In this document: in pieces, positions 1 through 64,000 of the stretch | How the letters are laid out: every line of letters starts with the position of its first letter | Numbering within the stretch: position 1 is the first letter of the stretch | DNA from: Candidatus Nanopelagicales bacterium | Lineage (GTDB): Bacteria > Actinomycetota > Actinomycetes > S36-B12 > CAIYMF01 | Direction: 5' to 3' | Length of the DNA stretch: 64,000 nucleotides | NCBI GenBank assembly: GCA_017848795.1 | Contig: JAFIHG010000043.1 | Location: 1 to 64,000, forward strand | The notes under the pieces: model-generated | What the model was told of the DNA's origin: nothing | Seen by the model: only the letters and a program-made list of their open reading frames with translations | The model's database searches: none | Program-made: the position numbers and the translations under genes

Positions 1-966
1 CGGATCCTGGCGACGGTGTTCCCCGACGGGGCCAGCGCTGATGAGCAGGAGGCCTACCACGCCCAGCACCTGCGCCTGACCCGGGTGGGCAATGAGACCG
101 ACGTGCGCGGGATGCTCTCGGCCGAGTCCGACGCCCTCTTGAGTACCGCCCTGGACCGGATCGTGGACCGCTGGTACAGAGACGGGACGCTGGGGCCGCA
201 GCCGGTCCTGGACCCGGTCACCGGTGAGATCGACCAGCAGGCCACCGACGCCGCCATCGAAGCCGCTCGCGCTGGTGGGACCGGTGGGGTGCAGTGGGGC
301 AAAGCCGACCACCTGCGGGCGTTGGCGTTGGTGGAGCTGGCCCGCCAGTTCCTCGACGAGGGCAAGGCCGGCACCGCCCACGGGGTACGCCCGCACCTCG
401 TCTTGACCGTGGAGTTGACGGACCTGCTCGCCGGGCGCGGCACCGGCACGCTCGACGTGCCGGGTGCTGAAGCAGCGGTGGTGCCGGTCTCCACGCTCGC
501 CCGCCTGGGCTGTGACGCCGACATCACCCTCGCGATCACCAGAGTCTTGGAAAGCCAGGCGGGCCCGGACACGGTGCGCGGCGCGGACGGGGTCACGCTG
601 GTCCCCGCTGATGGGGACCTGCTGTCGAAGCTTGCCGCCAGGTTGCGCGGGGCGTCGCGGGAGGTGCTCTGGCTGGGCCGGGAGCACCGGCACGTCACCC
701 CACGGGTGTGGCGGATGCTCACCCTCCGCGACCGGCACTGTAGGTTCCCGGGTTGCTACGCCGACGTGTCCCGCTGCCACCCGCACCACGTCCTCGAATG
801 GTGGTTGGGCGGAGAGACCAATCCTGACAACCTGATCCTTCTCTGCTCTCGTCACCATCGAATGGTTCACGACGGTCAGTGGAAGATCGTCGCCCGGCCC
901 GGGGTCAGCTTCGTGGTCGCCGACTACTGGGAGTTCATCGCCCCACCGCGACGAACCCGGCCCTGA
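1..966 (+). CDS. HNH endonuclease signature protein (DUF222 family), 5' end cut by window
   Basis: The reading frame is open from the first base, so the N-terminus lies outside the window. The visible part matches the DUF222/HNH repeat family of actinobacteria: a helical DUF222 region (VRGML, then the TALDRIVDRW stretch) followed by a C-terminal HNH domain with RDRHCRFPGC, a CHPHHVLEW histidine pair and LLCSRHHRMVH. These residues form the beta-beta-alpha metal site of HNH nucleases. Members are multicopy and often lie near repeats, but their cellular role is not established. The stop is followed by a long non-coding stretch with an inverted repeat. The family call is firm; nuclease activity is inferred from the intact HNH residues. 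Confidence 0.88.
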   Translation, partial: RILATVFPDGASADEQEAYHAQHLRLTRVGNETDVRGMLSAESDALLSTALDRIVDRWYRDGTLGPQPVLDPVTGEIDQQATDAAIEAARAGGTGGVQWGKADHLRALALVELARQFLDEGKAGTAHGVRPHLVLTVELTDLLAGRGTGTLDVPGAEAAVVPVSTLARLGCDADITLAITRVLESQAGPDTVRGADGVTLVPADGDLLSKLAARLRGASREVLWLGREHRHVTPRVWRMLTLRDRHCRFPGCYADVSRCHPHHVLEWWLGGETNPDNLILLCSRHHRMVHDGQWKIVARPGVSFVVADYWEFIAPPRRTRP

Positions 967-1459
967 AGAAGGGCCCGCGCGCCACCCAAATGAACCGTTG
1001 GTGTTCTTTCGGTTCTCACCTTCCAGGGCACGTCACCACACGGCAGTCAACGTCGAGACCACGTCCGCCCAAATGATCTGGACCCGGGTGACACCTCGGT
1101 GGTCGAGCGTAGTCGAGACCACTTCGGGGATCATGGTCTCGACTGCGCTCGACCGACGTGTGGTTGCGAAAGCCGTTACAGAGCAACCCACCGTCATGAA
1201 GGCCGACTGGGCTCGCCCCGCATGTGCTTACGGGCGCAGTTTCGGGATCGGTCCACGGGACGGCACTTGCCGGAGCTGGCTTGTACCGAACGGATAACGG
1301 TCGACGTGGCGACTTCAGCAACCGGCCGAAGTGGCCGAGGATGCAGCAACACCGGGCCAGCGCAGGTCCGGCGCCGACGACCACGACTGACCGTCGCGAC
1401 GGGGATGACGGGCGCAGCGCCCGAAGACCGCACGTGGGTCCAAGACCGCTGGAGCTCCT
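967..1459. other. 493-bp gene-free region between the HNH gene and a secreted-protein gene
   Basis: I see no credible gene here. Short frames on both strands have no ribosome-binding site and no recognisable domain. The only clear structure is the inverted repeat at 1101-1154. The promoter of the downstream secreted protein should lie in the last 150 bases, but I cannot pick a convincing -10 box. The text GGAG at 1451 is the ribosome-binding site of the next gene. Confidence 0.6.
1101..1154. repeat. Extragenic inverted repeat of the GGTCGAG..GTCGAGACC type, copy 1
   Basis: Two 21-nt arms (1101-1121 and 1134-1154) are complementary except for one base and flank a 12-nt loop. The arm core is GGTCGAGCGCAGTCGAGACC. 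The same core recurs after dacB at 21414-21495, so this is a dispersed palindromic repeat rather than a gene-specific operator. It has no U-tract and no flanking target duplication that I can see. Confidence 0.8.
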
Positions 1460-2602
1460 GTGCGTAGATCCCTTCCTGCCCTGGCCGCCGCGGGCGCGCT
1501 GGCACTCGGCGGTGCCGCGGTCCCGAGCGCCGCCGCCGCGCCCGCTCCCGACCCGGCGCTGCTCGCCGCGTTACAGCAGGTGATCGACACCGACGCGGCC
1601 GCCTGGTCGGCGGCCGGAGGCACGGTGCGCATGCGCTGCGCCACCGAGTTGAAGGACTTCGGCACGATCCGGTCGGGAGGCACGGTCAGCTATGCCGGGG
1701 CGGGCGGTCCGGTCCGGCTGGTCGGTCCCGGGCTGTTCAACTCCGGCTCCACGGTCGTCGCCGGGTCGAACCGGGCCACGCCGGGAACCCTGAACGCGTG
1801 GGCGCGGCCCACGGCACTCACGTCCGCTGCACCGGAGTGGCGGGACGCGGCGCTTGCGGTGCAGCGGGCAGCGGCGAGCAAGCGGTCCACCACCTACCTG
1901 ACCAAGCGGTACGCCGTCCTGCCCCTCCTGCCGCGGGTCGCTCGTGCGCTCGAGCGACACGGGGTGGCCCGCCCGGGCAGCTGGTACCGGATGACGGCCA
2001 AGGTGCAGCCGCTGGTGCCGATGCTGCACGCGGCGTTCGGGTCGCTGCCGGAGGTCGCCGGCACCGCGATCCTGGACGCCGGTCGGGTCGCGAGCCTGAC
2101 CGCGACGCCGGTAGGCGACCTCACGCGCTACCGCGGCAGCGTCGAGATGGATCCCGGCCCCGATGGCGGCACCGTCACTTTCGTCGCCGACGTCACCGCC
2201 ACGTCCCACCTGTCCCGGTTCGTCATGCGCGACGAGGGAGAGATCGCGACGAGCCGGTGCGCCGCCCGCATCGATCTGCGCCCCGTACGGGTCGTCGTTC
2301 CCCGCGCGGACGACCGCCACAGCAAGGTCGCCGCGGCCGAGGCGCAGCTGTTCACGCTCGCGCAGGGTCTGGCGTCGCTGCCGAAGATGGGCAACCGCCA
2401 CGCGCGGGTCCGGTTGCTGCAGGGATACGCGTACGCGTTCGTCGACACCGGCCGGCGGCGCGCAGGCGATGCGGTGAGCGTGACCGAGCTGCGCGACGGG
2501 GTCTCCCTGACCCGGACGGTCAAGGGGTGGAAGTACCCGCTGCGCTGGCACGTACGCGTGCAGGGCCGTCACATGCTCGTCTACTCGGTCCGCACCACCT
2601 GA
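1460..2602 (+). CDS. Hypothetical secreted protein with N-terminal signal peptide
   Basis: A 380-residue product starting at GTG with GGAG nine bases upstream. Residues 1-27 form a classic Sec signal peptide: RRS, a hydrophobic Ala/Leu core, then an AAA-type signal peptidase site before APAPDPALL. The mature part carries no catalytic motif I recognise and is basic towards the C-terminus. Its layout resembles the minus-strand secreted protein at 11252-12262: an N-terminal GGT plus cysteine element, a central extracellular domain, and a C-terminal helical segment followed by a beta-rich tail with an HVRV- or KVVV-like strand. The two may be distant paralogues. Function unknown; extracellular or cell-wall location is inferred from the signal. 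Confidence 0.75.
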   Translation: MRRSLPALAAAGALALGGAAVPSAAAAPAPDPALLAALQQVIDTDAAAWSAAGGTVRMRCATELKDFGTIRSGGTVSYAGAGGPVRLVGPGLFNSGSTVVAGSNRATPGTLNAWARPTALTSAAPEWRDAALAVQRAAASKRSTTYLTKRYAVLPLLPRVARALERHGVARPGSWYRMTAKVQPLVPMLHAAFGSLPEVAGTAILDAGRVASLTATPVGDLTRYRGSVEMDPGPDGGTVTFVADVTATSHLSRFVMRDEGEIATSRCAARIDLRPVRVVVPRADDRHSKVAAAEAQLFTLAQGLASLPKMGNRHARVRLLQGYAYAFVDTGRRRAGDAVSVTELRDGVSLTRTVKGWKYPLRWHVRVQGRHMLVYSVRTT

Positions 2603-2660
2603 CGGCGCGTACCACCGGAAACGAGGTGCGGCACCGGGCCCGCTGCGCGAGGCTGACGCC

Positions 2661-3065
2661 ATGATCGGTCAGTTGCGCTCGGTCGTCATCGACTGTCCGG
2701 ACCCGCTCGCGCTCGCGCGGTTCTACGCCGCGCTGCTCGGGCTCGAGGTGAGCTCCGTCGAGGACGACTGGGTCGTGGTCTGCTCGACGGACCGGCGCAC
2801 CCGGCTCGCCTTCCAGCTCGCACCCGACCTGCAGCCGCCGCAGTGGCCCGACCCGGCCCGCCCGCAGCAGTTCCACCTCGACGTCGCCGTCGCCGACCCG
2901 GTGCGTGCCCACGAGCAGGTGCTCGCGCTCGGCGCCACCGCGCTGCCGGGACGGGGCGAGGACTTCCAGGTGTACGCCGATCCGGTCGGCCACCCGTTCT
3001 GCCTGGTGTGGAACCCGGACCCGCTGCGCATCCAGATCCCGGACCCCGCAGCCGACGACGCCTGA
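2661..3065 (+). CDS. VOC-superfamily (glyoxalase/dioxygenase-like) protein
   Basis: A 134-residue protein made of one vicinal-oxygen-chelate unit. It opens with a beta strand and CPDPLALARFYAALLGLEV, the usual first helix. FHLDVAVAD follows in the middle, and YADPVGHPFCLVWNP gives the C-terminal strand where the last metal ligand normally sits. Single-domain members pair as homodimers and act on small molecules in many ways (glyoxalase, ring-cleaving dioxygenase, drug resistance), so no substrate can be assigned. A GAGGCT box lies six bases before the ATG, which fits a leaderless message. The helicase gene follows 59 bp later on the same strand. Confidence 0.82.
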   Translation: MIGQLRSVVIDCPDPLALARFYAALLGLEVSSVEDDWVVVCSTDRRTRLAFQLAPDLQPPQWPDPARPQQFHLDVAVADPVRAHEQVLALGATALPGRGEDFQVYADPVGHPFCLVWNPDPLRIQIPDPAADDA

Positions 3066-3124
3066 CGCGCGCTGCTGCGGACAGGCCCTGCGGGGCTGTC
3101 GGCGGGCTGGGGGACGATGCCGCC

Positions 3125-5206
3125 GTGACCGACGACCTGCGCGCCGCTGCCGACCGCGTCATCGCCGCGCTCGCCGGCCCGGGAGCGCAGGTGCGCGCCG
3201 ACCAGCTGGCGGCCGTACGCGCGCTGGTGCAGGAACGCGGGCGCGTGCTCGTCGTGCAGGCGACCGGGTGGGGCAAGTCGGCCGTCTACTGGATCGCCGC
3301 GCGTGCCCTGCGTGACGGCGGTGCCGGCCCGGTGCTGGTCGTCTCACCGCTGCTCGCCCTGATGCGGGACCAGGTGGCCGCGGCCGCGCGCGCCGGTTTG
3401 CACGCGGTTACGCTGAACTCGGCGAACGTCGAGGACTGGCACGCCATAGAGCAGGACGTACGCACCGGACGGGTCGACGTGCTGCTGGTGTCCCCGGAGC
3501 GGCTGGCCAACCCGCGGTTCACGCAGACCGTGCTCGCGCCGCTGCTACCCGCCCTCGGCCTGCTGGTCATCGACGAGGCGCACTGCATCTCCTCGTGGGG
3601 CCATGACTTCCGACCCGACTACCAGCGCATCGCCCGGCTGTTGCTCGCGGTGCCGCAACTGCCCGTGCTGGCCACCACCGCGACCGCCAACCGCCGGGTC
3701 ACCGACGATGTCGCCGCCCAGCTCGGCGCCGCGACCGTCGTCCAGCGCGGGCAGCTCGCCCGCGACTCTCTGCAGCTGTCCGTCGTCGCGGGCCTGGACC
3801 CGCTGCAGCGGTACGGCTGGGTCGACGCCGCGCTGCGTACGCTTCCCGGCTCCGGGATCGTCTACGTCCTGACCGTCGCCGAGTCCGAGCGGCTCGCCGG
3901 CTTCCTGACCGCGCGCGGGCACCGGGTCGCGGCGTACTCGGGCCGGCTCGACGCGACGGCGCGCGAGCGGATCGAGGACGCGCTGCGCGCGAACGAGCTG
4001 GACGCCGTCGTCGCCACGTCCGCGCTCGGGATGGGCTACGACAAGCCCGACCTCGCGTTCTGCCTGCACGTCGGCTCGCCGGCCTCGCCCGTTGACTACT
4101 ACCAGCAGATCGGCCGGGCCGGCCGGGCCCTCGACACGGCGGTCGTGGTGCTGCTCCCCGGTGCCGGCGACGAGCGGATCTGGGACTACTTCGCCTCCGC
4201 GAGCATCCCCGACCCCGATCACGCGGACCGGGTGCGCAACGTCCTGGCGGATGCCGCCGGGCCGCTGAGCGTGCCGGCGCTGGAGAGCGCGACGGGCGTG
4301 CGTCGCGGCCGCCTCGAGCTGCTGCTCAAGGTGCTCGCGGTCGACGGGGCGACCGAGCGCACGGCCGACGGCTGGGTGGGCACCGGCCGGCCCTGGGCGT
4401 ACGACCACGACAGGTACGCCGCGCTGCGCGCCTCCCGCAGGGCCGAGGCGGAGCTCATGCGGGCGTACGCGCACGGCGCCGGCTGCCTCGAGGGGTTCCT
4501 GCGCCGCGCCCTCGACGACGACGTCCCCGACGACTACCGCTGCGGGCGCTGCTCGGTCTGCACCGGCACGCTCCCGGCCGACCTCCCCTCCCAGCCGCCG
4601 CCCGAGGCTGTCGTCGCGGCGCGCGACTTCCTGCGCGGCCTCGACGTGGTGCTCGAGCCGCGCAAGGTCTGGGCCTCCGGCATGCCGGAGCGGCGCGGTC
4701 GCATCGCGGCGGGGCTGGCGCTCGAACCGGGCCGGGCCATCGCGTACGCCGACGACCCGGCCTGGCCGGACCTGACCCGGCTGACCGCCGCGGGCGCCCC
4801 CGACGCCGACCCGCCGGACTGGCTGGGCACGGCGGGCGTCGCGGTGCTGACGCGCTGGCGCACCCAGTGGCCGGCCCGCCCGACGGTCGTCGTGCCAGTG
4901 CCCTCCGCACGCCGGCCCCGGTTGGTCCGTGGTGTCGCCGAGCAGGTCGCCGCGGTCGGTCGGCTGCCGCTGCGCGACCTGCTGGAGGTGACCGGGCCGG
5001 CCCCCGACGAGGGGCTCTCGCCGGCCGCGCGGGCTCGGGCGCTCGCCGGCCGGTTCCGGCTCGCCGCCCCGGTGCCGCCGGGAGCGGTCGTGCTGCTCGT
5101 CGACGACGTCTGGCGCACCGGCTGGACGATGACGGTCGCCGGGGCGCTGCTTCGCGAGTCCGGGGCCGCGGCCGTACTGCCCTTCGCCCTGCGCCAGCAA
5201 CCCTGA
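3125..5206 (+). CDS. RecQ-family ATP-dependent DNA helicase fused to a ComF/phosphoribosyltransferase-like C-terminal domain
   Basis: A 693-residue protein; GTG 3125 is chosen because helicase homology begins at once and a GACGAT box lies six bases before it. Residues about 1-340 are the RecQ core: Walker A ATGWGKS near 46-52, DEAHCISSWGHDFRPDY near 149, and motif VI QQIGRAGR near 329. A cysteine set at about 452-480 (GC..., CGRCSVC) is the RecQ C-terminal zinc site. From about 585 to the end a PRTase-like fold follows: PVPSARRPR, then VLLVDDVWRTGWT, the PRPP-binding signature of ComF-type proteins. RecQ helicases unwind DNA 3'-5' in repair and recombination; the role of the extra domain is unknown. 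The HRDC domain of E. coli RecQ is not evident. Confidence 0.9.
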   Translation: MTDDLRAAADRVIAALAGPGAQVRADQLAAVRALVQERGRVLVVQATGWGKSAVYWIAARALRDGGAGPVLVVSPLLALMRDQVAAAARAGLHAVTLNSANVEDWHAIEQDVRTGRVDVLLVSPERLANPRFTQTVLAPLLPALGLLVIDEAHCISSWGHDFRPDYQRIARLLLAVPQLPVLATTATANRRVTDDVAAQLGAATVVQRGQLARDSLQLSVVAGLDPLQRYGWVDAALRTLPGSGIVYVLTVAESERLAGFLTARGHRVAAYSGRLDATARERIEDALRANELDAVVATSALGMGYDKPDLAFCLHVGSPASPVDYYQQIGRAGRALDTAVVVLLPGAGDERIWDYFASASIPDPDHADRVRNVLADAAGPLSVPALESATGVRRGRLELLLKVLAVDGATERTADGWVGTGRPWAYDHDRYAALRASRRAEAELMRAYAHGAGCLEGFLRRALDDDVPDDYRCGRCSVCTGTLPADLPSQPPPEAVVAARDFLRGLDVVLEPRKVWASGMPERRGRIAAGLALEPGRAIAYADDPAWPDLTRLTAAGAPDADPPDWLGTAGVAVLTRWRTQWPARPTVVVPVPSARRPRLVRGVAEQVAAVGRLPLRDLLEVTGPAPDEGLSPAARARALAGRFRLAAPVPPGAVVLLVDDVWRTGWTMTVAGALLRESGAAAVLPFALRQQP

Positions 5207-5223
5207 CCGCCCCGCACGGGCGG
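5207..5223. terminator. Short GC hairpin between convergent helicase and transporter genes
   Basis: CCGCCC and GGGCGG arms around a five-base loop lie just after the helicase stop and before the stop of the convergent transporter gene. There is no T-run on either side, so intrinsic termination is only possible, not shown. Confidence 0.3.
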
Positions 5224-5242
5224 CGCTCGGAGGGAGTGAGAA

Positions 5243-6319
5243 CTACCTGCTGCCGTGCTCGTCTCCCGCCACCGGGACGGTGATGTCGGCGGGACGGACC
5301 AGGTGCAGCAGCATCGACACGAAGACGATCGCCCACACGATGACGGCGATGACGATGACGACGCGTCCCACGCCCATCAGGATCGGCAGGTGGTCGGCCT
5401 CGCCGAGGAAGAAGGAACCGACCCCGTACATCGCGATCGGGAACACCATGCTCCACCACGCGGGGGTGTAGGACATCGGGACGCGGTGGGTGACGTGCCG
5501 CCACCAGCCGACGGCGAGCAGCGCCGGGATCAGCCAGGTGCCGAACCCCCAGAACAGCAGCGCCAGCCCGGCGACGAGGCTGCGGGTCACGTCGACGCTG
5601 GGTGCGTCGTTCATGTCGACGATGCGGGAGCCGGCGAGCACGGTGATGGCCGTCGCCCCCATCGCGACCCAGTACGGCGGGGTGATGTCGGCCGGGGTGA
5701 ACGGGTACTGCCCGAGCCGCACGATCAGCAGCACCCCGACCACCGCGTACAGGAAGACGCCCAGCGCCCAGGAGAAGACCGCGACGAAGGACAGCACGTT
5801 GCTGCCGGGTACGCCGGTCGGCTGCAGCGTCGCTGCGAGCACCGCGACGGACTGGCTCGCGACGGCCCAGATGAACCAGGTGCCGTTGGTGTGCCGCAGC
5901 ACCGGCAGGTCCTTGTTGCCTAGCACCGAGAGCGTCGGGATCACATAGCCCAGCAGCAGCCACACCGCGAGGCCGACGGCGAGCAGCCCGCCGGAGACCA
6001 GGTCGTGCCCGTCGTGCACCAACCGGGTGCCGAGGACGTTGGTGGCGGCGACGAAGGTGAAGAAGCCGAACGCGCGCTCCGGGTCGCGCAGGTCGGCGTA
6101 CGCGTCGCGGGGGTAGCGCATCACGCGTACTGCGGTGGCGGCGAGCAGCACCGCGAAGGCCACGATGTCGATCCAGAGCAGCGCCACCGACGCCGCGTCG
6201 AACCCGAGCAGCCGCAGCCCGACCGAGACCATGCCGGTGCTCATCACCAGGGCGAAGTAGCCCGGGAGCATCCGGCGCACGCCCCACTGCGGCCGCCACG
6301 GGATGCCGGAGATCCGCAC
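5243..6319 (-). CDS. TDT-family (SLAC1/TehA/Mae1-like) integral membrane transporter
   Basis: A 358-residue protein with about ten hydrophobic helices. It starts RRMLPGYFALVMSTGM, the typical first helix of the tellurite-resistance/dicarboxylate transporter (TDT) family. Later helices include ITPPYWVAMGATAITVLAG and the TPAWWSMVFPIAMYG segment near the C-terminus, also characteristic of the family. Members move C4-dicarboxylates, sulfite or small anions, or confer tellurite resistance; the substrate cannot be read from sequence. It is monocistronic, convergent with the helicase, and separated from the next divergent gene by 286 bp. Confidence 0.85.
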   Translation of the reverse strand: MRISGIPWRPQWGVRRMLPGYFALVMSTGMVSVGLRLLGFDAASVALLWIDIVAFAVLLAATAVRVMRYPRDAYADLRDPERAFGFFTFVAATNVLGTRLVHDGHDLVSGGLLAVGLAVWLLLGYVIPTLSVLGNKDLPVLRHTNGTWFIWAVASQSVAVLAATLQPTGVPGSNVLSFVAVFSWALGVFLYAVVGVLLIVRLGQYPFTPADITPPYWVAMGATAITVLAGSRIVDMNDAPSVDVTRSLVAGLALLFWGFGTWLIPALLAVGWWRHVTHRVPMSYTPAWWSMVFPIAMYGVGSFFLGEADHLPILMGVGRVVIVIAVIVWAIVFVSMLLHLVRPADITVPVAGDEHGSR

Positions 6320-6534
6320 GGCCCCGACTCTCCCACGACGCCGACCGGCGCGCGGCCCGCATCGCCGCTCCCGATCATCCCCGGCGACACGCGAGATCGC
6401 GGTGGGACGATCGCCAGGCGGGGTGGACCCGAGCGAGGAGACGACAGGCTGGCTCGCCGACGTGCTGTGCGGAGCGCCGCCGGCCGCTGACCCGCGGGCT
6501 CGGAACGGGCCACGCCGATGGGATGTGCGCCGCC

Positions 6535-6590
6535 GTCGCTCGACGAGCGACGGATTTGCTGTCCGGTAGACTTAGGGCAGGTAAATCTAC
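6535..6590 (+). promoter_or_regulatory. Candidate operator/promoter region of the DUF6421 cassette
   Basis: Two inverted repeats lie upstream of the ATG at 6606. GTCGCTCG-A-CGAGCGAC (6535-6551) is perfect. GTAGACTTA and TAAATCTAC (6566-6574 and 6582-6590) flank a 7-nt spacer and differ by one base from perfect symmetry. TAGACT at 6567 could serve as a -10 box overlapping the second repeat. This local A/T-rich symmetry stands out from the flanks and suggests a dimeric repressor site; the regulator is unknown. Confidence 0.5.
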
Positions 6591-6605
6591 GGGCAGGGTG
6601 GTGAG

Positions 6606-7940
6606 ATGGTGCAGATCATGCGGGATACGACGGAACTGGTGGCGCTCGGCGAGTGGCAGGCGCTCAAGGGTGCGGTCGAGCAGCTCGGGGAGCTGCAGTC
6701 GGCGGACGGCTCGGTCGACGGCGAGGTCCACGACCTCTCGCTTGCCGGCAAGCTGGTCGAGGAGATCGTGACGCAGGTCCGCGCGCTCGCCCCACGGTTC
6801 CCGCACGACAGCGCGTACCACGACGCGCTCGTGCAGGACCTGCACCGTTGGGTCGAGGACGGGTTCGGGGTGCCGGACTTCCTTGACTCGCTGCTCGCGT
6901 TCGCGCCGCAGCGCCAGCGGGTCGACGGCCGGGTGCACCTGGTGCTGTTCCCCATGTACACGCAGAACGGCCTGCTCGACCGCCACTTCCAGGCGGTGCT
7001 GCTGCGCGTGGTGTGGCCGGACTGGGTCGCGGAGATCGAGGCGGGCGCGTACGACAACCCGCAGTTCGTGCCGGTCGCCTTCCTGGACTTCACCAGCGGC
7101 TACGACACCAACAGCGCGGTGCTGTTCCCCGAGACCGTGTCGGTGCGCGAGGTGCCGAAGTTCGGTTGGGGCGCCATCTTCTGCGACCGCGAGGCGGCTC
7201 GCTTCCGCCGCGTGGCGGGCGCGGTCGTCGAGACGACCGGCCTCGAGCTGCCGGCGGACGCCGCCGTGTTGCTGGCCGACCAGGCCGTCGCGCAGGACAC
7301 CTTCGTGCTCTGGGACCTGATCCACGACCGGTCGCACAGCCGGGGCGACCTGCCGTTCGACCCGTTCATGATCAAGCAGCGGATGCCGTACTGGCTGTAC
7401 GCGCTCGAGGAGCTGCGCTGCGACCTCACCGCGTTCCGTGCGGCGGGCGAACTCGCCGCGCAGGGCGAGTCCCGCGCCCGCCTGGTGCAGTACGCGATCC
7501 TGCTGGACCGGGCCTTCCGCTTCCCGCTCACCGGCAACCGGGTGCGCAACTACGACGGCCTCGGCGGGCAGCTGCTGTTCGCGTACCTGCACCAGCGCCA
7601 CGTGCTGAACTGGACCGACAACCGGCTCTCGGTCGACTGGGACGCGCTCTCCGGTGCGGTGCTCGACCTGCTCGGCGAGATCGAGCACCTGTACTGGCGC
7701 AGCATCGACCGGCCGAAGGTGGCCCACTGGATCGCGGCGTACGAGCTTGTCACCACCTACGTCACGCCGAACCCGGCCTCGACCTGGGCGCGCGGCCTGG
7801 ACGCGCTGCCGCTCGACGGGCCGCCCAAGGAGCTGACCGACGCGGTCCTGCCCGACGAGTTCCCGCTGAGCATGTTCTTCGAGGCGCTCGGCAAGCGGGT
7901 CGGCGAGGTCATCGAGTCCACGCGTGGCATCCGCGGTTAG
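6606..7940 (+). CDS. DUF6421 family protein
   Basis: A 444-residue soluble protein without signal peptide or membrane helices. It matches the actinobacterial DUF6421 family as I recall it: a helical N-terminal part, a central beta-rich part (RVHLVLFPMYTQNGLLDRHF, then VPVAFLDFTSGYDTNSAVLFP), and a helical C-terminal half with FVLWDLIHDRSHSRGDLPFDPFM and RVRNYDGLGGQLLFAYLHQR. The HDRSHSRGD stretch is histidine/aspartate rich and might bind metal, but I know no demonstrated activity. It is the first gene of a three-gene cassette with an SDR and a threonine-aldolase-like enzyme, the last two overlapping by four bases. Confidence 0.78.
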   Translation: MVQIMRDTTELVALGEWQALKGAVEQLGELQSADGSVDGEVHDLSLAGKLVEEIVTQVRALAPRFPHDSAYHDALVQDLHRWVEDGFGVPDFLDSLLAFAPQRQRVDGRVHLVLFPMYTQNGLLDRHFQAVLLRVVWPDWVAEIEAGAYDNPQFVPVAFLDFTSGYDTNSAVLFPETVSVREVPKFGWGAIFCDREAARFRRVAGAVVETTGLELPADAAVLLADQAVAQDTFVLWDLIHDRSHSRGDLPFDPFMIKQRMPYWLYALEELRCDLTAFRAAGELAAQGESRARLVQYAILLDRAFRFPLTGNRVRNYDGLGGQLLFAYLHQRHVLNWTDNRLSVDWDALSGAVLDLLGEIEHLYWRSIDRPKVAHWIAAYELVTTYVTPNPASTWARGLDALPLDGPPKELTDAVLPDEFPLSMFFEALGKRVGEVIESTRGIRG

Positions 7941-7961
7941 CCGGGTGGCGCCCGCGGTCCG

Positions 7962-7967
7962 TAAGGT
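7962..7967 (+). promoter_or_regulatory. -10 box of a leaderless promoter for the SDR gene
   Basis: TAAGGT is followed by six bases and then ATG 7974, so transcription would begin at or next to the start codon. No ribosome-binding site is present. Confidence 0.6.
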
Positions 7968-7973
7968 CGTCCC

Positions 7974-8705
7974 ATGACGCACAAGGTCGTTGTCGTGACC
8001 GGGTGCGGCGGGCCGGCCGGTCAGGCCACCGTCCGTCGCCTGCTCGCCGACGGAGCCGTCGTGATCGGCGCCGATGCTAACCGCGAGGCCGTCGACCGGC
8101 TGCGCGACTCGCTCGGGCCGGAGGGCGAGCGCTTCACCGGCCGCGTCGTGGACCTGCTCGACGAGTCCGCGACCCGCGAGTGGGCCGCCGAGGTCACGCG
8201 CGAGCACGGCCACGTCGACGGCGTCGCCCATCTGGTCGGTGGCTGGCGCGGCGGGAAGTCGTTCGCCGACAACGCGTTGTCCGACTCCGACCTGCTGTTC
8301 TCGCTGCTCGTCCGCACCCTGCAGACGACCTCCCTGGCGTTCCACGACGCGCTCGTCGCCAGCGCCCAGGGCAGGTTCGTCATCATCTCGGCCGTCGCGG
8401 CGCAGCGCCCGGACCCGGGAAGCGCGTCGTACGCCGCCGCGAAGGCCGCCGCCGAGACCTGGACGATGGCGCTCGCTGCGTCCTTCCGCGCGTTGCAGGC
8501 GGCCGCGTCCGAACCGCTCCCGCAGCGTGCGGCCGCCGTCGTGCTGGTCGTCAAGGCGCTGCTCACCGACGCGATGCGCGAAGCCAAGCCGCAGGCCAAG
8601 TTCGCCGGGTTCACCCACGTCAGCGAGGTCGCCGACACGATCGCGGACCTGTGGTCCAAGGACGCCGCCGACCTCAACGGCATCCGCATGGTGCTCGCCT
8701 CGTGA
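7974..8705 (+). CDS. SDR family NAD(P)-dependent oxidoreductase
   Basis: A 243-residue short-chain dehydrogenase/reductase. The N-terminal Rossmann motif is VVTGCGGPAGQA (a TGxxGxxG variant), the acidic residue after strand 2 is in GADAN, and the active-site region has VIISAVAAQ followed by SASYAAAKAA, giving the Ser and Tyr-x3-Lys catalytic residues. The VGGWRGGKSF segment replaces the common NNAG motif. Substrate unknown. The start is set by a leaderless -10 box; the 3' end overlaps the next gene in GTGA, implying translational coupling with the aldolase-like enzyme. Confidence 0.88.
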   Translation: MTHKVVVVTGCGGPAGQATVRRLLADGAVVIGADANREAVDRLRDSLGPEGERFTGRVVDLLDESATREWAAEVTREHGHVDGVAHLVGGWRGGKSFADNALSDSDLLFSLLVRTLQTTSLAFHDALVASAQGRFVIISAVAAQRPDPGSASYAAAKAAAETWTMALAASFRALQAAASEPLPQRAAAVVLVVKALLTDAMREAKPQAKFAGFTHVSEVADTIADLWSKDAADLNGIRMVLAS

Positions 8706-9775
8706 CCGGTGCCACGCGGCGGCACGACCCGCAGCTGCGCGGGTTCGCCAGCGACAACTACTCCGGCGTCCACCCCGAGGTGCTCGAGGCCCTGCAGGTC
8801 GCCAACGACGGCCACCAGGTGTCGTACGGCGAGGACGACTACACCGCGCACCTGCAGGTGCTGTTCCGCCGGCACTTCGGCGAGCACGCCGACGCGTACC
8901 CGGTGTTCAACGGCACCGGCGCCAACGTCGTCGCCCTCCAGTCGGTCACCGACCGCTGGGCGTCGGTGATCTGCACGACGACCGCGCACATCCACGTCGA
9001 CGAGTGCGGCGCACCGGAGAAGGTGGGTGGGCTCAAGCTGCTTCCGGTCCCGACGCCGGACGGCAAGCTCACCCCCGAGCTGATCGACCGGGAGGCACGC
9101 GGCTTCGACGACGAGCACCGGGCCCAGCCGCAGGTGGTGTCGCTGACGCAGACCACCGAGCTGGGCACCGCCTACACCCCCGACGAGGTGCGGGCGGTCT
9201 GCGAACACGCCCACCGGCTCGGGATGCGGGTGCACGTCGACGGGTCACGACTGTCGAACGCGGCGGTGACGCTCGGCGTGCCGTTCCGGGAGTTCACCAC
9301 CGACCTCGGCGTCGATGTGCTGTCCTTCGGCGGCACCAAGAACGGGCTGCTGCTCGGCGAGGTCGTCGTGGTGCTCTCGCCGGAGGCGGCACGTGGGTTG
9401 CCGTACGTGCGCAAGTCGATGATGCAGCTCGCCTCGAAGATGCGGTTCCTGTCCGTGCAGTTCGACGCGCTGCTCTCGGGTGACCTGTGGCGGCGCAACG
9501 CCGCGCACGCGAACGCGATGGCGACCCGGCTCGCGGACGGCGTACGCGGACTGCCCGGGTTGACGGTCACCCAGCAGGTGCAGGCCAACGCCGTGTTCGC
9601 CGTACTGCCGCGCGAAGTCACCGCCCGGCTGCAGGAGAAGTTCCGGTTCTACACCTGGGACGAGCACACCGGCGAGGTGCGCTGGATGTGCTCGTTCGAC
9701 ACCACCGAGGACGACGTCGACGCGTTCGTCGCCGCGATCCGCGCCGAGCTGCTTCCCGCCAGCGGTTCCGGATGA
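8702..9775 (+). CDS. Threonine aldolase / beta-eliminating lyase-family PLP enzyme
   Basis: A 357-residue fold-type I PLP enzyme. GTG 8702 overlaps the upstream stop. The N-terminus RGFASDNYSGVHPEVLEAL is the typical beginning of low-specificity L-threonine aldolases. VFNGTGANVVAL binds the phosphate, HVDGSRLSNAA carries the PLP-ring aspartate, and SFGGTKNG contains the Schiff-base lysine. Family members cleave beta-hydroxy amino acids to glycine plus an aldehyde; the exact substrate is open. The last residues Ser-Gly and the TGA stop lie inside the palindrome at 9766-9824. Confidence 0.88.
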   Translation: MTGATRRHDPQLRGFASDNYSGVHPEVLEALQVANDGHQVSYGEDDYTAHLQVLFRRHFGEHADAYPVFNGTGANVVALQSVTDRWASVICTTTAHIHVDECGAPEKVGGLKLLPVPTPDGKLTPELIDREARGFDDEHRAQPQVVSLTQTTELGTAYTPDEVRAVCEHAHRLGMRVHVDGSRLSNAAVTLGVPFREFTTDLGVDVLSFGGTKNGLLLGEVVVVLSPEAARGLPYVRKSMMQLASKMRFLSVQFDALLSGDLWRRNAAHANAMATRLADGVRGLPGLTVTQQVQANAVFAVLPREVTARLQEKFRFYTWDEHTGEVRWMCSFDTTEDDVDAFVAAIRAELLPASGSG

Positions 9776-9824
9776 ATGTGGCAGGACTCCGCTAAGAGTG
9801 GAGTCCTGCCACATTCATCCGGAA
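9766..9824. repeat. 59-nt perfect palindromic element, family A copy 1, containing the upstream stop codon
   Basis: Arms 9766-9790 and 9800-9824 are perfectly complementary over 25 bp with a short loop that can pair further. The core is GGATGAATGTGGCAGGACTC. The element differs from the copy at 48165-48223 by one base, and that change keeps pairing as G-U. The threonine-aldolase-like gene ends in it (TCC GGA TGA), and the ribosome-binding site of the next gene begins directly after it. There is no T-tract. Confidence 0.95.
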
Positions 9825-9836
9825 TGAGAGGTGACG

Positions 9837-11204
9837 ATGGGGTCGGTCGTGAGTCTGTGGCGCGACGGGCTCCCTGCGGCTGAGGTCGTGCCGCTGCCCG
9901 GGTCGACCGACGTCGATGTCGCGATCGTGGGCGGCGGGTTCACCGGGCTGTGGACCGCGTACTACCTGGCGGAGGCCGACCCCTCGCTGCGGATCGTGGT
10001 GCTGGAGAAGGAGTGCGCCGGGTTCGGCGCATCCGGACGCAACGGCGGCTGGTGCTCGGCGATCTTCCCCGCGACGCTGCGCCGGGTGGCGGCGAGCGCG
10101 GACCGCGACGCCGCCCGCCGGATGCAGCTCGCGATGAACGACACGGTCGTCGAGGTGGGCCGGCAGGCCGACGCCGAGGGCATCGACTGCGACTTCGCCC
10201 ACGGCGGCTACGTGTCCGCTGCCCGCAACCCCGCGCAGCTGCAGCGTGCGCGGGAGGAGGTCGGGCAATGGCGCGACTGGGGCTTCGGCGACGCGCAGCT
10301 CCGGTTCCTCACCGCCCGGGAGCTCGCCGAGCGGATCGCCGTGTCCGGTGGGCTCGGCGGCACGTACACACCGCACTGCGCCGCGCTGCACCCGTACCGG
10401 CTGGTGCGGGGCCTGGTCGATGCGGTACGCCGTCGCGGCGTCGCCGTGCACGAGGGCACGGCGGTCACCGGCATCGCCCCGGGCACCGTGCGCACCGTGC
10501 GCGGCACCGTGCGGGCGGAGGTGGTCGTACGCGCGACCGAGGGGTACACGCCGGCGCTGCCGGGCGCGCACCGCGACCTCGTCCCGATGTACTCGCTCAT
10601 GGTCGCCACCGAACCGCTCGACGCTGCGGCCTGGGCGCGCCTCGGGCTGCGGGAGCGGGAGACGTTCAGCGACAAGCGCCACCTGCGCATCTACGGCCAG
10701 CGCACCGCCGACGGCCGGATCGCCTTCGGTGGCCGCGGCGCGCCGTACCACTTCGGTTCGGCGGTCCGGCCGGGGTACGACAGGGACGCACGGGTGCACG
10801 CGATGCTGCGCCGCATCCTCGTGGACCTGCTTCCCGGGATCGGGCGGGTGCGGTTCAGCCACGCCTGGGGCGGGGCGCTCGGCATCCCGCGCGACTGGTA
10901 CCCGTCGATCGGCTTCGACGCCGGCACCGGGCTGGCGTATGCGGGCGGCTACGTCGGCGACGGGGTCGCCACCACCAACCTGGCCGGACGCACGCTGCGC
11001 GACCTGATCCTGCGCCGCGACGACTCGGACCTGGTCTCGCTGCCCTGGGTCGGTCGCCGCTCACCGCGCTGGGAGCCCGAGCCGCTGCGGTGGCTCGGCG
11101 TCAACGCCGCCACCGCACTGTTCGCGGTCGCCGACCGCACCGAGGCCCGCACCGGTCGCCCGTCGAAGGCCGCCGCCGGCTTCTGGCGCGCCCTCGGCCA
11201 CTGA
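9837..11204 (+). CDS. FAD-dependent oxidoreductase, DAO/PuuB-like
   Basis: A 455-residue flavoenzyme of the D-amino-acid-oxidase superfamily. ATG 9837 has GAGAGG five bases upstream; GTG 9831 is the alternative. The N-terminal dinucleotide motif is VAIVGGGFTGLWTAYYL, followed by FGASGRNGGWCSAIFP, where many relatives attach or contact FAD. The C-terminal part (AFGGRGAPYHFG, AYAGGYVGDGVATTNLAGR) closes the FAD site. Closest in style to gamma-glutamylputrescine oxidoreductase-like proteins, which oxidise amines or amino acids and release peroxide; substrate unproven. It lies immediately after palindrome A1. Confidence 0.85.
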   Translation: MGSVVSLWRDGLPAAEVVPLPGSTDVDVAIVGGGFTGLWTAYYLAEADPSLRIVVLEKECAGFGASGRNGGWCSAIFPATLRRVAASADRDAARRMQLAMNDTVVEVGRQADAEGIDCDFAHGGYVSAARNPAQLQRAREEVGQWRDWGFGDAQLRFLTARELAERIAVSGGLGGTYTPHCAALHPYRLVRGLVDAVRRRGVAVHEGTAVTGIAPGTVRTVRGTVRAEVVVRATEGYTPALPGAHRDLVPMYSLMVATEPLDAAAWARLGLRERETFSDKRHLRIYGQRTADGRIAFGGRGAPYHFGSAVRPGYDRDARVHAMLRRILVDLLPGIGRVRFSHAWGGALGIPRDWYPSIGFDAGTGLAYAGGYVGDGVATTNLAGRTLRDLILRRDDSDLVSLPWVGRRSPRWEPEPLRWLGVNAATALFAVADRTEARTGRPSKAAAGFWRALGH

Positions 11205-11251
11205 CGCCGGCCGCTACCCGCCGCTCGGACCCGCGCCGGGTACGCCCGACG

Positions 11252-12262
11252 TCAGCGGACGGGCCGGTAGTCGGCTCGGCCGTGACGCACGACGACCTTC
11301 CAGTCGAGCTGGTGGCCGCCGGCGGAGCGGTGCAGGAGCAGGCCGCGCGCGGTCGGGCTCGTGGCGTACTGCGTGCCCCCGAACCGCTGCTGCAGCCACC
11401 GCACCACCGCCGCAGTGCTCCCCAGGTGCTCCTCGTTCGCGGCCTGCGCCATGCCCTGGGCGTCGTTGCGGGCCGCCGTCTCCCCCCGCACGACCGGACG
11501 TAGCGCATCGACGGTGCGGGGGGCGGTGACGGTGGGCCGGGTCCAGTCCCAGGTCTGCGTGCAGGTCAGCACCGAGGTGGGACCGAGGTCGAGGTCGGGG
11601 TCCTGCTCGTACACCCCGGAGGCGCGCCAGTACGTCGGGCGGCCCTGCGGGTCGACGCGGATCTCCACGCTCGGCCGGTAGTAGAAGTGGGTCGACCCGT
11701 GGCTGCCCACCTCGATCCGGTACGTCCCGGTGTAGGTCCTGGTGCCGTCGGCGCCGGTGCGCGCCGCGAGGGTGAGCCACTCGAACCAGGCCGGGTGGAT
11801 CGCTCCGCGGTTGCGGTGGGTGGCCAGGAAGTACCTGTGCTCGGCGCGGTGGGCGCTGATGGCACGGCTGGTCCATGGCACCGCGCGTACGCCGTGCACG
11901 CGCAGCGCCTGCCGGACCTCCCCGGGCGTGCGCCGGTACTCGGTACGCCCGATGTCGATGCTCGCGCTCGGCAGGGCGCCGCGGCCGACCGTGTAGCGCT
12001 GCGCGAACCGGCCGGTCGTGACGTCGAGTGCGATGTGCGTGCGGGTTCGTGGGCTCTCGGTCCCCGGCCAGGTGCAGCGCTCGTCGTAGGTTCCGCCCTC
12101 GCGGCCCCACGCATCGCGCATCCCGTTCCGCCAGGCCGCCTCCACCTGGGCGACGAGCGCGCGATCCGGCGTTGCCGGGGCGGCGGACACCGCGGGCGGG
12201 CCGGCGAAGGGGAGAGCGCCCAGCGCGAGGGCCGTCGCCGCGAGCAGGTTGCCGTACCGCAT
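11252..12262 (-). CDS. Hypothetical secreted protein
   Basis: A 336-residue protein whose ATG 12262 is preceded by GGAGG. Residues 1-28 form a signal peptide ending in a SAA-type cleavage site. The mature protein has two early cysteine-bearing segments (DERCTWPG and VLTCTQTW), which could form a disulfide, and repeated Tyr/Thr-rich strands (TYTGTYRIEV, THFYYRPSVEIRVD). The C-terminal 90 residues contain a helix with AAVVRWLQQRFGG and a final KVVVRHGRADYRPVR strand, reminiscent of the tail of the secreted protein at 1460-2602. I do not recognise a domain. It is divergent from the OpgC-like gene with 141 bp between starts. Confidence 0.75.
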   Translation of the reverse strand: MRYGNLLAATALALGALPFAGPPAVSAAPATPDRALVAQVEAAWRNGMRDAWGREGGTYDERCTWPGTESPRTRTHIALDVTTGRFAQRYTVGRGALPSASIDIGRTEYRRTPGEVRQALRVHGVRAVPWTSRAISAHRAEHRYFLATHRNRGAIHPAWFEWLTLAARTGADGTRTYTGTYRIEVGSHGSTHFYYRPSVEIRVDPQGRPTYWRASGVYEQDPDLDLGPTSVLTCTQTWDWTRPTVTAPRTVDALRPVVRGETAARNDAQGMAQAANEEHLGSTAAVVRWLQQRFGGTQYATSPTARGLLLHRSAGGHQLDWKVVVRHGRADYRPVR

Positions 12263-12403
12263 CGGCGCCTCCGACCGTCGTGGGGAAGTGCAGCGTAGCC
12301 CCGCCCCGGGCTCCCGCGCGCCGGCCGGCAGCGCCCTGGGCAGCCCCGGATCGTGCGAGAATCGGCCGGGTCCGAGGAGTCGAGCGGCTACGGAGGGGTG
12401 CAG

Positions 12404-13570
12404 GTGTCCGCCAGCCGCCGCGACCCGGCGCTCGACGTCATCCGCGGGCTGTGCATCGTCAGCATGGTCATCGGCCATCTCTCCGACGGTTCACTGCTCG
12501 ACGAGTACACCCACCGCGTCATCTGGGTCGACGGCGCGACCGGGTTCGTGCTGCTGGCCGGGCTGGTGCTCGGCATGGTGCAGCGGCGCCAGTCGCAGCT
12601 GCGCGGCGTGCAGCAGCTGGCCCGGCGCGCCCGGCTGGTCTGGGCGTCCCACGTCGCGCTCGTGCTGCTCGCGGTCCTCGTCGCGCCGTGGCGTCAGATG
12701 CAGCCCGCCGCCACCGCGAGCGCCGACGAGCTCGGCGGACCGCTCTCGACGCTGTGGCAGGCCGCGACGCTGCGGCTGAACCCGATCGAGGTCGACATCC
12801 TGTCGCTGTACGTCGTGCTGTTCGCCGTCGCGGCCCTGGCGGTCACGCTCGTCCGGCTGCGGCAGGTGTGGCTGGTCGCGGTGCTGTCGGTCTCCGTGTA
12901 CGTCGCCGGCATGTCGAACCCGTCCTGGGCCTCGCTCCCGCGGACCGCCGATGGGCCGTTCGGCTCCCACTTCAACATCGCGAGCTGGCAGCTGATGTTC
13001 GTGGCCGCGTTGCTGCTCGGCTGGTACTGGCACACCGACAGCACGCAGCGGCTGCTCGCCGACCGCCGCCTGTTCCACGGGGCGCTCGCCGTCACGCTCG
13101 CCGGGGTCGTCCTCTACCAGGCCGTGAACCAGTTCGGACTGATCTCCGGCGCTCCGGCCGCCGCGCTGCGCTCCTTCTTCGGCAAGTCGACGCTCGGCAT
13201 CGGGCAGATCCTGCTCGGCTTCGCCGTCCTGCTGGTCCTCTACCGCGTGCTGCGCAGCGCGCGTACGGCCACCGTCACCGCCCCGCTCGCCGCGCTCGCC
13301 GAACCGCTGGGGCGCCGCAGCCTCGCGGCGTACATCATCTTGAGCGGCTTCGACCTGCTGCTCGGTTCTTTCGCGCCGTACGAGCAGTCCGGCCTGGAGG
13401 GGATGCAGTGGGCGGTCGTCGTGATCGTCGTCGCCTGGTGGTGGGCGAGGTTGCGCGACCGCTACCCGGTGCGGCTGCCCGCCGTCCGGCTCTCGCCCCG
13501 CCGCGCACCCGTACCGGCCCCCGACGGGATCGCCGCGCAGGCTGGCGGGCAGGTCGCCGCCCATCGCTGA
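12404..13570 (+). CDS. OpgC-domain integral membrane protein (acyltransferase-like)
   Basis: A 388-residue polytopic protein with about ten hydrophobic helices. GTG 12404 is preceded by GGAGG at the right spacing. The N-terminus SASRRDPALDVIRGLCIVSMVIGHLSD matches OpgC: the DxxRG motif and an H in the first helix are shared with acyltransferase-3 proteins. FVLLAGLVLGM and an EVDILSLYVVLFA segment follow, both usual in OpgC proteins. OpgC in proteobacteria succinylates periplasmic glucans; in actinobacteria the acceptor is unknown, perhaps a cell-envelope polysaccharide. The cytoplasmic tail is short and Arg/Pro-rich. Confidence 0.83.
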   Translation: MSASRRDPALDVIRGLCIVSMVIGHLSDGSLLDEYTHRVIWVDGATGFVLLAGLVLGMVQRRQSQLRGVQQLARRARLVWASHVALVLLAVLVAPWRQMQPAATASADELGGPLSTLWQAATLRLNPIEVDILSLYVVLFAVAALAVTLVRLRQVWLVAVLSVSVYVAGMSNPSWASLPRTADGPFGSHFNIASWQLMFVAALLLGWYWHTDSTQRLLADRRLFHGALAVTLAGVVLYQAVNQFGLISGAPAAALRSFFGKSTLGIGQILLGFAVLLVLYRVLRSARTATVTAPLAALAEPLGRRSLAAYIILSGFDLLLGSFAPYEQSGLEGMQWAVVVIVVAWWWARLRDRYPVRLPAVRLSPRRAPVPAPDGIAAQAGGQVAAHR

Positions 13571-13658
13571 CGACCGGGAGCCCGGTGGCGCGCGGGAGTT
13601 GCGCGGCGCGCCCTGGCTGACAGGGTGGAGCGAGGGGGTGCAACCAGGAGGTACGCCC

Positions 13659-14858
13659 GTGAAGCCCGCCCGCCCGCTCGCGCTGGGTCCGCTGCTCGCG
13701 CTGGCGCTGCTCGCCGGCGGCTGCGGGGCAGGACCGGCGCCCGCCCCGTCGACCAGCGGGCCCACCAGCGGCCCGGCCGGCGAGCCGTCCGCCGGCCCGT
13801 CGCGGACCGGGAGCGGCCCGACCGCGAACGGTTCCGCGCCCTCGACAGCTCCGGGACGCGGGTCGCTCGCGGTGCCCCGCGTCGCAAAGAGGCTCGCGGC
13901 GAACCTCGACGTGCCGTGGGGCATCACCTTCCTGCCGAACGGCAACGCGCTCGTCGGGTCGCGGGACACGGCAACGGTGCACCGGGTGCGGCGCGACGGC
14001 GGCAAGAAGAAGGTCGGCAAGGTCCGCGGTGTCGTCTCGAACGGCCGGCAGGGCGGCGAGGGGGGCCTGCTGGGGCTGGCCGTGTCGCCGAAGTTCCGCA
14101 CCGACCACCGCGTCTACGCCTACTTCAGCACCTCCTCGGACAACCGGATCGGCTGGATGGCCTACCGCCACGGCAAGTTGAAGAAGAAGGTGCACGTCGT
14201 GCTGCGCGGCATCCCGCACGGGCTGCACCACAACGGCGGCGGCCTGGTCTTCGGCCCGGACGGCAAGCTGTACGCCTCGACCGGTGACAGCGGCAACGGC
14301 GCTCTGGCCCAGAACCGCTCCTCGCTCGGCGGCAAGATCCTGCGCATGACGCGCGGCGGGAAGGTCCCCGCCAAGGGCAACCCGTTCCGCGGCTCGCTGG
14401 TCTACAGCTACGGGCACCGCAACGTGGAAGGCCTGGCGTTCGACGGCGTGGGCCGGCTCTGGGCGACCGAGTTCGGCGACAAGGCGTACGACGAGCTCAA
14501 CCTGATCAAGCCGGGACGCAACTACGGCTGGCCTGCCGTGCAGGGCCGCTCGAGCAACAAGAAGTACACGGACCCGAAGGTGACCTGGCGTACGCACAAC
14601 GCGGGTCCGGCCGGGATCGCGATCGTCGGCAACCGGGCCTGGATCGGCGCCCTGACCGGCAAGCGGCTCTGGCGGGTGCGGCTCGACGGCACGCACGCGA
14701 AGGCGAAGAAGGCGTTCTTCGTCGGGACGTACGGCCGTATCCGCGCGGTCGCGGCTCCTCCCGGCGCGCGCACGATCTGGATCTCGACGAGCAACACCGA
14801 CGGCCGGGCGACGCCACGCCGGCACGATGACCGCGTGCTGCAGGTGTCGGTCGGCTGA
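13659..14858 (+). CDS. PQQ-type sugar dehydrogenase-like lipoprotein (glucose/sorbosone dehydrogenase family)
   Basis: A 399-residue protein. GTG 13659 follows AGGAGG. The signal peptide ends in LLAGGC, a lipobox, so the mature protein should be lipid-anchored outside the membrane; a Ser/Pro/Gly-rich linker of about 50 residues follows. The rest is a six-bladed propeller: LDVPWGITFLPNG, GGEGGLLGLAVSPKF, HHNGGGLVFGPDGKLYASTGD, YGHRNVEGLAFD and LNLIKPGRNYGWP, all signatures of soluble aldose dehydrogenases. The family oxidises aldoses with pyrroloquinoline quinone; cofactor and substrate here are inferred. The protein is unusually Lys/Arg-rich for its surroundings. Confidence 0.9.
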   Translation: MKPARPLALGPLLALALLAGGCGAGPAPAPSTSGPTSGPAGEPSAGPSRTGSGPTANGSAPSTAPGRGSLAVPRVAKRLAANLDVPWGITFLPNGNALVGSRDTATVHRVRRDGGKKKVGKVRGVVSNGRQGGEGGLLGLAVSPKFRTDHRVYAYFSTSSDNRIGWMAYRHGKLKKKVHVVLRGIPHGLHHNGGGLVFGPDGKLYASTGDSGNGALAQNRSSLGGKILRMTRGGKVPAKGNPFRGSLVYSYGHRNVEGLAFDGVGRLWATEFGDKAYDELNLIKPGRNYGWPAVQGRSSNKKYTDPKVTWRTHNAGPAGIAIVGNRAWIGALTGKRLWRVRLDGTHAKAKKAFFVGTYGRIRAVAAPPGARTIWISTSNTDGRATPRRHDDRVLQVSVG

Positions 14859-14861
14859 CCT

Positions 14862-14888
14862 GCCCGCGCCCGGGCTTCGCCCGCGGGC
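14862..14888 (+). terminator. GC-rich hairpin after the sugar dehydrogenase gene
   Basis: GCCCGCG and CGCGGGC arms enclose a loop containing a TTCG turn. It begins a few bases after the stop and could end the transcript, although no T-run follows and the next gene starts 14 bases later on the same strand. Confidence 0.4.
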
Positions 14889-14901
14889 GAGGATGGCGGG
14901 T

Positions 14902-15543
14902 ATGGAACTGACCCATTACGGCCACGCCTGCGTACTCGTCGAGACCGCGAAGTGCCGGCTGCTGTTCGACCCGGGCACCTTCGCCGACGGGTTCGAGGCG
15001 GCTCGCGACCTCGACGCGATCATCATCACCCACCAGCACGCGGACCACCTCGACGTCGAGCGGTTGCCGGCGCTGCTCGCCGCCAACCCCGATGCGGCGC
15101 TCGTGGCGGACGAGGGATCGCGCGCGGCGCTCGACACCATCGGGCAGGCGACCCGGGCGCGGATCGTCGGGCCGGGAGAGCGGCTCACGTTCGCAGGGGA
15201 GGCGGTGGACGTCGTCGGCGGCATCCACGCGACGGTCCATCCCGACATCCCGGAGATCACCAACAACGCGTTCGTCGTCGCCGACGGCGCCTTCTACCAC
15301 CCCGGGGACTCGTTCCACGTACCGGACGCCACGATCGACGTCATGGGTGCACCGGCGTCCGGGCCCTGGCTGAAGGTGAGCGAGGCGGTCGACTTCGTGC
15401 GGGCCGTCGAGCCGCGGGTCGCGGTGCCGATCCACGAGCTCGCGCTGGCCCGGCCGGCGATGCACTACGGGATCATGACCGAGCTGGCCCCGGCCGCCAC
15501 CACCGTGACGATCCTGCCCCGGGCGGAGGCCGCGCGCGTCTGA
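14902..15543 (+). CDS. MBL-fold metal-dependent hydrolase (UlaG/YtkL-like)
   Basis: A 213-residue metallo-beta-lactamase-fold protein. THYGHACVLVET opens the fold, and ITHQHADHLD supplies the HxHxDH zinc ligands. IHATVHPDIPE, FYHPGDSF (the bridging aspartate region) and PIHELALARP provide the remaining metal residues. Relatives include UlaG lactonase and uncharacterised YtkL proteins, so a lactone or phosphoester substrate is possible but unproven. The start may be ATG 14893 instead; 14902 is preferred because homology begins there. Convergent with the MFS gene, with only four bases between stops. Confidence 0.85.
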   Translation: MELTHYGHACVLVETAKCRLLFDPGTFADGFEAARDLDAIIITHQHADHLDVERLPALLAANPDAALVADEGSRAALDTIGQATRARIVGPGERLTFAGEAVDVVGGIHATVHPDIPEITNNAFVVADGAFYHPGDSFHVPDATIDVMGAPASGPWLKVSEAVDFVRAVEPRVAVPIHELALARPAMHYGIMTELAPAATTVTILPRAEAARV

Positions 15544-15547
15544 GCGC

Positions 15548-16789
15548 TCAGCGCTGCGGCGCCCGGGCCGCGTCCGGTGCGCTGTCGCTGGCGACCGGCT
15601 GCGTCTCGGGCGCGGGAGCCTCCGCGGCGCGCAGGTGACGGCGGCCGATCGTGATCACCACGAGCGCGATCGCGACCCCCGCGGCGCCCATGACGTACGG
15701 GATGCGGTCGCCGTACTGGTCGGAGAGGTGGCCGGCAAGCCAGGGCGCGATGGCGCCGCCGATGAAGCGCAGGAAGCTGTAGCCGGCGGAGGCGACGCCG
15801 CGTTCGACCGGCGCGACCTTCATCACCGCCTCGGTCACCAGGGTGTTGTTGACCCCGAGCAGCATCCCCGAGACCACGACCATGACGACGAGTACCGGCG
15901 GGGACTCGGTGAACACCGCCATGATCACCAGGACGAGGGTGAACAGCGTCAGTACGACGCGGATCATCCGTACGACGCCGAAACGGCGCTGCAGCACGGG
16001 AGCGGCGAACACCGAGGTGAGCGCGAGGGCCAGGCCCCAGCCGAAGAAGACGACCCCCAGCTGGATCGCGCCCATGTGCAGCGGGAACGGGGTGAAGGCG
16101 AGCAGCGTGAAGAACCCGAAGTTGTAGAACAGCGCCGTCAGACCCATCACGAGCAGCCCGCGGTGCCGTAGCGCCCGCAGCGGCTCGGCGAGGCTGCTGC
16201 GCCGGGCCGGGCGCGCCGTGGAGGGCAGCAGCACCAGGGTCGCGACGAAGCCCACCGCCATGAGCGTCGCGGTACCGAAGAACGGCGCGCGCCAGGACAC
16301 CTCGCCGAGCAACCCGCCGAGCAGCGGGCCGCTCGCGATGCCGATGCCGAGCGCCGCCTCGTACAAGATGATCGCCGACGCCACCCCGCCGCTGGCCGCG
16401 CCGACGATCGTGGCGAGCGCCGTCGCGATGAACAGCGCGTTGCCAAGGCCCCAGCCGGCGCGGAAGCCGACGATCTCGCCGATGGAGCCGGCGGCACCGG
16501 CGAGCGCGCTGAAGGTGACGACCAGTGCCAGGCCGAGCAGCAGCGTGCGTTTGGCGCCGAGGCGGCTCGCGGTCCAGCCGGTGATCAGCATGGCCGCGCC
16601 GGTGACGAGCATGTAGCTGGTGAACAGCAGCTCGACCTGGGCCTTGCTGGCGTCCATGCTCGCGCCGATCGCCGGCAGGATCGGGTCCACCAGGCCGATG
16701 CCCATGAACGCGATCACGGCGGCGAAGGCGACCGCCCAGACCGACCGCGGCTGGGAGAGCAGCCGGTTGCGCCCGATCGCGGCGCTCAC
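15548..16789 (-). CDS. MFS transporter (drug-efflux type)
   Basis: A 413-residue protein with twelve predicted helices. Helix 1 is followed by VDPILPAIGASM, typical of 12-TM drug/H+ antiporters. The cytoplasmic loop 2-3 motif is GWTASRLGAKRTLLLG, a form of the MFS signature, and RAGWGLGNALF fits motif B in helix 4. The C-terminal 25 residues are polar and disordered. The ATG overlaps the TGA of the upstream MarR regulator, so the two are one operon; this pairing suggests efflux of a compound that also relieves MarR repression. Confidence 0.9.
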   Translation of the reverse strand: MSAAIGRNRLLSQPRSVWAVAFAAVIAFMGIGLVDPILPAIGASMDASKAQVELLFTSYMLVTGAAMLITGWTASRLGAKRTLLLGLALVVTFSALAGAAGSIGEIVGFRAGWGLGNALFIATALATIVGAASGGVASAIILYEAALGIGIASGPLLGGLLGEVSWRAPFFGTATLMAVGFVATLVLLPSTARPARRSSLAEPLRALRHRGLLVMGLTALFYNFGFFTLLAFTPFPLHMGAIQLGVVFFGWGLALALTSVFAAPVLQRRFGVVRMIRVVLTLFTLVLVIMAVFTESPPVLVVMVVVSGMLLGVNNTLVTEAVMKVAPVERGVASAGYSFLRFIGGAIAPWLAGHLSDQYGDRIPYVMGAAGVAIALVVITIGRRHLRAAEAPAPETQPVASDSAPDAARAPQR

Positions 16790-17271
16790 GGGCGTCCTCC
16801 GACCGCGGAAGCGGCGCGCCGGCCCGTGGCGGCCGGTTCGGGCAGGGCTGCCGGTTCGAGCAGGTCGGCCAGTCGCTGCAGGGCGGGCAGCGCGCGCTCG
16901 ACGGCGTCGCGCTCCGGTGCGGTCAGCTGCGCGAGGGCGGCGCCGAGGAAGTCGGCGCGCGATGCCCGGAGCGCGGTCAGCAGGTCGACGCCGGCCGGAG
17001 CGAGCTCGACGACGGTCGCGCGGCCGTCGCCGGCGTCGGGACTGCGCCGTACCGACCCCTGCCCGGCCAGACGCTGCACCAGCGCCGACATCGTCGGTTG
17101 GGAGACCTGCAGCGCGCGGGCGAGCTCCGTCACACGGGCCGGGCCCTTGTCGTGCAGCCGGCTCAGCACGCGCGCCTGCGACAGCGAGGCTCCCTGCTCC
17201 ACCAGCCGGTCACGCAGCCGTACGAACAGCCGCGTGACGAGCTCGTTCAGCTCTTCGGCGTACGACGTCAC
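16786..17271 (-). CDS. MarR-family transcriptional regulator
   Basis: A 161-residue winged-helix protein. The core ASLSQARVLSRLHDKGPARVTELARALQVSQPTMSALVQRLAGQGSVRRSPDAGDGRATVVELAPAG is split here only for reading: SQARVLSRLHD is helix 2, VSQPTMSALVQRLAGQG the recognition helix, and DAGDGRATVVEL the wing. It is the first gene of a two-gene operon with an MFS pump. GTG 17271 lies seven bases after TATAGT, so the message is probably leaderless. The -10 box overlaps an inverted repeat, which would allow autorepression released by a ligand. Confidence 0.92.
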   Translation of the reverse strand: MTSYAEELNELVTRLFVRLRDRLVEQGASLSQARVLSRLHDKGPARVTELARALQVSQPTMSALVQRLAGQGSVRRSPDAGDGRATVVELAPAGVDLLTALRASRADFLGAALAQLTAPERDAVERALPALQRLADLLEPAALPEPAATGRRAASAVGGRP

Positions 17272-17278
17272 TCCGCCA

Positions 17279-17299
17279 ACTATATAGCCCGCCTATGCA
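17279..17299 (-). promoter_or_regulatory. Overlapping -10 box and MarR-type operator
   Basis: On the minus strand TATAGT (17279-17284) stands seven bases before the regulator's GTG. ATAG-N5-CTAT (17284-17296) forms the symmetric core of an AT-rich site within very GC-rich flanks. Binding here would block RNA polymerase at the MarR-MFS promoter. Confidence 0.55.
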
Positions 17300-17315
17300 A
17301 CTGCCCCACCCCTTA

Positions 17316-17380
17316 CCCGTGTCCCTGCTCGAAACGTCGTCAACTCGCGGAGTTGACGACGTTTCGAGCAGGGACACGGG
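17316..17380. repeat. 65-nt perfect palindrome with 31-bp stem, containing the dipeptidase stop codon
   Basis: Arms 17316-17346 and 17350-17380 pair perfectly around the loop GCG. The dipeptidase gene on the minus strand runs into the palindrome and takes its last dozen residues and its TGA (17340-17342) from it. No T-tract follows on either strand. The sequence is unlike family A (9766 and 48165), but the arrangement at a gene 3' end is the same. Confidence 0.95.
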
Positions 17381-18449
17381 CATCTTCGGCGGCGCGGAGT
17401 ACGCGCAGGGTGTTGCGCCAGCCGAGCTTGTCGAGGTCGGCCGGGCTCCAGCCGTTGTCGGTGAGCGCCTCCCAGAGCCGCGGGTAGCAGGACACGTCGT
17501 GCAGCCCCACCGGAAGCCCGTCCGTGCCGTCGAAGTCGCCCCCGATGCCGACGTGGTCGATCCCGGCGACCTCCCGGACGTGTTCGAGGTGGGCGACGAC
17601 GTCGGCGACGGTGGCCTCCGGCGGCGGGTCGGTACGGGCCACCTCGCGGCGCAGTGCCGTCATCGCCGCCCAGTCCCGCGGGTCGATCCCGCGTTCGCCG
17701 GCGAGCCCGTCGACGCCCAGCGCCCACTCGCGCCGCGACCGGGACACGAACTCGGCGACGAACGTCACCATGCACACGCCGCCACGCGCCGCGAGCGTCT
17801 CGAGCACGTCGTCGGGGACGTTGCGCGGGGTGTCGCACAGCGCGTACGCCGACGAGTGGCTGAACACCACGGGCGCGGTGCTGACCCGTAGCGCGTGGCG
17901 CATCACGTCGGCAGACACGTGCGAGAGGTCGACCAGCATGCCGAGCCGGTTCAGCTCGGCCACGACCTGCTCTCCGAACGGGCTCAGCCCGTGCAGCACC
18001 GCGACGTCCGTCGCCGAGTCCGCCCAGCTGGTGTTCTCGTTGTGGGTGAGGGTCAGGTAGCGCACGCCGAGGGCGTACGTCAGGCGCAGCACGGCCAGCG
18101 ACTCGCCGATGCTGTGCCCGCCCTCCATGCCGAGGAGCGAGGCGATCCGGCCCCGGGCGCGGACCGTCTCGACCTCGTCCGCAGTCGCCGCGAGCGCGAG
18201 CCGCTGCGGGTAGCGCGCGACGAGCCGGTGCACGAAGTCGATCTGCTCGAGCGTCGCACGTACCGCGTCGCCGCCGCGCAGCGCGCACGGCACGAACACC
18301 GACCAGAACTGCCCGGTGACACCGCCCGCCGCCAGGCGCGGCAGGTCGGTCTGCAGCCGCGGTTCGCCGCCGGCGAGGTCGACCGCGTCGAGGTCGTACC
18401 CGGCCAGCTCGCGCATCGCCCATGCCAGGTCGTTGTGCCCGTCGATCAC
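17340..18449 (-). CDS. Membrane dipeptidase (peptidase M19, renal dipeptidase family)
   Basis: A 369-residue zinc enzyme. DGHNDLAW at the N-terminus supplies the HxD ligands, LGMEGGHSIG the bridging glutamate, LVDLSHVS and FSHSSA the two central histidines, and GIGGDFDG the late aspartate. All are family landmarks, so activity on dipeptides, including D-amino acid ones, is likely; the natural substrate is unknown. There is no signal peptide. GTG 18449 lies six bases after a TACCGT box. The final residues after about 357 derive from the palindrome and are probably not part of the ancestral fold. Confidence 0.92.
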   Translation of the reverse strand: MIDGHNDLAWAMRELAGYDLDAVDLAGGEPRLQTDLPRLAAGGVTGQFWSVFVPCALRGGDAVRATLEQIDFVHRLVARYPQRLALAATADEVETVRARGRIASLLGMEGGHSIGESLAVLRLTYALGVRYLTLTHNENTSWADSATDVAVLHGLSPFGEQVVAELNRLGMLVDLSHVSADVMRHALRVSTAPVVFSHSSAYALCDTPRNVPDDVLETLAARGGVCMVTFVAEFVSRSRREWALGVDGLAGERGIDPRDWAAMTALRREVARTDPPPEATVADVVAHLEHVREVAGIDHVGIGGDFDGTDGLPVGLHDVSCYPRLWEALTDNGWSPADLDKLGWRNTLRVLRAAEDARVPARNVVNSAS

Positions 18450-18455
18450 CGCGCC

Positions 18456-18461
18456 ACGGTA
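18456..18461 (-). promoter_or_regulatory. -10 box of a leaderless promoter for the dipeptidase gene
   Basis: TACCGT on the minus strand is followed by six bases and the GTG start at 18449. No Shine-Dalgarno sequence is visible. Confidence 0.55.
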
Positions 18462-18514
18462 ACGCCACGCACCGCGGCGCAGGGGTGAGTCGTACGCTCC
18501 CGGCGGGAGGTCCG

Positions 18515-19012
18515 ATGGGGTACGACCCGGTGCAGTGGCACGACTTCGGCGTCGCGCTGGCCGGGGTGGGTGCGGCGCTGACCGGCCTGCTGTTCGTCGC
18601 CGTGTCGATCAACATCACCCGGATCCTCGCGGCGCCGTCGTTGCCCGTACGGGCCGGCGAGACGCTCACCATCCTCGTCTCGCAGGTGGTCGTGGCGCTG
18701 CTGCTGCTCGTCCCCGGCCAGTCGCACGTCGCGCTCGGCGTCGAGCTGGTGCTGTTCGGGCTCGTCCTCGCGACGGTGTTCCTCGTGACGCGCCTGCATG
18801 CCTACCGGGACCGTGAACCGACCGACCCCGCGATGTGGACCTACAGCCCGATGCTGATCATCACCGTGAGCACCGGACCGCTGCTGATCGGTGGCATCAC
18901 GTTGATCGCCGGTACGGGGGGCGGGCTGTACTGGGTGGTGGCCGGGGCCCTGCTCGGTGTCGTCGGAGCGAGCTCGAACGCCTGGATCTTCCTGGTCGAG
19001 ATCCTGCGCTGA
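18515..19012 (+). CDS. Small integral membrane protein, unknown function
   Basis: A 165-residue protein with GGGAGG just before ATG 18515. Four hydrophobic segments are visible, at about 10-35, 45-65, 70-88 and 107-160 (the last holding two helices), with short polar links. The start YDPVQWHDFGVALAGVGAALTGLLFVAVS and the loop RDREPTDPAMW recur in uncharacterised actinobacterial membrane proteins as far as I recall. No transporter or enzyme motif is visible. It is co-directional with the zinc-finger gene 36 bp downstream. Confidence 0.7.
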   Translation: MGYDPVQWHDFGVALAGVGAALTGLLFVAVSINITRILAAPSLPVRAGETLTILVSQVVVALLLLVPGQSHVALGVELVLFGLVLATVFLVTRLHAYRDREPTDPAMWTYSPMLIITVSTGPLLIGGITLIAGTGGGLYWVVAGALLGVVGASSNAWIFLVEILR

Positions 19013-19048
19013 GCGCCGCGGTCGAGCGCGATGGGGGAGCATGGGCCC

Positions 19049-19396
19049 ATGGACGCTTCGGGCGACGTCGACCTGGCAGCGGTGGCCGAGCTGCTGGCCG
19101 CCAAGGAGACCGAGCTCTCCACCGAGCTCGGCCTGCTGACCGCGCCACCCGACGCGAACGAGACGATCTCGTTCGGCAAGCGGGTGGGCGACGGGACGGC
19201 GATGGCCGTCGAGCGCTTCGCGAACGTCAGCGTCCACGACCGGTTGCGCAGCGTGCTGACCGACGTGCGCCGGGCACAGGCCAAGCTGCAGGAGCACAGC
19301 TACGGCCGCTGCGACAGCTGCGGGCAGCCGATCGGCGAGGCTCGCCTCGAGGCGCGGCCGTGGGCGGTGCGGTGCGTACGGTGCGCCGGAGCGTGA
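19049..19396 (+). CDS. DksA/TraR-type C4 zinc-finger protein
   Basis: A 115-residue protein (ATG 19049; ATG 19031 in frame is an alternative). The N-terminal two thirds are helical and acidic, fitting the DksA coiled coil, although the DxxDxA tip is not clear. The C-terminus has CDSCGQPIGEARLEARPWAVRCVRC, quoted here as CDSC plus CVRC with 17 residues between them, the zinc knuckle of the family. Such proteins bind RNA polymerase's secondary channel in proteobacteria; in actinobacteria RbpA/CarD act elsewhere, so the role is uncertain. Its stop is one base from the stop of the convergent ppa gene. Confidence 0.85.
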   Translation: MDASGDVDLAAVAELLAAKETELSTELGLLTAPPDANETISFGKRVGDGTAMAVERFANVSVHDRLRSVLTDVRRAQAKLQEHSYGRCDSCGQPIGEARLEARPWAVRCVRCAGA

Positions 19397-19397
19397 G

Positions 19398-19898
19398 TCA
19401 GGCGTCCGGTTCGGCGTGGGCTGCGGCGGCCCGGGCGAGCGAGGCCCGGATCTCCGCCTCCGCCTCGGTACGCCCGACCCAGGTGGCTCCCTCGACGCTC
19501 TTGCCCGGCTCGAGGTCCTTGTAGACCTCGAAGAAGTGCTGGATCTCCAGGCGTTCGAACTCGGGCAGGTGGTGGATGTCGCGCAGGTGCTCCTGGCGCG
19601 GGTCGCTGTAGGGGACCGCGATCACCTTGTCGTCGCCCCCCGCCTCGTCGGTCATCCGGAACATCCCGATCGCCCGGCAGCGGATCACGCACCCCGGGAA
19701 CGTCGGTTCCGCGAGCAGGACCATGACGTCGAGCGGGTCACCGTCCAGGCCGAGCGTGTCCTCGATGAACCCGTAGTCGTGCGGGTAGCGGGTCGCGGTG
19801 AAGAGCATGCGGTCCAGGCGGATCCGACCGGTCGCGTGGTCGACCTCGTACTTGTTGCGCTGCCCTCCCGGGATCTCGATGGTGACGTCGAAGTCCAC
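19398..19898 (-). CDS. ppa: Inorganic pyrophosphatase (family I)
   Basis: A 166-residue cytosolic enzyme hydrolysing pyrophosphate to two phosphates with Mg2+. The family signature [10 protein letters not shown] carries the catalytic aspartates. [18 protein letters not shown] is the N-terminal strand, [11 protein letters not shown] and [19 protein letters not shown] follow in canonical order. The length fits prokaryotic hexameric enzymes. ppa divergent from dacB is the usual actinobacterial arrangement. The C-terminal Ala-rich tail is short. Confidence 0.97.
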
Positions 19899-20020
19899 GT
19901 ACCGGTCCCTCCTCGGGGCGCCGCCTGACGCGCGGGTCGTGCCAGGCCTGCAACTGCCGGTCGCCTATTGTTCCGTACCCGGCCCGCGGGGCGGGGCACC
20001 GGGCAGGAGGAGGCAGCGTC

Positions 20021-21388
20021 GTGCGTTCCCGGCGCGTACGCGCTGCGACAACCGCAGTCGCGGCCTGCCTCGCGCTGCTCGCTGCCGCGGGCGCCCCTGC
20101 CGGCGCGGCCGCCCCCGACGCCGTACCGCCCGCGCCCACGCAGGTGCTCGCCGCCACGGCGCTGCCCGGCGGCGCCGCGCCGAGCGCGCTCTCCGCCCGG
20201 CTCGCGGACCGGTTGCCAGCGCTGCTGCGGTCACCGGCGCTCGGCCGCGCCACGATGTCGGTCGTCGACGTGGCCAGCGGCGAGGAGGTCTACGAGACGT
20301 TCGCCGGCCGCGCACAGGCACCGGCGAGCACGCTGAAGCTGCTCACCGCACTGGCGGTGCTGCGCGCGCTCGGCCCCGAGACGCGCTTGCACACCCGGGT
20401 CGTGCAGGGCCGCAAGGCGCGCACCGTGGTGCTCGTCGGGGCCGGTGACGCGACGCTGACCCGCACCCCGACCGACACGACGGCCGACGGCCAGCCGTAC
20501 GCGCCCGCCAGCCTCACCGAGCTCGCCGAACGCACCGCGCGTGTGCTGCGCGAGGCGGGGCGCAGCAGCGTACGGCTGCGTTTCGACGACACGCTGTTCT
20601 CGCACGAGCGCACCGCTCCGGGTTGGCCCGCCTCGTACGTCGCGAGCGGAGTCGTCTCCCCCGTCTCGGCGCTCTCCGCGGACTCCGGCCGTGCGGCGGC
20701 CGGGTCGCTCGCGCGCAGCACCGACCCGGCCGCGGCTGCTGCGTCGTACTTCGCGCAGCGGCTGCGGGAGGCCGGAGTGACGGTACGCGGCGCGCCGGCC
20801 CGGGCCGCTGCGCAGCCGCAGGCCCACGAGCTGGCCGCGGTGCAGTCGCCCACGATCGCCACGCTCGTGGAATGGATGCTCACGGTCTCGGACAACGACC
20901 TGGCCGAGGCGCTCGCCCACCTGGCGGGGGCGCACGAAGGCGCGGGCAGCTTCGCCGGGGGTGCGCAGGCGATGCGTGCGACGCTCGCGGCGCTCGGCGT
21001 GGAGGCGCCGCTGGTCGACGGTGCGCGGATCGCCGACGGCAGCGGGCTGTCGTTGCAGGACGCACTGCCGGCCGGTCTGCTGTCCCGGGCGCTGGCCGCT
21101 GCCGCGCGGCCCTCGCCGCAGACGGCCGCGTACTGGCCGGTGTTCTCCGGGAACCCGGTCGCGGGCCTGACCGGCACCCTCGCCGCGCGGTTCACCGGTC
21201 GGGCGGACGCCGGTCGCGGCGTCGTGCGCGCGAAGACCGGCACGCTCACCGGGGTCAACGCGCTGGCGGGCACCGTGCGCGACGACCAGGGACGGCTGCT
21301 CGCCTTCGCGGTGCTCGCGGACCGGGTGGTCGCCAAGTACCCTGCCGAGGCCCAGCTCGACCGGGTCGCGGCGGCGCTGCGCCGCTGA
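20021..21388 (+). CDS. dacB: D-alanyl-D-alanine carboxypeptidase/endopeptidase (PBP4 type, peptidase S13)
   Basis: A 455-residue exported penicillin-binding protein. GTG 20021 follows GGAGGAGG, and a signal peptide occupies residues 1-30. The three active-site motifs are present: PASTLK (S103 nucleophile with K), VSDNDLAE (SxN) and AKTGTLTG (KTG). It trims or cleaves D-Ala-containing peptidoglycan stem peptides outside the membrane. A candidate -10 box TATTGT lies near 19970. The long insertion between the first two motifs is typical of class C PBPs. The 3' side holds three copies of the GGTCGAG repeat. Confidence 0.95.
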   Translation: MRSRRVRAATTAVAACLALLAAAGAPAGAAAPDAVPPAPTQVLAATALPGGAAPSALSARLADRLPALLRSPALGRATMSVVDVASGEEVYETFAGRAQAPASTLKLLTALAVLRALGPETRLHTRVVQGRKARTVVLVGAGDATLTRTPTDTTADGQPYAPASLTELAERTARVLREAGRSSVRLRFDDTLFSHERTAPGWPASYVASGVVSPVSALSADSGRAAAGSLARSTDPAAAAASYFAQRLREAGVTVRGAPARAAAQPQAHELAAVQSPTIATLVEWMLTVSDNDLAEALAHLAGAHEGAGSFAGGAQAMRATLAALGVEAPLVDGARIADGSGLSLQDALPAGLLSRALAAAARPSPQTAAYWPVFSGNPVAGLTGTLAARFTGRADAGRGVVRAKTGTLTGVNALAGTVRDDQGRLLAFAVLADRVVAKYPAEAQLDRVAAALRR

Positions 21389-21413
21389 ACGCGCCCTTCG
21401 GGGACCATCCGTC

Positions 21414-21495
21414 GGTCGAGCCAAGTCGACACCGTGATCACCGACGTGGTCTCGACTGCGCTCGACCACCGACTACTCGACTGCGCTCGACCACC
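21414..21495. repeat. Extragenic GGTCGAG/CTCGACC palindromic repeats, copies 2 and 3
   Basis: Arms 21414-21433 and 21448-21467 form an imperfect inverted repeat, and a further half unit (CTCGACTGCGCTCGACCACC) follows at 21476-21495. The unit CTCGACTGCGCTCGACC also occurs in the repeat at 1101-1154. It sits between dacB and a convergent ATP-grasp gene. Confidence 0.8.
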
Positions 21496-21575
21496 GAGCG
21501 CTCGCCTGGTCTTTCACGCGGCGACAGGCGCCACCAGGCCCAGCGTGGCTCGCCTGAACGAGGCGCGGGGGGAGC

Positions 21576-22832
21576 TCACCCGAGGCGCCGCGCCTCGTCG
21601 GCGCGCCACAGGGCGAGCAGGCCGCGGAAGTGCGCCACGAACCGCTCGTGCTCGTGCGCCGGGTAGGTGCTCCGTACGGTGTCGAGGAGCAACCGGTCGA
21701 AGTCCGCCCCGGAGAACCACTCGAGGGCCACCGCGTCGAAGTGGCGCAGCCGGGAGTCGCACCAGTCGAAGTAGCGCTCCGCCTCGAAGCGTTCGTCGGC
21801 GAGCCGGCGGTACGCCTCGAGTTTCTCGTCGTACCCGAGGTCGTCCCGGTCGGCGATGTCGAAGAACCCCTGGACCGTAAGGTCGATCCGACTGCGCCGG
21901 CCCGTCACCAGGCAGTACGCCGTCCACTTCACGAGCGACTTGATCGCCCACGGGAAGTAGTAGTGCAGCGAGGTCACGGCGACGTCGGGGCAGGCGTTCG
22001 CGTAGTCGATCGGCATGACCTCGTCCGGCCGTTCGCCGTCGCCGAAGGCGACGAGCATCTCGCAGGAGTTGAACTCCCAGCCGAAGAACGCGTTCACCAG
22101 GCGGTTGATCGTCACGCACTCCTCGCCGGACTGCGGACTCAGGAAGGAATGGTCGACGGCGTAGCGCTCGTGCATCGGGAGTTCGGGGCGGAAGCGCATC
22201 ACCATCGTCTCCGGACCGATCGACAGCGACCGGGCGAACACGTCGTACGGCTTGGACTGCTGCAGGTGCATCAGCATCTCGCCCGAGTCGTCGTACGCCC
22301 GCATGAGCATGTCCGGGTCGTCGACCCGCGAGACACCCCGCCAGCCGCCCCCGTCGAACGGCTTCATGTAGAGCGGGTACCCGAGGTCCGCGGCGATCTT
22401 GCGCAGGTCGAACGGGCGGTTGTACTTCGCGGCGGTGTAGGCCCAGCGGGCGTTGTCGACGGGGTTCTTGTACGGGACGAGCACGGTCTCGGGGATCTTG
22501 AGCCCGAGCCGGATCATGGCGCAGTAGGCCGAGTGCTTCTCCATGGACTGGAACGTGAACGGGTTGTTCAGCAGGTAGACCCCGTCCATCAGGGAGACCT
22601 TCTTGAGCCACTCCCGCGGCACGTAGTACCAGTAGGCCAGCCGGTCGATCACCAGCGAGTGGCGCGGGCGGTCGCGCAGGGAGAAGGGCTCGATGGTGAC
22701 CCGCTCGGTCGCGATCCGGTGCTCGGTGCCGTGCGTGTCGGTGACGGGGCCGAGGCTGCGCACCAACGACTCGAACGCCGTCGGCCAGTCGTCCTCGGTG
22801 CCGAGCAGCAGGCCCACGAGGTGGGACTCCAT
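21576..22832 (-). CDS. ATP-grasp family protein
   Basis: A 418-residue protein preceded by GAGGAGG. The fold is recognisable from PETVLVPYKNP, then YPLYMKPFDGGGWRGVSRV, where the ATP-binding lysine and glycine loop of ATP-grasp ligases lie. SCEMLVAFGDGERPDEVMPIDYANACPD, here only pointed to at residues about 262-290, gives acidic residues followed by an Asn that normally hold Mg-ATP. These enzymes join a carboxylate to an amine or thiol; partners cannot be deduced. It is the last gene of a minus-strand group with a broken esterase 10 bp upstream. Confidence 0.82.
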   Translation of the reverse strand: MESHLVGLLLGTEDDWPTAFESLVRSLGPVTDTHGTEHRIATERVTIEPFSLRDRPRHSLVIDRLAYWYYVPREWLKKVSLMDGVYLLNNPFTFQSMEKHSAYCAMIRLGLKIPETVLVPYKNPVDNARWAYTAAKYNRPFDLRKIAADLGYPLYMKPFDGGGWRGVSRVDDPDMLMRAYDDSGEMLMHLQQSKPYDVFARSLSIGPETMVMRFRPELPMHERYAVDHSFLSPQSGEECVTINRLVNAFFGWEFNSCEMLVAFGDGERPDEVMPIDYANACPDVAVTSLHYYFPWAIKSLVKWTAYCLVTGRRSRIDLTVQGFFDIADRDDLGYDEKLEAYRRLADERFEAERYFDWCDSRLRHFDAVALEWFSGADFDRLLLDTVRSTYPAHEHERFVAHFRGLLALWRADEARRLG

Positions 22833-22841
22833 CGCGCCTCC

Positions 22842-23605
22842 TCAGTCGAGCGAACCCAGGTGCAGGGCCGACATCCGGGCCCACGACGGCCAGTCGTGGG
22901 GAGTGTCCGGCCCCCAGACGTCGAGGGCGTACGGAATGCCCTTGGCGGCCAACAGGTCTGCGAGCGCGCACGTCGAGGGCAGCGCCTGGGTCGGGTGCAC
23001 CTCCCAGGCACCCGTCCCGACGCAGAGCCGGACGAACACGCTGCGGCGCAACCAGTCCAGGTGGTCACCGTGCATGTGCGCGAGGTACGAGAACGGGCTG
23101 TTGAAGTACAGCGCGTCGCCCGCTCGCCCCAGCCGTTCCACGACGCCGGGTCGTAGCTGCCGGACATGCCGAGCGCGTACGGGAACAGGTCGGCGCGACG
23201 CAACGCGGTGTTCACGGCGTGGTACGCGCCCAGGCTCACCCCCGCGACGGCGATGGGGAGCGGCCCGCCGCAGTCGCCGCGGATGGCGGCGCTGACCTGC
23301 TCGGTGATCCACGCGTGGTAGCCCTCGTGGCGTCGTGCGCGCTCCTCCAGCGGGAGCGAGCGGTCCGACCAGCTGTGGCCGTCGTGCGCGTCGACCGCGT
23401 ACACCTTCAGGCGGCCCGCCTCGATCGGCCCGGACAGCGCGTGGATGACACCGTTCGCCTCGAGGTCGTACGCCGTGCCCTGCTCCGCGGGGAAGAACAG
23501 CACCGGGCGCCCCCAATGGCCGTACGCCACGACGGTGCCGGTCCCGCCGACACTCGGCGCAGCAACCTGCCAGACCTCCCGCCGCATGACCCCGAGTGTG
23601 CCCAT
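22842..23605 (-). pseudogene. Esterase (alpha/beta-hydrolase, COG4947-like) with apparent -1 frameshift
   Basis: The N-terminal part reads in one frame from ATG 23605: MRREVWQVAAPSVGG, then VAGVSLGAYHAVN with the nucleophile serine, up to SYDPASWNGWGER. The family sequence then continues in another frame: GDALYFNSPFSYLAHMHGDH, later WEVHPTQALPS and DTPHDWPSW with the catalytic histidine, ending at 22842. One extra C in the run 23119-23121 (plus strand) would restore a single 255-residue protein. Either the gene is inactivated or the base was lost in sequencing; both halves are otherwise well kept, which favours a recent event or an error. The ATP-grasp gene follows 10 bp later. Confidence 0.85.
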
Positions 23606-23663
23606 CCGGCAGGGCGCGCGGGCCAGGATCGCGGCACTCGTCCGGCGGGAGGGCCCGTCCGGG

Positions 23664-24749
23664 TCAGTCGCGTCGGTCGGTCGAGGACCAGCTGGCCAGC
23701 AGCAGGTCTTCGAGCGCCGGGTGCAGCAGGTCGCGCCAGGCCGTGTAGTTGTGTCCGTCGCGGCCCTCGGTCATCGTGACCGGCACACCCCGCTCGCGCA
23801 GCAGCCGGGCGAGCGCACGGTTGTTGTCCAGGTTGTCCTCGCCGGTGCCGGCGGTGAGGGCGACGCGCGTGCCGGTGAGCGACACGGGGTCCTCGCGCAG
23901 CGAACGCACGAACGCCACGACCTGCCGGTACCGCTCGAACCCCGACTCGTGCGCGTCGTACTCGGGCAGGAAGAACGACCCGGACTGCAGGAACAGACCC
24001 CCGAACGTCCCCGGGTGGCTGGCCTGCACGTGGGTCAGGGCGAGCGCGCCGAGGCTGGCGCCGACCCCGACCAGCGGCCCGCGGACCGCGACGTGCCGGC
24101 GCACCGCCGGCAGCAGCCGGCGGGTGAACAGGCCGGCGTACGAGCGGCTGGCGGCGTACTGCGTGTTGCGCTCGTGGGGCTGCAGCAGCAGCACCCGCGC
24201 CCGCAGCGGCGGGGTACGACCGGCGACCCATCCCAGGTAGTCGAGCAGGCCGGCGAGCCGTGCGTACTCGGGCCCGTCGTGCGCGACGACCAGCGGCAGC
24301 GGCTCGTCGGGGGACGTCCCCGCCGGGGAGTGCAGCGCGCCGGTGATCGGCAACCGGCCGGCGACCTCGACCTCGAGCCGGTCCCACGCCGCCGCGGCGG
24401 TGCCCGCCCACTCCGGGACGCGGTAGTCCGGCCAGATCAGCACGGAGTGGTCGCCGAAGACGCCCGCCACGCGCCCGGGTGCTGCGGGGTCGAGCGTGAG
24501 CTGTTCTGCGCCGTGCTCGTCCCGCATGACCAGCAGGTACTCCAGGCGGTCCACCGGCGGGGGCGGGATCCGCGCGAGCCAGCCGCCGTCGACGGGGACG
24601 AACCGCGGGTCGGCGCCGAACTCGCGCAGGTGGAACCAGACGCGCACCGGCGTACCGTCGGTGCCGTCGGGAACGAAGAACCGGACGTCGCCGGTCTCGG
24701 GGTCGATGTGCGGTCCGGGCGGGGTCTCGCGTACGCCCGGCCCGGCCAC
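23664..24749 (-). CDS. Esterase of the enterochelin-esterase (Fes/esterase D) family
   Basis: A 361-residue alpha/beta hydrolase with an N-terminal beta-sandwich. Residues about 20-100 (VRFFVPDGTDG, VWFHLREFGADPRFVP) match the Fes N-terminal immunoglobulin-like domain. The catalytic part has PLVVAHDGPEYARL, GVGASLGALALTHV with the nucleophile Ser, and EGRDGHNYTAWRDLL with the terminal His. Such enzymes cleave siderophore esters or other acyl esters; no siderophore genes are nearby, so the substrate is open. The GTG start lies eight bases after TAGGGT, suggesting a leaderless transcript. Confidence 0.86.
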   Translation of the reverse strand: MAGPGVRETPPGPHIDPETGDVRFFVPDGTDGTPVRVWFHLREFGADPRFVPVDGGWLARIPPPPVDRLEYLLVMRDEHGAEQLTLDPAAPGRVAGVFGDHSVLIWPDYRVPEWAGTAAAAWDRLEVEVAGRLPITGALHSPAGTSPDEPLPLVVAHDGPEYARLAGLLDYLGWVAGRTPPLRARVLLLQPHERNTQYAASRSYAGLFTRRLLPAVRRHVAVRGPLVGVGASLGALALTHVQASHPGTFGGLFLQSGSFFLPEYDAHESGFERYRQVVAFVRSLREDPVSLTGTRVALTAGTGEDNLDNNRALARLLRERGVPVTMTEGRDGHNYTAWRDLLHPALEDLLLASWSSTDRRD

Positions 24750-24757
24750 GAGCGGTC

Positions 24758-24778
24758 ACCCTAACGGGACCGTAGGGT
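24758..24778. promoter_or_regulatory. Divergent leaderless promoters for the esterase and the metalloprotease-tilS operon
   Basis: TAGGGT occurs on both strands: minus at 24758-24763, eight bases before GTG 24749, and plus at 24773-24778, six bases before ATG 24785. The two start sites would be 36 bp apart, so -35 regions overlap and the promoters may interfere. Confidence 0.6.
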
Positions 24779-24784
24779 CGGGTC

Positions 24785-25825
24785 ATGCCCACCGACGTCA
24801 TCGACTGGGAGCTCGCCGTCTCGGTCGGACGCCGGTTCGCCCCGGGCGGCCCGGATCTCGAGCCGGCGGCGGCGCGGGAGGTTGTCGAGCAGCTGCGCGA
24901 GCTCGCCCGCTTCGCGGTCGGTCCGGTCCGCGAGCAGACCGGGCTGGTCGCCGACGACAGCGGCGCCGTGACCGAGGTGGTCGACCGCCCGACCTGGATC
25001 GCCAGCAACGTCGCCGGGTTCAAGGTGGTCCTGGCGCCCATGCTCGACCGGCTGCGCGAACGCGGACCCAGTGCCGTCACCGCGGTCGGCTCGCGGGTCA
25101 CCGCCGTGCAGCTCGGTGGGGTCCTCGCCTACCTGTCGTCCAAGGTGCTCGGTCAGTTCGAGGCGTTCACGACGAGCGCCGAGCGGCCCGGTCGGCTGCT
25201 GCTTGTCGCACCCAACATCGTCTCCGCCGAGCGCGCGCTCGCCGTGACCGCACACGACTTCCGGCTCTGGGTCTGCCTGCATGAAGAGACCCACCGGGTG
25301 CAGTTCGGCGCGGTGCCCTGGCTCGGACCGCACCTCGTGGAGCAGATCCACGCGTACCTGCAGGTGTCCGACATCGACACCGGAGAGCTGCTGCGCCGCC
25401 TCGGGTCCGGCGTGGGGGCGGTGGTCTCGGCGGCGCGGGGCAGCGAGGGCTCGCTGCTCGACGCGGTGCAGACGCCGGCGCAGCGCGCGGTGTTCGACCG
25501 GCTGACCGCCGTGATGAGTCTGCTCGAGGGCCACGCCGACTACGTGATGGACGAGGTCGGCCCGCAGGTCGTACCGACGGTCGCGACCATCCGGGAGCGG
25601 TTCGACCGCCGCCGGCACTCCCCGGGCCCGATCGACGGGCTGGTACGGCGGCTGCTCGGCCTGGACGCCAAGCTCGCGCAGTACGCCGACGGCGCGCGGT
25701 TCGTACGCGGCGTCGTCGAGCGGGCGGGACGCGACGGGCTCAACACCGTCTGGCGCAGCCCGCAGGACCTGCCGACCCGCGACGAGATCGCCGATCCCGC
25801 GGCGTGGTGCGCGCGCGTGCTGTGA
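24785..25825 (+). CDS. Zinc-dependent metalloprotease family protein (DUF2342, F420-biosynthesis-associated family)
   Basis: A 346-residue soluble protein of the DUF2342 family seen next to tilS in most actinobacteria. [19 protein letters not shown] holds an HExxH zinc motif, and [14 protein letters not shown] supplies the distal glutamate/histidine element, so the fold is that of a zincin. No substrate is established; the F420 name in family models reflects co-occurrence only. The gene ends in a GTGA overlap with tilS, implying co-translation. Confidence 0.9.
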
Positions 25826-26823
25826 GCAACGACCGAGCGCCCGAGCGCCGGTGGGCCTCCCCGGAGGAGCTCGCCGTACGGGCTGCCGTACGCCACGCGC
25901 TGGCCGACCTGCCCGCCGGATCCCTCGTCCTTGTCGCGTGCAGCGGCGGACCGGACTCGGTCGCGCTCGCGGGCGCGGCCGGATTCGTCGCCCCCCGGGC
26001 CGGGCTGCGCTGCGGCGCGGTCGTCGTCGACCACGGCCTGCAGGAGGGGTCGGCGCAGGTGGCCGCCCGTACGGCGGACTGGTTGCGGACCCTCGCCGAC
26101 CCGGTGGAGCTCGCGTCGGTCCACGTCGACCCGGCCGAGCCCGGAGGCCCGGAGGCGGCAGCCCGTGCCGCCCGGTACACCGCACTGGAACAGGCGGCAG
26201 CGCGTACCGGTGCGGCGGGCGTGCTGCTGGGGCACACGCGCGAGGACCAGGCCGAGACGGTCCTGCTGCGCCTGGCGCGCGGGTCCGGCGCGCGCAGCCT
26301 GGCGGGCATGGCGCCGGTGCGCGGGATCTATCGGCGGCCGCTGCTGGGACTGGCGCGCGCGGACGTGCGCGCCGCCGTACCGCCCGGCGCGCCGGTGTGG
26401 GAGGACCCGCACAACGTCCACCGCGGGTACGCCCGGGTGCGGGTGCGCCTGGACGTGCTGCCGGCCCTCGCCGCGGCGGTCGGGCCGGGCGCTGTCGCCG
26501 CGCTCGCCCGTACCGCCGACCTGCTGCGCGCCGACGCCGACGCCCTCGACGGCTGGGCCGCCGAGCGGTACGGCGCGCTGCGCGACGCCGACGGACTGGC
26601 CCTCGACGGGCTCGCCGCGCTGCCGGAGGCGGTACGGCGCCGGGTGCTGCGCCGGGCCGCGATCGACGCCGGCGCGCCCGGTGGCGATCTGTCCGCCGAG
26701 CACGTCGCGGCCCTGGACGACCTGGTGGTGCGCTGGCGCGGCCAGGGCCCGCCGGCCCTGCCCGGCCCGCTCACCGCGGAACGCCGCTGTGGCAGGCTCT
26801 GGTTCGGCCGAGCGCCCGACTAA
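25822..26823 (+). CDS. tilS: tRNA(Ile)-lysidine synthetase
   Basis: A 333-residue enzyme that attaches lysine to C34 of the CAU-anticodon tRNA-Ile using ATP, so that it reads AUA. GTG 25822 overlaps the upstream TGA. The P-loop [10 protein letters not shown] is at residues 40-49, VVVDHGLQ and [18 protein letters not shown] are the next conserved blocks, and [10 protein letters not shown] marks the end of the catalytic domain. A short C-terminal domain follows, as in actinobacterial TilS, lacking the large E. coli extension. An essential gene in most bacteria. Confidence 0.96.
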
Positions 26824-26848
26824 CCAGACCGACAGGCAGGAGCGGTAC

Positions 26849-27403
26849 GTGCAGCCCAGTGACCTCGGCCGCGACCTCGAGAAGGTCCTCATCGACGAGG
26901 ACGCGATAACCGCCAAGGTGGCGGAGCTGGCGGCCGCGATCGACCGGGACTACGCGGACCGGCCGGTGCTGCTCGTCGGAGTCCTCAAGGGCGCCGTGAT
27001 GATCATGGCCGACCTGGCGCGGGCGATGTCCCTGCCGGTCGAGATGGACTGGATGGCGGTCTCGTCGTACGGGTCGGGCACCAAGAGCAGCGGGGTCGTA
27101 CGGATCCTCAAGGACCTCGACAAGGACATCACCGGCAAGCACGTGCTGGTAGTCGAGGACATCCTCGACACCGGGCTCACCCTGTCCTGGCTGGTACGCA
27201 ACCTGCGCTCGCGGGGGCCGGCGAGCGTGCAGGTGTGCACCTTCCTGCGCAAGCCCGAGGCGGTGAAGGTCGACGTACCGGTCGCCTACCTCGGTTTCGA
27301 CATCCCGAACGAGTTCGTCGTCGGGTACGGCCTGGACTACGCCGAGCGGTACCGCAACCTGCGCGTCGTCGGCACCCTCGCCCCCCACGTCTACGGCGGC
27401 TGA
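26849..27403 (+). CDS. hpt: Hypoxanthine(-guanine) phosphoribosyltransferase
   Basis: A 184-residue purine salvage enzyme transferring ribose-5-phosphate from PRPP to hypoxanthine or guanine. GTG 26849 has CAGGAG seven bases upstream. [19 protein letters not shown] is the N-terminal block, [11 protein letters not shown] the flexible loop, [15 protein letters not shown] the PRPP motif and [22 protein letters not shown] the purine-binding tail. Its position between tilS and ftsH is conserved across actinobacteria. Confidence 0.97.
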
Positions 27404-27456
27404 CCCCGCACTCCGGCGCAACCCACCGGCGCTCGGCTGGGACGGGACGCGGCGGA

Positions 27457-27636
27457 GTTCACCGACGGTGAACGCGCGGAACACCGGGTGAGTACGTACC
27501 GTTGTCCTACCGGGTGGACTGTCACCCGGGCCCGCTGCCGACTCCGTACGGCCGCGTGCTGCGGTGTACCGTCGTCCCTTCGGAAGGGGCTGCGCCGGCG
27601 CCCCCCGTACCCGGTGCCGGGACGCTCGGCACCGGG
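27457..27636 (+). promoter_or_regulatory. Structured upstream region of ftsH
   Basis: Three perfect inverted repeats lie in the 289-bp gap before ftsH: GTTCACC-GAC-GGTGAAC (27457-27473), CCGGGTG-N6-CACCCGG (27510-27529) and CCCGGTGCC-N9-GGCACCGGG (27610-27636). The first looks like a protein operator; the later two could be stem-loops in a long 5' leader. No riboswitch class is recognised. Confidence 0.45.
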
Positions 27637-27692
27637 AGCCCTGCCGGCGAGCAGTCACACGGGTCAGGAGGGTGGGGCCGGCGCCCCGCATC

Positions 27693-29698
<2,006 letters not shown>

Positions 29699-29702
<4 letters not shown>

Positions 29703-30337
29703 GCCGCGACGTGGGGGGTGCGGCCCGGCGCGAAGGGGAGGTCGTCCCGCTCGCGCCCGACGCGCGGGCGCCCGCCGTCGACCACGCCCGCGCCGAGGCG
29801 GCCGTGCGCGAGCTGCTGCTCGCGGTCGGGGAGGACCCGGACCGGGAGGGGCTGCGCGACACCCCGGCGCGCGTCGCCCGGTCGTACGCCGAGCTGTTCG
29901 CCGGGCTGCGCCAGCGTCCCGAGGACGTCCTCACCACCACGTTCGACCTCGGCCACGACGAGATGGTGCTGGTACGCGACATCGAGCTGTACTCGATGTG
30001 CGAGCACCATCTGGTGCCGTTCCACGGCGTGGCGCACGTCGGCTACATCCCGAACCTGAGCGGGCAGATCACCGGACTGTCCAAGCTGGCCCGGCTGGTC
30101 GAGGTGTTCGCCCGGCGCCCGCAGGTGCAGGAGCGCCTCACCAGCCAGGTGGCCGACGCGCTCGTCGACATCCTCGAACCGCGCGGCGCGATCGTGATCA
30201 TCGAGTGCGAGCACCTGTGCATGTCGATGCGGGGGGTGCGCAAGCCCGGGGCGCGTACCACCACCAGTGCGGTACGCGGCCAGCTGCGCGACCCCGCCAC
30301 CCGGGCCGAGGCGATGAGCCTCATCCTGAGCCGGTAG
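29699..30337 (+). CDS. folE: GTP cyclohydrolase I
   Basis: A 212-residue enzyme making 7,8-dihydroneopterin triphosphate from GTP, the first step of folate synthesis. [21 protein letters not shown] carries one zinc cysteine and the two histidines, and [18 protein letters not shown] carries the second cysteine and the GTP loop. The N-terminal 30 residues are variable. It is translationally coupled to ftsH and leads the contiguous folE-folP-folB-folK set. Confidence 0.97.
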
Positions 30338-30344
30338 GCCACCG

Positions 30345-31271
30345 GTGCTCGTCGACCTGGTCAGCCGTCCCAGCCCGGCCCCCAGCGGGCTGCCGGAGCA
30401 GCTGACGGCGCGCTCGCGGCGCCGGTCGCTGGTCATGGGCATCCTCAACGTCACGCCGGACTCGTTCTCCGACGGCGGGCGCTTCCTCGACCCGCGGCTC
30501 GCCGTCGCGCGCGGTCTCGCGCTGCACGCGGCGGGCGCCGACCTGGTCGACGTCGGCGGGGAGTCGACCCGGCCCGGCGCGTCGCGGGTCGGCGTGCAGG
30601 AGGAACTGCGCCGGGTGCTGCCGGTCGTGGCGGCGCTGGCCGAACGCGGGGTCGCGGTGTCGATCGACACCATGCGGGCGCAGGTCGCGCTCGCCGCGCT
30701 GGACGCCGGTGCGGTGCTCGTGAACGACGTGAGCGGCGGGCTCGGCGATCCCGACATGCTCCCCGCGATCGCGCCGCTCACCGTCCCGTACGTCGCGATG
30801 CACTGGCGCGGGCACTCGGACCGGATGAGCGAGCTGGCCCAGTACGACGATGTGGTCCTCGACGTGTGCCGCGAGCTGTCGGAGCGCCTGGCCTGCGCCG
30901 TGGCCGCCGGTGTCGACACGACCCGCGTGGTGCTCGACCCGGGGCTCGGTTTCGCCAAGCACGCCCACCACAACTGGGCGCTGCTGCGCCGCTTCGACGC
31001 GCTGCTCGCCCTGGGACGTCCGGTGCTGGTCGGTACGTCACGCAAGCGCTTCCTCGGGGAGCTGCTGGCCACCGGCGGCCCGGGTGAGCGCCGGCCGCGA
31101 CCGGTCTCCGAACGTGACGAGGCGACCGCGGCCACGACGGCGCTCGCCGCAGCCGCGGGCGCCTGGTGCGTACGGGTCCACGACACCGCCGGCTGCCTGG
31201 ACGCGGTGCGGGTCGCGGCGGCCTGGACCGGGCGCACCGACGCACACGGGGAACCGGTGGGCGATGACTGA
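30345..31271 (+). CDS. folP: Dihydropteroate synthase
   Basis: A 308-residue TIM-barrel enzyme condensing p-aminobenzoate with hydroxymethyl-dihydropterin pyrophosphate; it is the sulfonamide target. VMGILNVTPDSFSDGG is the first signature (pyrophosphate loop), DVGGESTRPGA the second, and LDPGLGFAKHAHHNW and VGTSRKRFLGEL give the pterin and phosphate sites. GTG 30345 begins eight bases after folE; a residue later, another in-frame start is possible at the VMGIL region but would truncate the barrel. Overlaps folB by 8 bp. Confidence 0.96.
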   Translation: MLVDLVSRPSPAPSGLPEQLTARSRRRSLVMGILNVTPDSFSDGGRFLDPRLAVARGLALHAAGADLVDVGGESTRPGASRVGVQEELRRVLPVVAALAERGVAVSIDTMRAQVALAALDAGAVLVNDVSGGLGDPDMLPAIAPLTVPYVAMHWRGHSDRMSELAQYDDVVLDVCRELSERLACAVAAGVDTTRVVLDPGLGFAKHAHHNWALLRRFDALLALGRPVLVGTSRKRFLGELLATGGPGERRPRPVSERDEATAATTALAAAAGAWCVRVHDTAGCLDAVRVAAAWTGRTDAHGEPVGDD

Positions 31272-31644
31272 CGGGCTGCTGGCCGGGATGGACCGCATCA
31301 CCGTGACCGGTATCGAGGCCTTCGGCTTCCACGGCGTACTCGCGGAGGAACGGTCCCAGGGGCAGACCTTCCGGGTCGACGTCACGTTGGGCGTCGACAC
31401 CCGCAGAGCGGCGGCGTCCGACGACCTCGCTGCCACCGTCGACTACGGAGTGGTGGCGCAGGTCGTGGCGGCGCAGGTGGCCGGTGAGCCACGCGACCTG
31501 ATCGAGACCGTCGCCGAGCAGATCGCCGACGCCTGCCTCGCGCGCCCGGGCGTACATGCCGTACGGGTCACCGTGCACAAGCCGCAGGCGCCGATCCCGG
31601 TGCCGTTCGACGACGTCACCGTCACGATCGAGCGACCGCGATGA
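31264..31644 (+). CDS. folB: Dihydroneopterin aldolase
   Basis: A 126-residue enzyme that splits dihydroneopterin into hydroxymethyl-dihydropterin and glycolaldehyde. ITVTGIEAFGFHGVLAEER is the conserved start with the active-site region, TVDYGVVAQVV the helix facing the pterin, and LIETVAEQIAD plus VTVHKPQAPIP the C-terminal signature with the catalytic lysine. ATG 31264 lies inside folP; ATG 31288 is an alternative start. Overlaps folK by ATGA. Confidence 0.95.
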   Translation: MTDGLLAGMDRITVTGIEAFGFHGVLAEERSQGQTFRVDVTLGVDTRRAAASDDLAATVDYGVVAQVVAAQVAGEPRDLIETVAEQIADACLARPGVHAVRVTVHKPQAPIPVPFDDVTVTIERPR

Positions 31645-32156
31645 GCGAGCGGGCCGTACGCACCGTCGCCTACTCGCTCGGGGCGAACCTGGGCGACCGG
31701 CTGGCCACGCTGCAGGGCGCGGTCGACCTGTTGGCGGCGAGCCTGCTGGTGCACGACGTGCGGGTCTCCCCGGTCTACGAGACCCTCCCGGTCGGCGGCC
31801 CGCCGCAGCCGGACTACCTCAACGCCGTCGTCGTGTGCCGCTCCGACGCCGCGCCCCTGGAGCTGCTCGGGCTGTCCTACCTGGTCGAACAGGCACACGG
31901 CCGCACCCGCGAGGAGCGCTGGGGAGCCCGTACGCTCGACGTCGACCTGCTGGCGGTCGGCGAGGTGGAGAGCGGGGACCCGGCCCTCACGCTGCCCCAC
32001 CCGCGGGCCCACGAACGCGCGTTCGTGCTGCTGCCCTGGCGCGACGTCGACGCCGGGGCGCAGCTCGCCGGACACGGCACGGTCGCCGAGCTGGCGGGCG
32101 CGCTGGCCGCCGACGGAGTGCGGCGTACCGCCGACCTGCTGGTGGTGCAGCGATGA
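31641..32156 (+). CDS. folK: 2-amino-4-hydroxy-6-hydroxymethyldihydropteridine pyrophosphokinase
   Basis: A 171-residue HPPK that transfers pyrophosphate from ATP to hydroxymethyl-dihydropterin, giving the folP substrate. AYSLGANLGDR opens the fold, DYLNAVVVCRSD carries the pterin-contact Asn, and RWGARTLDVDLLAVG is the family signature with the Mg-binding aspartates; LPHPRAHERAFVLLP follows. ATGA overlaps on both sides show tight coupling to folB and the DUF3180 gene. Confidence 0.97.
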   Translation: MSERAVRTVAYSLGANLGDRLATLQGAVDLLAASLLVHDVRVSPVYETLPVGGPPQPDYLNAVVVCRSDAAPLELLGLSYLVEQAHGRTREERWGARTLDVDLLAVGEVESGDPALTLPHPRAHERAFVLLPWRDVDAGAQLAGHGTVAELAGALAADGVRRTADLLVVQR

Positions 32157-32680
32157 AGCCGACCCGGATCCGGTTGCTGCTGGCCGTCGCCGTCCTGGGC
32201 GGCGCGCTCGGCTGGGCCACGACGTTCGTGATCGACGAGCGGTTCGGGCACTACCTGTCGGTGCCGTGGACCGCCCCGATGACGTTCCTGCTGCTGGGCA
32301 TCGCGCTGCTGCTCTGGACCCGTTCGGTACGCGCCCGGCTCGCCCGCAAACCGGGCACCCGCCCGCTGCCGCCCATCGTCGCCGCCCGTACCGCCGCGCT
32401 CGCCATGGCGGCCTCGCGGGTCGGAGCCTTCTTCTTCGGCTGGTACCTCGGGGTGATCGTCGCGTTCCTGCACGCGCTGGACGTGCCGGCGGTCCAGGTC
32501 TCGGCGTTGTCCTCCGGTGGCTGTGTGCTGGGCGCGCTGCTCGTCGCGGTCGCGGCGCTGTGGCTCGAGCGCAGCTGCCGGCTCCCCGACCCGCCACCGG
32601 ACGAGGACGGCGGCAAGGAGCGGACGGCGAGCCGCTCGCCCGGCGTCGGGCCGGCCCCCAGCCGCGTCACCCACCCCTGA
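32153..32680 (+). CDS. DUF3180 family membrane protein
   Basis: A 175-residue protein overlapping folK by ATGA. Four hydrophobic helices are visible at about 7-28, 42-58, 82-106 and 118-140, with a Pro/Asp/Arg-rich cytoplasmic tail. ARTAALAMAASRVGAFFFGWYLG is the best conserved part of DUF3180 proteins, which follow folK in nearly all actinobacteria. Function unknown; there is no evidence that it acts in folate metabolism beyond location. Confidence 0.88.
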   Translation: MKPTRIRLLLAVAVLGGALGWATTFVIDERFGHYLSVPWTAPMTFLLLGIALLLWTRSVRARLARKPGTRPLPPIVAARTAALAMAASRVGAFFFGWYLGVIVAFLHALDVPAVQVSALSSGGCVLGALLVAVAALWLERSCRLPDPPPDEDGGKERTASRSPGVGPAPSRVTHP

Positions 32681-32704
32681 GCGTTTCGACCCCGTCCCGA
32701 CTGT

Positions 32705-32781
32705 CCCGACGTCACTGTCCTGGTGGCGGCTTTCGGGCGGTTCCTGGCCGGGTTCTCGACCACCGGCACAGTGACGTCGGG
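32705..32781. repeat. Long imperfect inverted repeat after the folate operon
   Basis: CCCGACGTCACTGT (32705-32718) pairs perfectly with 32768-32781, and GGTGG (32722-32726) pairs with CCACC (32760-32764). It begins 24 bases after the DUF3180 stop and ends 11 bases before the -10 box of the next gene. It could end the folate transcript, but no T-run follows. Confidence 0.7.
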
Positions 32782-32791
32782 GAGGGCGGGT

Positions 32792-32797
32792 TAGATT
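32792..32797 (+). promoter_or_regulatory. -10 box of a leaderless promoter
   Basis: TAGATT lies seven bases before ATG 32805 and there is no ribosome-binding site in between. Confidence 0.6.
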
Positions 32798-32804
32798 CCT
32801 GGGC

Positions 32805-33092
32805 ATGGACACCACCGGTGAGGTGCTCGAAGACCTGCCGTACGGCGAGCTGCGCGACCGGGCGTTCGCGCTCGCCGAGCAGCGCCGTGACCTCGGGTTC
32901 TTCATGGACCTGCTCAGCCACACCAGCGCGCTGAACGCTGTCGCCACCGAAGGCGGCTCGCTCGGAGACATCGGCGGGAGCATCTCCGAGAGCATCAACG
33001 CCGCCCGTCAGGTGTTCGGCGACGACGGGGTCGGCGAGCTCGAACCGTTGTTCCGCGCCCGCTTCGCGACGTACCTGCGCGAGCACGGCTAG
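32805..33092 (+). CDS. Small hypothetical protein, alpha-helical
   Basis: A 95-residue acidic protein with no signal or membrane helix. The first 40 residues (LEDLPYGELRDRAFALAEQRRDLGFFMDLLSH) form a helical pair; the middle GGSLGDIGGSISESINAARQVFGD is followed by a helix ending LREHG. Similar short proteins occur downstream of the folate cluster in related actinobacteria as far as I can recall. No function is known. Convergent with the osmoprotectant transporter operon. Confidence 0.75.
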   Translation: MDTTGEVLEDLPYGELRDRAFALAEQRRDLGFFMDLLSHTSALNAVATEGGSLGDIGGSISESINAARQVFGDDGVGELEPLFRARFATYLREHG

Positions 33093-33149
33093 CCCCGCGA
33101 CAACGGCTGGCCGGGTCTTGGTGCGCCGGGCGCGCCGACCACGTTGGTG

Positions 33150-34070
33150 CTAGCCGAGGTTCTTGCTCGCCAGCCAGTTCTTGGCGATCGTGGCCGGGTC
33201 GGTCTTGTCGACCTCGGCCTGCTTGACCAGGTCGGCGAGCTGCTCGGTGTCGAGGGCGGCCGAGACCGCGTTGAGCGTGCTCGTGACCGTGTCATCGACC
33301 TTGTCGGTGCGGATCAGCGGGACGACGTTCTGCGCCGCGAACAGGTTCTTCGGGTCCTGCAGCACCACGAAGTCGTTCTCCGCGATCGCCGACTGGGTGG
33401 TGAACAGGTTCGCCGCCTGCACGATGCCGCTCTTGAGCGCCTGCACGGTGAGCGGCCCGGCGACGTCCAGCGGCTTGAACGACTTGAAGTTCAGCCCGTA
33501 CACCTTCTTCAGACCCGGCACGCCGGTCTCGCGGGTCTTCCACTCCGGGGGTCCGCCGAGCACCATCTGGCTGGCGTACGGCGCCAGGTCGGCGATGGTC
33601 GTGAGGTGGTCCTTCTCCGCCGTCTCCTTGGTGACGACCACGGCGTCCTTGTCCTCGGCGCTCGACATGTCGAGGACGGAGAGGCCCTCGGGCAGCGCAG
33701 CCTTGAGCGCGGTGTAGACGCCCTCCGGGTCGACCGCTGTCGCGTTCTTGTCGAAGTACTGCAGCAGCACGCCGGTGTACTCCGGGATCACGCTGATGGA
33801 CCCGTCCTCGAGGCTCGGGATGTACGTCTCACGCGAGCCGATGTTCAGCCGGGTCTGCACGTTGAGTCCCTTGCCCTGCAGCGCCTGCGCGTAGATCTCG
33901 GCGAGCACCACGTTCTCCGGGAAGTTGGCCGACCCGACCACGATCGTGCCGGCGTCGGCGGGAGGCGCCGACGAGGTGTCGGGCGCGAGCGCGTCGCTGC
34001 CGCCGCAGCCGGCGAGGGTCAGCGCGGCGCCGACGAGGCCGGCGACGACGGCGAGACGGGTGCGTTTCAT
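33150..34070 (-). CDS. Glycine betaine/choline-type ABC transporter substrate-binding lipoprotein
   Basis: A 306-residue OpuBC/ProX-like protein. ATG 34070 follows GGAGAAG. The signal peptide ends in LTLAGC, so the mature protein is lipid-anchored. TIVVGSANFPENVVLAEIYAQAL is the typical N-terminus of OpuAC-type binding proteins; YIPSLEDGSISVIPEYTG and the NDFVVLQDPKNLF segment also fit. It delivers compatible solutes such as glycine betaine, choline or carnitine to the permeases. It is the last gene of the operon, 49 bp after the permease. Confidence 0.92.
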   Translation of the reverse strand: MKRTRLAVVAGLVGAALTLAGCGGSDALAPDTSSAPPADAGTIVVGSANFPENVVLAEIYAQALQGKGLNVQTRLNIGSRETYIPSLEDGSISVIPEYTGVLLQYFDKNATAVDPEGVYTALKAALPEGLSVLDMSSAEDKDAVVVTKETAEKDHLTTIADLAPYASQMVLGGPPEWKTRETGVPGLKKVYGLNFKSFKPLDVAGPLTVQALKSGIVQAANLFTTQSAIAENDFVVLQDPKNLFAAQNVVPLIRTDKVDDTVTSTLNAVSAALDTEQLADLVKQAEVDKTDPATIAKNWLASKNLG

Positions 34071-34119
34071 GGGCTTCTCCAGTCGGTGACGATTCGGGGC
34101 TCCGGGCCGCGGGCACGGT

Positions 34120-34887
34120 TCAGACCGGGTCGAGCACGCGGTCTCCTTCGCTGCCGGCACCGCCTGCGACGGGTCCGGCGCTCGGAGGGTCAGCGGCGGT
34201 ACGACGATACCGGCCGGTCAGACCGCGCGAGACGGTGATCCGCTGCACCCCGGCGATGAGCAGGTCCGCCAGCAGGGCGAGCACGGCGACCAGCACCGCA
34301 CCGGCGAGCATCTGCGGGAAGTCGTGCGTGGCCTGCCCGTCGATGATGTAGCGCCCGAGCCCGCCGAGGGAGACGTACGCCGCAATCGTGGCGGTCGCGA
34401 TGATCTGCAGCGTGGCGCTGCGCAGCCCGGAGAACATCAGCGGCAGCGCGCAGGGCAGCTCGACGCGCCACAGCACCTGCCGGCCGGACATGCCCACGCC
34501 GTACGCCGCGTCACGGGCCGCCGGGTCGACGTTCTGGATCCCCGCGTACGTGCCGCTGAGCACCGGTGGCACGCCGAGGACGACCAATGCCACGAGCGAG
34601 GGGATCACGAAGGCGAGGTCGTTGCCGATGAGCGGCGCGATGATCAGGACGAACAGCACCAGCAGGCCCAGCGTGGGAAGGGCCCGCAGCCCGTTGGCGA
34701 TCCCGGCGACGATGAACGTGCCGCGGCCGGTGTGCCCGATCCACAGTCCGGCGGGTACGGCGATCGCGCACGCCACCGCGAGCGTGACGAGCGAGTAGAC
34801 GACGTGCTCGAGCGTGCGTACGGGTACGCCGTCGCTGCCGGTCCAGTTCGCCGGGTCGGTGAGCCACGCGAGCATCAGATCGATCAC
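34120..34887 (-). CDS. Osmoprotectant ABC transporter permease (OpuBD/OpuBB type)
   Basis: A 255-residue permease with six hydrophobic helices. GTG 34887 overlaps the upstream permease stop. LRALPTLGLLVLFVLI and the EAA-like loop DPAARDAAYGVGMSGRQVLWRVELPCALPLMFSG, read at residues about 150-180, are standard for the OpuB family. ATATIAAYVSLGGLGRYI follows. It forms a heterodimer channel with the adjacent permease. The tail of about 35 residues after the last helix is polar and Gly/Ala-rich. Confidence 0.92.
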   Translation of the reverse strand: MIDLMLAWLTDPANWTGSDGVPVRTLEHVVYSLVTLAVACAIAVPAGLWIGHTGRGTFIVAGIANGLRALPTLGLLVLFVLIIAPLIGNDLAFVIPSLVALVVLGVPPVLSGTYAGIQNVDPAARDAAYGVGMSGRQVLWRVELPCALPLMFSGLRSATLQIIATATIAAYVSLGGLGRYIIDGQATHDFPQMLAGAVLVAVLALLADLLIAGVQRITVSRGLTGRYRRTAADPPSAGPVAGGAGSEGDRVLDPV

Positions 34888-35537
34888 GCCTGGGCCGCCC
34901 GGGTCCACGGGGTGAGCCAGCGGGCCACCAGCAGGATGACGGCGTCGAGCAGGAAGGCGAGCAGCAGGCACAGCACGACGCCCCAGACGATCGGGACGAA
35001 GTAGAACAGCTGGAAGCCGCTGGTGAACAACTGGCCGAGCTGCGGCACCCCGATCAGCGCGGCGACGCTGACCAGGCTCACGTTCGACACGGCGGCCACG
35101 CGCAGCCCGGCCGCGATCACCGGTACCGCGATCGGCAGCTCCACCGCCACCAGCCGCCGGAAGCGGCGGTAGCCCATCGCGGTCGCGGCCGCCTGCACGT
35201 CCTCCGGCACGGCGGCGAGCCCGTCGGCGACGGTGCGCACCAGCAGCGCGACGGTGTAGAGGGTGAGCGCGACGACGACGTTGACCGGGTCGAGGATCTT
35301 GGTGCCGATGATCCCGGGAAGCGCGACGAACAGCGCGAGCGACGGTATCGTGTAGAGCAACCCGGTGAGCCCGACCATCGGGGTGTAGAGCCGCGGGATC
35401 CGGCGGCTCGCCCAGCCCAGCGGCAGGGCGAGGACGAGCCCGATCAGCAGCGGGATCACGGCGAGCTTGGTGTGCGCCCAGAACAGCGCGGTGACCTGCC
35501 CGGCGTTGTCCAGCAGCCAGGTGAAGTACTCGCTCAT
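34884..35537 (-). CDS. Osmoprotectant ABC transporter permease (OpuBB type)
   Basis: A 217-residue permease with about six helices. Its ATG overlaps the ATPase stop (ATGA). SEYFTWLLDNAGQVTALFWAH, then LYTIPSLALFVALPGIIG and the cytoplasmic loop VPEDVQAAATAMGYRRFRRLVAVELPIAVPV are OpuB-family landmarks. VSNVSLVSVAALIGVPQLGQL is the conserved helix near the C-terminus. It pairs with the downstream permease, and together with the CBS-containing ATPase forms an osmotically regulated importer. Confidence 0.92.
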   Translation of the reverse strand: MSEYFTWLLDNAGQVTALFWAHTKLAVIPLLIGLVLALPLGWASRRIPRLYTPMVGLTGLLYTIPSLALFVALPGIIGTKILDPVNVVVALTLYTVALLVRTVADGLAAVPEDVQAAATAMGYRRFRRLVAVELPIAVPVIAAGLRVAAVSNVSLVSVAALIGVPQLGQLFTSGFQLFYFVPIVWGVVLCLLLAFLLDAVILLVARWLTPWTRAAQA

Positions 35538-36676
35538 CCCGGCGTGCTCTTCTCGAGCGGCTCCGTGCTCCCGGCAGAGCTGGTCGGGCGCTCGCGCTCG
35601 GCCTCGATCAGGGCGAGCACCTCGCGGGCCGTGACGGTGCCCAGCAGCCGACCGGTGTCGTCGATGACGACGCCGCGACCGGCGGGCGAGGACAGCGCCG
35701 CGTCGAGCAGCGAACGCAGCGAACCGTCGCGACAGGCCGTCGTACCGCCGAGCTCGAGGTGGTCGGCGGCTGCGTCGCGGTGCCCGGCGCGCAGGTCGAG
35801 CCACCCCTGCGGGCGCTGTGCGTCATCGACGACGAGCAACCAGTCGTCGCCCGCGCCGCTGCGGTCGCCGTCGAGTGCAGCGCCGAGCCGCACCGTGCGC
35901 TCCTCGCGCAGTGCCGGGAGCTGCGCGTTCGAGAACGCCAGCGCCCGGTAGCCGCGGTCGCGGCCGACGAAGTCCGCCACGAAGTCGTCGTGCGGGTGGG
36001 CCAGCAGCTCGGCCGGCGGGGCGAGCTGGGCGAGCAGGCCACCCTGGCGCATCACCGCGACCTGATCACCGATGCGGATCGCCTCGTCGATGTCGTGGGT
36101 GACGAACACGATGGTCTTGTCCAGCTCGGCCTGCAGCCGCATCAGCTCGGTCTGCAGCTCCTCGCGCACGATCGGGTCGACCGCGCTGAACGGCTCGTCC
36201 ATCAACAGGATCGGCGGGTCCACGGCGAGCGCCCGGGCGACCCCGACGCGCTGCTGCTGACCGCCCGAGAGCTGCGCCGGGTAGCGGCGCGCCAGCCTGC
36301 GGTCCAGGCCCACCCGTTCGAGCAGCTCGTACGCGCGTTCCCTGGCCCGGGTGCGGCCCCACCCGACGAGCATCGGCACGGTCGCGATGTTGTCCACGAT
36401 GGTGCGGTGCGGGAACAGCCCGGCGTGCTGGATGACGTAGCCGATGCCGCGTCGCAGCGTCGCGGCGTCCTGCCCCGCGGTGTCCGTGCCGTCGATGAGG
36501 ATCTGGCCGGAGCTCAGCTCGATCATCCGGTTGATCATCCGCAGCGACGTGGTCTTGCCGCACCCGGAGGGCCCGACCAGCACCGTGATCTGCCCGGTCG
36601 GCGCCGTCAGCGACAGCGCGTCGACCGCGACGGTCCCGTCCGGGTACCGCTTGGTGACGGACTTGAACTCGATCAC
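35534..36676 (-). CDS. Osmoprotectant ABC transporter ATP-binding protein with C-terminal CBS-like region
   Basis: A 380-residue ATPase. GTG 36676 has AGGAGG seven bases upstream. VGPSGCGKTTSLRMINRM is Walker A, QLSGGQQQRVGVARAL the signature, and ILLMDEPFSAVDPIVREELQ the Walker B of OpuA/ProV proteins. Residues about 250-365 hold a divergent CBS pair (WLLVVDDAQRPQGWLDL and GVVIDDTGRLLGTVTAREVL), which in relatives senses ionic strength or c-di-AMP. First gene of the four-gene operon and divergent from the lyase homologue. Confidence 0.93.
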   Translation of the reverse strand: MIEFKSVTKRYPDGTVAVDALSLTAPTGQITVLVGPSGCGKTTSLRMINRMIELSSGQILIDGTDTAGQDAATLRRGIGYVIQHAGLFPHRTIVDNIATVPMLVGWGRTRARERAYELLERVGLDRRLARRYPAQLSGGQQQRVGVARALAVDPPILLMDEPFSAVDPIVREELQTELMRLQAELDKTIVFVTHDIDEAIRIGDQVAVMRQGGLLAQLAPPAELLAHPHDDFVADFVGRDRGYRALAFSNAQLPALREERTVRLGAALDGDRSGAGDDWLLVVDDAQRPQGWLDLRAGHRDAAADHLELGGTTACRDGSLRSLLDAALSSPAGRGVVIDDTGRLLGTVTAREVLALIEAERERPTSSAGSTEPLEKSTPG

Positions 36677-36754
36677 GCCCGTGCCTCCTGGGTGGGTCGA
36701 GCCGAACGACGCGTCGGCCCCGACCGGCGGCGCCGCGCGGGGAGCGCGACGATC

Positions 36755-36760
36755 CATACT
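36755..36760 (+). promoter_or_regulatory. -10 box of a leaderless promoter for the lyase homologue
   Basis: CATACT lies six bases before ATG 36767; the message would have no leader. Confidence 0.5.
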
Positions 36761-36766
36761 GATCGA

Positions 36767-38266
36767 ATGTCGGCGGCCCTGTCGAACCCGGTCTTCGAGA
36801 TCGGCCGCGACGAGCTGACCCCGGCCACCCTCGCGGCGCTCGCCCGCGGTCCCGGTGCGGTCCGCGCCTCGGAAGCTGCGCGCGAGCGCGTACGTGCCGC
36901 ACACGCCCGCCAGCAGGCGGCGGCCGCGACCGGCGCGGTCTACGGCGTGGGCACCGGGGTGGGAGCCAACAGCACGCTCCGCTCCTCCGGCGGCGCCGAG
37001 CACGGCGAGCGGCTGCTCGCCAGCCACGCGACGGCGGGCGGTGAGCCGTACCCCGCCGATGTCGCGCGGGCCGCGATGGTCGTACGCGCCAACCAGCTCG
37101 CGGCGGGATGCTCCGGTGTCTCGCCGGAACTGTTCGACGCGCTCGTCGCCGCGATCGACGCCCGCGCGGTCCCGCTGCTGCACCGGTTCGGCGGCGTCGG
37201 CACCGGCGACCTCGGCCCGCTCGGGGAGCTCGGGCTCGCGCTGACCGGTGCTGTGCCATGGCAGGGCGCGCCGCAGTGCCCGCTCGCCGCGCTGCGCCTC
37301 GGCTCCGGTGACGCGCTCGCCCTGCTGTCGAGCAATGCGGTGACGATCGCCGAGGCGGCGCTGGCGGCGGCCGACCTCACCGACCTGCTCGCGGCGAGCG
37401 CCGCGGTGGCGGCGCTGACGCTGGCGGCGGCCCGCGGCAACCCCCAGGCGCTCGACGCTCGCGTGGTGGCGGCGCGCCCGTACCCCGGGGACGTACGGGC
37501 AGCGGCCCTGCTGCGGGCCCTGCTCGGCGGTGCGGCCGCGGCGCCGGCCCGGCTGCAGGACCCAGCGGCCCTGCGGGCACTTCCGCAGGTGCGCGGTGCG
37601 GCGCTCGACGCCCTCGACGCACTCGTGCACGCGTTGCGGACCGAGCTGGCGGCGGGGACGGAGAACCCGCTGCTGCCCGAGGTCGACCCGCCGGTCGCCC
37701 TGCACCACGGCGGGTGGTGGGCCGGGCACCTCGGGCTGACCCTGGACGCGGTGCGCCTCGCGCTGCACTCGGATGCTGCGCTCTCGGTGCGGCGTACGGC
37801 GCTGCTGCTCGATCCGGCGGCCACCGGGCTGCGCGAGTTCCTCGCGAGCGGACCCGCCGCGAGCTCCGGCGCGATGGGGCTGGAGTACGTCGCCGCGAGC
37901 GCGCTGGCCCGGGTGCGGGTGCTCGCTGCGCCGGCCAGTCTCGGCACCGCGGTGCTCTCCCGCGGCGTCGAGGACCACGCGAGCTTCGCTCCGGAGGCGG
38001 CGCGCGCCACGGCCGACACGGTGGGGGCGCTGCGCACCGTCGTCGCGTGCGAGCTCGTCGCGGCGACGCGGGCGCTGCGCCTGTCCGGGGCGGGTCCGGC
38101 CGAGCTGGGTCCCGGGCCGCTCGCCGAGCTCTACGCGCGGGCCGCCGCGGCGCTGCCGGCGGAACTGGCGGACCGCCCGCTCACCGGCGACGTGCAGCTC
38201 GCGACGGCGTTGCTGCCCACCCTCGCGCGCCTGGCACGCGAAGCCCGGCCCGGCGAGGTGCGCTGA
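36767..38266 (+). CDS. Aromatic amino acid lyase (HAL/PAL) superfamily protein lacking the MIO-forming Ala-Ser-Gly
   Basis: A 499-residue protein of the histidine/phenylalanine ammonia-lyase fold. The Tyr loop is kept (VYGVGTGVG, Tyr59), as are AGCSGVSPELFDAL, GTENPLLPEVD and RGVEDHASFAPEA. The cofactor loop, normally GSVGASGDLAPL, reads GGVGTGDLGPL at residues 142-152: the Ala-Ser pair is replaced by one Thr, so the self-made MIO electrophile cannot form in the usual way. The frame is intact on both sides. It may have another activity or a structural role. Neighbours are an osmoprotectant importer and a cysteine dioxygenase gene. Confidence 0.85.
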   Translation: MSAALSNPVFEIGRDELTPATLAALARGPGAVRASEAARERVRAAHARQQAAAATGAVYGVGTGVGANSTLRSSGGAEHGERLLASHATAGGEPYPADVARAAMVVRANQLAAGCSGVSPELFDALVAAIDARAVPLLHRFGGVGTGDLGPLGELGLALTGAVPWQGAPQCPLAALRLGSGDALALLSSNAVTIAEAALAAADLTDLLAASAAVAALTLAAARGNPQALDARVVAARPYPGDVRAAALLRALLGGAAAAPARLQDPAALRALPQVRGAALDALDALVHALRTELAAGTENPLLPEVDPPVALHHGGWWAGHLGLTLDAVRLALHSDAALSVRRTALLLDPAATGLREFLASGPAASSGAMGLEYVAASALARVRVLAAPASLGTAVLSRGVEDHASFAPEAARATADTVGALRTVVACELVAATRALRLSGAGPAELGPGPLAELYARAAAALPAELADRPLTGDVQLATALLPTLARLAREARPGEVR

Positions 38267-38275
38267 CGGATCGGC

Positions 38276-38917
38276 TCAGGCCGGGATGGCCGCCGGCACG
38301 GCCCGGGTGTCCGGCGTCTCGGGCACGTCGTCGAGCGGGCGCAGCTCGTCGGCGTACGACACCGACACCCGGTGCAGCACGCCGCCGTCGTCGATGACGT
38401 ACTGACCCATCCGCCACAGCGGGGGGGAGTACGCGTGGATGGAGACCGTGCCGGGAGCCTGGCCGGTCAGCCGGTGGATGTGGTCCGGGCCGAAGGAGAA
38501 CACCCGCCCGGCGCCGACCTCGGTCGAGACCGGTGGGCGCCCGATGGTCAGGTTGTGCTCGACGAGGGAGCCCTCGACCACGGCCACCGCGCCGGAGGAG
38601 ATGTCGTGGTCGTGCCAGCCGGTGTCGTTGGCCGGGTTCCAACACAGCACCCAGACGTCGACGTGGGCGTCGCGGTAGAGCGAGACGTAGTGCCGCTCGC
38701 CGCCGGAGAAGTCCAGGCCGCCGTCCCAGAGCTCGCGGCGCGCGGCGACCGCGGCGGCCAGGTCGCGCAGCTCCTGCGGCGACAGGTCCCGCTGCGGCAG
38801 CCGCTCGAGGCCCGCCTGCGCGCCGAGCCCGGTGATCGCGTCCGACTCGCGCGCCGGCACGCTCGCCGGGAAGGCCGGGTCGTCGGTGCTCGGGGTGGTG
38901 ATGCTCACGGTGCTCAT
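38276..38917 (-). CDS. Cysteine dioxygenase-family cupin protein
   Basis: A 213-residue cupin. VDVWVLCWNPANDTGWHDHDIS holds the HxH iron ligands; VVEGSLVEHNL and FSFGPDHIHRLTG give the second cupin motif with the third histidine. TVSIHAYSPPL and QYVIDDGGVL follow, as in cysteine dioxygenases, which oxidise cysteine thiol to the sulfinate with O2 and Fe2+. Other thiol dioxygenases (3-mercaptopropionate type) share the fold, so the substrate is not fixed. ATG 38917 overlaps the amidohydrolase stop; the two form one operon. Confidence 0.87.
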   Translation of the reverse strand: MSTVSITTPSTDDPAFPASVPARESDAITGLGAQAGLERLPQRDLSPQELRDLAAAVAARRELWDGGLDFSGGERHYVSLYRDAHVDVWVLCWNPANDTGWHDHDISSGAVAVVEGSLVEHNLTIGRPPVSTEVGAGRVFSFGPDHIHRLTGQAPGTVSIHAYSPPLWRMGQYVIDDGGVLHRVSVSYADELRPLDDVPETPDTRAVPAAIPA

Positions 38918-39879
38918 GGCGTGTGGGGTCCTTTCTGTTCCTTGTCGCTGCCGGTGCTCGTCTGACCCGCGTGTGGCGGAGGGGCGCGGTGGCGGTCGAG
39001 CAGCCGGTGCGGATTGGTGCGCCGGATCGCGGCTGTCGCCGCTGCACCGAGGCAGGGGTCGGTCGGCTCGGCGTACGGGCGGTCGCTGCCGAGCACCACG
39101 ACGTCGATGCCGAGCACCCGGATCACCGCGTCGAGGGCCTGCGGTCCGTACGACGAGGTGTCCACGAACACGGCCGGGTCCACCGCGCCGACCGTCCCGC
39201 CCCGCGCGCGCAGCCGCTCGTGGTGCAGCGGGGCGAGACCGGCCGCCGCGACGAAGCAGATCCGCAGCCGGGGCAGCAGCGCGCGGCCGGCGGCGTGCCA
39301 GGTCCACCACGCGCTGGCCAGGGCGGCGGGGTAGTCGACGACCGGCGCCCACCAGGGCGGGAGCGAGGCGCTGTCCGGCGCCTTGCCCGGGTGGACCAGT
39401 ACCGGCGCGGCGGCAGCCTCGCAGCGCGCGAGCACCGGGGCGAGCCGCTCCAGCGCAGCGGGCCGCGCGAGCGCGTCGGCCGGGACCTGCAGCCCGACGA
39501 ACCCGTTCGCGAGCTGGGCGTCCAGTGCCGCGAGGTCGGGATCGTGCAGGTTCACCGCGGCCCAGGGCTCGTACGGCGCGGGCAGCGCGGCCGCGCCGGA
39601 GTGCCAGGCGTCCAGCAGCGGCGCCGCCTGCGCGGGCGGCAACCACTCGATCCCGAGCGGGCTGGACAGTGAGACGAGCGCGCGGCCGGTGCCGTCGCGG
39701 TGCTCCTGCGCCGCTCGGGCGCGCGGATCCTGGGCGCGCGGGTCGACCGCGTAGTCCGGCTCCCCGTCCAGTTGCAGCGTCCAGCCCCGCAGCCGAGGCG
39801 GTTCGCGGCGCCGGCGCAGCTCGTCGAGGAAGGGCTCGGGCCACAGGTGCTGGTGCACGTCGATCGACGGGAGCTCCAC
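38914..39879 (-). CDS. Amidohydrolase family protein (ACMSD/amidohydrolase-2 type)
   Basis: A 321-residue TIM-barrel hydrolase or decarboxylase. SIDVHQHLWPEPFLDEL at the N-terminus holds the HxH metal ligands, APVLVHPGKAPD the third His, and VLGSDRPYAEP the late catalytic Asp. AAGLAPLHHERLRARGG fits the strand-5/6 region. Relatives cleave or decarboxylate ring acids or hydrolyse amides; no substrate is proposed. GTG 39879 has AAGGGAG before it. It is the first gene of an operon with the thiol dioxygenase, under the triple operator at 39900-39937. Confidence 0.85.
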   Translation of the reverse strand: MELPSIDVHQHLWPEPFLDELRRRREPPRLRGWTLQLDGEPDYAVDPRAQDPRARAAQEHRDGTGRALVSLSSPLGIEWLPPAQAAPLLDAWHSGAAALPAPYEPWAAVNLHDPDLAALDAQLANGFVGLQVPADALARPAALERLAPVLARCEAAAAPVLVHPGKAPDSASLPPWWAPVVDYPAALASAWWTWHAAGRALLPRLRICFVAAAGLAPLHHERLRARGGTVGAVDPAVFVDTSSYGPQALDAVIRVLGIDVVVLGSDRPYAEPTDPCLGAAATAAIRRTNPHRLLDRHRAPPPHAGQTSTGSDKEQKGPHTP

Positions 39880-39899
39880 GCTGACTCCCTTCCCGCTGG

Positions 39900-39937
39900 T
39901 GAATCGGTTCAGTGAACCCTTTCAGTGAAGCGGTTCA
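39900..39937. promoter_or_regulatory. Three tandem LacI-type operator half-palindromes
   Basis: TGAATCGGTTCA (39900), TGAACCCTTTCA (39913) and TGAAGCGGTTCA (39926) repeat at exactly 13-bp spacing, each an inverted TGAA/TTCA pair. They lie between the amidohydrolase GTG (20 bp away) and the LacI-family gene (75 bp away). The regulator next door is the obvious binder, giving control of the operon and perhaps of itself. Confidence 0.85.
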
Positions 39938-39999
39938 CTGCGCTTGTGTCAATCGATGGCGCGGTCGGCCGTGGGCGCGGCGCCGTCTGCGCGGCTGGT

Positions 40000-40005
40000 T
40001 AGGCT
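40000..40005 (+). promoter_or_regulatory. -10 box of a leaderless promoter for the LacI-family gene
   Basis: TAGGCT is followed by six bases and ATG 40012. The operator array ends 62 bp upstream of the box. Confidence 0.6.
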
Positions 40006-40011
40006 TCCGGT

Positions 40012-41073
40012 ATGGCGGGCCGCCAGAAGCGCGCGACGATCAAGGACATCGCCAACGACACCGGGTTGTCCGCGGCGGCCGTGTCCTACGCGCTGCGCGG
40101 GCTGCAGGTGCCGGAGGCCACCCAGGAGCGGGTGCGCGCGTCCGCGGAGCGCCTCGGGTACGAAGCCGACCCCATCGCCCGGGCGCTTGCCGGAGGACGT
40201 ACGGGCACCGTCGGGGTGCTGTGCCGCTCGCTGGAGGACGTGTGGCAGCAACGGCTCGCGGCGGCACTGGGGCGGGGGCTGCTCGCGCAGGACCGCAACG
40301 CGCTGATCGTCGACGCTGCCAACGACCCGGTCCGTGAGGCGACGCTGGCCAAGCGGCTCGTCGACCAGCGCGCCGACGCGATCATCGCGCTGCCGGTGGA
40401 CCCGTCGTCCGCGCACTGGGCCGACATCGCCCGCGACGTCCCGCTCGTCTCGGTCGGGGACGGGCTGCCGGGCGTCGGGACCGCGGCCGAGGTCGTCTTC
40501 GACAACACGGCGGGCGTCACCGACGCGCTGACGGTGCTCTCGGCGGCCGGCCACCGCGAGGTCGCTGTGCTGACGCCCGGGTCGGCAGCGACCCCGGACC
40601 GCCCCGCGGAGCAGGTGGTGCAGCAGGTCGCGCCGGAGCTCGGGTTGCACGCCCGGCTCGTCACGACGCCTCACGACCTCGCCGGTGCAACCGCCGTTGC
40701 TCGGACGCTGCTGACCGAGCCGGACCCGCCGACGGCTGTGTTCGCGCTCGCCGACGCGATGGCGTACGGCGTCTACGCGGCGGCGCGCGAGCTCGGCCTC
40801 GCCATCCCGGACGACGTGTCGGTCCTCGGCTACGACGACCACCCGCTGTCCGCCCTGCTGACCCCGCCGCTCACGACGTACCTGTGGCCGACCGACCGGA
40901 TCGTCGAGGTCGTCGTGGAACGCGTCGGGCAGGCGATCGACGAGGGCCGGCGTACGCGGCGGCGGCTGTTCGCACCCACCCCCCGCCCGCGGGGGTCGGT
41001 CGCTGCGCCGCGGCCGGGTGCAGGTGGCCGGGACGACACGCTGGGTAGCGTCGCTACCCCGATTCGGGGGTAG
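40012..41073 (+). CDS. LacI-family transcriptional regulator
   Basis: A 353-residue repressor. The N-terminal helix-turn-helix is ATIKDIANDTGLSAAAVSYALRG, with YALRGLQVPEATQERV as hinge lead-in, matching LacI/GalR. The periplasmic-binding-type effector domain follows: TVGVLCRSLEDVW, ADAIIALPVD, FDNTAGVTDA and DDVSVLGYDDHPLSALLTPPLTT. The last 25 residues after a PRGS stretch are extra. Its effector is probably a substrate of the divergent amidohydrolase/dioxygenase operon. A hairpin overlaps the stop codon. Confidence 0.93.
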   Translation: MAGRQKRATIKDIANDTGLSAAAVSYALRGLQVPEATQERVRASAERLGYEADPIARALAGGRTGTVGVLCRSLEDVWQQRLAAALGRGLLAQDRNALIVDAANDPVREATLAKRLVDQRADAIIALPVDPSSAHWADIARDVPLVSVGDGLPGVGTAAEVVFDNTAGVTDALTVLSAAGHREVAVLTPGSAATPDRPAEQVVQQVAPELGLHARLVTTPHDLAGATAVARTLLTEPDPPTAVFALADAMAYGVYAAARELGLAIPDDVSVLGYDDHPLSALLTPPLTTYLWPTDRIVEVVVERVGQAIDEGRRTRRRLFAPTPRPRGSVAAPRPGAGGRDDTLGSVATPIRG

Positions 41074-41074
41074 C
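41053..41074 (+). terminator. Hairpin at the 3' end of the LacI-family gene
   Basis: GCTACCCC and GGGGTAGC pair perfectly around a 6-nt loop; the TAG stop at 41071 lies in the 3' arm. A further GTAGCGTCGCTAC palindrome overlaps upstream. No T-run follows. Confidence 0.5.
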
Positions 41075-41100
41075 GGGTGCTACGGTGCGTCGCCGCGCCG

Positions 41101-41106
41101 TAGGCT
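41101..41106 (+). promoter_or_regulatory. -10 box of a leaderless promoter
   Basis: TAGGCT six bases before ATG 41113, without a ribosome-binding site. Confidence 0.6.
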
Positions 41107-41112
41107 GCCCCC

Positions 41113-41709
41113 ATGGCGAACTGGTGGAGCGGCGGGCAGCCCGGCCCGCGAGGGGGCCGGGAGATCCGCGCCGCCTACACGATGCTGTCCGATGATCTCG
41201 TCGCGCTCCACGGGGAGCTCGGCCGCTCCCGGCTCGACACCGTCCGGCTCTCGGCCATGATCGAGGCGATGGCCGAGCAGACCGCCGCGCTGTGGGCCGA
41301 GTTGCGTACCGCGCGCGAGCAGGTTGCCGCGCTGCGCGCCCGTACCGTGACCGACCCGCTCGTCGAGCTGCTCGCCCGCCAGTCCAGCGACCTGCGTGCC
41401 CAGTTGGTCGACAACCAGCGGACGATCACCGACCTGACCACCCGGCTCACCGACCTGCTCGAGGCGCATCTCGAGCTCGCCGCGCAGGCGCGTGACGCCG
41501 CCTCCGCCCGCGAGCGCGCCGCCGCGACGCCGAGCCGCCCGACGCCCGCGCGCGACTACGAGTCGGCGCGGGCGTACGAGCCGGCCGCCCGCACCGGCAC
41601 CGGCGCCGACGAGGTGATCGGGTCGGTACCCGTGGCGGACCTGCGCCGCCCGGAGACGGCCGCTGCCGGTGAACGACTGCGCCTGATCCGCCGCGCCCTC
41701 GACGTCTGA
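41113..41709 (+). CDS. Coiled-coil hypothetical protein
   Basis: A 198-residue protein. After a Gly/Trp-rich start (ANWWSGGQPGPRGG), residues about 20-140 form long amphipathic helices with Leu/Ala heptads (LSDDLVALHGELGRSRLDTV, IEAMAEQTAALWAELRTARE, VTDPLVELLARQSSDL), so a coiled coil is likely. The C-terminal third is Pro/Arg/Glu-rich and probably disordered, ending in RLRLIRRALDV. No known domain. It could be a structural or division-associated factor, but nothing in the sequence proves this. Confidence 0.7.
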   Translation: MANWWSGGQPGPRGGREIRAAYTMLSDDLVALHGELGRSRLDTVRLSAMIEAMAEQTAALWAELRTAREQVAALRARTVTDPLVELLARQSSDLRAQLVDNQRTITDLTTRLTDLLEAHLELAAQARDAASARERAAATPSRPTPARDYESARAYEPAARTGTGADEVIGSVPVADLRRPETAAAGERLRLIRRALDV

Positions 41710-41750
41710 CCCACCACCGCGCGCTCGAACCGGACCCGGCGCGTTCGTCC

Positions 41751-41756
41751 TAAGGT
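41751..41756 (+). promoter_or_regulatory. -10 box of a leaderless promoter
   Basis: TAAGGT six bases before ATG 41763. Confidence 0.6.
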
Positions 41757-41762
41757 CGGTCC

Positions 41763-42248
41763 ATGAATGCCGACCCGTTCGAGGTGCCGGACTGGGTACG
41801 GGTCAGCCCCGCGCTCGTACGCGCTCGGCGCACCACGTTGCTGCTCGTCTACCTCGCGGTCCTCGCCGGGATCGTCGCGCTCTGGGCGCTGCCCGTCCCG
41901 CGCTGGATCGCCGCGCTCGTGACCGCAGCCGCGGTGGTCGGGTTCGGCTGGGCGTGGTGGCTGATCGGTCGGCGGGTCCGATCCTGGGGCTACGCGCTAC
42001 GCCCGGACGACCTGCTGGTCGGCAGCGGCATCCTGTTCCGGCGTCTGGTGATCGTGCCGTACGGGCGGATGCAGCTCGTCGACGTCGTCGCCGGGCCGAT
42101 CGACCGCTGGTACGGGGTCTCCACCGTGCAACTGCACACCGCGGCCGCGACGACCGACGCCGCCGTACCGGGCCTGACGCCCGAGGTCGCCGCCGACCTG
42201 CGCGACCGGCTGGCCCGCCTCGGCGAAGAGCGCACGGCCGGCCTTTGA
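41763..42248 (+). CDS. PH (bPH2) domain-containing membrane protein, YdbS-like
   Basis: A 161-residue protein with two adjacent helices at about 25-65, followed by a bacterial PH domain: RSWGYALRPDDLLVGSGILFRR, VPYGRMQLVDVVAGPIDRWYG and VSTVQLHTAAATTDAAVPGL. The pattern is that of YdbS in the ydbS-ydbT pair, where the proteins form a membrane complex tied in Bacillus to resistance against certain antimicrobial peptides. The larger partner follows 91 bp downstream on the same strand. Confidence 0.87.
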   Translation: MNADPFEVPDWVRVSPALVRARRTTLLLVYLAVLAGIVALWALPVPRWIAALVTAAAVVGFGWAWWLIGRRVRSWGYALRPDDLLVGSGILFRRLVIVPYGRMQLVDVVAGPIDRWYGVSTVQLHTAAATTDAAVPGLTPEVAADLRDRLARLGEERTAGL

Positions 42249-42263
42249 ACCGCCCGGTGTCCG

Positions 42264-42314
42264 GCACGAAGCCCACCCCGGTAAGGCTCAGCCGGACCAG
42301 GGCCACCTTCGTGC
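42264..42314. repeat. Imperfect inverted repeat between the two PH-domain genes
   Basis: GCACGAAG (42264-42271) pairs with CTTCGTGC (42307-42314), enclosing 35 bases with a small GGCTCAGCC palindrome. It could be a weak intercistronic hairpin. Confidence 0.4.
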
Positions 42315-42339
42315 GGGAAGCCGCGGCGGGGAGGCGACG

Positions 42340-43749
42340 GTGAGCGGGAGCACCCCGGACCCGCTCGGTGGGTCGCTGCTGCGCCCGGGTCGCTCCGGCC
42401 CCGACGCGCAGGGCAGGCGGAAGGTCCACCCCGTCACCCCGTTCGTGCACGGGTTGCGGGTGATCCCGGTTGTCGTCGTGATCGCGGTGTCGTTGTTCAC
42501 CCGCGGCGTCGCCCACCGCACGCCCGCCTGGGGCGCGGCGATCGTCGGCGGCGCGATCGGGCTGGCGCTGCTCGTCACCGTGGTGCAGTACGTCGCCTGG
42601 CGCCGGCTCACCTACTGGTTCGACGACGACGGGGACCTGCGGGTCGACTCGGGCGTGCTCGTACGCCAGCAGCGCCGCCTGCAGCTCTCCCGGTTGCAGG
42701 CGGTCGACGTCGTCGCGCCGCTGCTGGCCCGGTTGGTAGGAATGGCCGAGGTACGGGTCGAGGTCGCCGGGTCCGGCGACTCCAAGGCGGTGCTGCAGTA
42801 CCTCACCCGCGCCGAGGCCGACGAGCTGCGCAACGAGATCGTGGCGCGCTCGGCGGGAGTGCGCCACGACTCCGGGGAGGCACCGGAGCAGGTGCTCGCG
42901 ACCGTGCCGCCGGGCGACCTGCTGCTCTCGTTGGTGCTGCGCGGCACCACCGCGCTGCTGCTGCTCGCGACGGCCGCCGTCGTGGCAGCCGCCGTCATGA
43001 CGGCGGGACCGGCCGGTTTGGTCTTCGTCGTAGTCGGCGGGGCGCCGATCTTCACGCTGTTCAGCGAGTTCACCAAGTACTACGGCTTCACCGTCGCCCG
43101 GGCGCAGGACGGGCTGCGGCTGCGCCGCGGGCTGCTGCAGACCCAGCACCAGACGGTGCCGCCTGGACGGGTGCAGGCGGTGGGGCTGACCGAGCCGCTG
43201 CTGTGGCGCCGCCGCGGGTGGGTCCGGGTCGAGATCAACGTCGCCGGCATCGCGGGCGGGACCGACTCCGGTTCGGACAGCATGCTGCTGCCGGTCGCGC
43301 CGTGGCCGGTGGCCCGCGTCGTGCTCGGCCAGATCCTGCCGGGCGTCGACCTCGACGCCATCCCGCTCACGCCCGCACCGCAGCGGGCCCGGCGCCGCGC
43401 CTTCGTCCAGTGGAACCGGCTCGCGGTCGGTCACGACGCGCAGGTGCTGGTGACGCGGCGGGGACGTCTCACCCGGCGCTGGGCGGTGATGCCCCACGCC
43501 CGTACCCAGTCGGTGCGCGTCACGCAGGGCCCATGGCAGCGCGCGCTCGACCTCGCCAGCGTGTGGTTCGACTCGACGCCGGGACCGGTGCGGGTCGTCG
43601 CGCTGCACCGGGCGGCCTTCGAGGCGCGCGGGTTGGCGCAGGACCAGGCCGACCGCGCCACGCGCGCCCGCGCCGCAGACCGTACGACGCGGTGGGCCGC
43701 GAACCTGCCGGCGCCGCCCGATCGGGAGCCGCACCCGGGACCGCCGTAG
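42340..43749 (+). CDS. PH (bPH2) domain-containing membrane protein, YdbT-like
   Basis: A 469-residue protein with three PH units and membrane helices. Helix pairs lie near residues 38-85 and 200-240. PH modules are seen at about 90-175 (DDDGDLRVDSGVLVRQQRRL, SRLQAVDVVAPLLARLVG), 240-320 (FTVARAQDGLRLRRGLLQTQ, PPGRVQAVGLTEPLLWRRRG) and 345-440 (LVTRRGRLTRRWAVMPHART, SVRVTQGPWQRALDLASVW). This repeated layout is YdbT. GTG 42340 is used. Expected to act with the upstream YdbS-like protein in the membrane. Confidence 0.88.
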   Translation: MSGSTPDPLGGSLLRPGRSGPDAQGRRKVHPVTPFVHGLRVIPVVVVIAVSLFTRGVAHRTPAWGAAIVGGAIGLALLVTVVQYVAWRRLTYWFDDDGDLRVDSGVLVRQQRRLQLSRLQAVDVVAPLLARLVGMAEVRVEVAGSGDSKAVLQYLTRAEADELRNEIVARSAGVRHDSGEAPEQVLATVPPGDLLLSLVLRGTTALLLLATAAVVAAAVMTAGPAGLVFVVVGGAPIFTLFSEFTKYYGFTVARAQDGLRLRRGLLQTQHQTVPPGRVQAVGLTEPLLWRRRGWVRVEINVAGIAGGTDSGSDSMLLPVAPWPVARVVLGQILPGVDLDAIPLTPAPQRARRRAFVQWNRLAVGHDAQVLVTRRGRLTRRWAVMPHARTQSVRVTQGPWQRALDLASVWFDSTPGPVRVVALHRAAFEARGLAQDQADRATRARAADRTTRWAANLPAPPDREPHPGPP

Positions 43750-43798
43750 TGCGCCCGCAGCGACGTCGCCGACCCCGAAGCGCTGGCGGCCCGCTCGG

Positions 43799-43804
43799 TA
43801 GTCT
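43799..43804 (+). promoter_or_regulatory. -10 box of a leaderless promoter for the DUF2520-panC genes
   Basis: TAGTCT lies seven bases before ATG 43812. Confidence 0.55.
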
Positions 43805-43811
43805 GGGCGGG

Positions 43812-44702
43812 ATGGAACCGCAGGCACCGCCGCGGGTGCGCGTCGGCGTGGTGGGCACCGGGCGCGTCGGTGCGGTCCTCGCCGCCGCCCTCGCCCGCGC
43901 CGGCCACCCCGTGGTCGCGGCGTACGCCGTCTCGGAGGGTTCCCGGCGGCGCGCGGAGGCGCTGCTACCCGACGTACCGCTGCTGGCGGTGGACGAGGTG
44001 CTCGCCGAGGCCGATCTTGGCCTGCTCACCGTCCCCGACGACGTGCTCCCCGAACTCGTGGCCGGGATCGCCGCGACCGGTGCCGTACGCCCGGGCCAGC
44101 TGCTGATGCACACCAGCGGCCGGTACGGCTGCGCGGTGCTCGACCCGGTGCGCCGGGTCGGTGCGCTGCCGCTCGCGGTCCACCCGGTGATGACCTTCAC
44201 CGGTACGAGCCTGGACCTGGAGCGGCTCGCGGGCGTGCCGTTCGCCCTGACCGCACCCGAGGTGCTCGCACCGGTGGCCGAGCTGTTGGTGATGGAGATG
44301 GGCGGGGAGTCCTTCTGGGTACAGGAGGAATCGCGGCCGCTCTACCACGCGGCGCTCGCCCACGGCGCGAACCACCTCGCCGCGCTCGTCGGGTCGACGC
44401 TCGATCTGCTGCGCCTCGCCGGCGTGCAGGAACCCGACCGCGTCGTCGCTCCGCTGCTCGCGGCCACGCTGGACAATGCGCTGCGCATCGGGGACGCCGC
44501 CCTGACCGGCCCGGTCGCCCGGGGCGACGCGCGCACGGTGGGCGCGCACCTTGCGGCGATTGGCGAGGTCTACCCCGAAGCGCGAGCGGCGTACCTCGCG
44601 CTCGCCCGGCTGGCCGCCGACCGCGCTCTCGCCGCCGGGCTGCTGCGTCCGGACGCGGCGGAAGCGCTGCTCGACATCCTCGGTGAGCAGGCTCGCCGGT
44701 GA
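43812..44702 (+). CDS. Rossmann-like/DUF2520 oxidoreductase
   Basis: A 296-residue NAD(P)-binding protein. VGVVGTGRVGAVLAAALARAGH is the dinucleotide loop; GLLTVPDDVLPEL and LLMHTSGRYG belong to the Rossmann part. The C-terminal DUF2520 helical domain has YHAALAHGANHLAALVGSTLDLL. The fold resembles ketopantoate and pyrroline-5-carboxylate reductases. As the gene overlaps panC by GTGA, it may supply ketopantoate reductase activity, which is otherwise missing here, but this is an inference from position. Confidence 0.88.
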   Translation: MEPQAPPRVRVGVVGTGRVGAVLAAALARAGHPVVAAYAVSEGSRRRAEALLPDVPLLAVDEVLAEADLGLLTVPDDVLPELVAGIAATGAVRPGQLLMHTSGRYGCAVLDPVRRVGALPLAVHPVMTFTGTSLDLERLAGVPFALTAPEVLAPVAELLVMEMGGESFWVQEESRPLYHAALAHGANHLAALVGSTLDLLRLAGVQEPDRVVAPLLAATLDNALRIGDAALTGPVARGDARTVGAHLAAIGEVYPEARAAYLALARLAADRALAAGLLRPDAAEALLDILGEQARR

Positions 44703-45550
44703 GCGTGCTGCGGGTCGTGACCGGCCGGGCGGCGTTGCGTGACGCGTACGCGACGCTGCCCCCGGCCACCGCGCGCGGGGTGGTGCTGACGATGGGCGCG
44801 CTGCACGAGGGGCATGTCGCGCTGATCCGGCAGGCGGCGGCGCAGGTCGGCCCGGACGGCCACGTCGCGGTCACGATCTTCGTGAACCCGCTGCAGTTCG
44901 ACGACGCCGACGACCTGGCGCGCTACCCCCGCGACCTGGAGGCGGACGTCGCGCTCTGCGCCCGCGAAGGCGTCGACCTGGTGTTCGCCCCGCCGGCACC
45001 CGAGCTGTACCCGGACGGCCAGCCGGACGTCACCGTCGACCCGGGCCCGCTCGGCACCCTGTTCGAGGGGGCCGTACGCCCGGGGCACTTCCGCGGCGTG
45101 CTCACCGTCGTGCACAAGCTGTTGTCGCTCACCGGCGCGGACGTGACCGTGTTCGGGGAGAAGGACTATCAGCAGCTGGTCCTCGTCCGGCGCATGGCCC
45201 ACGATCTCGACCTGGACGTCGCGGTGCTGGGCGCGCCCACAGCGCGCGAACCCGACGGGCTGGCCCGCTCGAGCCGCAACCGGCGGCTCTCGAGCGAGCA
45301 GCGGACCCGCGCCGCTGCCGTCCCGGAGGCCCTGCAGGCCGGGGTGTCGGCCGCGCGCGACGGCGCGAGGGCCGCGCTCGACGCGGTGCAGGACGTCCTG
45401 GAGCGGGCCGGCCTGACCCCGGACTACGCGGTCCTGACCGACCCCGGGCTGGGCCCGGTCCCCGAGTCCGGCCCCGCGCGGCTGCTGCTCGCCGTCCCTG
45501 TGGGTGACGTACGGCTGCTGGACAACGCGCCGTGCGTGCTCGGCGACTGA
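44699..45550 (+). CDS. panC: Pantoate--beta-alanine ligase (pantothenate synthetase)
   Basis: A 283-residue enzyme joining pantoate and beta-alanine with ATP through a pantoyl adenylate. VVLTMGALHEGHVALIRQA holds the HxGH nucleotide motif, TIFVNPLQFDDADDLARYP the pantoate site, FGEKDYQQLVLVRRM the KMSKS-equivalent region, and LARSSRNRRLSSEQR the second ATP loop. GTG 44699 overlaps the DUF2520 stop. panD and panB are not in the window. nadB follows. Confidence 0.97.
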   Translation: MSVLRVVTGRAALRDAYATLPPATARGVVLTMGALHEGHVALIRQAAAQVGPDGHVAVTIFVNPLQFDDADDLARYPRDLEADVALCAREGVDLVFAPPAPELYPDGQPDVTVDPGPLGTLFEGAVRPGHFRGVLTVVHKLLSLTGADVTVFGEKDYQQLVLVRRMAHDLDLDVAVLGAPTAREPDGLARSSRNRRLSSEQRTRAAAVPEALQAGVSAARDGARAALDAVQDVLERAGLTPDYAVLTDPGLGPVPESGPARLLLAVPVGDVRLLDNAPCVLGD

Positions 45551-45619
45551 CCGGGCGGAACCGCACCGGCCGAGCTACCGATCGTGGTCGCGCGTGTCGG
45601 GACCGGGTGCTCGGACCGG

Positions 45620-45625
45620 CATGAT
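45620..45625 (+). promoter_or_regulatory. Possible -10 box of a leaderless nadB promoter
   Basis: CATGAT lies six bases before GTG 45632; no Shine-Dalgarno sequence is seen, which supports this start. Confidence 0.4.
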
Positions 45626-45631
45626 GTGGCC

Positions 45632-47287
45632 GTGCCCGTGACGCTGCCGCAGCGGCTGCTCGCCGCCGAGCCCGGCTGGACCGCCGTCGCGGACGTCGTC
45701 GTCGTCGGGTCGGGCGTCGCCGGGCTGACCACGGCGCTGCACGCACGCGCCGCCGGCCTGCGGGTGCTGCTGGTCACCAAGGCGCGGGTCGACGAGGGCT
45801 CGACGCGCTGGGCGCAGGGCGGCATCGCCGCCGCGCTGGACGAGGACGACTCACCCGCGGAGCACGAGCAGGACACGCTCGTCGCAGGGGCCGGGCTCTG
45901 CGATCCGGAGGCGGTGCGGGCCCTTGTCACCGAGGGGCCGCGCGCGATGCGCCGGCTGATCAATCTGGGCGCGCGGTTCGACACCGACCCGGCCGGGCGG
46001 ATCGCGCTCGGACGCGAGGGTGGTCACCTGCGCGACCGGATCGCGCACGCCGGCGGGGATGCGACCGGAGCGGAGGTCTCGCGCGCGCTCGTCGCGGCCG
46101 TACGCAGCCAGGACGGCATCGAGCTCGTGGAGAACGCGCTCGCGCTCGACCTGCTGCGCGACCGTACCGGCGCTGTGCAAGGCATCTCCCTGCACGTGAT
46201 GGGAGAGGGCCAGCGCGGCGGGGTCGGCGCCGCCCTCGCCCCCGCGGTGGTGCTCGCCACCGGCGGCTTCGGGCAGGTCTTCGACGCGACGACCAACCCG
46301 TCGGTGGCGACGGGCGACGGTGTGGCGCTCGCACTGCGCGCCGGCGCCGAGGTCGCCGACCTCGAGTTCGTCCAGTTCCACCCCACCGTGCTCTGGATCG
46401 GGCCCGATGCGCACGGACAGCAACCGCTGGTGAGCGAGGCGGTACGCGGGGAGGGGGCCGTCCTCGTCGACGACGACGGCGCACGGTTCCTGCTCGGGGA
46501 GCACCCGCTCGCCGAGCTCGCCCCGCGCGACGTCGTGGCCAAGGCGATCATGCGGCGGATGCGGGCCAGCGGCGCGCCGCACGTGTGGCTGGACGGCCGG
46601 GCGCTCGGCGCCGCAGTGTGGGAGAAGCGCTTCCCGACGATCCTCGCCTCGTGCCGCGAGCACGGCGTCGACCCGGTGACCGAGATGATCCCCGTCGGGC
46701 CGGCGCAGCACTACGCGTCCGGTGGTGTACGCACTGACATCGACGGGCGCACGACGGTGCCGGGCCTGTACGCGTGCGGCGAGTGCGCCTGCACCGGGGT
46801 CCATGGTGCGAACCGGCTGGCGTCCAACTCGCTGCTCGAGGGACTGGTCTTCGCCTCGCGTATCGGTGACCTGCTCTCCGCGGGCCTGCCCGAGCGGCGC
46901 GAGCCGATCGCCGGGTCCGGCCGCAGCGGGCTGCTGCCGACGGTGGTCCGGCCTGCTGTGCAGGCGGCGATGACCGAGGGTGCGGGCGTGCTGCGCTCGG
47001 CCGGCTCCCTCGCCACCACCGAGGGCGTGCTCGCCGCGCTCGGGCGCGAGACGAGCGACGACCCGCACACCTCGGCGTGGGAGACGGCGAACCTGCACAC
47101 CGTCGCCTCGGTGCTCGCGAACAACGCGGCGCTGCGCGAGGAGACCCGCGGGTCGCACTGGCGGGAGGACTTCCCGGAGACCGACGAGCGGCGCTGGCAC
47201 GTACGGCTGGTGTCCCGCGTCGACCCCGAGGGTGTCCTCACCACGCATCCGGAGCCGGTCCGGGCATCGCAAGGAGTGAGGCCGTGA
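45632..47287 (+). CDS. nadB: L-aspartate oxidase
   Basis: A 551-residue flavoprotein converting L-aspartate to iminoaspartate, the first step of de novo NAD synthesis. VVVVGSGVAGLTTALHA binds FAD; STRWAQGGIAAAL, GREGGHLRDRI, FVQFHPTVLW and SEAVRGEGAVLVDDDG line the dicarboxylate site shared with succinate dehydrogenase flavoproteins; CACTGVHGANRLASNSLLEG closes the FAD domain. The C-terminal helical domain is complete. No nadA is visible; nadC overlaps the stop by GTGA. Confidence 0.96.
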   Translation: MPVTLPQRLLAAEPGWTAVADVVVVGSGVAGLTTALHARAAGLRVLLVTKARVDEGSTRWAQGGIAAALDEDDSPAEHEQDTLVAGAGLCDPEAVRALVTEGPRAMRRLINLGARFDTDPAGRIALGREGGHLRDRIAHAGGDATGAEVSRALVAAVRSQDGIELVENALALDLLRDRTGAVQGISLHVMGEGQRGGVGAALAPAVVLATGGFGQVFDATTNPSVATGDGVALALRAGAEVADLEFVQFHPTVLWIGPDAHGQQPLVSEAVRGEGAVLVDDDGARFLLGEHPLAELAPRDVVAKAIMRRMRASGAPHVWLDGRALGAAVWEKRFPTILASCREHGVDPVTEMIPVGPAQHYASGGVRTDIDGRTTVPGLYACGECACTGVHGANRLASNSLLEGLVFASRIGDLLSAGLPERREPIAGSGRSGLLPTVVRPAVQAAMTEGAGVLRSAGSLATTEGVLAALGRETSDDPHTSAWETANLHTVASVLANNAALREETRGSHWREDFPETDERRWHVRLVSRVDPEGVLTTHPEPVRASQGVRP

Positions 47288-48174
47288 GCCTGTCGTACGA
47301 GCTGCGCGCCGCGCTCGACGCGGCGGGACTGGATCCGGCGTACGTCGAGTCGCTGGTGCGCGCGGCCGTCGCCGAGGACCTGGCCGGCGGGGTCGACGTC
47401 ACGTCCACCGCGACGGTGCCGGCGGAGCAGCGCTCCGTGCTCGAGCTCGTCGCGCGCGCGCCGGGGACGGTCGCCGGTGCACCCGTCGCGGCCGCCGTCT
47501 TCGAGGTCGTCTCCGGCGGTGATGCGACGGTACGGATCGACGTCCCCGACGGTGCGGCCGTGACGGCGGGGCAAGTGCTGGTGACGGTGGACGGGCGGAC
47601 CCGGGACCTGCTCACCGCCGAGCGCACCGCCCTCAACCTGTACGGCCACCTGTCCGGTGTCGCGACGGCGACAGCCGCGTGGGCGGCTGCGCTCGCCGGA
47701 TCGCGTACGCGGGTCCGCGACACCCGCAAGACGACTCCGGGCCTGCGGGCGCTGGAGAAGTACGCGGTCCGCTGCGGCGGCGGGGTCAACCACCGGATGG
47801 CGCTGTCGGACGCAGCGCTGGTCAAGGACAACCACGTACTCGCGGCTGGTGGCGTCGCCGAGGCGTTCCGTGCCGTGCGCACCCGCTGGCCGGGACTGCC
47901 CCTCGAGGTCGAGGTGGACTCGCTCGACCAGCTCGACGAGGTGCTCGACGCGGGGGCGGACCTGGTGCTGCTGGACAACTTCACGCCGGAACACATGGGC
48001 GAGGCCGTACGCCGTACCGCTGGGCGCGCGACCCTCGAGGCGTCCGGCGGGCTCGTCCTCGCCGATGCCCCCGCGGTCGTCGCGACCGGTGTCGACTACG
48101 TCGCCGTCGGCGCCCTCACCCACTCCGCCGCAGTTCTCGACATCGGCGCCGACCTCCGCCCCCTTTCCGGATGA
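47284..48174 (+). CDS. nadC: Quinolinate phosphoribosyltransferase (nicotinate-nucleotide pyrophosphorylase)
   Basis: A 296-residue enzyme turning quinolinate and PRPP into nicotinate mononucleotide. AERTALNLYGHLSGVAT, VRDTRKTTPGLRALEKYAVRCGG with the quinolinate Arg/Lys residues, HRMALSDAALVKDNH, VEVEVDS and LLDNF are all in canonical order. GTG 47284 overlaps nadB. The final Ser-Gly codons and TGA are part of palindrome A2 at 48165-48223, so the native end of the protein was replaced or slightly changed by the element. Confidence 0.96.
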   Translation: MSLSYELRAALDAAGLDPAYVESLVRAAVAEDLAGGVDVTSTATVPAEQRSVLELVARAPGTVAGAPVAAAVFEVVSGGDATVRIDVPDGAAVTAGQVLVTVDGRTRDLLTAERTALNLYGHLSGVATATAAWAAALAGSRTRVRDTRKTTPGLRALEKYAVRCGGGVNHRMALSDAALVKDNHVLAAGGVAEAFRAVRTRWPGLPLEVEVDSLDQLDEVLDAGADLVLLDNFTPEHMGEAVRRTAGRATLEASGGLVLADAPAVVATGVDYVAVGALTHSAAVLDIGADLRPLSG

Positions 48175-48223
48175 ATGTGGCAGGACTCCGCTAAGAGCGG
48201 AGTCCTGCCACATTCATCCGGAA
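48165..48223. repeat. 59-nt perfect palindromic element, family A copy 2, containing the nadC stop codon
   Basis: Arms 48165-48192 and 48196-48223 pair perfectly over 28 bp around a 3-nt loop AAG. It matches the copy at 9766-9824 at all but one position. The TGA of nadC (TCC GGA TGA) lies in the left arm, in the same phase as at the other copy. coaX starts 24 bases later with its own ribosome-binding site, AGGAAC. Confidence 0.95.
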
Positions 48224-48246
48224 TCCCGACCGACTTAGGAACGGAC

Positions 48247-49005
48247 ATGCTGCTCGCGATCGACGTCGGCAACACCAACACCGTGCTGGGACTGTTCGCC
48301 GGCGAGCAGCTGGTACGCGACTACCGGGTGAAGACCGACGCGCGTACCACCGCCGACGAGTACCGCCTCACCTTCGGCGGGCTGCTGCGTGACGACCCCG
48401 ACATCAGCGGGGTCGCGTTGCTGTCCACCGTCCCCGCGGTGCTGCGCGAGATGCGCGAGATGCTCGAGCGGTACTACCCCGACGTGCCGCACGTCATCAT
48501 CGAACCGGGCGCGCGGACCGGTGTGCCGGTGCTCATGGACAACCCGAAAGAGGTCGGCGCCGACCGGATCGCCAACACCCTGGCGGCCCACACGCTGTAC
48601 GGCGGACCGGCCATCGTCGTCGACTTCGGCACGTCGACCAACTTCGACGTCGTGTCCGAGAAGGGGGAGTTCCTCGGCGGCGCGCTCGCCCCCGGCGTGG
48701 AGATCTCGCTCGACGCACTCGTCAGCCGCGCGGCCCAGTTGCGCAAGGTGGAGTTCGTCGCGCCCCGCAACGTGATCGGCAAGAACACGGTCGAGGCGCT
48801 GCAGTCCGGCTCGCTGTACGGCTTCGCGGGGCAGGTCGACGGCATCGTCGCGCGCATCAGCGCCGAGCTCGGTGGCACGGTCACCGCGGTGATCGCCACC
48901 GGCGGCCTGGCCCCCTTCGTGATCCCGGAGTCCCGGACGGTCACCGAGCACCGCCCGGACCTCACGCTGCAGGGCCTGCGGCTGGTCTACGCCAAGAACA
49001 CCTGA
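48247..49005 (+). CDS. coaX: Type III pantothenate kinase
   Basis: A 252-residue ASKHA-fold kinase phosphorylating pantothenate, the first committed step of CoA synthesis. [17 protein letters not shown] is the phosphate-1 motif, [14 protein letters not shown] and [14 protein letters not shown] the central motifs, [14 protein letters not shown] and [21 protein letters not shown] the substrate site, and [10 protein letters not shown] the adenine site. It complements panC upstream. The palindrome between nadC and coaX separates it from the nad genes. Confidence 0.97.
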
Positions 49006-49019
49006 GCGCACCCCTACCT

Positions 49020-49772
49020 TCAGCGCCGGCGGAACCGGAAGGCGAAGGTGACGTACGGCAGCTCGAACCGGTCCCGTCCCGCGAGGTCCGGATGGGTATG
49101 GGTGAGGTCACGCACGCGTTCCGCGATCCGGTCGGCGTCCGGCCGCAGCCGTACGTAGGACGCGGTGAGCGTGAGACCCACCAACTCGTCCGCGGTCACC
49201 GCCACCGCATGCGGGAAGCGGGCCTGCTCGGCCGGGGTGAACGGCGTCCCGAGCGTGGGCGCCTGGGCTGCCCATCGCTGGCGCGAGCCGCCCTCGCCGC
49301 CGACGAGCTGCGAGTACGCGCGCATCCACGCGACGTCCTCGTCGCGCTGGTTCCACAGCAGCCCGACCACGCCGCCCGGCCGCAGCACCCGCGCGAACTC
49401 GTGCGCAGCCGCCGCTCCGTCGAACCAGTGCCACGCCTGGCCGGCGACGACGGCGTCGACGCTTCCGTCGGCGATCGGGAGCGCCTCGGCGGTGCCGTCG
49501 AGCGCGGTCACGTGCGGCAGCGACTCTCTCAGCCGGCGGCGCATCCGGGCGTCCGGCTCGACCGCGAGCACCTCGTGGCCCTGCGCGGCGAGGACCCGCG
49601 TCAGCGCGCCGGTCCCGGCACCGACGTCGAGCACCTGCGAAGGCCCGCCCCGGCCCATGCGGGCCAGCACCCAGTCGAGCGCCGCCGGTGGGTAGCTCGG
49701 CCGGTAGCGGTCGTAGTCGGCGGCGATCGCGCCGAACGAGCAGCGCCGCTGCTGCCAGGGCACGTCGGGCAC
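49020..49772 (-). CDS. Class I SAM-dependent methyltransferase
   Basis: A 250-residue methyltransferase. [31 protein letters not shown] gives motif I and the acidic SAM-ribose residue; [26 protein letters not shown] is motif II, and [14 protein letters not shown] motif III. It resembles UbiE/COQ5-type small-molecule methyltransferases often labelled type 11; the acceptor is unknown. GTG 49772 lies six bases after TAGGCT on the minus strand. It faces coaX and diverges from lysS. Confidence 0.87.
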
Positions 49773-49778
49773 GCGCCG

Positions 49779-49804
49779 AGCCTACGACCCGCGCTGGATA
49801 GCCT
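49779..49804. promoter_or_regulatory. Divergent leaderless promoters of the methyltransferase and lysS
   Basis: TAGGCT on the minus strand (49779-49784) is six bases before GTG 49772; TAGCCT on the plus strand (49799-49804) is seven bases before ATG 49812. The boxes are only 14 bp apart. Confidence 0.55.
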
Positions 49805-49811
49805 GACGGCC

Positions 49812-51308
49812 ATGACAGCGGAGGTGACCGAGCCCGACGACCTGCCCGAGCAGCTGCGGGTACGTCGCGACAAGCGGGCCCGGATCCTCGCGTCCGGGCA
49901 GGACGCCTACCCGGTCGCGGTTCCGCGTACCCACACGATCGCGCAGGTGCGCGCGCAGTACGCCGATCTGCCCGTCGACCACGCGACCGGAGAGCGGGTC
50001 GCCGTCGCGGGCCGCGTGATGTTCGTACGCAACACCGGCAAGCTCTGCTTCGCGACGCTGCAGGCCGGCGACGGGACGCCGTTGCAGGCGATGCTCTCGC
50101 GGGACAAGGTCGGTGAGGAGCGGCTCGCCGCGTGGAAGGCCGACGTCGACCTCGGCGACTTCGTCGCGGTGGAGGGCGAGGTGATCACCAGCCGCCGCGG
50201 GGAGCTCTCCGTGCTGGCCGACCGCTGGCAGCTCGCTGCCAAGGCGCTGCGGCCGTTGCCCGTGGCGCACAAGGAACTTTCCGAGGAGACGCGGGTACGG
50301 CAGCGTTACGTCGACCTCATCATGCGGGAGCAGGCGCGGCGGACCGCTCGGGACCGCAGCCGGATCGTCGCCTCGCTGCGTGCCAGCTTCGCCGACCGCG
50401 ACTACCGCGAGGTCGAGACGCCGATGTTGCAGACCCAGCCGGGCGGAGCCGCCGCGCGACCGTTCGTGACGCACATGAACGCGTACGACATCGAGCTGTA
50501 CCTGCGCATCGCACCCGAGCTGTTCCTCAAGCGCTGCGTCGTCGGGGGGATCGAGCGGGTCTTCGAGATCAACCGCAACTTCCGCAACGAGGGCGCGGAC
50601 TCCACCCATTCGCCGGAGTTCGCGATGCTCGAGTTCTACCAGGCGTACGCGGACTACGACACGATGGCGACGGTCACCCGCGAGCTGGTCCAGGAGGCCG
50701 CGATGCGGGTCGCCGGTTCACTGCAGGTGACGCACGCCGATGGCAGCGTCCACGACCTCTCCGGCGACTGGGTCACGGTCAGCATGTACGAGGCGGTGTC
50801 GGCCGCGCTCGATCTGGACGTCACCCCCGAGACGCCGCGAGGCGAGCTGGAATCGCTGGCGGCGGCCGCGGGGATCGCGGCGGATCCGGTGTGGGTTCCC
50901 GGCAAGTTCGTCGAGGAGCTGTTCGAGCACCACGTCGCGCCGACGTTCGAGGGTCCGACGTTCGTACGGGACTTCCCGGAGGACACGTCCCCGCTCGTCA
51001 AGGGCCACCGCACCCGCCCGGGCGTGGTGGAGAAGTGGGACCTGTACGTCGACGGCTTCGAGCTCGCCACCGGATACTCCGAGCTCAACGATCCTGTCGT
51101 GCAACGGGAACGGCTCGTCGCGCAGGCCCAGCTGGGCGCCCGCGGCGATGCCGAGGCCATGCGTCTGGACGAGGACTTCCTGCGCGCGCTCGAGTACGGC
51201 ATGCCGCCCACCGGCGGTGTCGGAATGGGCATCGACCGGTTGCTGATGGCGCTGACCGGGCTGGGTATCCGCGAGACGATCCTGTTCCCCCTGGTGAAAC
51301 CCGAATGA
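49812..51308 (+). CDS. lysS: Lysyl-tRNA synthetase, class II
   Basis: A 498-residue enzyme charging tRNA-Lys. The OB-fold anticodon-binding domain covers about 60-160 ([38 protein letters not shown]). Motif 1 includes [20 protein letters not shown]; motif 2 is [20 protein letters not shown]; motif 3 is [28 protein letters not shown]-type residues bind lysine. The length fits bacterial LysS. The GNAT gene lies 19 bp downstream. Confidence 0.97.
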
Positions 51309-51327
51309 GCCAGCGGGAGATCCGCCC

Positions 51328-51858
51328 GTGAGCGCCGAGCTCACCGACGCGGCCGACGGCGTCCCGGTGGTGATCCGACCGGCGCGCACCTCCGACGTAC
51401 GGGCGATCCGGGAGCTGGTGGACGCGTACACCAGCGATCGACGCTTGCTGTCCAAGGCGACCGTGACGCTCTACGAGTCGGTCCAGGAGTTCCAGGTCGT
51501 GGAGCGCGGCGGCGCCGTCGTCGGGTGCGGAGCGGTCCACGTCATGTGGGAGGACCTCGCCGAGATCCGCACCCTCGCGGTCGACCCGCGGCTGCTGCGC
51601 CATGGCATCGGTGGGGCGCTGCTCGAGCGGCTGATCGAGCGGGCACGCGAGCTCGAGGTCAAGAAGCTGTTCTGCCTCACCTTCGAGACCGCCTTCTTCA
51701 CCCGGCACGGATTCCACGAGATCGACGGTGCGCCGGTCGAGCAGGCGGTGTTCGAGGAACTGCTGCAGTCCTACGACGAGGGTGTCGCGGAGTTCCTCGA
51801 CCTGGAGCGGGTAAAGCCGAACACCCTCGGCAACTACCGCATGCTGCGTATCCTCTGA
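51328..51858 (+). CDS. GNAT-family amino-acid N-acetyltransferase (ArgA-like)
   Basis: A 176-residue acetyltransferase. IRPARTSDVRAIRELVDAYT, then VGCGAVHVMWEDLAEIRTLAVDPRLLRHGIGGALLERLI, read at about 65-105, gives the acetyl-CoA pyrophosphate loop (RxxGxG variant RHGIGG). KLFCLTFETAFFTRHGFHEI is the C-terminal strand and helix typical of stand-alone glutamate N-acetyltransferases of actinobacteria, which start arginine synthesis. GTG 51328 has GGGAG upstream. Specificity is by family resemblance. Confidence 0.85.
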   Translation: MSAELTDAADGVPVVIRPARTSDVRAIRELVDAYTSDRRLLSKATVTLYESVQEFQVVERGGAVVGCGAVHVMWEDLAEIRTLAVDPRLLRHGIGGALLERLIERARELEVKKLFCLTFETAFFTRHGFHEIDGAPVEQAVFEELLQSYDEGVAEFLDLERVKPNTLGNYRMLRIL

Positions 51859-51931
51859 GGACCGGTCGCCCGGTCCGCCACCCACGACGAACGAACACCC
51901 GCAAAGGGTTGCCAGGCAGCCGCGCCGATCG

Positions 51932-51957
51932 TTACATTGTTCCACATTTCCACATTG
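51932..51957 (+). promoter_or_regulatory. AT-rich direct repeat upstream of the alkaline phosphatase gene
   Basis: TTCCACAT is repeated exactly twice head to tail (51940-51955), and TTACATTG (51932) with CCACATTG (51950) add a further partial repeat. The stretch is far poorer in GC than its flanks. Direct repeats upstream of a phosphatase suggest a PhoP-type site, though the sequence is not a consensus GTTCACC Pho box. Confidence 0.45.
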
Positions 51958-52012
51958 CAGCAGCGGGTGGTCGACCTCGGCCGGCCCCGAGCTGAGGCCC
52001 GAAGGAGGTTCG

Positions 52013-53368
52013 ATGCAACACGTTTCTCGCCGGCAGCTCGGAGCCACGGTCGGGGTCCTGGCACTCGCGGTCGGCAGCATCATCGCGACGAACTCGGCCG
52101 CCGCGCAGGGCGCGGATCAGGCCGCCACGACCGCCGATCGTGGATCGACGCTGCAGGCAGCGCGACCAGCGGTCCCGCGCAACCGAAGCGTCGTGATCCT
52201 CAACGGCGACGGGATGGGTCCGGCACAACGCACCTTCATCCAGTACGCGCTCTACGGCACCGTGAAGACCCAGCCGATGGACTCGTTGCCGCACAACGGA
52301 CAGTTGCGTACGCACTCGGCCGACCCGGCATTCGTCACCGACTCCGGCGCCGGCGCGACCGCGTGGGCGACCGGGCACAAGACGCTGAACGACAGGGTCG
52401 GGGTGGACACCAAGGGCAAGGCGTTGCGCTCGATCCTCGAGGAGGCACGGGCCGCCGGGAAGACCACAGCGCTGGTCGAAGACCATGACGTCACGAACGC
52501 CACCATGGCTGCTTTCGCCGCCCACCAGAAGAACCGGGACCACAAGGTCGCCATAGCCCGCGACTACCTCTATCGCACGCATCCGGATCTCATGTTCGGC
52601 GGCGGACAGAAGATCTGGTACCCCAAGGGCACCCAGGGGCCCGTACCTGGTGAGGACCCCTCGGAGGGCAAGACCAACCTGGTGAAGGTCGCCAAGAAGC
52701 AGGGCTACCAGTACGCCTACAACCGCAAGACGTTCGCCAAGCTGACCGGACCAAAGGCACTCGCCCTGGTACGCGACGACGGCATCGAGTACTCCGAAGA
52801 AGTCAAGGGTTACCAGAAGTCCAAGGATCCCTACTACGTCGCCGAGCACCTGTTGGTCAAGAAGGCGCTGCAGATCGCCAGCCAGAACCCCAGGGGCTTC
52901 TTCATGGCGATCGACGTCGACGAGATCGACGACGGTGGCCATGATCACGACGGGCCGCTGATGCTCAAGGCCGGCCGAGAGCTCAACCGGATCGTCACGG
53001 TCCTGCGCAAGTTCCAGGCAAGCCACCCGGAGACCCTGATCATCGTGACTGCCGACCACGAGACCGGCGGCATGACGATCGAGGACAAAGCCGACGGAGG
53101 CGCAGGCGTGGCACCGGACGACCCGGAGCCGTACTACGACGAGGACCACCCCCGCAACGTCCAGATCGACGGCAAGCTCCCCGTCGACAGCGGTCCGTTC
53201 AAGGTCAAGAACATGAACCGGAAGTTCACGCTGGACTGGACCACTGCCGAGCACAGCGGAGTCGCGGTGCCGGTGTCGGCCATCGGACCGAACGCGGCGT
53301 CGCTCGAGGGGATCCACGACAACACCTACGTCTACAAGGTGATGCGCCGGACCCTGTTCGGCTCGTAA
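52013..53368 (+). CDS. Alkaline phosphatase, exported
   Basis: A 451-residue phosphomonoesterase. ATG 52013 follows AAGGAGG. The N-terminal 30 residues form an export signal (RRQLGATVGVLALAVGSIIA). NGDGMGPAQR holds the first metal Asp; DSGAGATAWATG has the nucleophile Ser111; DDGGHDHDGP gives the Asp and His zinc ligands, with Asp in place of the usual Mg-binding Glu before it (AIDVDEID); TADHETGG and AEHSGVAVPV complete the metal set. It releases phosphate from esters outside the cell. Followed by a paralogue 140 bp downstream. Confidence 0.93.
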   Translation: MQHVSRRQLGATVGVLALAVGSIIATNSAAAQGADQAATTADRGSTLQAARPAVPRNRSVVILNGDGMGPAQRTFIQYALYGTVKTQPMDSLPHNGQLRTHSADPAFVTDSGAGATAWATGHKTLNDRVGVDTKGKALRSILEEARAAGKTTALVEDHDVTNATMAAFAAHQKNRDHKVAIARDYLYRTHPDLMFGGGQKIWYPKGTQGPVPGEDPSEGKTNLVKVAKKQGYQYAYNRKTFAKLTGPKALALVRDDGIEYSEEVKGYQKSKDPYYVAEHLLVKKALQIASQNPRGFFMAIDVDEIDDGGHDHDGPLMLKAGRELNRIVTVLRKFQASHPETLIIVTADHETGGMTIEDKADGGAGVAPDDPEPYYDEDHPRNVQIDGKLPVDSGPFKVKNMNRKFTLDWTTAEHSGVAVPVSAIGPNAASLEGIHDNTYVYKVMRRTLFGS

Positions 53369-53378
53369 CGGCAGCCGT

Positions 53379-53431
53379 CAGACATCACCGTCCTGGGAGT
53401 GCGAACACCGCGACCGGGACGGTGATGTCTG
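53379..53431. repeat. Inverted repeat between the two alkaline phosphatase genes
   Basis: CAGACATCACCGTCC (53379-53393) pairs perfectly with 53417-53431 around a 23-nt loop. It lies 10 bases after the first phosphatase stop. It may terminate that transcript; no T-run follows. Confidence 0.75.
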
Positions 53432-53508
53432 CCTGCGACGACCGTCCGCTACCTCGTTCCTTTGCTGCCGGCGCGCGTTAGGCTGCGCCGACCGACCAAG
53501 GAGCGCCC

Positions 53509-54762
53509 ATGCCCTACCTGTCTCGTCGCTTGACCGCAGCCGCCGGGATCGTCGCCCTCGCTCTCGCCGTGCCCGAGCTCGCACGCTCCGCTGATGTCGG
53601 GGACACCTTCGACGATCCGGTTGCTGCCGTCGTCCAACAGGCTGTCCCGGCGGCACGGAGCGTCGTCCTCGTGAACACCGACGGGATGGGCCCTGCCCAA
53701 CGATCCTTCCTGCAGTACGTGCTCCACGGTGAATCCACGACGCAGCCGCTGGACACGTTGCCCTCCAACGGGTCGTTGCGGACCCACTCGGCGGACCACG
53801 CGTTCGTGACGGATTCCGCAGCGGGTGCCACCGCGTGGGCGACCGGGCGAAAGACCCGCAACGGCCGGGTGGGTGTCGACGCCTCCGGGCGTACTCTGCA
53901 GACCGTCCTCGAGCAGGCGCGTGCCGCCGGCAAGACGACGGCGCTGGTCGAGGACCATGACGTGACGGATGCGACCCCGGCGGCGTTCGCCGCGCACCAG
54001 ACCGACCGCCACGCGAAGTACAAGATCGCCAGGGACTACGTGTACCGCACGCGTCCCGACATCATGCTCGGCGGCGGGCAGTCCGCCTGGTACCCGAAGG
54101 GACGCCGGGGCCCGGTGCCCGGGGAGGAGAAGTCGATAGGGAAGCAGAACCTGGTCGAGGTCGCGAGGTCGCAGGGTTATCAGTACGCCTACGACCGCGC
54201 CTCGTTCGCCAAGCTGAGCGGGCCCCGGGTGCTCGCCCTGCTCCGGGACGCGGCACTCGTCCGGGCGAGGACCGTCAAGGGCTACAAGAAGGCCAAGGAT
54301 CCCTACTATGTGCCGCAGCACCTTCTCGTGCAGAAGGCACTCGACCTCGCCAGCCAGAACCCCAAGGGGTTCTTCATGGTGGTCGATGTAGATCAGGGCG
54401 ACAACGCCGGTCACGGCCACGACGGTCGGTTGCTGCGAGCCGTGGGCAAGGAACTGGACCGCATCGTCACGGTATTGAAGGCGTTCCAGGCCATGCACCC
54501 CGAGACGCTCGTCATCATCACCGCGGACCACGAGACCGGGGGGATGACGATCGAGGAGGCCGGCCGCGCGCGTTCCGCAGCGAGCGGGCCGTTCCGGGTC
54601 AAGGGCACCGACAGGTGGATCAGCCTCGACTGGACCACGTCCAAGCACACCGGGGTCGCGGTACCCGTGTCGGCCGTCGGTCCGAATGCGGCGATGCTCG
54701 AAGGAATCCACGACAACACCTACGTCTACACCGTGATGCACAAGACCCTGTTCGGCCCGTAA
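53509..54762 (+). CDS. Alkaline phosphatase, exported, paralogue of the preceding gene
   Basis: A 417-residue protein, with AAGGAG before ATG 53509 and a signal peptide at about 1-27. Motifs: NTDGMGPAQR, DSAAGATAWATG (Ser103), VDQGDNAGHGHDGR with the Asp and His zinc ligands, TADHETGG and SKHTGVAVPV. It is similar to the upstream phosphatase along its whole length, including the ends (GIHDNTYVYTVM), but lacks an insertion of about 30 residues before the last motif, so the pair arose by tandem duplication followed by divergence. A short palindrome follows the stop at 54767-54780. Confidence 0.93.
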   Translation: MPYLSRRLTAAAGIVALALAVPELARSADVGDTFDDPVAAVVQQAVPAARSVVLVNTDGMGPAQRSFLQYVLHGESTTQPLDTLPSNGSLRTHSADHAFVTDSAAGATAWATGRKTRNGRVGVDASGRTLQTVLEQARAAGKTTALVEDHDVTDATPAAFAAHQTDRHAKYKIARDYVYRTRPDIMLGGGQSAWYPKGRRGPVPGEEKSIGKQNLVEVARSQGYQYAYDRASFAKLSGPRVLALLRDAALVRARTVKGYKKAKDPYYVPQHLLVQKALDLASQNPKGFFMVVDVDQGDNAGHGHDGRLLRAVGKELDRIVTVLKAFQAMHPETLVIITADHETGGMTIEEAGRARSAASGPFRVKGTDRWISLDWTTSKHTGVAVPVSAVGPNAAMLEGIHDNTYVYTVMHKTLFGP

Positions 54763-54849
54763 CGCCCGAGCGGCCGCTCGAGGGATCGCGCGAGCCTGCG
54801 CCCGCGCTGGTCCGCGCCGGGGGAGTCGCTCCGGGATGCGGGTTGGCGC

Positions 54850-56028
54850 TCAGCGCGGTGCCACGTTCGCTACGGCCCGCACCACGGCATCGACGTCGTC
54901 GTCGGCGAAGGCACTGCTCGCCTGCAGTCGCAGCCGCGCGGTGCCCTCCGGGACCACGGGGTGGCCGAAGCCGGTGACGAGTACGCCGTGGACGTCGCGC
55001 AGCGTCTGGCTCATCCGGATCGCGGTCGCGGTCTCGCCGACGATGACGGGCACGATCGCGCTCGCAGAGGGCAACGGGCGCAGCCCCGCGGTCTGCAAGC
55101 CGGTACGCAATCGATCAGCGACCTCGTGCAGCCGCGTCACCCGGCCCGGTTCCGAGCGCAGCAGCGACAGCGCGGCGCGGGCACTGCAGGCGACTGTGAC
55201 GGGAAGTGCGTTGGAGAACAGCCCAGGGCGCGCGAGCTGCGACATCAGCGCGATCACGGACTCGCTCGCGGCGACGAAGCCGCCCGCCGCACCGCCGAGT
55301 GCCTTGCCCAGTGTGCCGGTGATGACGTCGATCTCACCGTGCACGCCAAGCGCGGACGCCGTCCCGCGCCCCTCGGCTCCCATGACGCCGACGCCGTGGG
55401 AGTCGTCGACCAGCAGGACGGCGTCGTACCTGCGGCAGAGCTCGACCAGCTCCGGCAGCCGCGCCAGGTCGCCTTCCATGCTGAACACGCCGTCGGTGAC
55501 CACGAGGCGTCGCGCCGCGGCCAGCGAGCCCTGCAACGCCTTCTCCAGCGCGGCAAGGTCGCTGTGCGGGTATACGACTTTGCCGGCGGCACGCGAGAGC
55601 CGGATCGCGTCGACGATCGACGCGTGGTTCAGCTCGTCGGACAGCACGATGGTGTTGCTGTCCGCGAGAACCGTGATGGCGGCCGCGTTCGCGTCCCAGC
55701 ACGAGACGAACGACAGCGCAGCCGAGGTCCCCACGAAGTCGGCGAGGTCCCTCTCCAGGTCGACATGCGGTACGAACGTCCCGCAGATGAAGCGCACCGA
55801 GGCGGTGCCGGCGCCGTACTGCCGCAGTCCCGCGACACCTGCTGCCACCACGGCCGGGTCGTTCGCCATGCCGAGGTAGTCGTTGGAGCACGCCACGATC
55901 AGCTCGCGGCCGTCGGCGAGCCGGGTGCGCACACCCGTCGGTGCAGCAAGGACGTTGAACGTCTTGCGGGTTCCCGCCACGCTCATCGCTGCGAGTGCAG
56001 CTGCGGCGTCCTCGTCGAGCGCGCTCAT
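54850..56028 (-). CDS. Alpha-oxoamine synthase family PLP enzyme (KBL/BioF-like)
   Basis: A 392-residue fold-type I enzyme. ATG 56028 follows GAGGG. CSNDYLGMANDPAV, YGAGTASVRFICGT, DELNHASIVDAIRLS, VTDGVFSMEGDLARLPEL and LVDDSHGVGVMG are the standard AOS blocks, and TGTLGKALGG carries the Schiff-base Lys. Members condense an amino acid with an acyl-CoA (KBL: glycine and acetyl-CoA; BioF: alanine and pimeloyl-CoA; SPT: serine). The ICGT element is as in KBL, so glycine-type chemistry is favoured but not proven. Last gene of the minus-strand operon. Confidence 0.88.
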   Translation of the reverse strand: MSALDEDAAAALAAMSVAGTRKTFNVLAAPTGVRTRLADGRELIVACSNDYLGMANDPAVVAAGVAGLRQYGAGTASVRFICGTFVPHVDLERDLADFVGTSAALSFVSCWDANAAAITVLADSNTIVLSDELNHASIVDAIRLSRAAGKVVYPHSDLAALEKALQGSLAAARRLVVTDGVFSMEGDLARLPELVELCRRYDAVLLVDDSHGVGVMGAEGRGTASALGVHGEIDVITGTLGKALGGAAGGFVAASESVIALMSQLARPGLFSNALPVTVACSARAALSLLRSEPGRVTRLHEVADRLRTGLQTAGLRPLPSASAIVPVIVGETATAIRMSQTLRDVHGVLVTGFGHPVVPEGTARLRLQASSAFADDDVDAVVRAVANVAPR

Positions 56029-56041
56029 GAAGGCCCTCGCG

Positions 56042-56086
56042 GCATCGCCATTCGGCGATGCTCTCGTGAGGCGAGCGTCACGAGAG
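56042..56086 (-). promoter_or_regulatory. Two adjacent intercistronic hairpins
   Basis: GCATCGCC-N4-GGCGATGC (56042-56061) and CTCTCGTGA-N8-TCACGAGAG (56061-56086) stand head to tail between the aminotransferase stop, which lies in the second arm, and the oxoamine synthase ribosome-binding site. They may adjust expression of the last gene by attenuation or RNA protection. Confidence 0.55.
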
Positions 56087-57418
56087 GGTCTCTTCCAGGG
56101 CATCGACGACCAGGGCGAGAGCCGAACGCAGCGCTGCCGGGTCCATCACGAGCGAAGGCTGGAGGTTCAGGCTGGCGGTGCTCGAGTCCGCCATCACGCC
56201 GCGGGTCAAGCACGCGAGCGCGAGCCGCTCCTGCAGCTTCGGCGCCCGCGCCCTGCTCACGGGGTCGGTTACCAGTTCGATGGCGACGAAGCACCCCTGG
56301 ACACGCACGTCACCGACCTGCGGGAAGCGCTCCTTCAGCGGCATGAGCATCTCCGAGCTGACAGCGTGCAGTGCCTTGACGTTGTCGAGCACGCCCTCCT
56401 TCTCGAACACGTCGAGCGAGGCGAGTGCTGCTGCGCAGGAGGCCGGCAGCCACGCCCAGGTGCTCCCGGTCGGCACGTCGTCGTAGCCGCCCATCGCGCG
56501 CTCACTGCCCAGCACCGCACCGATCGGCATCACGCCGCCGCCCATCGCCTTGCCGAGGCACATCATGTCCGGCTGCAGGCCCCACAGGTCTGCAGCGAAC
56601 ATCTCCCCCGTGCGCCCGAAGCCGGTCTTGACCTCGTCCAGGCACAACAGCCAGTCGTACTCCTGGCACAGCTCGACCAGTGCCCGCCAGAAGGCGTCCG
56701 GTGGCCGCAGCACGCCTCCCGACCCGGCGACCGGCTCGATCACCACACCCGCGATCTCGCCCGGGTGCACCGCATGGAACAGCAGCTGGTCGCGGATGAA
56801 GTCGACGGTCGCGTCACCCGTGCCGCCGGACCGTGGCGGCCCGAACGGCGAGCGGTACGGATGGGGGTACGGCGCATGGAGGAATCCAGTGGAAAGAGTG
56901 CGAAGTCCTGCGCTGATCTCGTTCTGCTCTGCGCCGAGCGTCGCGGTCATCGTCGACTCGCCGTGGTAGCTGCCGTAGAAGGCGAGCACGTGCTGGCGGC
57001 CGGTCGCGCGGCGCATCAGCTTCAGCGCGATCTCGACCGCCTCGGTCCCGTTCAGCGCGATGTCGACGCGGGTGAGGCTGTCCGGCGTGATGGCGAGCAG
57101 CCGCTGCGCGAGCGGCACGATCAGCTCGTGGAACAGCGCGTGGCTGTCCTCGTTGCCGTAGCGCACGAGCATCTCGGCCGCCGCGGCGGCCAGGTCCTCG
57201 CGCCCGGCGCCCAGTGGCACGGATGCCGACGCACTCGCCAGGTCGACGAACACGTTGCCGTCGACGTCCTGCACCATCCAGCCGGACTTGCGCGCCGCCA
57301 CCATCGGATAGCCATGGTCGCCGGTCCCGGGGTAGAGCAGCTCTCGCTGCGCTGCGAGCAGTTCGCTGCTGCGCGGCCCCGGGAGTGTCCCCGATACCGA
57401 GGGCGTCGTCGGGATCAT
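56078..57418 (-). CDS. Class III pyridoxal-phosphate aminotransferase
   Basis: A 446-residue omega-aminotransferase. VDGNVFVDLASASASVPLG is the N-terminal block, NGTEAVEIALKLMRRATGR the PLP phosphate site, FYGSYHGES the ring-stacking aromatic region, LLCLDEVKTGFGRTG the acidic PLP contact, and MCLGKAMGGGVMPIGAVLG holds the catalytic Lys. The family (GabT, ornithine or diamine transaminases) removes terminal amino groups and so fits an operon with a polyamine importer. Its start overlaps the oxidoreductase stop (ATGA). Confidence 0.92.
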   Translation of the reverse strand: MIPTTPSVSGTLPGPRSSELLAAQRELLYPGTGDHGYPMVAARKSGWMVQDVDGNVFVDLASASASVPLGAGREDLAAAAAEMLVRYGNEDSHALFHELIVPLAQRLLAITPDSLTRVDIALNGTEAVEIALKLMRRATGRQHVLAFYGSYHGESTMTATLGAEQNEISAGLRTLSTGFLHAPYPHPYRSPFGPPRSGGTGDATVDFIRDQLLFHAVHPGEIAGVVIEPVAGSGGVLRPPDAFWRALVELCQEYDWLLCLDEVKTGFGRTGEMFAADLWGLQPDMMCLGKAMGGGVMPIGAVLGSERAMGGYDDVPTGSTWAWLPASCAAALASLDVFEKEGVLDNVKALHAVSSEMLMPLKERFPQVGDVRVQGCFVAIELVTDPVSRARAPKLQERLALACLTRGVMADSSTASLNLQPSLVMDPAALRSALALVVDALEETLS

Positions 57419-59016
57419 CGCGTCCGCCTCCTCGCCCGACGCTTGCTGTCGCGCAGCACCTCACCGACGCAGTTGCGGCCGTTCGCTCCGGTGACGCCAC
57501 CGCCGGGATGCGTTCCGGCGCCGCACAGATAGAGGCCGGAGACGGGCGTACGGTAGTCCGCCCAGCCGGGTACCGGGCGGAACACGAACAGCTGGTCGAA
57601 GGACATGTCCCCGTGAAGGGCGTGGCCGCCCGTGATGTAGAGGATTCGCTCGAGGTCCAGCGGGCTGAGCACCTGACGGTGCAGGATCAGGTCCGGCAGG
57701 TCCGGCATCACCGTCGCGAGCCGCGCGATCGCTGCGTCGGCCACCTTCTCCTTCAGATCGTCCCAGTGCCCGTCGGCGAGCGTGTACGGCTGGGAGTTCA
57801 CGTCGATCGTCACGACGTGGCACCCCTCCGGCGCCAGGCTGGGGTCGTGGACCGACGGGAAGACCAGTTCGATGTGCGGGTCGTCTGCTGGGATCCCTTG
57901 CTGGGCCTGGGCTTGCGCACGGTCGAGATCGGACAGGTAGCCGCTGACCTCCATGATGCCGCGGTGGTACGGCTGCACGCCGCCGCCGAGTCCACGCACG
58001 TGGGGAAGCCCGCTGAGCGCCAGGTTGATCTTCATGCTCGTGCCCTCGCTCCGGTACGCGCGCACCGTCGCGGTGAACTTCTCTGGCAGCGCGGTGGACC
58101 GCACCAGGTCCAGGAAGGTCCGCTTCGGGTCGGCATTGCTCAGCACGAGCGGTGCGCTCAGCTCCTCGCCGCCGGACAGGCGCACGCCGCGGACGGCCCC
58201 ATCGCTGACGATGATCTCCTCCACCTCGGCGCCGGTACGGATGGTGGCGCCCGCCTCGCGCGCCGCCTCCGCCATGAGCTCGGTGACCCGGCCCATGCCG
58301 CCGCGAACGAATCCCCAGGAACGCACCCCGGCGGTGGCGGCCTCCGACGCGTGGTCGTGGAGCAGCACGTACGCGGTACCAGGATCCGATGGACCGAGCA
58401 CGCTGTCGTTGATCGCATGCCAGCCGAAGGCCGCTTTGACCTGCTCGGACTCGAAGTAGGTCTCCAGCAGTTGCGTCGCCGACGTCGCGAACAGGTGTCC
58501 GGCAGCGACTACGTCGCGGCGATGGGCCAGGCCGTGGCGCAGTAACCGCCCCGTCGCGGCAAGGCCGGTGCGCCGGAGATCGATGCTCGGCGGCGTCCAG
58601 TCGATCATCGGCGTCACGAGCGCGGCGAGCTCGGCCAGGTCGGCCTCGAACTGCCGGACGGCGACGGCGTCCTTCGCGGAGAACCGTGCGACCTCCCGCA
58701 CCGTCTCTTCGAGATCGTCGTGCACGAGCAGGTGGTCGCCGGAGTCGAACACCACCAGCGAAGGCCCAGCCTGGTCGACCTGCAGGCCTCGTTCCGCGAG
58801 GCGGAGGTCCTCCCAGATCGCGGGCCGCAGCATCGAGAGCACGTACGCGCCGGTCGAGGCTCGGAACCCAGGAGCGAAGGTCTCGGTGACGCACGCGCCG
58901 CCGACGATCTCACGCCGCTCGAGCACGAGCGGGCGCAAACCGGCGCGCGCGAGATAGAAAGCGGCCACCAGGCCGTTGTGTCCCGCACCGACGACGATCG
59001 CGTCGTACGAGGTCAT
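57415..59016 (-). CDS. NAD(P)/FAD-dependent oxidoreductase, phytoene-desaturase-like
   Basis: A 533-residue flavoprotein with GGAG before ATG 59016. The N-terminal motif DAIVVGAGHNGLVAAFYLARAG, then VLERREIVGGACVTE, binds FAD; the middle domain includes GGMGRVTELMAEAAREAGA, with the typical strand LVLSNADPKRTFLDL after it; the end is GLYLCGAGTHPGGGVTGANG. This is the CrtI-like/amine-oxidase superfamily. No carotenoid genes are near, so it probably oxidises a product of the imported substrate. Overlaps the aminotransferase and lies 3 bp after the permease gene. Confidence 0.88.
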   Translation of the reverse strand: MTSYDAIVVGAGHNGLVAAFYLARAGLRPLVLERREIVGGACVTETFAPGFRASTGAYVLSMLRPAIWEDLRLAERGLQVDQAGPSLVVFDSGDHLLVHDDLEETVREVARFSAKDAVAVRQFEADLAELAALVTPMIDWTPPSIDLRRTGLAATGRLLRHGLAHRRDVVAAGHLFATSATQLLETYFESEQVKAAFGWHAINDSVLGPSDPGTAYVLLHDHASEAATAGVRSWGFVRGGMGRVTELMAEAAREAGATIRTGAEVEEIIVSDGAVRGVRLSGGEELSAPLVLSNADPKRTFLDLVRSTALPEKFTATVRAYRSEGTSMKINLALSGLPHVRGLGGGVQPYHRGIMEVSGYLSDLDRAQAQAQQGIPADDPHIELVFPSVHDPSLAPEGCHVVTIDVNSQPYTLADGHWDDLKEKVADAAIARLATVMPDLPDLILHRQVLSPLDLERILYITGGHALHGDMSFDQLFVFRPVPGWADYRTPVSGLYLCGAGTHPGGGVTGANGRNCVGEVLRDSKRRARRRTR

Positions 59017-59018
59017 GG

Positions 59019-59945
59019 TCAGGTCTCCAGACGGTTGATGCGAGCCAGGCGGAAGGCGAGTGCGGCCACCAGCCCGGAACAGACGAGCAGGACGAAGCTG
59101 AGCGCGGCGCCGGAGGCCAGATCGCCTTGTTCGAGGATCAGGTCGTTCACGGCCTGCCCGAGCATGTAGCCGCTGGTCCCGCCTACCAAGGTGGGGGCGG
59201 CGAAGTCGGTGAAGAGCGGGATGTACACGAGAAGCACCGCGACGAAGATCCCTGGTGCCGCGAGCGGAAGCAGGACTCGCCGCATGATGGTCCACCAGCC
59301 GGCGCCGAGATCGGCGGCGGCCTGGAACAGGTTGCGATCGATCGCCTTCATCGCTGCGTACAGGGGAATGACCGTGTAGGTGATCCAGCCGGTCGAGAGC
59401 ACCACGATGACCGCGTACTGGTTGAACAACAGAGCATCGATCGGTTGGTCGATGATCCCGAGTGCTTCGAGGGCGCCGTTGATGATGCCGTTACGGCCCA
59501 GGAGCATCCGCCACGCATAGACGCGTACGACCGGGTTCAGCTCGTCGAGCACGACCAGCCCGAGCAGCAGCGGCACCTCGAAGCGCCCAGCCTTGAACGC
59601 CATGATGTAGGCGAGCGGTACGCCGACGAGGAGCTGGACGACCATCGCCGAGGTGGCGATGACGACCGTGGTGATGGCGACGTGGCGGTAGAGCGGGTCG
59701 GTGAGGAGCGTCGTGTACGCGTCGACCGACCACAGCGAGTGCGCCCTGCCGACCCCCATACCGAGACTGATGAGCAGCAGGATGAGCATCGGGACGAGGA
59801 ACAGCACGACCAGCGTCAGCATCGGGACGGTCAGGTACGTCGCGGGCAGCCAACGGCCACGCACTCTCGGGCGCCGTCCTGTCGGCTCGGGAGGGCCGGT
59901 GACGATCTCGGCCTCGGAGGTGAACGGATCGGCGGCGATGCTCAT
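59019..59945 (-). CDS. Polyamine-type ABC transporter permease (PotB family)
   Basis: A 308-residue permease with six helices after a polar N-terminus of about 30 residues. LTVPMLTLVVLFLVPMLILL is helix 1; ELNPVVRVYAWRMLLGRNGIIN and the EAA loop NLFQAAADLGAGWWTIMRRVLLPLAAPG identify the PotB side of spermidine/putrescine transporters. ATG 59945 overlaps the PotC-like stop (ATGA). Forms the channel with the upstream permease. Confidence 0.92.
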   Translation of the reverse strand: MSIAADPFTSEAEIVTGPPEPTGRRPRVRGRWLPATYLTVPMLTLVVLFLVPMLILLLISLGMGVGRAHSLWSVDAYTTLLTDPLYRHVAITTVVIATSAMVVQLLVGVPLAYIMAFKAGRFEVPLLLGLVVLDELNPVVRVYAWRMLLGRNGIINGALEALGIIDQPIDALLFNQYAVIVVLSTGWITYTVIPLYAAMKAIDRNLFQAAADLGAGWWTIMRRVLLPLAAPGIFVAVLLVYIPLFTDFAAPTLVGGTSGYMLGQAVNDLILEQGDLASGAALSFVLLVCSGLVAALAFRLARINRLET

Positions 59946-60784
59946 CGCAGGCCTCCCGCGACAAGATTGGTGAGGTTGTCGGCGCTGCCACGCTTCTTCC
60001 CGATCCAGCGGATCAGCAACCACAGCAGGTAGACCGCCGCGACCTGGAGCGCGGAGACCAATGTCGAGATCGCATTGACGATGGGCAGGTTGTCCGAGCG
60101 GCGCAGCACGGCATAGACCCACACCGGGAATGTCTGCTGGTAGCCGCCGTTGAAGAAGCTGATCTCGAAGTTGTTGAACGACCACGCGAACGCGAAGATC
60201 AAAGATGCAGCAAGGGCCGGTGCGAGCTGCGGCAGGACGACTCGGGTCATCAGTTGCAACTGTGAGGCTCCGAGGTCGACCGCGGCTTCTTCCTGCGAGC
60301 GTTCGAAGCGAACCAGCCGGGAGGCGACGAGCGCCGTGACGAGTGGGAAGGTGACGGCGATGTGCATCGCGCCGACGGTGAGCAGTGAAAGTTGGACTCG
60401 AAGGTAGGCGAAGAACATCAGCCCGCTGACACCGATCACCAGCCACGGAACGATGAGTGGGGCGCCGAGCAGACCGGACCAGGCACCGCGGCCCCGGAAG
60501 CGGAACCGGGTGATCCCCCAGGCGCTCGCTGTACCGAGTACGACACACAGTGGTGCGACGACGGCTGCCAGGACGACGGAGTTGCGCAGCGCGTCGCGCA
60601 CGTCCGGGTCCGCGAGGGCCCGCTGGTACCAGTCCCACGTGAAGCCCTGGAAGGGTAGGGCGATGATCGAGGAGTCGTTGAACGAGAAGACCGCGAGCAG
60701 GATGATCGGCCCGACGAGCACGATCATGACCACTGACAGCAGGGTCAGCGCTAGCACGTCGCCGATCCGTGACCGGCTGGTCAT
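59942..60784 (-). CDS. Polyamine-type ABC transporter permease (PotC family)
   Basis: A 280-residue permease with six helices. VLVGPIILLAVFSFNDSSIIALPFQGFTWDWYQRAL, here pointed to at about 22-57, is the PotC hallmark: FNDS followed by a W-x-W-Y motif. SQEEAAVDLGASQLQLMTRVVLPQLAP is the EAA loop. ATG 60784 overlaps the binding-protein stop by ATGA. Pairs with the PotB-like gene that follows. Confidence 0.92.
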   Translation of the reverse strand: MTSRSRIGDVLALTLLSVVMIVLVGPIILLAVFSFNDSSIIALPFQGFTWDWYQRALADPDVRDALRNSVVLAAVVAPLCVVLGTASAWGITRFRFRGRGAWSGLLGAPLIVPWLVIGVSGLMFFAYLRVQLSLLTVGAMHIAVTFPLVTALVASRLVRFERSQEEAAVDLGASQLQLMTRVVLPQLAPALAASLIFAFAWSFNNFEISFFNGGYQQTFPVWVYAVLRRSDNLPIVNAISTLVSALQVAAVYLLWLLIRWIGKKRGSADNLTNLVAGGLR

Positions 60785-61914
60785 CCCGCCTTCACCTCTT
60801 GCCAGCCCCGGCGCCACAGCTGGCCGTTGTCGGGTTGCGTCTCGGCAATGGCACCCGCGAGGGCGGCAGGGTCGGCCGTATCACGGTGCGACTTCGAGAC
60901 GTGCGCAAGACCCTTCGGGTTCATGATCACGTAACCGAGGTTGCCGATCACCCCTTGTGCGGCCGGCGACGCGTAGTCGTTGATGAGTGCGTAGGCCGCA
61001 TCGACGTTCTGCGCGTCCACGCTGATGCCGAAGCCGCAGACCCAGGACAGCGCACCTTCCTTCGGCGCGACCCAGGCGACATCGCCACCATTGTTGTTGA
61101 TCTGCTCGGCGGTGCCGCGTCCGCCGTCGGAAATGATGACCTCGCCCGACTTGAACATGTTGGCCATGTCCGAGTCGCCACGCGCAAAGCTCCGGAACTG
61201 CCCTAGCGAGGACAGCAGCTTCTGTTTCACCTGGTCGACCTGCTCGTCGCTCATGTGCATCGGGTCGGTGATGCCCATGGCCAGCGCCGTCTCGGCAAAG
61301 GCCGTGAGCCAGTTGCTGTCGAGCGCCACCCGGCCGGCGTACTGCGGATCGAACAACGCCTGATAACTGTCCACACCGTTCGGGAACGATGCCTTGTCGT
61401 AGATGATCCCTTGGGGTCCAGCATCGAGCGGCACCATGATCACGTCGCCATCGACGCTCACACCGGGTGCGTCGCGGAAGGTCGGATCCAGGTCGTCCCA
61501 GGCGGTGACGCGTCCGGTGTCGATCGGCGCAAGGAGGCCGGCGTCGGTGAGCGGCTTCGCTTCGTCGAGGCAGACCTCGATGATGTCGGTGGAGAAGCCG
61601 CCACGGATCTTCGCGGCAGCCTCCTCGTCGCTGTCGAAGGTTGCCGTCTCGACGTCCAGGTCGGGGTACTTCGCTTTGAAGGGATCGAGCGTCTTCGGAT
61701 CGACGGTGTCGTCGTACGTGAAGGTCCGCAGCGTCCCGCTGATCGGTGCGGTCGTCGCACCTCCCGAGCCTGCGGGAGCGGGCGCGACCGAAGTATCGGT
61801 TGCGGTGGTGCTACTAGACCCGCCGCCACAGCCGGAAAGGACGAGCACGCCCGTAGTGACTATCGCGGCGATCGCCACGTGCCCACGACTCCTGTGCGCT
61901 GCTGGTGAGTTCAT
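60781..61914 (-). CDS. Polyamine-type ABC transporter substrate-binding lipoprotein (PotD-like), copy 1
   Basis: A 377-residue protein with a signal peptide ending in LVLSGC, a lipobox, followed by a Ser/Thr/Gly-rich linker. GTLRTFTYDDTVDP opens the mature fold. FSTDIIEVCLDEAKPLTDAGLLAPID, VDGDVIMVPLDAGPQGIIYDK and AKIRGGF fit PotD/PotF proteins. The EVCLDE and SWVCGFG cysteines are shared with copy 2 and could form a disulfide. Ligand not certain; the family binds putrescine, spermidine and other amines. Confidence 0.9.
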   Translation of the reverse strand: MNSPAAHRSRGHVAIAAIVTTGVLVLSGCGGGSSSTTATDTSVAPAPAGSGGATTAPISGTLRTFTYDDTVDPKTLDPFKAKYPDLDVETATFDSDEEAAAKIRGGFSTDIIEVCLDEAKPLTDAGLLAPIDTGRVTAWDDLDPTFRDAPGVSVDGDVIMVPLDAGPQGIIYDKASFPNGVDSYQALFDPQYAGRVALDSNWLTAFAETALAMGITDPMHMSDEQVDQVKQKLLSSLGQFRSFARGDSDMANMFKSGEVIISDGGRGTAEQINNNGGDVAWVAPKEGALSWVCGFGISVDAQNVDAAYALINDYASPAAQGVIGNLGYVIMNPKGLAHVSKSHRDTADPAALAGAIAETQPDNGQLWRRGWQEVKAG

Positions 61915-61996
61915 CGGTCCTCCCGGTGGGGTGGTGGAGCCTGTGACGGTCGTGCGTGGATCGGAGCGCGCCGCATCTGCGGTTGCGGAGGCGAGG

Positions 61997-63160
61997 TCAT
62001 CTGGCCTTCACCTCCTGCCAGGCCTGACGCCACAGCTTGGAGTTCGCCGGCTGGGTCTCTGCGATCGCGCCGGAGAGCGCCGCCGGATCGGCGCTCGCGC
62101 GATGCGCGGCGTTGACGAGCGGCACTGCGTCGCGATTCATCACGACGTAGCCGAGGTTGCCGAACATCGCCTGCGTCTTCGGGGACATGTAATGGTCGAG
62201 CATCGCGTACGCGGCGTCCAGGTTCTGGGCATCGGGGCTGATACCGAGCCCGCAGACCCAGGAGAGCACGCCTTCCTCAGGGGCGGCCCACCCGACGTCG
62301 GTCCCGTCAGCTGCGATCGACTCGGCGACCGCGCGGTTGCCGTCGGAGAGGACCACCTCGCCGGATCCGAACAGGTTCGCCATGTCGGCGTCGGAGCGCG
62401 CGAAGCTGCGGAACTGGGAGCGGTTCGCGAGGAGCAGGTCCTTGGTCGCCGTGACCTGTTCGTCGGTCATCGTCATCGGCGCCGGGTTGCCGTGGGCGAG
62501 CGCCGTGATCGCGAGCGGCGTCAGCCAGTAGCCGCCGTCGAGCGCGACCCGACCCGCGTACCTCGCATCGAACAGGGCGCGGAACGAGTCCACCCCGTCG
62601 GGGAAGGTCTGCTTGTCGTAGATCAGACCCTGTGCGCCGGCTTCGAGCGGCACCATGATCGTCCCACTGTCGACGGTGATCCCCTGCGCGTCGCGGAAGG
62701 TCGGGTCGAGGTCGCCCCAGTACTTCAGCCGTGACGTGTCTATCGGTGCGAGCGCACCTGCGTCGAGCAGCGCGCCGGCCTCGTCGAGGCAGACCTCGAT
62801 GACGTCGGGCTGGAAGCCGGCTTTGATCTTGGCCGCAGCCTCGTCGTCGCTGTCGAAGGTGGCCGTGTCCACCTGCAGAGCAGGGTTCGCCGCCAGGAAC
62901 GGTCCGAGCAGCTTGTCCTTGACGGTGTCGAGGTAGGTGAAGGTGCGCAGCGTCCCCGACAGCGCAGCGGAGGTCGGACCGCCGCTGTGCACGGCGCCTG
63001 CCGCCGCCCGGTCCGCGATGGCGCTCGGCCCGGCACCGCCGCAGCCGGCAAGCAGCAGCGCTGCGGCGACAGCTATGACGAGCGCCGCACCGTGCCGTCG
63101 GGACCCCATCGCTCGGGGCGCCGTTCGCCGGGCGGCGAGTGGCCGGGCACGGCCGTTCAT
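61997..63160 (-). CDS. Polyamine-type ABC transporter substrate-binding lipoprotein (PotD-like), copy 2
   Basis: A 387-residue protein; ATG 63160 overlaps the ATPase stop (ATGA), and the internal ATG near 63109 is another possible start. The signal peptide ends in LLLAGC. The mature sequence (GTLRTFTYLDTVKD, DVIEVCLDEAGALLDAGALAPID, MVPLEAGAQGLIYDK, GVLSWVCGLGIS) parallels copy 1 over its whole length, so this is a tandem duplication. Differences are concentrated in the mid-protein segments that face the ligand in PotD, which may mean different specificities. 82 bp separate the two genes. Confidence 0.9.
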   Translation of the reverse strand: MNGRARPLAARRTAPRAMGSRRHGAALVIAVAAALLLAGCGGAGPSAIADRAAAGAVHSGGPTSAALSGTLRTFTYLDTVKDKLLGPFLAANPALQVDTATFDSDDEAAAKIKAGFQPDVIEVCLDEAGALLDAGALAPIDTSRLKYWGDLDPTFRDAQGITVDSGTIMVPLEAGAQGLIYDKQTFPDGVDSFRALFDARYAGRVALDGGYWLTPLAITALAHGNPAPMTMTDEQVTATKDLLLANRSQFRSFARSDADMANLFGSGEVVLSDGNRAVAESIAADGTDVGWAAPEEGVLSWVCGLGISPDAQNLDAAYAMLDHYMSPKTQAMFGNLGYVVMNRDAVPLVNAAHRASADPAALSGAIAETQPANSKLWRQAWQEVKAR

Positions 63161-64000
63161 GTGTGGGCCGTCGTGTTCGTGGTGACGGACCCGATGACGT
63201 GCGCGCCGCCAGGTGCCCACGAGAGCACAACTGGAGCGCCGCGCTCGAGCGCGCGCAGGTTGCTGTTGTCACTGAGCTCGTGCACGACGAGGCGCTCGCC
63301 GGTCGGGATCTCCACCGTGACGTGAGTGATGGACCCGCAGTAGACGATGTCGACGGTATGGCCGCTCACCCGGCTGTGACTCTCGGGCACCGCATCTGCC
63401 GCAACCGTGTGCAGCGAGATCCGCTCCGGGCGCACCGTGATCTGCACCGGACCCGTCGGAGTGGGCCCGTTCATCACCGCGGTGAGACGCTCACCCTCTC
63501 CGAGCGCCATCACGAGCAGGTCGTCGCTCCGGTGCGGCCGGTCGAGCACGAGCAGGTTCGAGGTGCCGATGAAGCCGGCGACGAACGCGGTGGTGGGCCG
63601 CTCGTAGAGGCTGCGCGGGTCGGCGAGTTGCTCCACCCGACCGTCGTGCATGACCGCGATGCGGTCGGACATCGTCAGCGCCTCCTCCTGGTCGTGCGTG
63701 ACGTAGAGGAAGGTCGTGCCGGTGCTGCGGTGCACGTCCTTGAGCTCGGCCTGCATCTCCTTGCGCAACTTGAGGTCGAGTGCTCCCAGCGGCTCGTCGA
63801 GGAGCAAGGCGAGTGGGCGGTTCACCAGTGCCCTGGCGAGCGCGACGCGCTACCGCTGACCGCCGGAGAGTTGAGCTGGGCGCCGGTCGGCGAGCCCGGT
63901 GAGCCGCATCGACGCGAGAGCGCCGTTGACGCGCTCGGAGCTCTCCCGGCGCCCGAGGCGCTTCACCCGGAGACCGAATGCGACGTTGTCGGCGACGGTC
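63157..64000 (-). pseudogene. Polyamine-type ABC transporter ATP-binding protein (PotA-like), in-frame TAG, 5' end cut by window
   Basis: Reading inward from the window edge, TVADNVAFGLRVKRLG and RPAQLSGGQR are standard PotA sequence. The next codon is TAG (63850-63852) where the family has CAG (Gln of LSGGQRQRVALARAL). After it the frame continues perfectly with RVALARALVNRPLALLLDEP, LYVTHDQEEALTMSDRIAV and a C-terminal TOBE-like domain (TVRPERISLHTV). A C-to-T change gives this amber codon. Either the ATPase is lost, or the downstream ATG at 63823 makes a fragment without Walker A, or the base is a sequencing error. Confidence 0.88.

Follow-up and report, generated by a model that had tools for sequence, protein, structure and literature searches.

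REP sequences bearing a GTAG tag are short palindromes, often species-specific and of several types per genome, that in most cases follow a gene and separate ORFs in tandem or convergent orientation (PMC3733652). Their stems measure 5–13 bp, they are associated with RAYT, and their ends often give the flanking ORF its stop codon, TAG (PMC3733652). CGTC-tagged REPs have no dedicated transposase and combine a stem of 8–9 bp with a CGTC end tag (PMC3733652). For E. coli REPs located within 15 nt of a stop codon, ribosome stalling and reduced translation have been reported (reviewed in PMC12306157); only ∼11% of the REPs examined in that E. coli study lie so close (PMC12306157). In Neisseria and Pasteurellaceae, DNA-uptake sequences form paired-hairpin terminators at gene ends (PMC1852404).

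Here we describe two families of palindromes, F1 and F2, present in the window, the whole 64,000-nt stretch of actinobacterial DNA analyzed. Both resemble GTAG REPs in being palindromic repeats that are placed at gene 3′ ends and supply stop codons, but their stems are 28–31 bp long, they carry no tag, and six genomes contained no Y1_Tnp match. With CGTC-tagged REPs they share the character of palindromic repeats without a dedicated transposase, while differing in tag and stem. Most F1 and F2 copies lie as close to a stop codon as the stop-proximal E. coli REPs, many overlapping it. Like DNA-uptake sequences, they are repeated sequences paired as hairpins at gene ends; uptake signals, however, are ∼10 nt long and number 1000 copies or more, whereas F1 and F2 occur in tens of copies and always as whole hairpins. 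Among actinobacterial repeats, the MIRU elements of mycobacteria have also been reported where one gene stops and the next starts, running into the ends of both neighbors, but in place of a perfect hairpin MIRUs have direct repeats and a small ORF.

Two families of long palindromes

The initial annotation had singled out a 59-nt palindrome at 9766–9824 that recurs at 48165–48223, and it is indeed present at both places (neither copy being assigned to a strand). Copy 2 has perfect 28-nt arms; copy 1 has arms of the same length, a 3-nt loop and one G-T pair, which is the only difference between the two copies. The earlier description had put the stem at 25 bp, shorter than the arms measured here. 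In each case the upstream gene ends within the left arm in the phase that had been proposed (TCC GGA TGA). A gene of the beta-eliminating lyase family (PF01212; 8702–9775, + strand) reads GGT TCC GGA TGA, with the stop codon (9773–9775, + strand) at element position 8–10 of copy 1, and nadC, encoding quinolinate phosphoribosyltransferase (PF01729/PF02749; 47284–48174, + strand), reads CTT TCC GGA TGA, with the stop codon at 48172–48174 (+ strand) in copy 2. Downstream genes start 12 nt past copy 1 (FAD-dependent oxidoreductase, PF01266; 9837–11204, + strand) and 23 nt past copy 2 (coaX, type III pantothenate kinase, PF03309; 48247–49005, + strand).

The RNA fold of the F1 hairpin is predicted at −55 kcal/mol (z = −12.6 versus shuffles). 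The window holds three perfect hairpins of at least 10 bp, compared to one per shuffle, and two of them measure 28 and 31 bp. Genome-wide, the F1 arm gave 62 matches, compared to 0 for the reversed pattern used as a control. On the basis of the shuffle comparisons of window and fold, together with this arm count, a chance hairpin was rejected.

The suggestion of a dispersed element, which had rested on two copies, gained from this search: F1 comprises 33 copies, all 59 nt long, in a genome of 3.45 Mb, and no F1 arm (≤3 mismatches) lies in the genome outside these 33 hairpins. Element ends read TTCCGG/CCGGAA or CGTGGG/CCCACG. Across copies the core of each arm hardly changes; the variable parts are the inner stem and the six outermost bases, where changes mostly match between the two arms. 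Of the 28 pairs, 12 are altered on both sides, a number reached in 0 of 500 shuffles. Moreover, the two arms of one copy are more similar to each other than are arms from different copies. Among non-Watson-Crick positions, pooled over F1 and F2 and read on the sense strand, G-U and A-C are equally frequent (28:27), a symmetry unlike that expected of selection on one RNA strand, which was therefore rejected. Arm-to-arm correction in DNA, or use of both strands, would fit the symmetry better, and either may be what keeps the palindrome symmetric.

F2 is unrelated in sequence to F1. Its copy in the window (17316–17380, no strand assigned) is a 65-nt palindrome with 31-nt arms, and a TGA at element position 39–41 (17340–17342, − strand) is the stop codon of a membrane dipeptidase gene (PF01244, M19; 17340–18449, − strand). 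There are 26 strict copies in the genome and 33 copies in the stretches read; F2 and the families of relatives described below were sampled through a pattern search plus the stretches read, and their counts are not exhaustive. Element ends are CGCG/CCCG. Positions 39–41 form a stop triplet in 64 of 66 arms (TGA, 41; TAG, 18; TAA, 5), and TGG was seen 0 times at this site, compared to ∼11 expected if both bases varied independently. The lack of TGG is suggestive, the copies sharing descent such that no clean probability attaches to it. Five F2 genes end at the 39–41 stop, and all three stop codons are used among them.

Other palindromes were noted along the way. One, CGTTGATCATGATGTCGCGGGTCGCAAA..., with a 27-bp stem, is a third long palindrome and lies between convergent genes (L064:11916–11976). 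An imperfect palindrome, GGTCGAGCGYAGTCGAGACC...GGTCTCGACTNCGCTCGACC, occurs both at window positions 1101–1154 and at L063:2071–2120 and may represent a further repeat family.

Placement at gene 3′ ends and supply of stop codons

Gene calls came from a self-trained caller, and each species was represented by a single draft genome. Of the 66 F1 and F2 copies, about 56 lie within 20 nt of a gene 3′ end or span one. Between tandem genes, 21 of 22 F1 copies and 17 of 22 F2 copies are at most 15 nt from the 3′ end, compared to 6 of 22 and 3 of 22, respectively, that are at most 15 nt from the 5′ end. When 3′-end proximity was compared to uniform placement, 0 of 20000 permutations matched it for F1 and 0 of 20000 for F2. 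The copies are thus tied to gene 3′ ends rather than scattered at random, as the initial annotation had held. Exceptions in F1 are one copy within an ORF and two between gene starts.

That the element always supplies the stop codon proved to be only partly the case. F1 provides a TGA in 15 of 33 copies, to 16 genes, and most other copies begin 0–15 nt past the native stop: relative to the element, 16 gene 3′ ends fall at +10, that of one read-through gene at +33, a single one at +78, and most others at 0 to −15. Genes that run into F1 use the +10 frame more often than expected (16/19; binomial p = 7e-6 under equal frames). On either strand, each of the two families has a stop codon in one of its reading frames. 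Judging from the sequences, the excess of the +10 frame could stem either from selection after insertion or from target preference. Placement at gene ends is supported; stop supply may reflect adaptation or selection against the other frames.

In the sense direction, flanks of F1 and F2 copies are C-rich 5′ of the element and G-rich 3′ of it. Insertion into the loops of older hairpins was considered and rejected, as the F1 flanks are not complementary (p = 0.90); F2 flanks are weakly complementary site by site (p ∼0.02).

For genes with an alignable orthologue, proteins ended by F1 mostly terminate 0–3 residues from the orthologue ends, indicating that F1 sits at the native stop. The C-terminus of nadC, for instance, is RPLSG* compared to RPIA* in the orthologue, and other F1-ended genes finish in ...RSG* or ...TVG*. 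At the L069 copy, the gene lacks a 35–42 residue C-terminal tail found in orthologues of other genera. The L070 copy ends two genes, for one of which the other-genus orthologues are longer and the same-genus orthologue is not. Some relatives have no F1 at nadC-coaX; in G012, for instance, a short gap with no hairpin separates the two genes. Mapping copies to stop codons and comparing element-free orthologous loci, the approach put forward in the initial annotation, in this way located F1 at native stops. In G011, a 30-bp palindrome of that genome's own family (L101:853–918) occupies the nadC-coaX site where this genome has F1; the junction seems to draw hairpins.

Relatives and known repeat classes

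A first search of 59 relatives, and one of a sample of the phylum, turned up no F1. Most relatives carry neither family, and two have versions of their own. G008, of the same family as this genome, holds a family A of 40 copies (arm GGATGGGTGAG versus GGATGAATGTG) and a family B of 23 copies, both mostly at 3′ ends. Of 46 family B arms, 34 have a stop codon at the matching site, and this stop shares its frame with an outer TAA at +7 that belonged to the search pattern. G011 has 15 copies of a palindrome related to family B, among them the one at nadC-coaX. The exact F1 arm GGATGAATGTGGCAG is present in a Streptosporangiaceae MAG, where the inner stem is different; at two mismatches, this MAG gives ∼70 F1-arm matches per strand, compared to 5–7 for the control. 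Its F1-type hairpins (L073, L076, L077, L078) often lie within a longer, MITE-like repeat with inverted ends GCTATTCA...TGAATAGC. The viral contigs, plasmids and phages searched contained no match to the element, and a phage or plasmid origin was rejected.

The broad traits of REP-like repeats are all found in F1 and F2, which are multi-copy, palindromic, extragenic and located at gene 3′ ends. The GTAG end tag of REPs is absent from F1 and F2 ends, and neither family shows the CGTC end tag with 8–9 bp stem. Y1_Tnp (PF01797, RAYT) had no match in six genomes, this one included (a 98% complete draft, which could miss one), and control genomes matched; a RAYT-driven REP was rejected on this ground. 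We found no excess of 2–9 bp direct repeats in element flanks that would point to target-site duplication. With regard to intrinsic terminators, the G+C-rich hairpin is present and the T-run is not: none follows the hairpin in 37 F1 and 40 F2 ends, and in the 37 F1 ends the longest T run is 2, with a T fraction of 0.10 compared to 0.14 in the background. The initial annotation was therefore right that GTAG core, terminal duplications and T-run are all missing. Rfam gave 0 matches in the window at gathering score, and a known RNA family was rejected.

Whether the element is something other than a classic REP depends on what is compared. Motif, stem length and mobilizer differ, as the annotation had argued. 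However, stop donation and 3′-end placement are already documented for REPs, which makes the behavior of F1 and F2 REP-like. We file the two families as a variant of REP-like repeats and not as members of the GTAG or CGTC REP families.

Origin and role of the gene-end palindromes

On balance, F1 and F2 are probably REP-like, non-autonomous mobile palindromes that survive at gene ends, where they form a strong 3′ hairpin. The distribution of copies, tens of them nearly identical in each family and at unrelated loci, suggests that they spread as DNA palindromes, which some enzyme would move; no Y1/RAYT gene turned up in the six genomes. Copies would then persist at the boundary between stop codon and intergenic region, where they are least harmful and might even be of some benefit. 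Having an in-frame stop three codons in, an inserted F1 would overrun only the last codons of a gene and change the protein little, while the transcript would gain a 28-bp hairpin (−55 kcal/mol). From position and predicted folding, this hairpin most likely acts as a bidirectional 3′-end structure; candidate roles are mRNA 3′ protection or an RNase III site, termination without a U-tract, and ribosome slowing as in E. coli REPs. Counting against this reading are the failure to find a mobilizer, the lack of target-site duplication, the even 28:27 ratio of G-U to A-C, which shows no trace of selection on one RNA strand, the loss of the C-terminal tail at L069, and the few copies between or away from 3′ ends.

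F1 and F2 might instead be the species' transcription terminators, homogenized via gene conversion or else multiplied as functional units, and not selfish repeats, with placement following from terminator function. The few ordinary G+C-rich hairpins here are similarly placed, 9–26 nt after stops; F1 and F2 make up nearly all strong gene-end hairpins in the window; and nadC-coaX holds other hairpins in several relatives (the 30-bp palindrome in G011, shorter ones in G001, G015 and G016, read by eye). Yet the hairpins lack a T-run (longest T run 2 in 37 F1 ends), a terminator placed between nadC and coaX would interrupt what is likely an operon, the genes being close together in G012, and termination does not require overlap with a stop codon. 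Nor is it easily squared with two unrelated families of fixed length, or with the finding that only a few of 17 relatives have species-specific families. We regard this explanation as unlikely, while giving it real weight.

Two further explanations fare worse. If the element were a MITE mobilized by a DDE-type transposase, with the two arms as its terminal inverted repeats, this would account for the longer repeat with inverted ends that encloses several hairpins of the Streptosporangiaceae MAG. The element in this genome, however, is a bare hairpin with neither internal spacer nor 2–9 bp target duplication, and there is no arm (≤3 mismatches) beyond those of the 33 hairpins to serve as the flank of an insertion sequence, all of which makes a MITE very unlikely. 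More improbable still is an operator, that is, a binding site for a chromosome-organizing or regulatory protein. Near-perfect dyad symmetry, a near-invariant core arm and arms common to two distant genomes are what such a site might show; operators, however, sit at promoters, whereas almost all copies are at 3′ ends, and a contiguous 28-bp dyad with compensatory inner changes exceeds the needs of a binding site.

Beyond the reading of F1 and F2 as REP-like mobile palindromes lies a broader and distinctly tentative possibility: the gene-end palindromes of actinobacteria may form a distinct class of two superfamilies, each reappearing as species-specific variants and dispersed by a non-RAYT mobilizer that targets the stop region, with a stop in one frame selected via swaps among TGA, TAA and TAG. 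If the account of F1 and F2 given here is right, REP-like palindromic repeats would exist without the sole known REP mobilizer, with stems that are far longer and with copies bound closely to stop codons. It would then become a testable question what moves such RAYT-less repeats, and whether their stops are kept by selection for harmlessness at gene ends.

Follow-up and report, generated by a model that had tools for sequence, protein, structure and literature searches.

The gene for an M19 membrane dipeptidase (17340 to 18449, minus strand; Pfam PF01244, E 1.6e-113) ends inside a long perfect palindrome, which raises the question of what this palindrome is and how a gene came to take its stop codon from it. 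In the 64-kb window, the whole stretch of DNA that was analysed, an inverted-repeat scan found 31-nt arms at 17316-17346 and 17350-17380 that are 100% complementary and separated by a 3-nt spacer, GCG. It is the longest perfect one among the 10 inverted repeats of the window with arms no more than 60 nt apart. The minus-strand reading frame of the dipeptidase meets the palindrome at 17380 and reaches a TGA at 17342-17340, 41 nt from the palindrome's upstream edge. The palindrome encodes codon 357 (partial) to codon 369, that is, 12 full codons and the stop, giving the C-terminal tail RVPARNVVNSAS. Both the perfect 31-bp palindrome and the dozen or so residues drawn from it were described in the earlier note, and both were confirmed. 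The dipeptidase gene was not found in any of the 20 relatives searched, and the C-terminus was therefore compared with solved structures. Homology to the nearest one, 3id7, extends no further than residue 358 of 369, and the Pfam M19 match no further than residue 352. Conserved homology, which would have spoken against the reading in the earlier note, is thus not carried through the palindrome.

As RNA, the 65 nt are predicted to fold at -63.7 kcal/mol, compared with -20.1 ± 2.8 kcal/mol for 200 shuffled sequences (z -15.4). The gene that follows on the same strand encodes a MarR-type regulator (16786 to 17271, minus strand) and lies 44 nt past the palindrome. Just beyond the hairpin, the dipeptidase transcript has a G-rich stretch (TAAGGGGTGGGGC..., 17295 to 17315, minus strand), and no U-tract follows it; the region from 15500 to 19500 has no terminator-like sites. 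The sole Rfam match, mir-4433, was below the gathering score, occurred on both strands and was dismissed as a hairpin look-alike.

The palindrome was called a second one, unrelated to the 59-nt family of the window. Its sequence is indeed unlike that family, but it is not a lone palindrome. A two-arm pattern, GTCCCTGCTCGA-N-TCGAGCAGGGAC, which requires exact 12-nt outer arms, occurs at 63 places in its own genome (3.445 Mb, 57 contigs, 72% GC) and in none of the other 194 of the 195 genomes searched. The GC content and the nearest homologs may point to an actinobacterium. We refer to these copies as family A. At the dipeptidase, the element spans 17316 to 17380 (65 bp, no strand assigned) and the 55-bp core within the outer arms spans 17321 to 17375. 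The core is 55 nt long in 61 of the 62 copies that were read and 53 nt in one; the copy left out is at 15855-15909 of contig C20. Other searches of the same genome agree: the element as query gave at least 80 matches over both strands, 40 of the 76 first-look candidates having been scored. When as many as 3 mismatches were allowed, a 24-nt half-site matched 61 times on the forward and 59 times on the reverse strand, while the reversed control pattern gave no match. A looser scan of a tiled 1.23 Mb, in which each half could differ at as many as 7 positions, returned 46 sites, 38 of them palindromes. The copies are dispersed over many contigs, with clustering in places, for example five within 22 kb on contig C29. 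No match to the element was found in the plasmids or phages searched, and lone exact half-matches in a Clostridia MAG (L068) and in viral contigs (L259) lie outside any palindrome and were taken as chance.

Perfect palindromes can originate as chimeras, and the possibility was considered that this one is a hairpin artefact of sequencing or assembly. The 62 copies that were read have different flanks and diverged arms, and yet another copy is interrupted by an insertion of the IS1595 type with a flanking 8-bp repeat; an artefact is hardly credible. The split copy lies at 13578-14769 of contig C7 (L091). The inserted element has the Pfam domain DDE_Tnp_IS1595 and a zinc ribbon, and the repeat beside it is AGCGACGT.

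Comparison of the copies showed where the structure is kept. The outer 19 bp of the core form a perfect stem in 48 of 61 copies and the outer 24 bp in 26 of 61. The arms agree beyond shuffles at columns 13-15 (at column 14, in 53 of 61 copies versus 31.3), consistent with preserved pairing of the outer stem. At columns 20-21 of the inner arm, pairing is no commoner than in shuffles, which fits a possible mixing of half-elements near the loop. The ends of the element are its inverted outer arms, i.e. terminal inverted repeats, and the flanks are G-rich in the outward direction, with the left flank rich in C and the right flank rich in G. The outer five bases, read outward, are ACGCG, ACGGG, GCGGG or GCGCG at 112 of 124 ends, and a G-rich stretch past the hairpin, like the one beside the dipeptidase, is seen at many copies. 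The idea that the element is seated in the loop of a native terminator received no support, as complementarity between the two flanks of a site does not exceed that of shuffled pairs (5.36 versus 5.27 ± 0.18; 319 of 1000 shuffles as high).

The placement of the copies relative to genes was evaluated on 1.56 Mb (45% of the genome), taken from contigs and places with known hits. A total of 1368 genes were called there by our own codon-usage script rather than a standard caller, and the background, 188,034 intergenic bases, was counted on the same DNA. Among the 62 copies, 35 lie between tandem genes, 22 between convergent genes, 2 between divergent genes and 3 inside a gene. Of the 59 non-genic copies, 52 overlap a stop codon or sit within 18 nt of one, compared with 9.4% of intergenic bases (binomial p 9e-46); 44 of these 52 are at 0-15 nt, and 12 of the 44 directly abut the stop. 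Divergent gaps hold only the 2 of 59 copies, versus 25.5% of intergenic bases. The enrichment of long palindromes at stop codons that the earlier note foresaw is therefore present for this family.

The copies might instead be sites for a chromosome-organising or regulatory protein that binds the constant outer arms, with gene 3' ends merely harmless places for them. The fixed spacing, the variable inner part and the constant outer arms, the constancy of whose first 12 columns is imposed by the search pattern, would suit such a protein. We consider this very improbable, since nearly all copies are within 18 nt of stops and not anywhere in intergenic DNA, the copies are clustered in places, as on contig C29, and a congener is nearly without them.

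Nine genes code into one of the 62 copies. Six of them end at the element-internal TGA, 41 nt in, and three read right through: hisS, an ECF-type double ATPase, both identified by Pfam, and a gene which we take, by its look, to be a ROK-type kinase. In the ATPase gene (162888-164531 of contig C21, L080), the copy is in frame within the linker that joins both ABC domains. The element-coded residues are missing from the aligned homologs, for hisS in 14 relatives and for the ATPase in 13. For annotation, this carries a warning that shared C-terminal tails such as RVPARNVVNSAS derive from the element and not from protein homology.

The main alternative is that family A consists of ordinary bidirectional terminators which are not mobile and are alike through gene conversion or selection. 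Such terminators would be expected to have a strong hairpin just past stops and between convergent genes, as the copies do. Moreover, copies that lie close together resemble each other slightly more (p 0.04 for the 37 pairs within 20 kb) and one pair has 14 nt of flank in common. However, other gene ends of this genome bear hairpins of unrelated sequence, indicating that termination needs neither the family A sequence nor its fixed core length. The lack of a U-tract at the dipeptidase copy and the nine genes that code into a copy, one of them in an interdomain linker, also argue against this alternative, which we regard as unlikely. The pair with the common flank, at 26060-27786 of contig C2 (L106), consists of two identical copies that share the 14 nt on their left and bracket a 1.6-kb gene region; the region is absent from the congener, where its two outer genes are convergent neighbours.

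It is from the distribution of the copies that we infer that family A has been mobile. Three points speak for movement: the lineage-restricted copy number, the copies within coding sequence and the comparison with the congener, G001. In 472 kb of congener DNA, a match to a flanking gene was found for ten family A sites, and seven of these were read; the congener DNA is without the element at 6 of the 7 and holds a relic at the other, a one-armed remnant in the position that corresponds to the C39 37243 copy. The congener is distant, its matched proteins being 56-83% identical (those above 55% were kept), and the element-free sites are not exact empty sites. With one arm position of the pattern left open, a single diverged family A copy with the arms GTACCTGCTCGA was found in the congener. 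Against a classical transposon are the lack of a target-site duplication, with no excess of 2-9 nt direct repeats flanking 61 copies, and the lack, within the 1.56 Mb that were read, of a longer element with the same ends: the 123 exact 13-nt arms there are all accounted for and none belongs to an autonomous relative. In addition, the RAYT transposase domain (Y1_Tnp, PF01797) gave no match in the assembly, which is 98.28% complete, and was detected in E. coli and four other control genomes.

These properties were compared with those of known repeats, above all the REP elements (GTAG and CGTC types) as described in PMC3733652. According to that paper, REPs adjoin the 3' ends of open reading frames, most convergent ones within 20 bp; they lie mostly between convergent or same-direction genes and are sometimes intragenic. 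They can supply a stop codon (section 15) and can be targets of insertion sequences, and some families are species-specific. Family A resembles REPs as portrayed there in being dispersed and palindromic, with 63 copies, 59 of the 62 read not in a called gene. It has the same preference for 3' ends, as seen in the counts at stops and the convergent and tandem gaps given above, and like REPs it supplies stops, has some intragenic copies, includes one split by an insertion sequence and has a species-restricted form. The stop-codon placement of family A, including the supply of the stop, is thus already known from that paper as REP behaviour. In E. coli, inverted repeats are reported to be enriched immediately downstream of stop codons (PMC6060812), and earlier work cited in PMC12306157 holds that a REP can reduce translation when its distance from the stop is below 16 nt.

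There are also differences. Family A is without the unpaired tag, GTAG or CGTC, that REPs have at one of their ends, and it is symmetric, whereas REPs are directional. Its length is 65 bp and its perfect stem reaches 31 bp, whereas REP units are 20-40 bp long and have stems of 5-13 bp in the GTAG type and of 8-9 bp in the CGTC type (PMC3733652). RAYT-linked REPs differ further in that the family A genome has no Y1 transposase; for CGTC-type REPs, the same paper states a dedicated transposase as an open question, none being known. Because family A differs in tag, size and RAYT, we call family A a REP-like variant and not a REP.

Other systems match in part. Family A has inverted arms, a less conserved middle and a single hairpin, as does the REPIN (PMC3116915), but the genome is without RAYT and the arms apparently have no REP-type hairpin of their own. 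The Rickettsia palindromic elements, as summarised in PMC3733652, are likewise inserted in frame in proteins, whereas family A is mostly beside genes, with 9 of 62 copies coding and most of these at gene ends. Intrinsic terminators also place a stable hairpin directly past stops; they differ in that the dipeptidase copy has no U-tract and one sequence recurs over about 63 sites. A MITE would have the same terminal inverted repeats, but would be expected to show the target-site duplication that is missing at the 61 sets of flanks, and an integron attC cassette array is unlike copies scattered over many contigs. A search of open-licence PMC full text, judged by title and the start of the abstract, found no paper describing such a family.

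Taken with the evidence on placement, movement and structure, we consider it probable that family A is a non-autonomous, dispersed, REP-like repeat that was inserted at gene 3' ends and acts there as a 3'-end hairpin limiting read-through both ways. Copies would have been inserted into gene 3' ends during the history of the lineage, including the end of the dipeptidase gene, where the element now gives the last 12 codons and the stop. RNA from either strand would fold into the 31-bp hairpin, which, judging by its position and stability, most likely curbs read-through from both sides. At the dipeptidase, read-through into the MarR-MFS gene pair would be limited, and the hairpin would also shield the mRNA end.

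The earlier note went beyond this locus and proposed a general process that forms or places long perfect palindromes at gene 3' ends. Its first half was not borne out. The tiled 1.23 Mb contain 59 long palindromes, of which 29 belong to family A, 8 to family B, 16 to family C, 5 to family D and 1 to none of these. Since 58 of the 59 fall into four dispersed repeat families, the process is the amplification of a few repeats and not the formation of palindromes as such. The second half, placement, stands in part. Family B, the 59-nt family, has 68 matches over both strands genome-wide, and most of its copies that were read also contain a stop or lie just past one, in keeping with the suggestion that both families follow the same rule. 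Among its 24 copies that were read, the stop is 10 nt inside in 8 and 33 nt inside in 1, and 10 more are at 0-15 nt; the remainder comprises 2 at greater distances, of which one is within a gene, and 3 in divergent gaps. The window holds two copies, 9766-9824 and 48165-48223, both with a gene TGA exactly 10 nt inside. The exact family B pattern was not found in the 59 other genomes searched, nor was there a match in the viral contigs searched.

A separate family, AACTGCCTTGATC..., belongs to the congener: it occurs at 11 places in G001 and is missing from the other 39 genomes searched. It follows the rule partly, in 3 of the 7 copies read: the stop is 11 nt inside in 2 and lies 14 nt before the copy in 1, and the remaining 4 are either at least 23 nt away or without an adjacent called stop. 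The rule does not extend to family C, as 0 of its 16 copies in the tiled DNA are within 18 nt of a called stop.

A wider reading is that each species of the genus keeps its own families of long, near-perfect palindromes, copied near stops without RAYT or target duplication. We hold this to be unlikely. If it were true, one small element would deliver the stop codon and also end transcripts arriving from either side, and the process would recognise the 3' ends of genes in themselves, through the C-rich and G-rich flanks, structure or termination state, because at least three unrelated sequences have the same target. The genome is unusually clean material for the study of REP-type repeats without a known mobiliser. 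It has about 63 nearly fixed-size, near-identical copies of family A and two unrelated families placed alike, and the congener has a different repertoire, so that target choice and later selection can be told apart by strain comparison.

Several minor features of the other families were also recorded. Family C (GGTCGAGCGTAGTCGAGACCA, mostly with a 12-nt loop) is represented in the window at 1101-1154 and at 16 places in the tiled 1.23 Mb, and some of its copies are paired, 126-236 nt apart. Family D (GTTGATCA..., loops of 5-11 nt) occurs at five places on contigs C41 and C7; three follow a stop at a distance of 27-34 nt, another overlaps one and the last is divergent. In the congener's family (L252-L258), several copies have a common stretch, CAACTGC...CTGACCCGA...GCGAT, that continues on one side.
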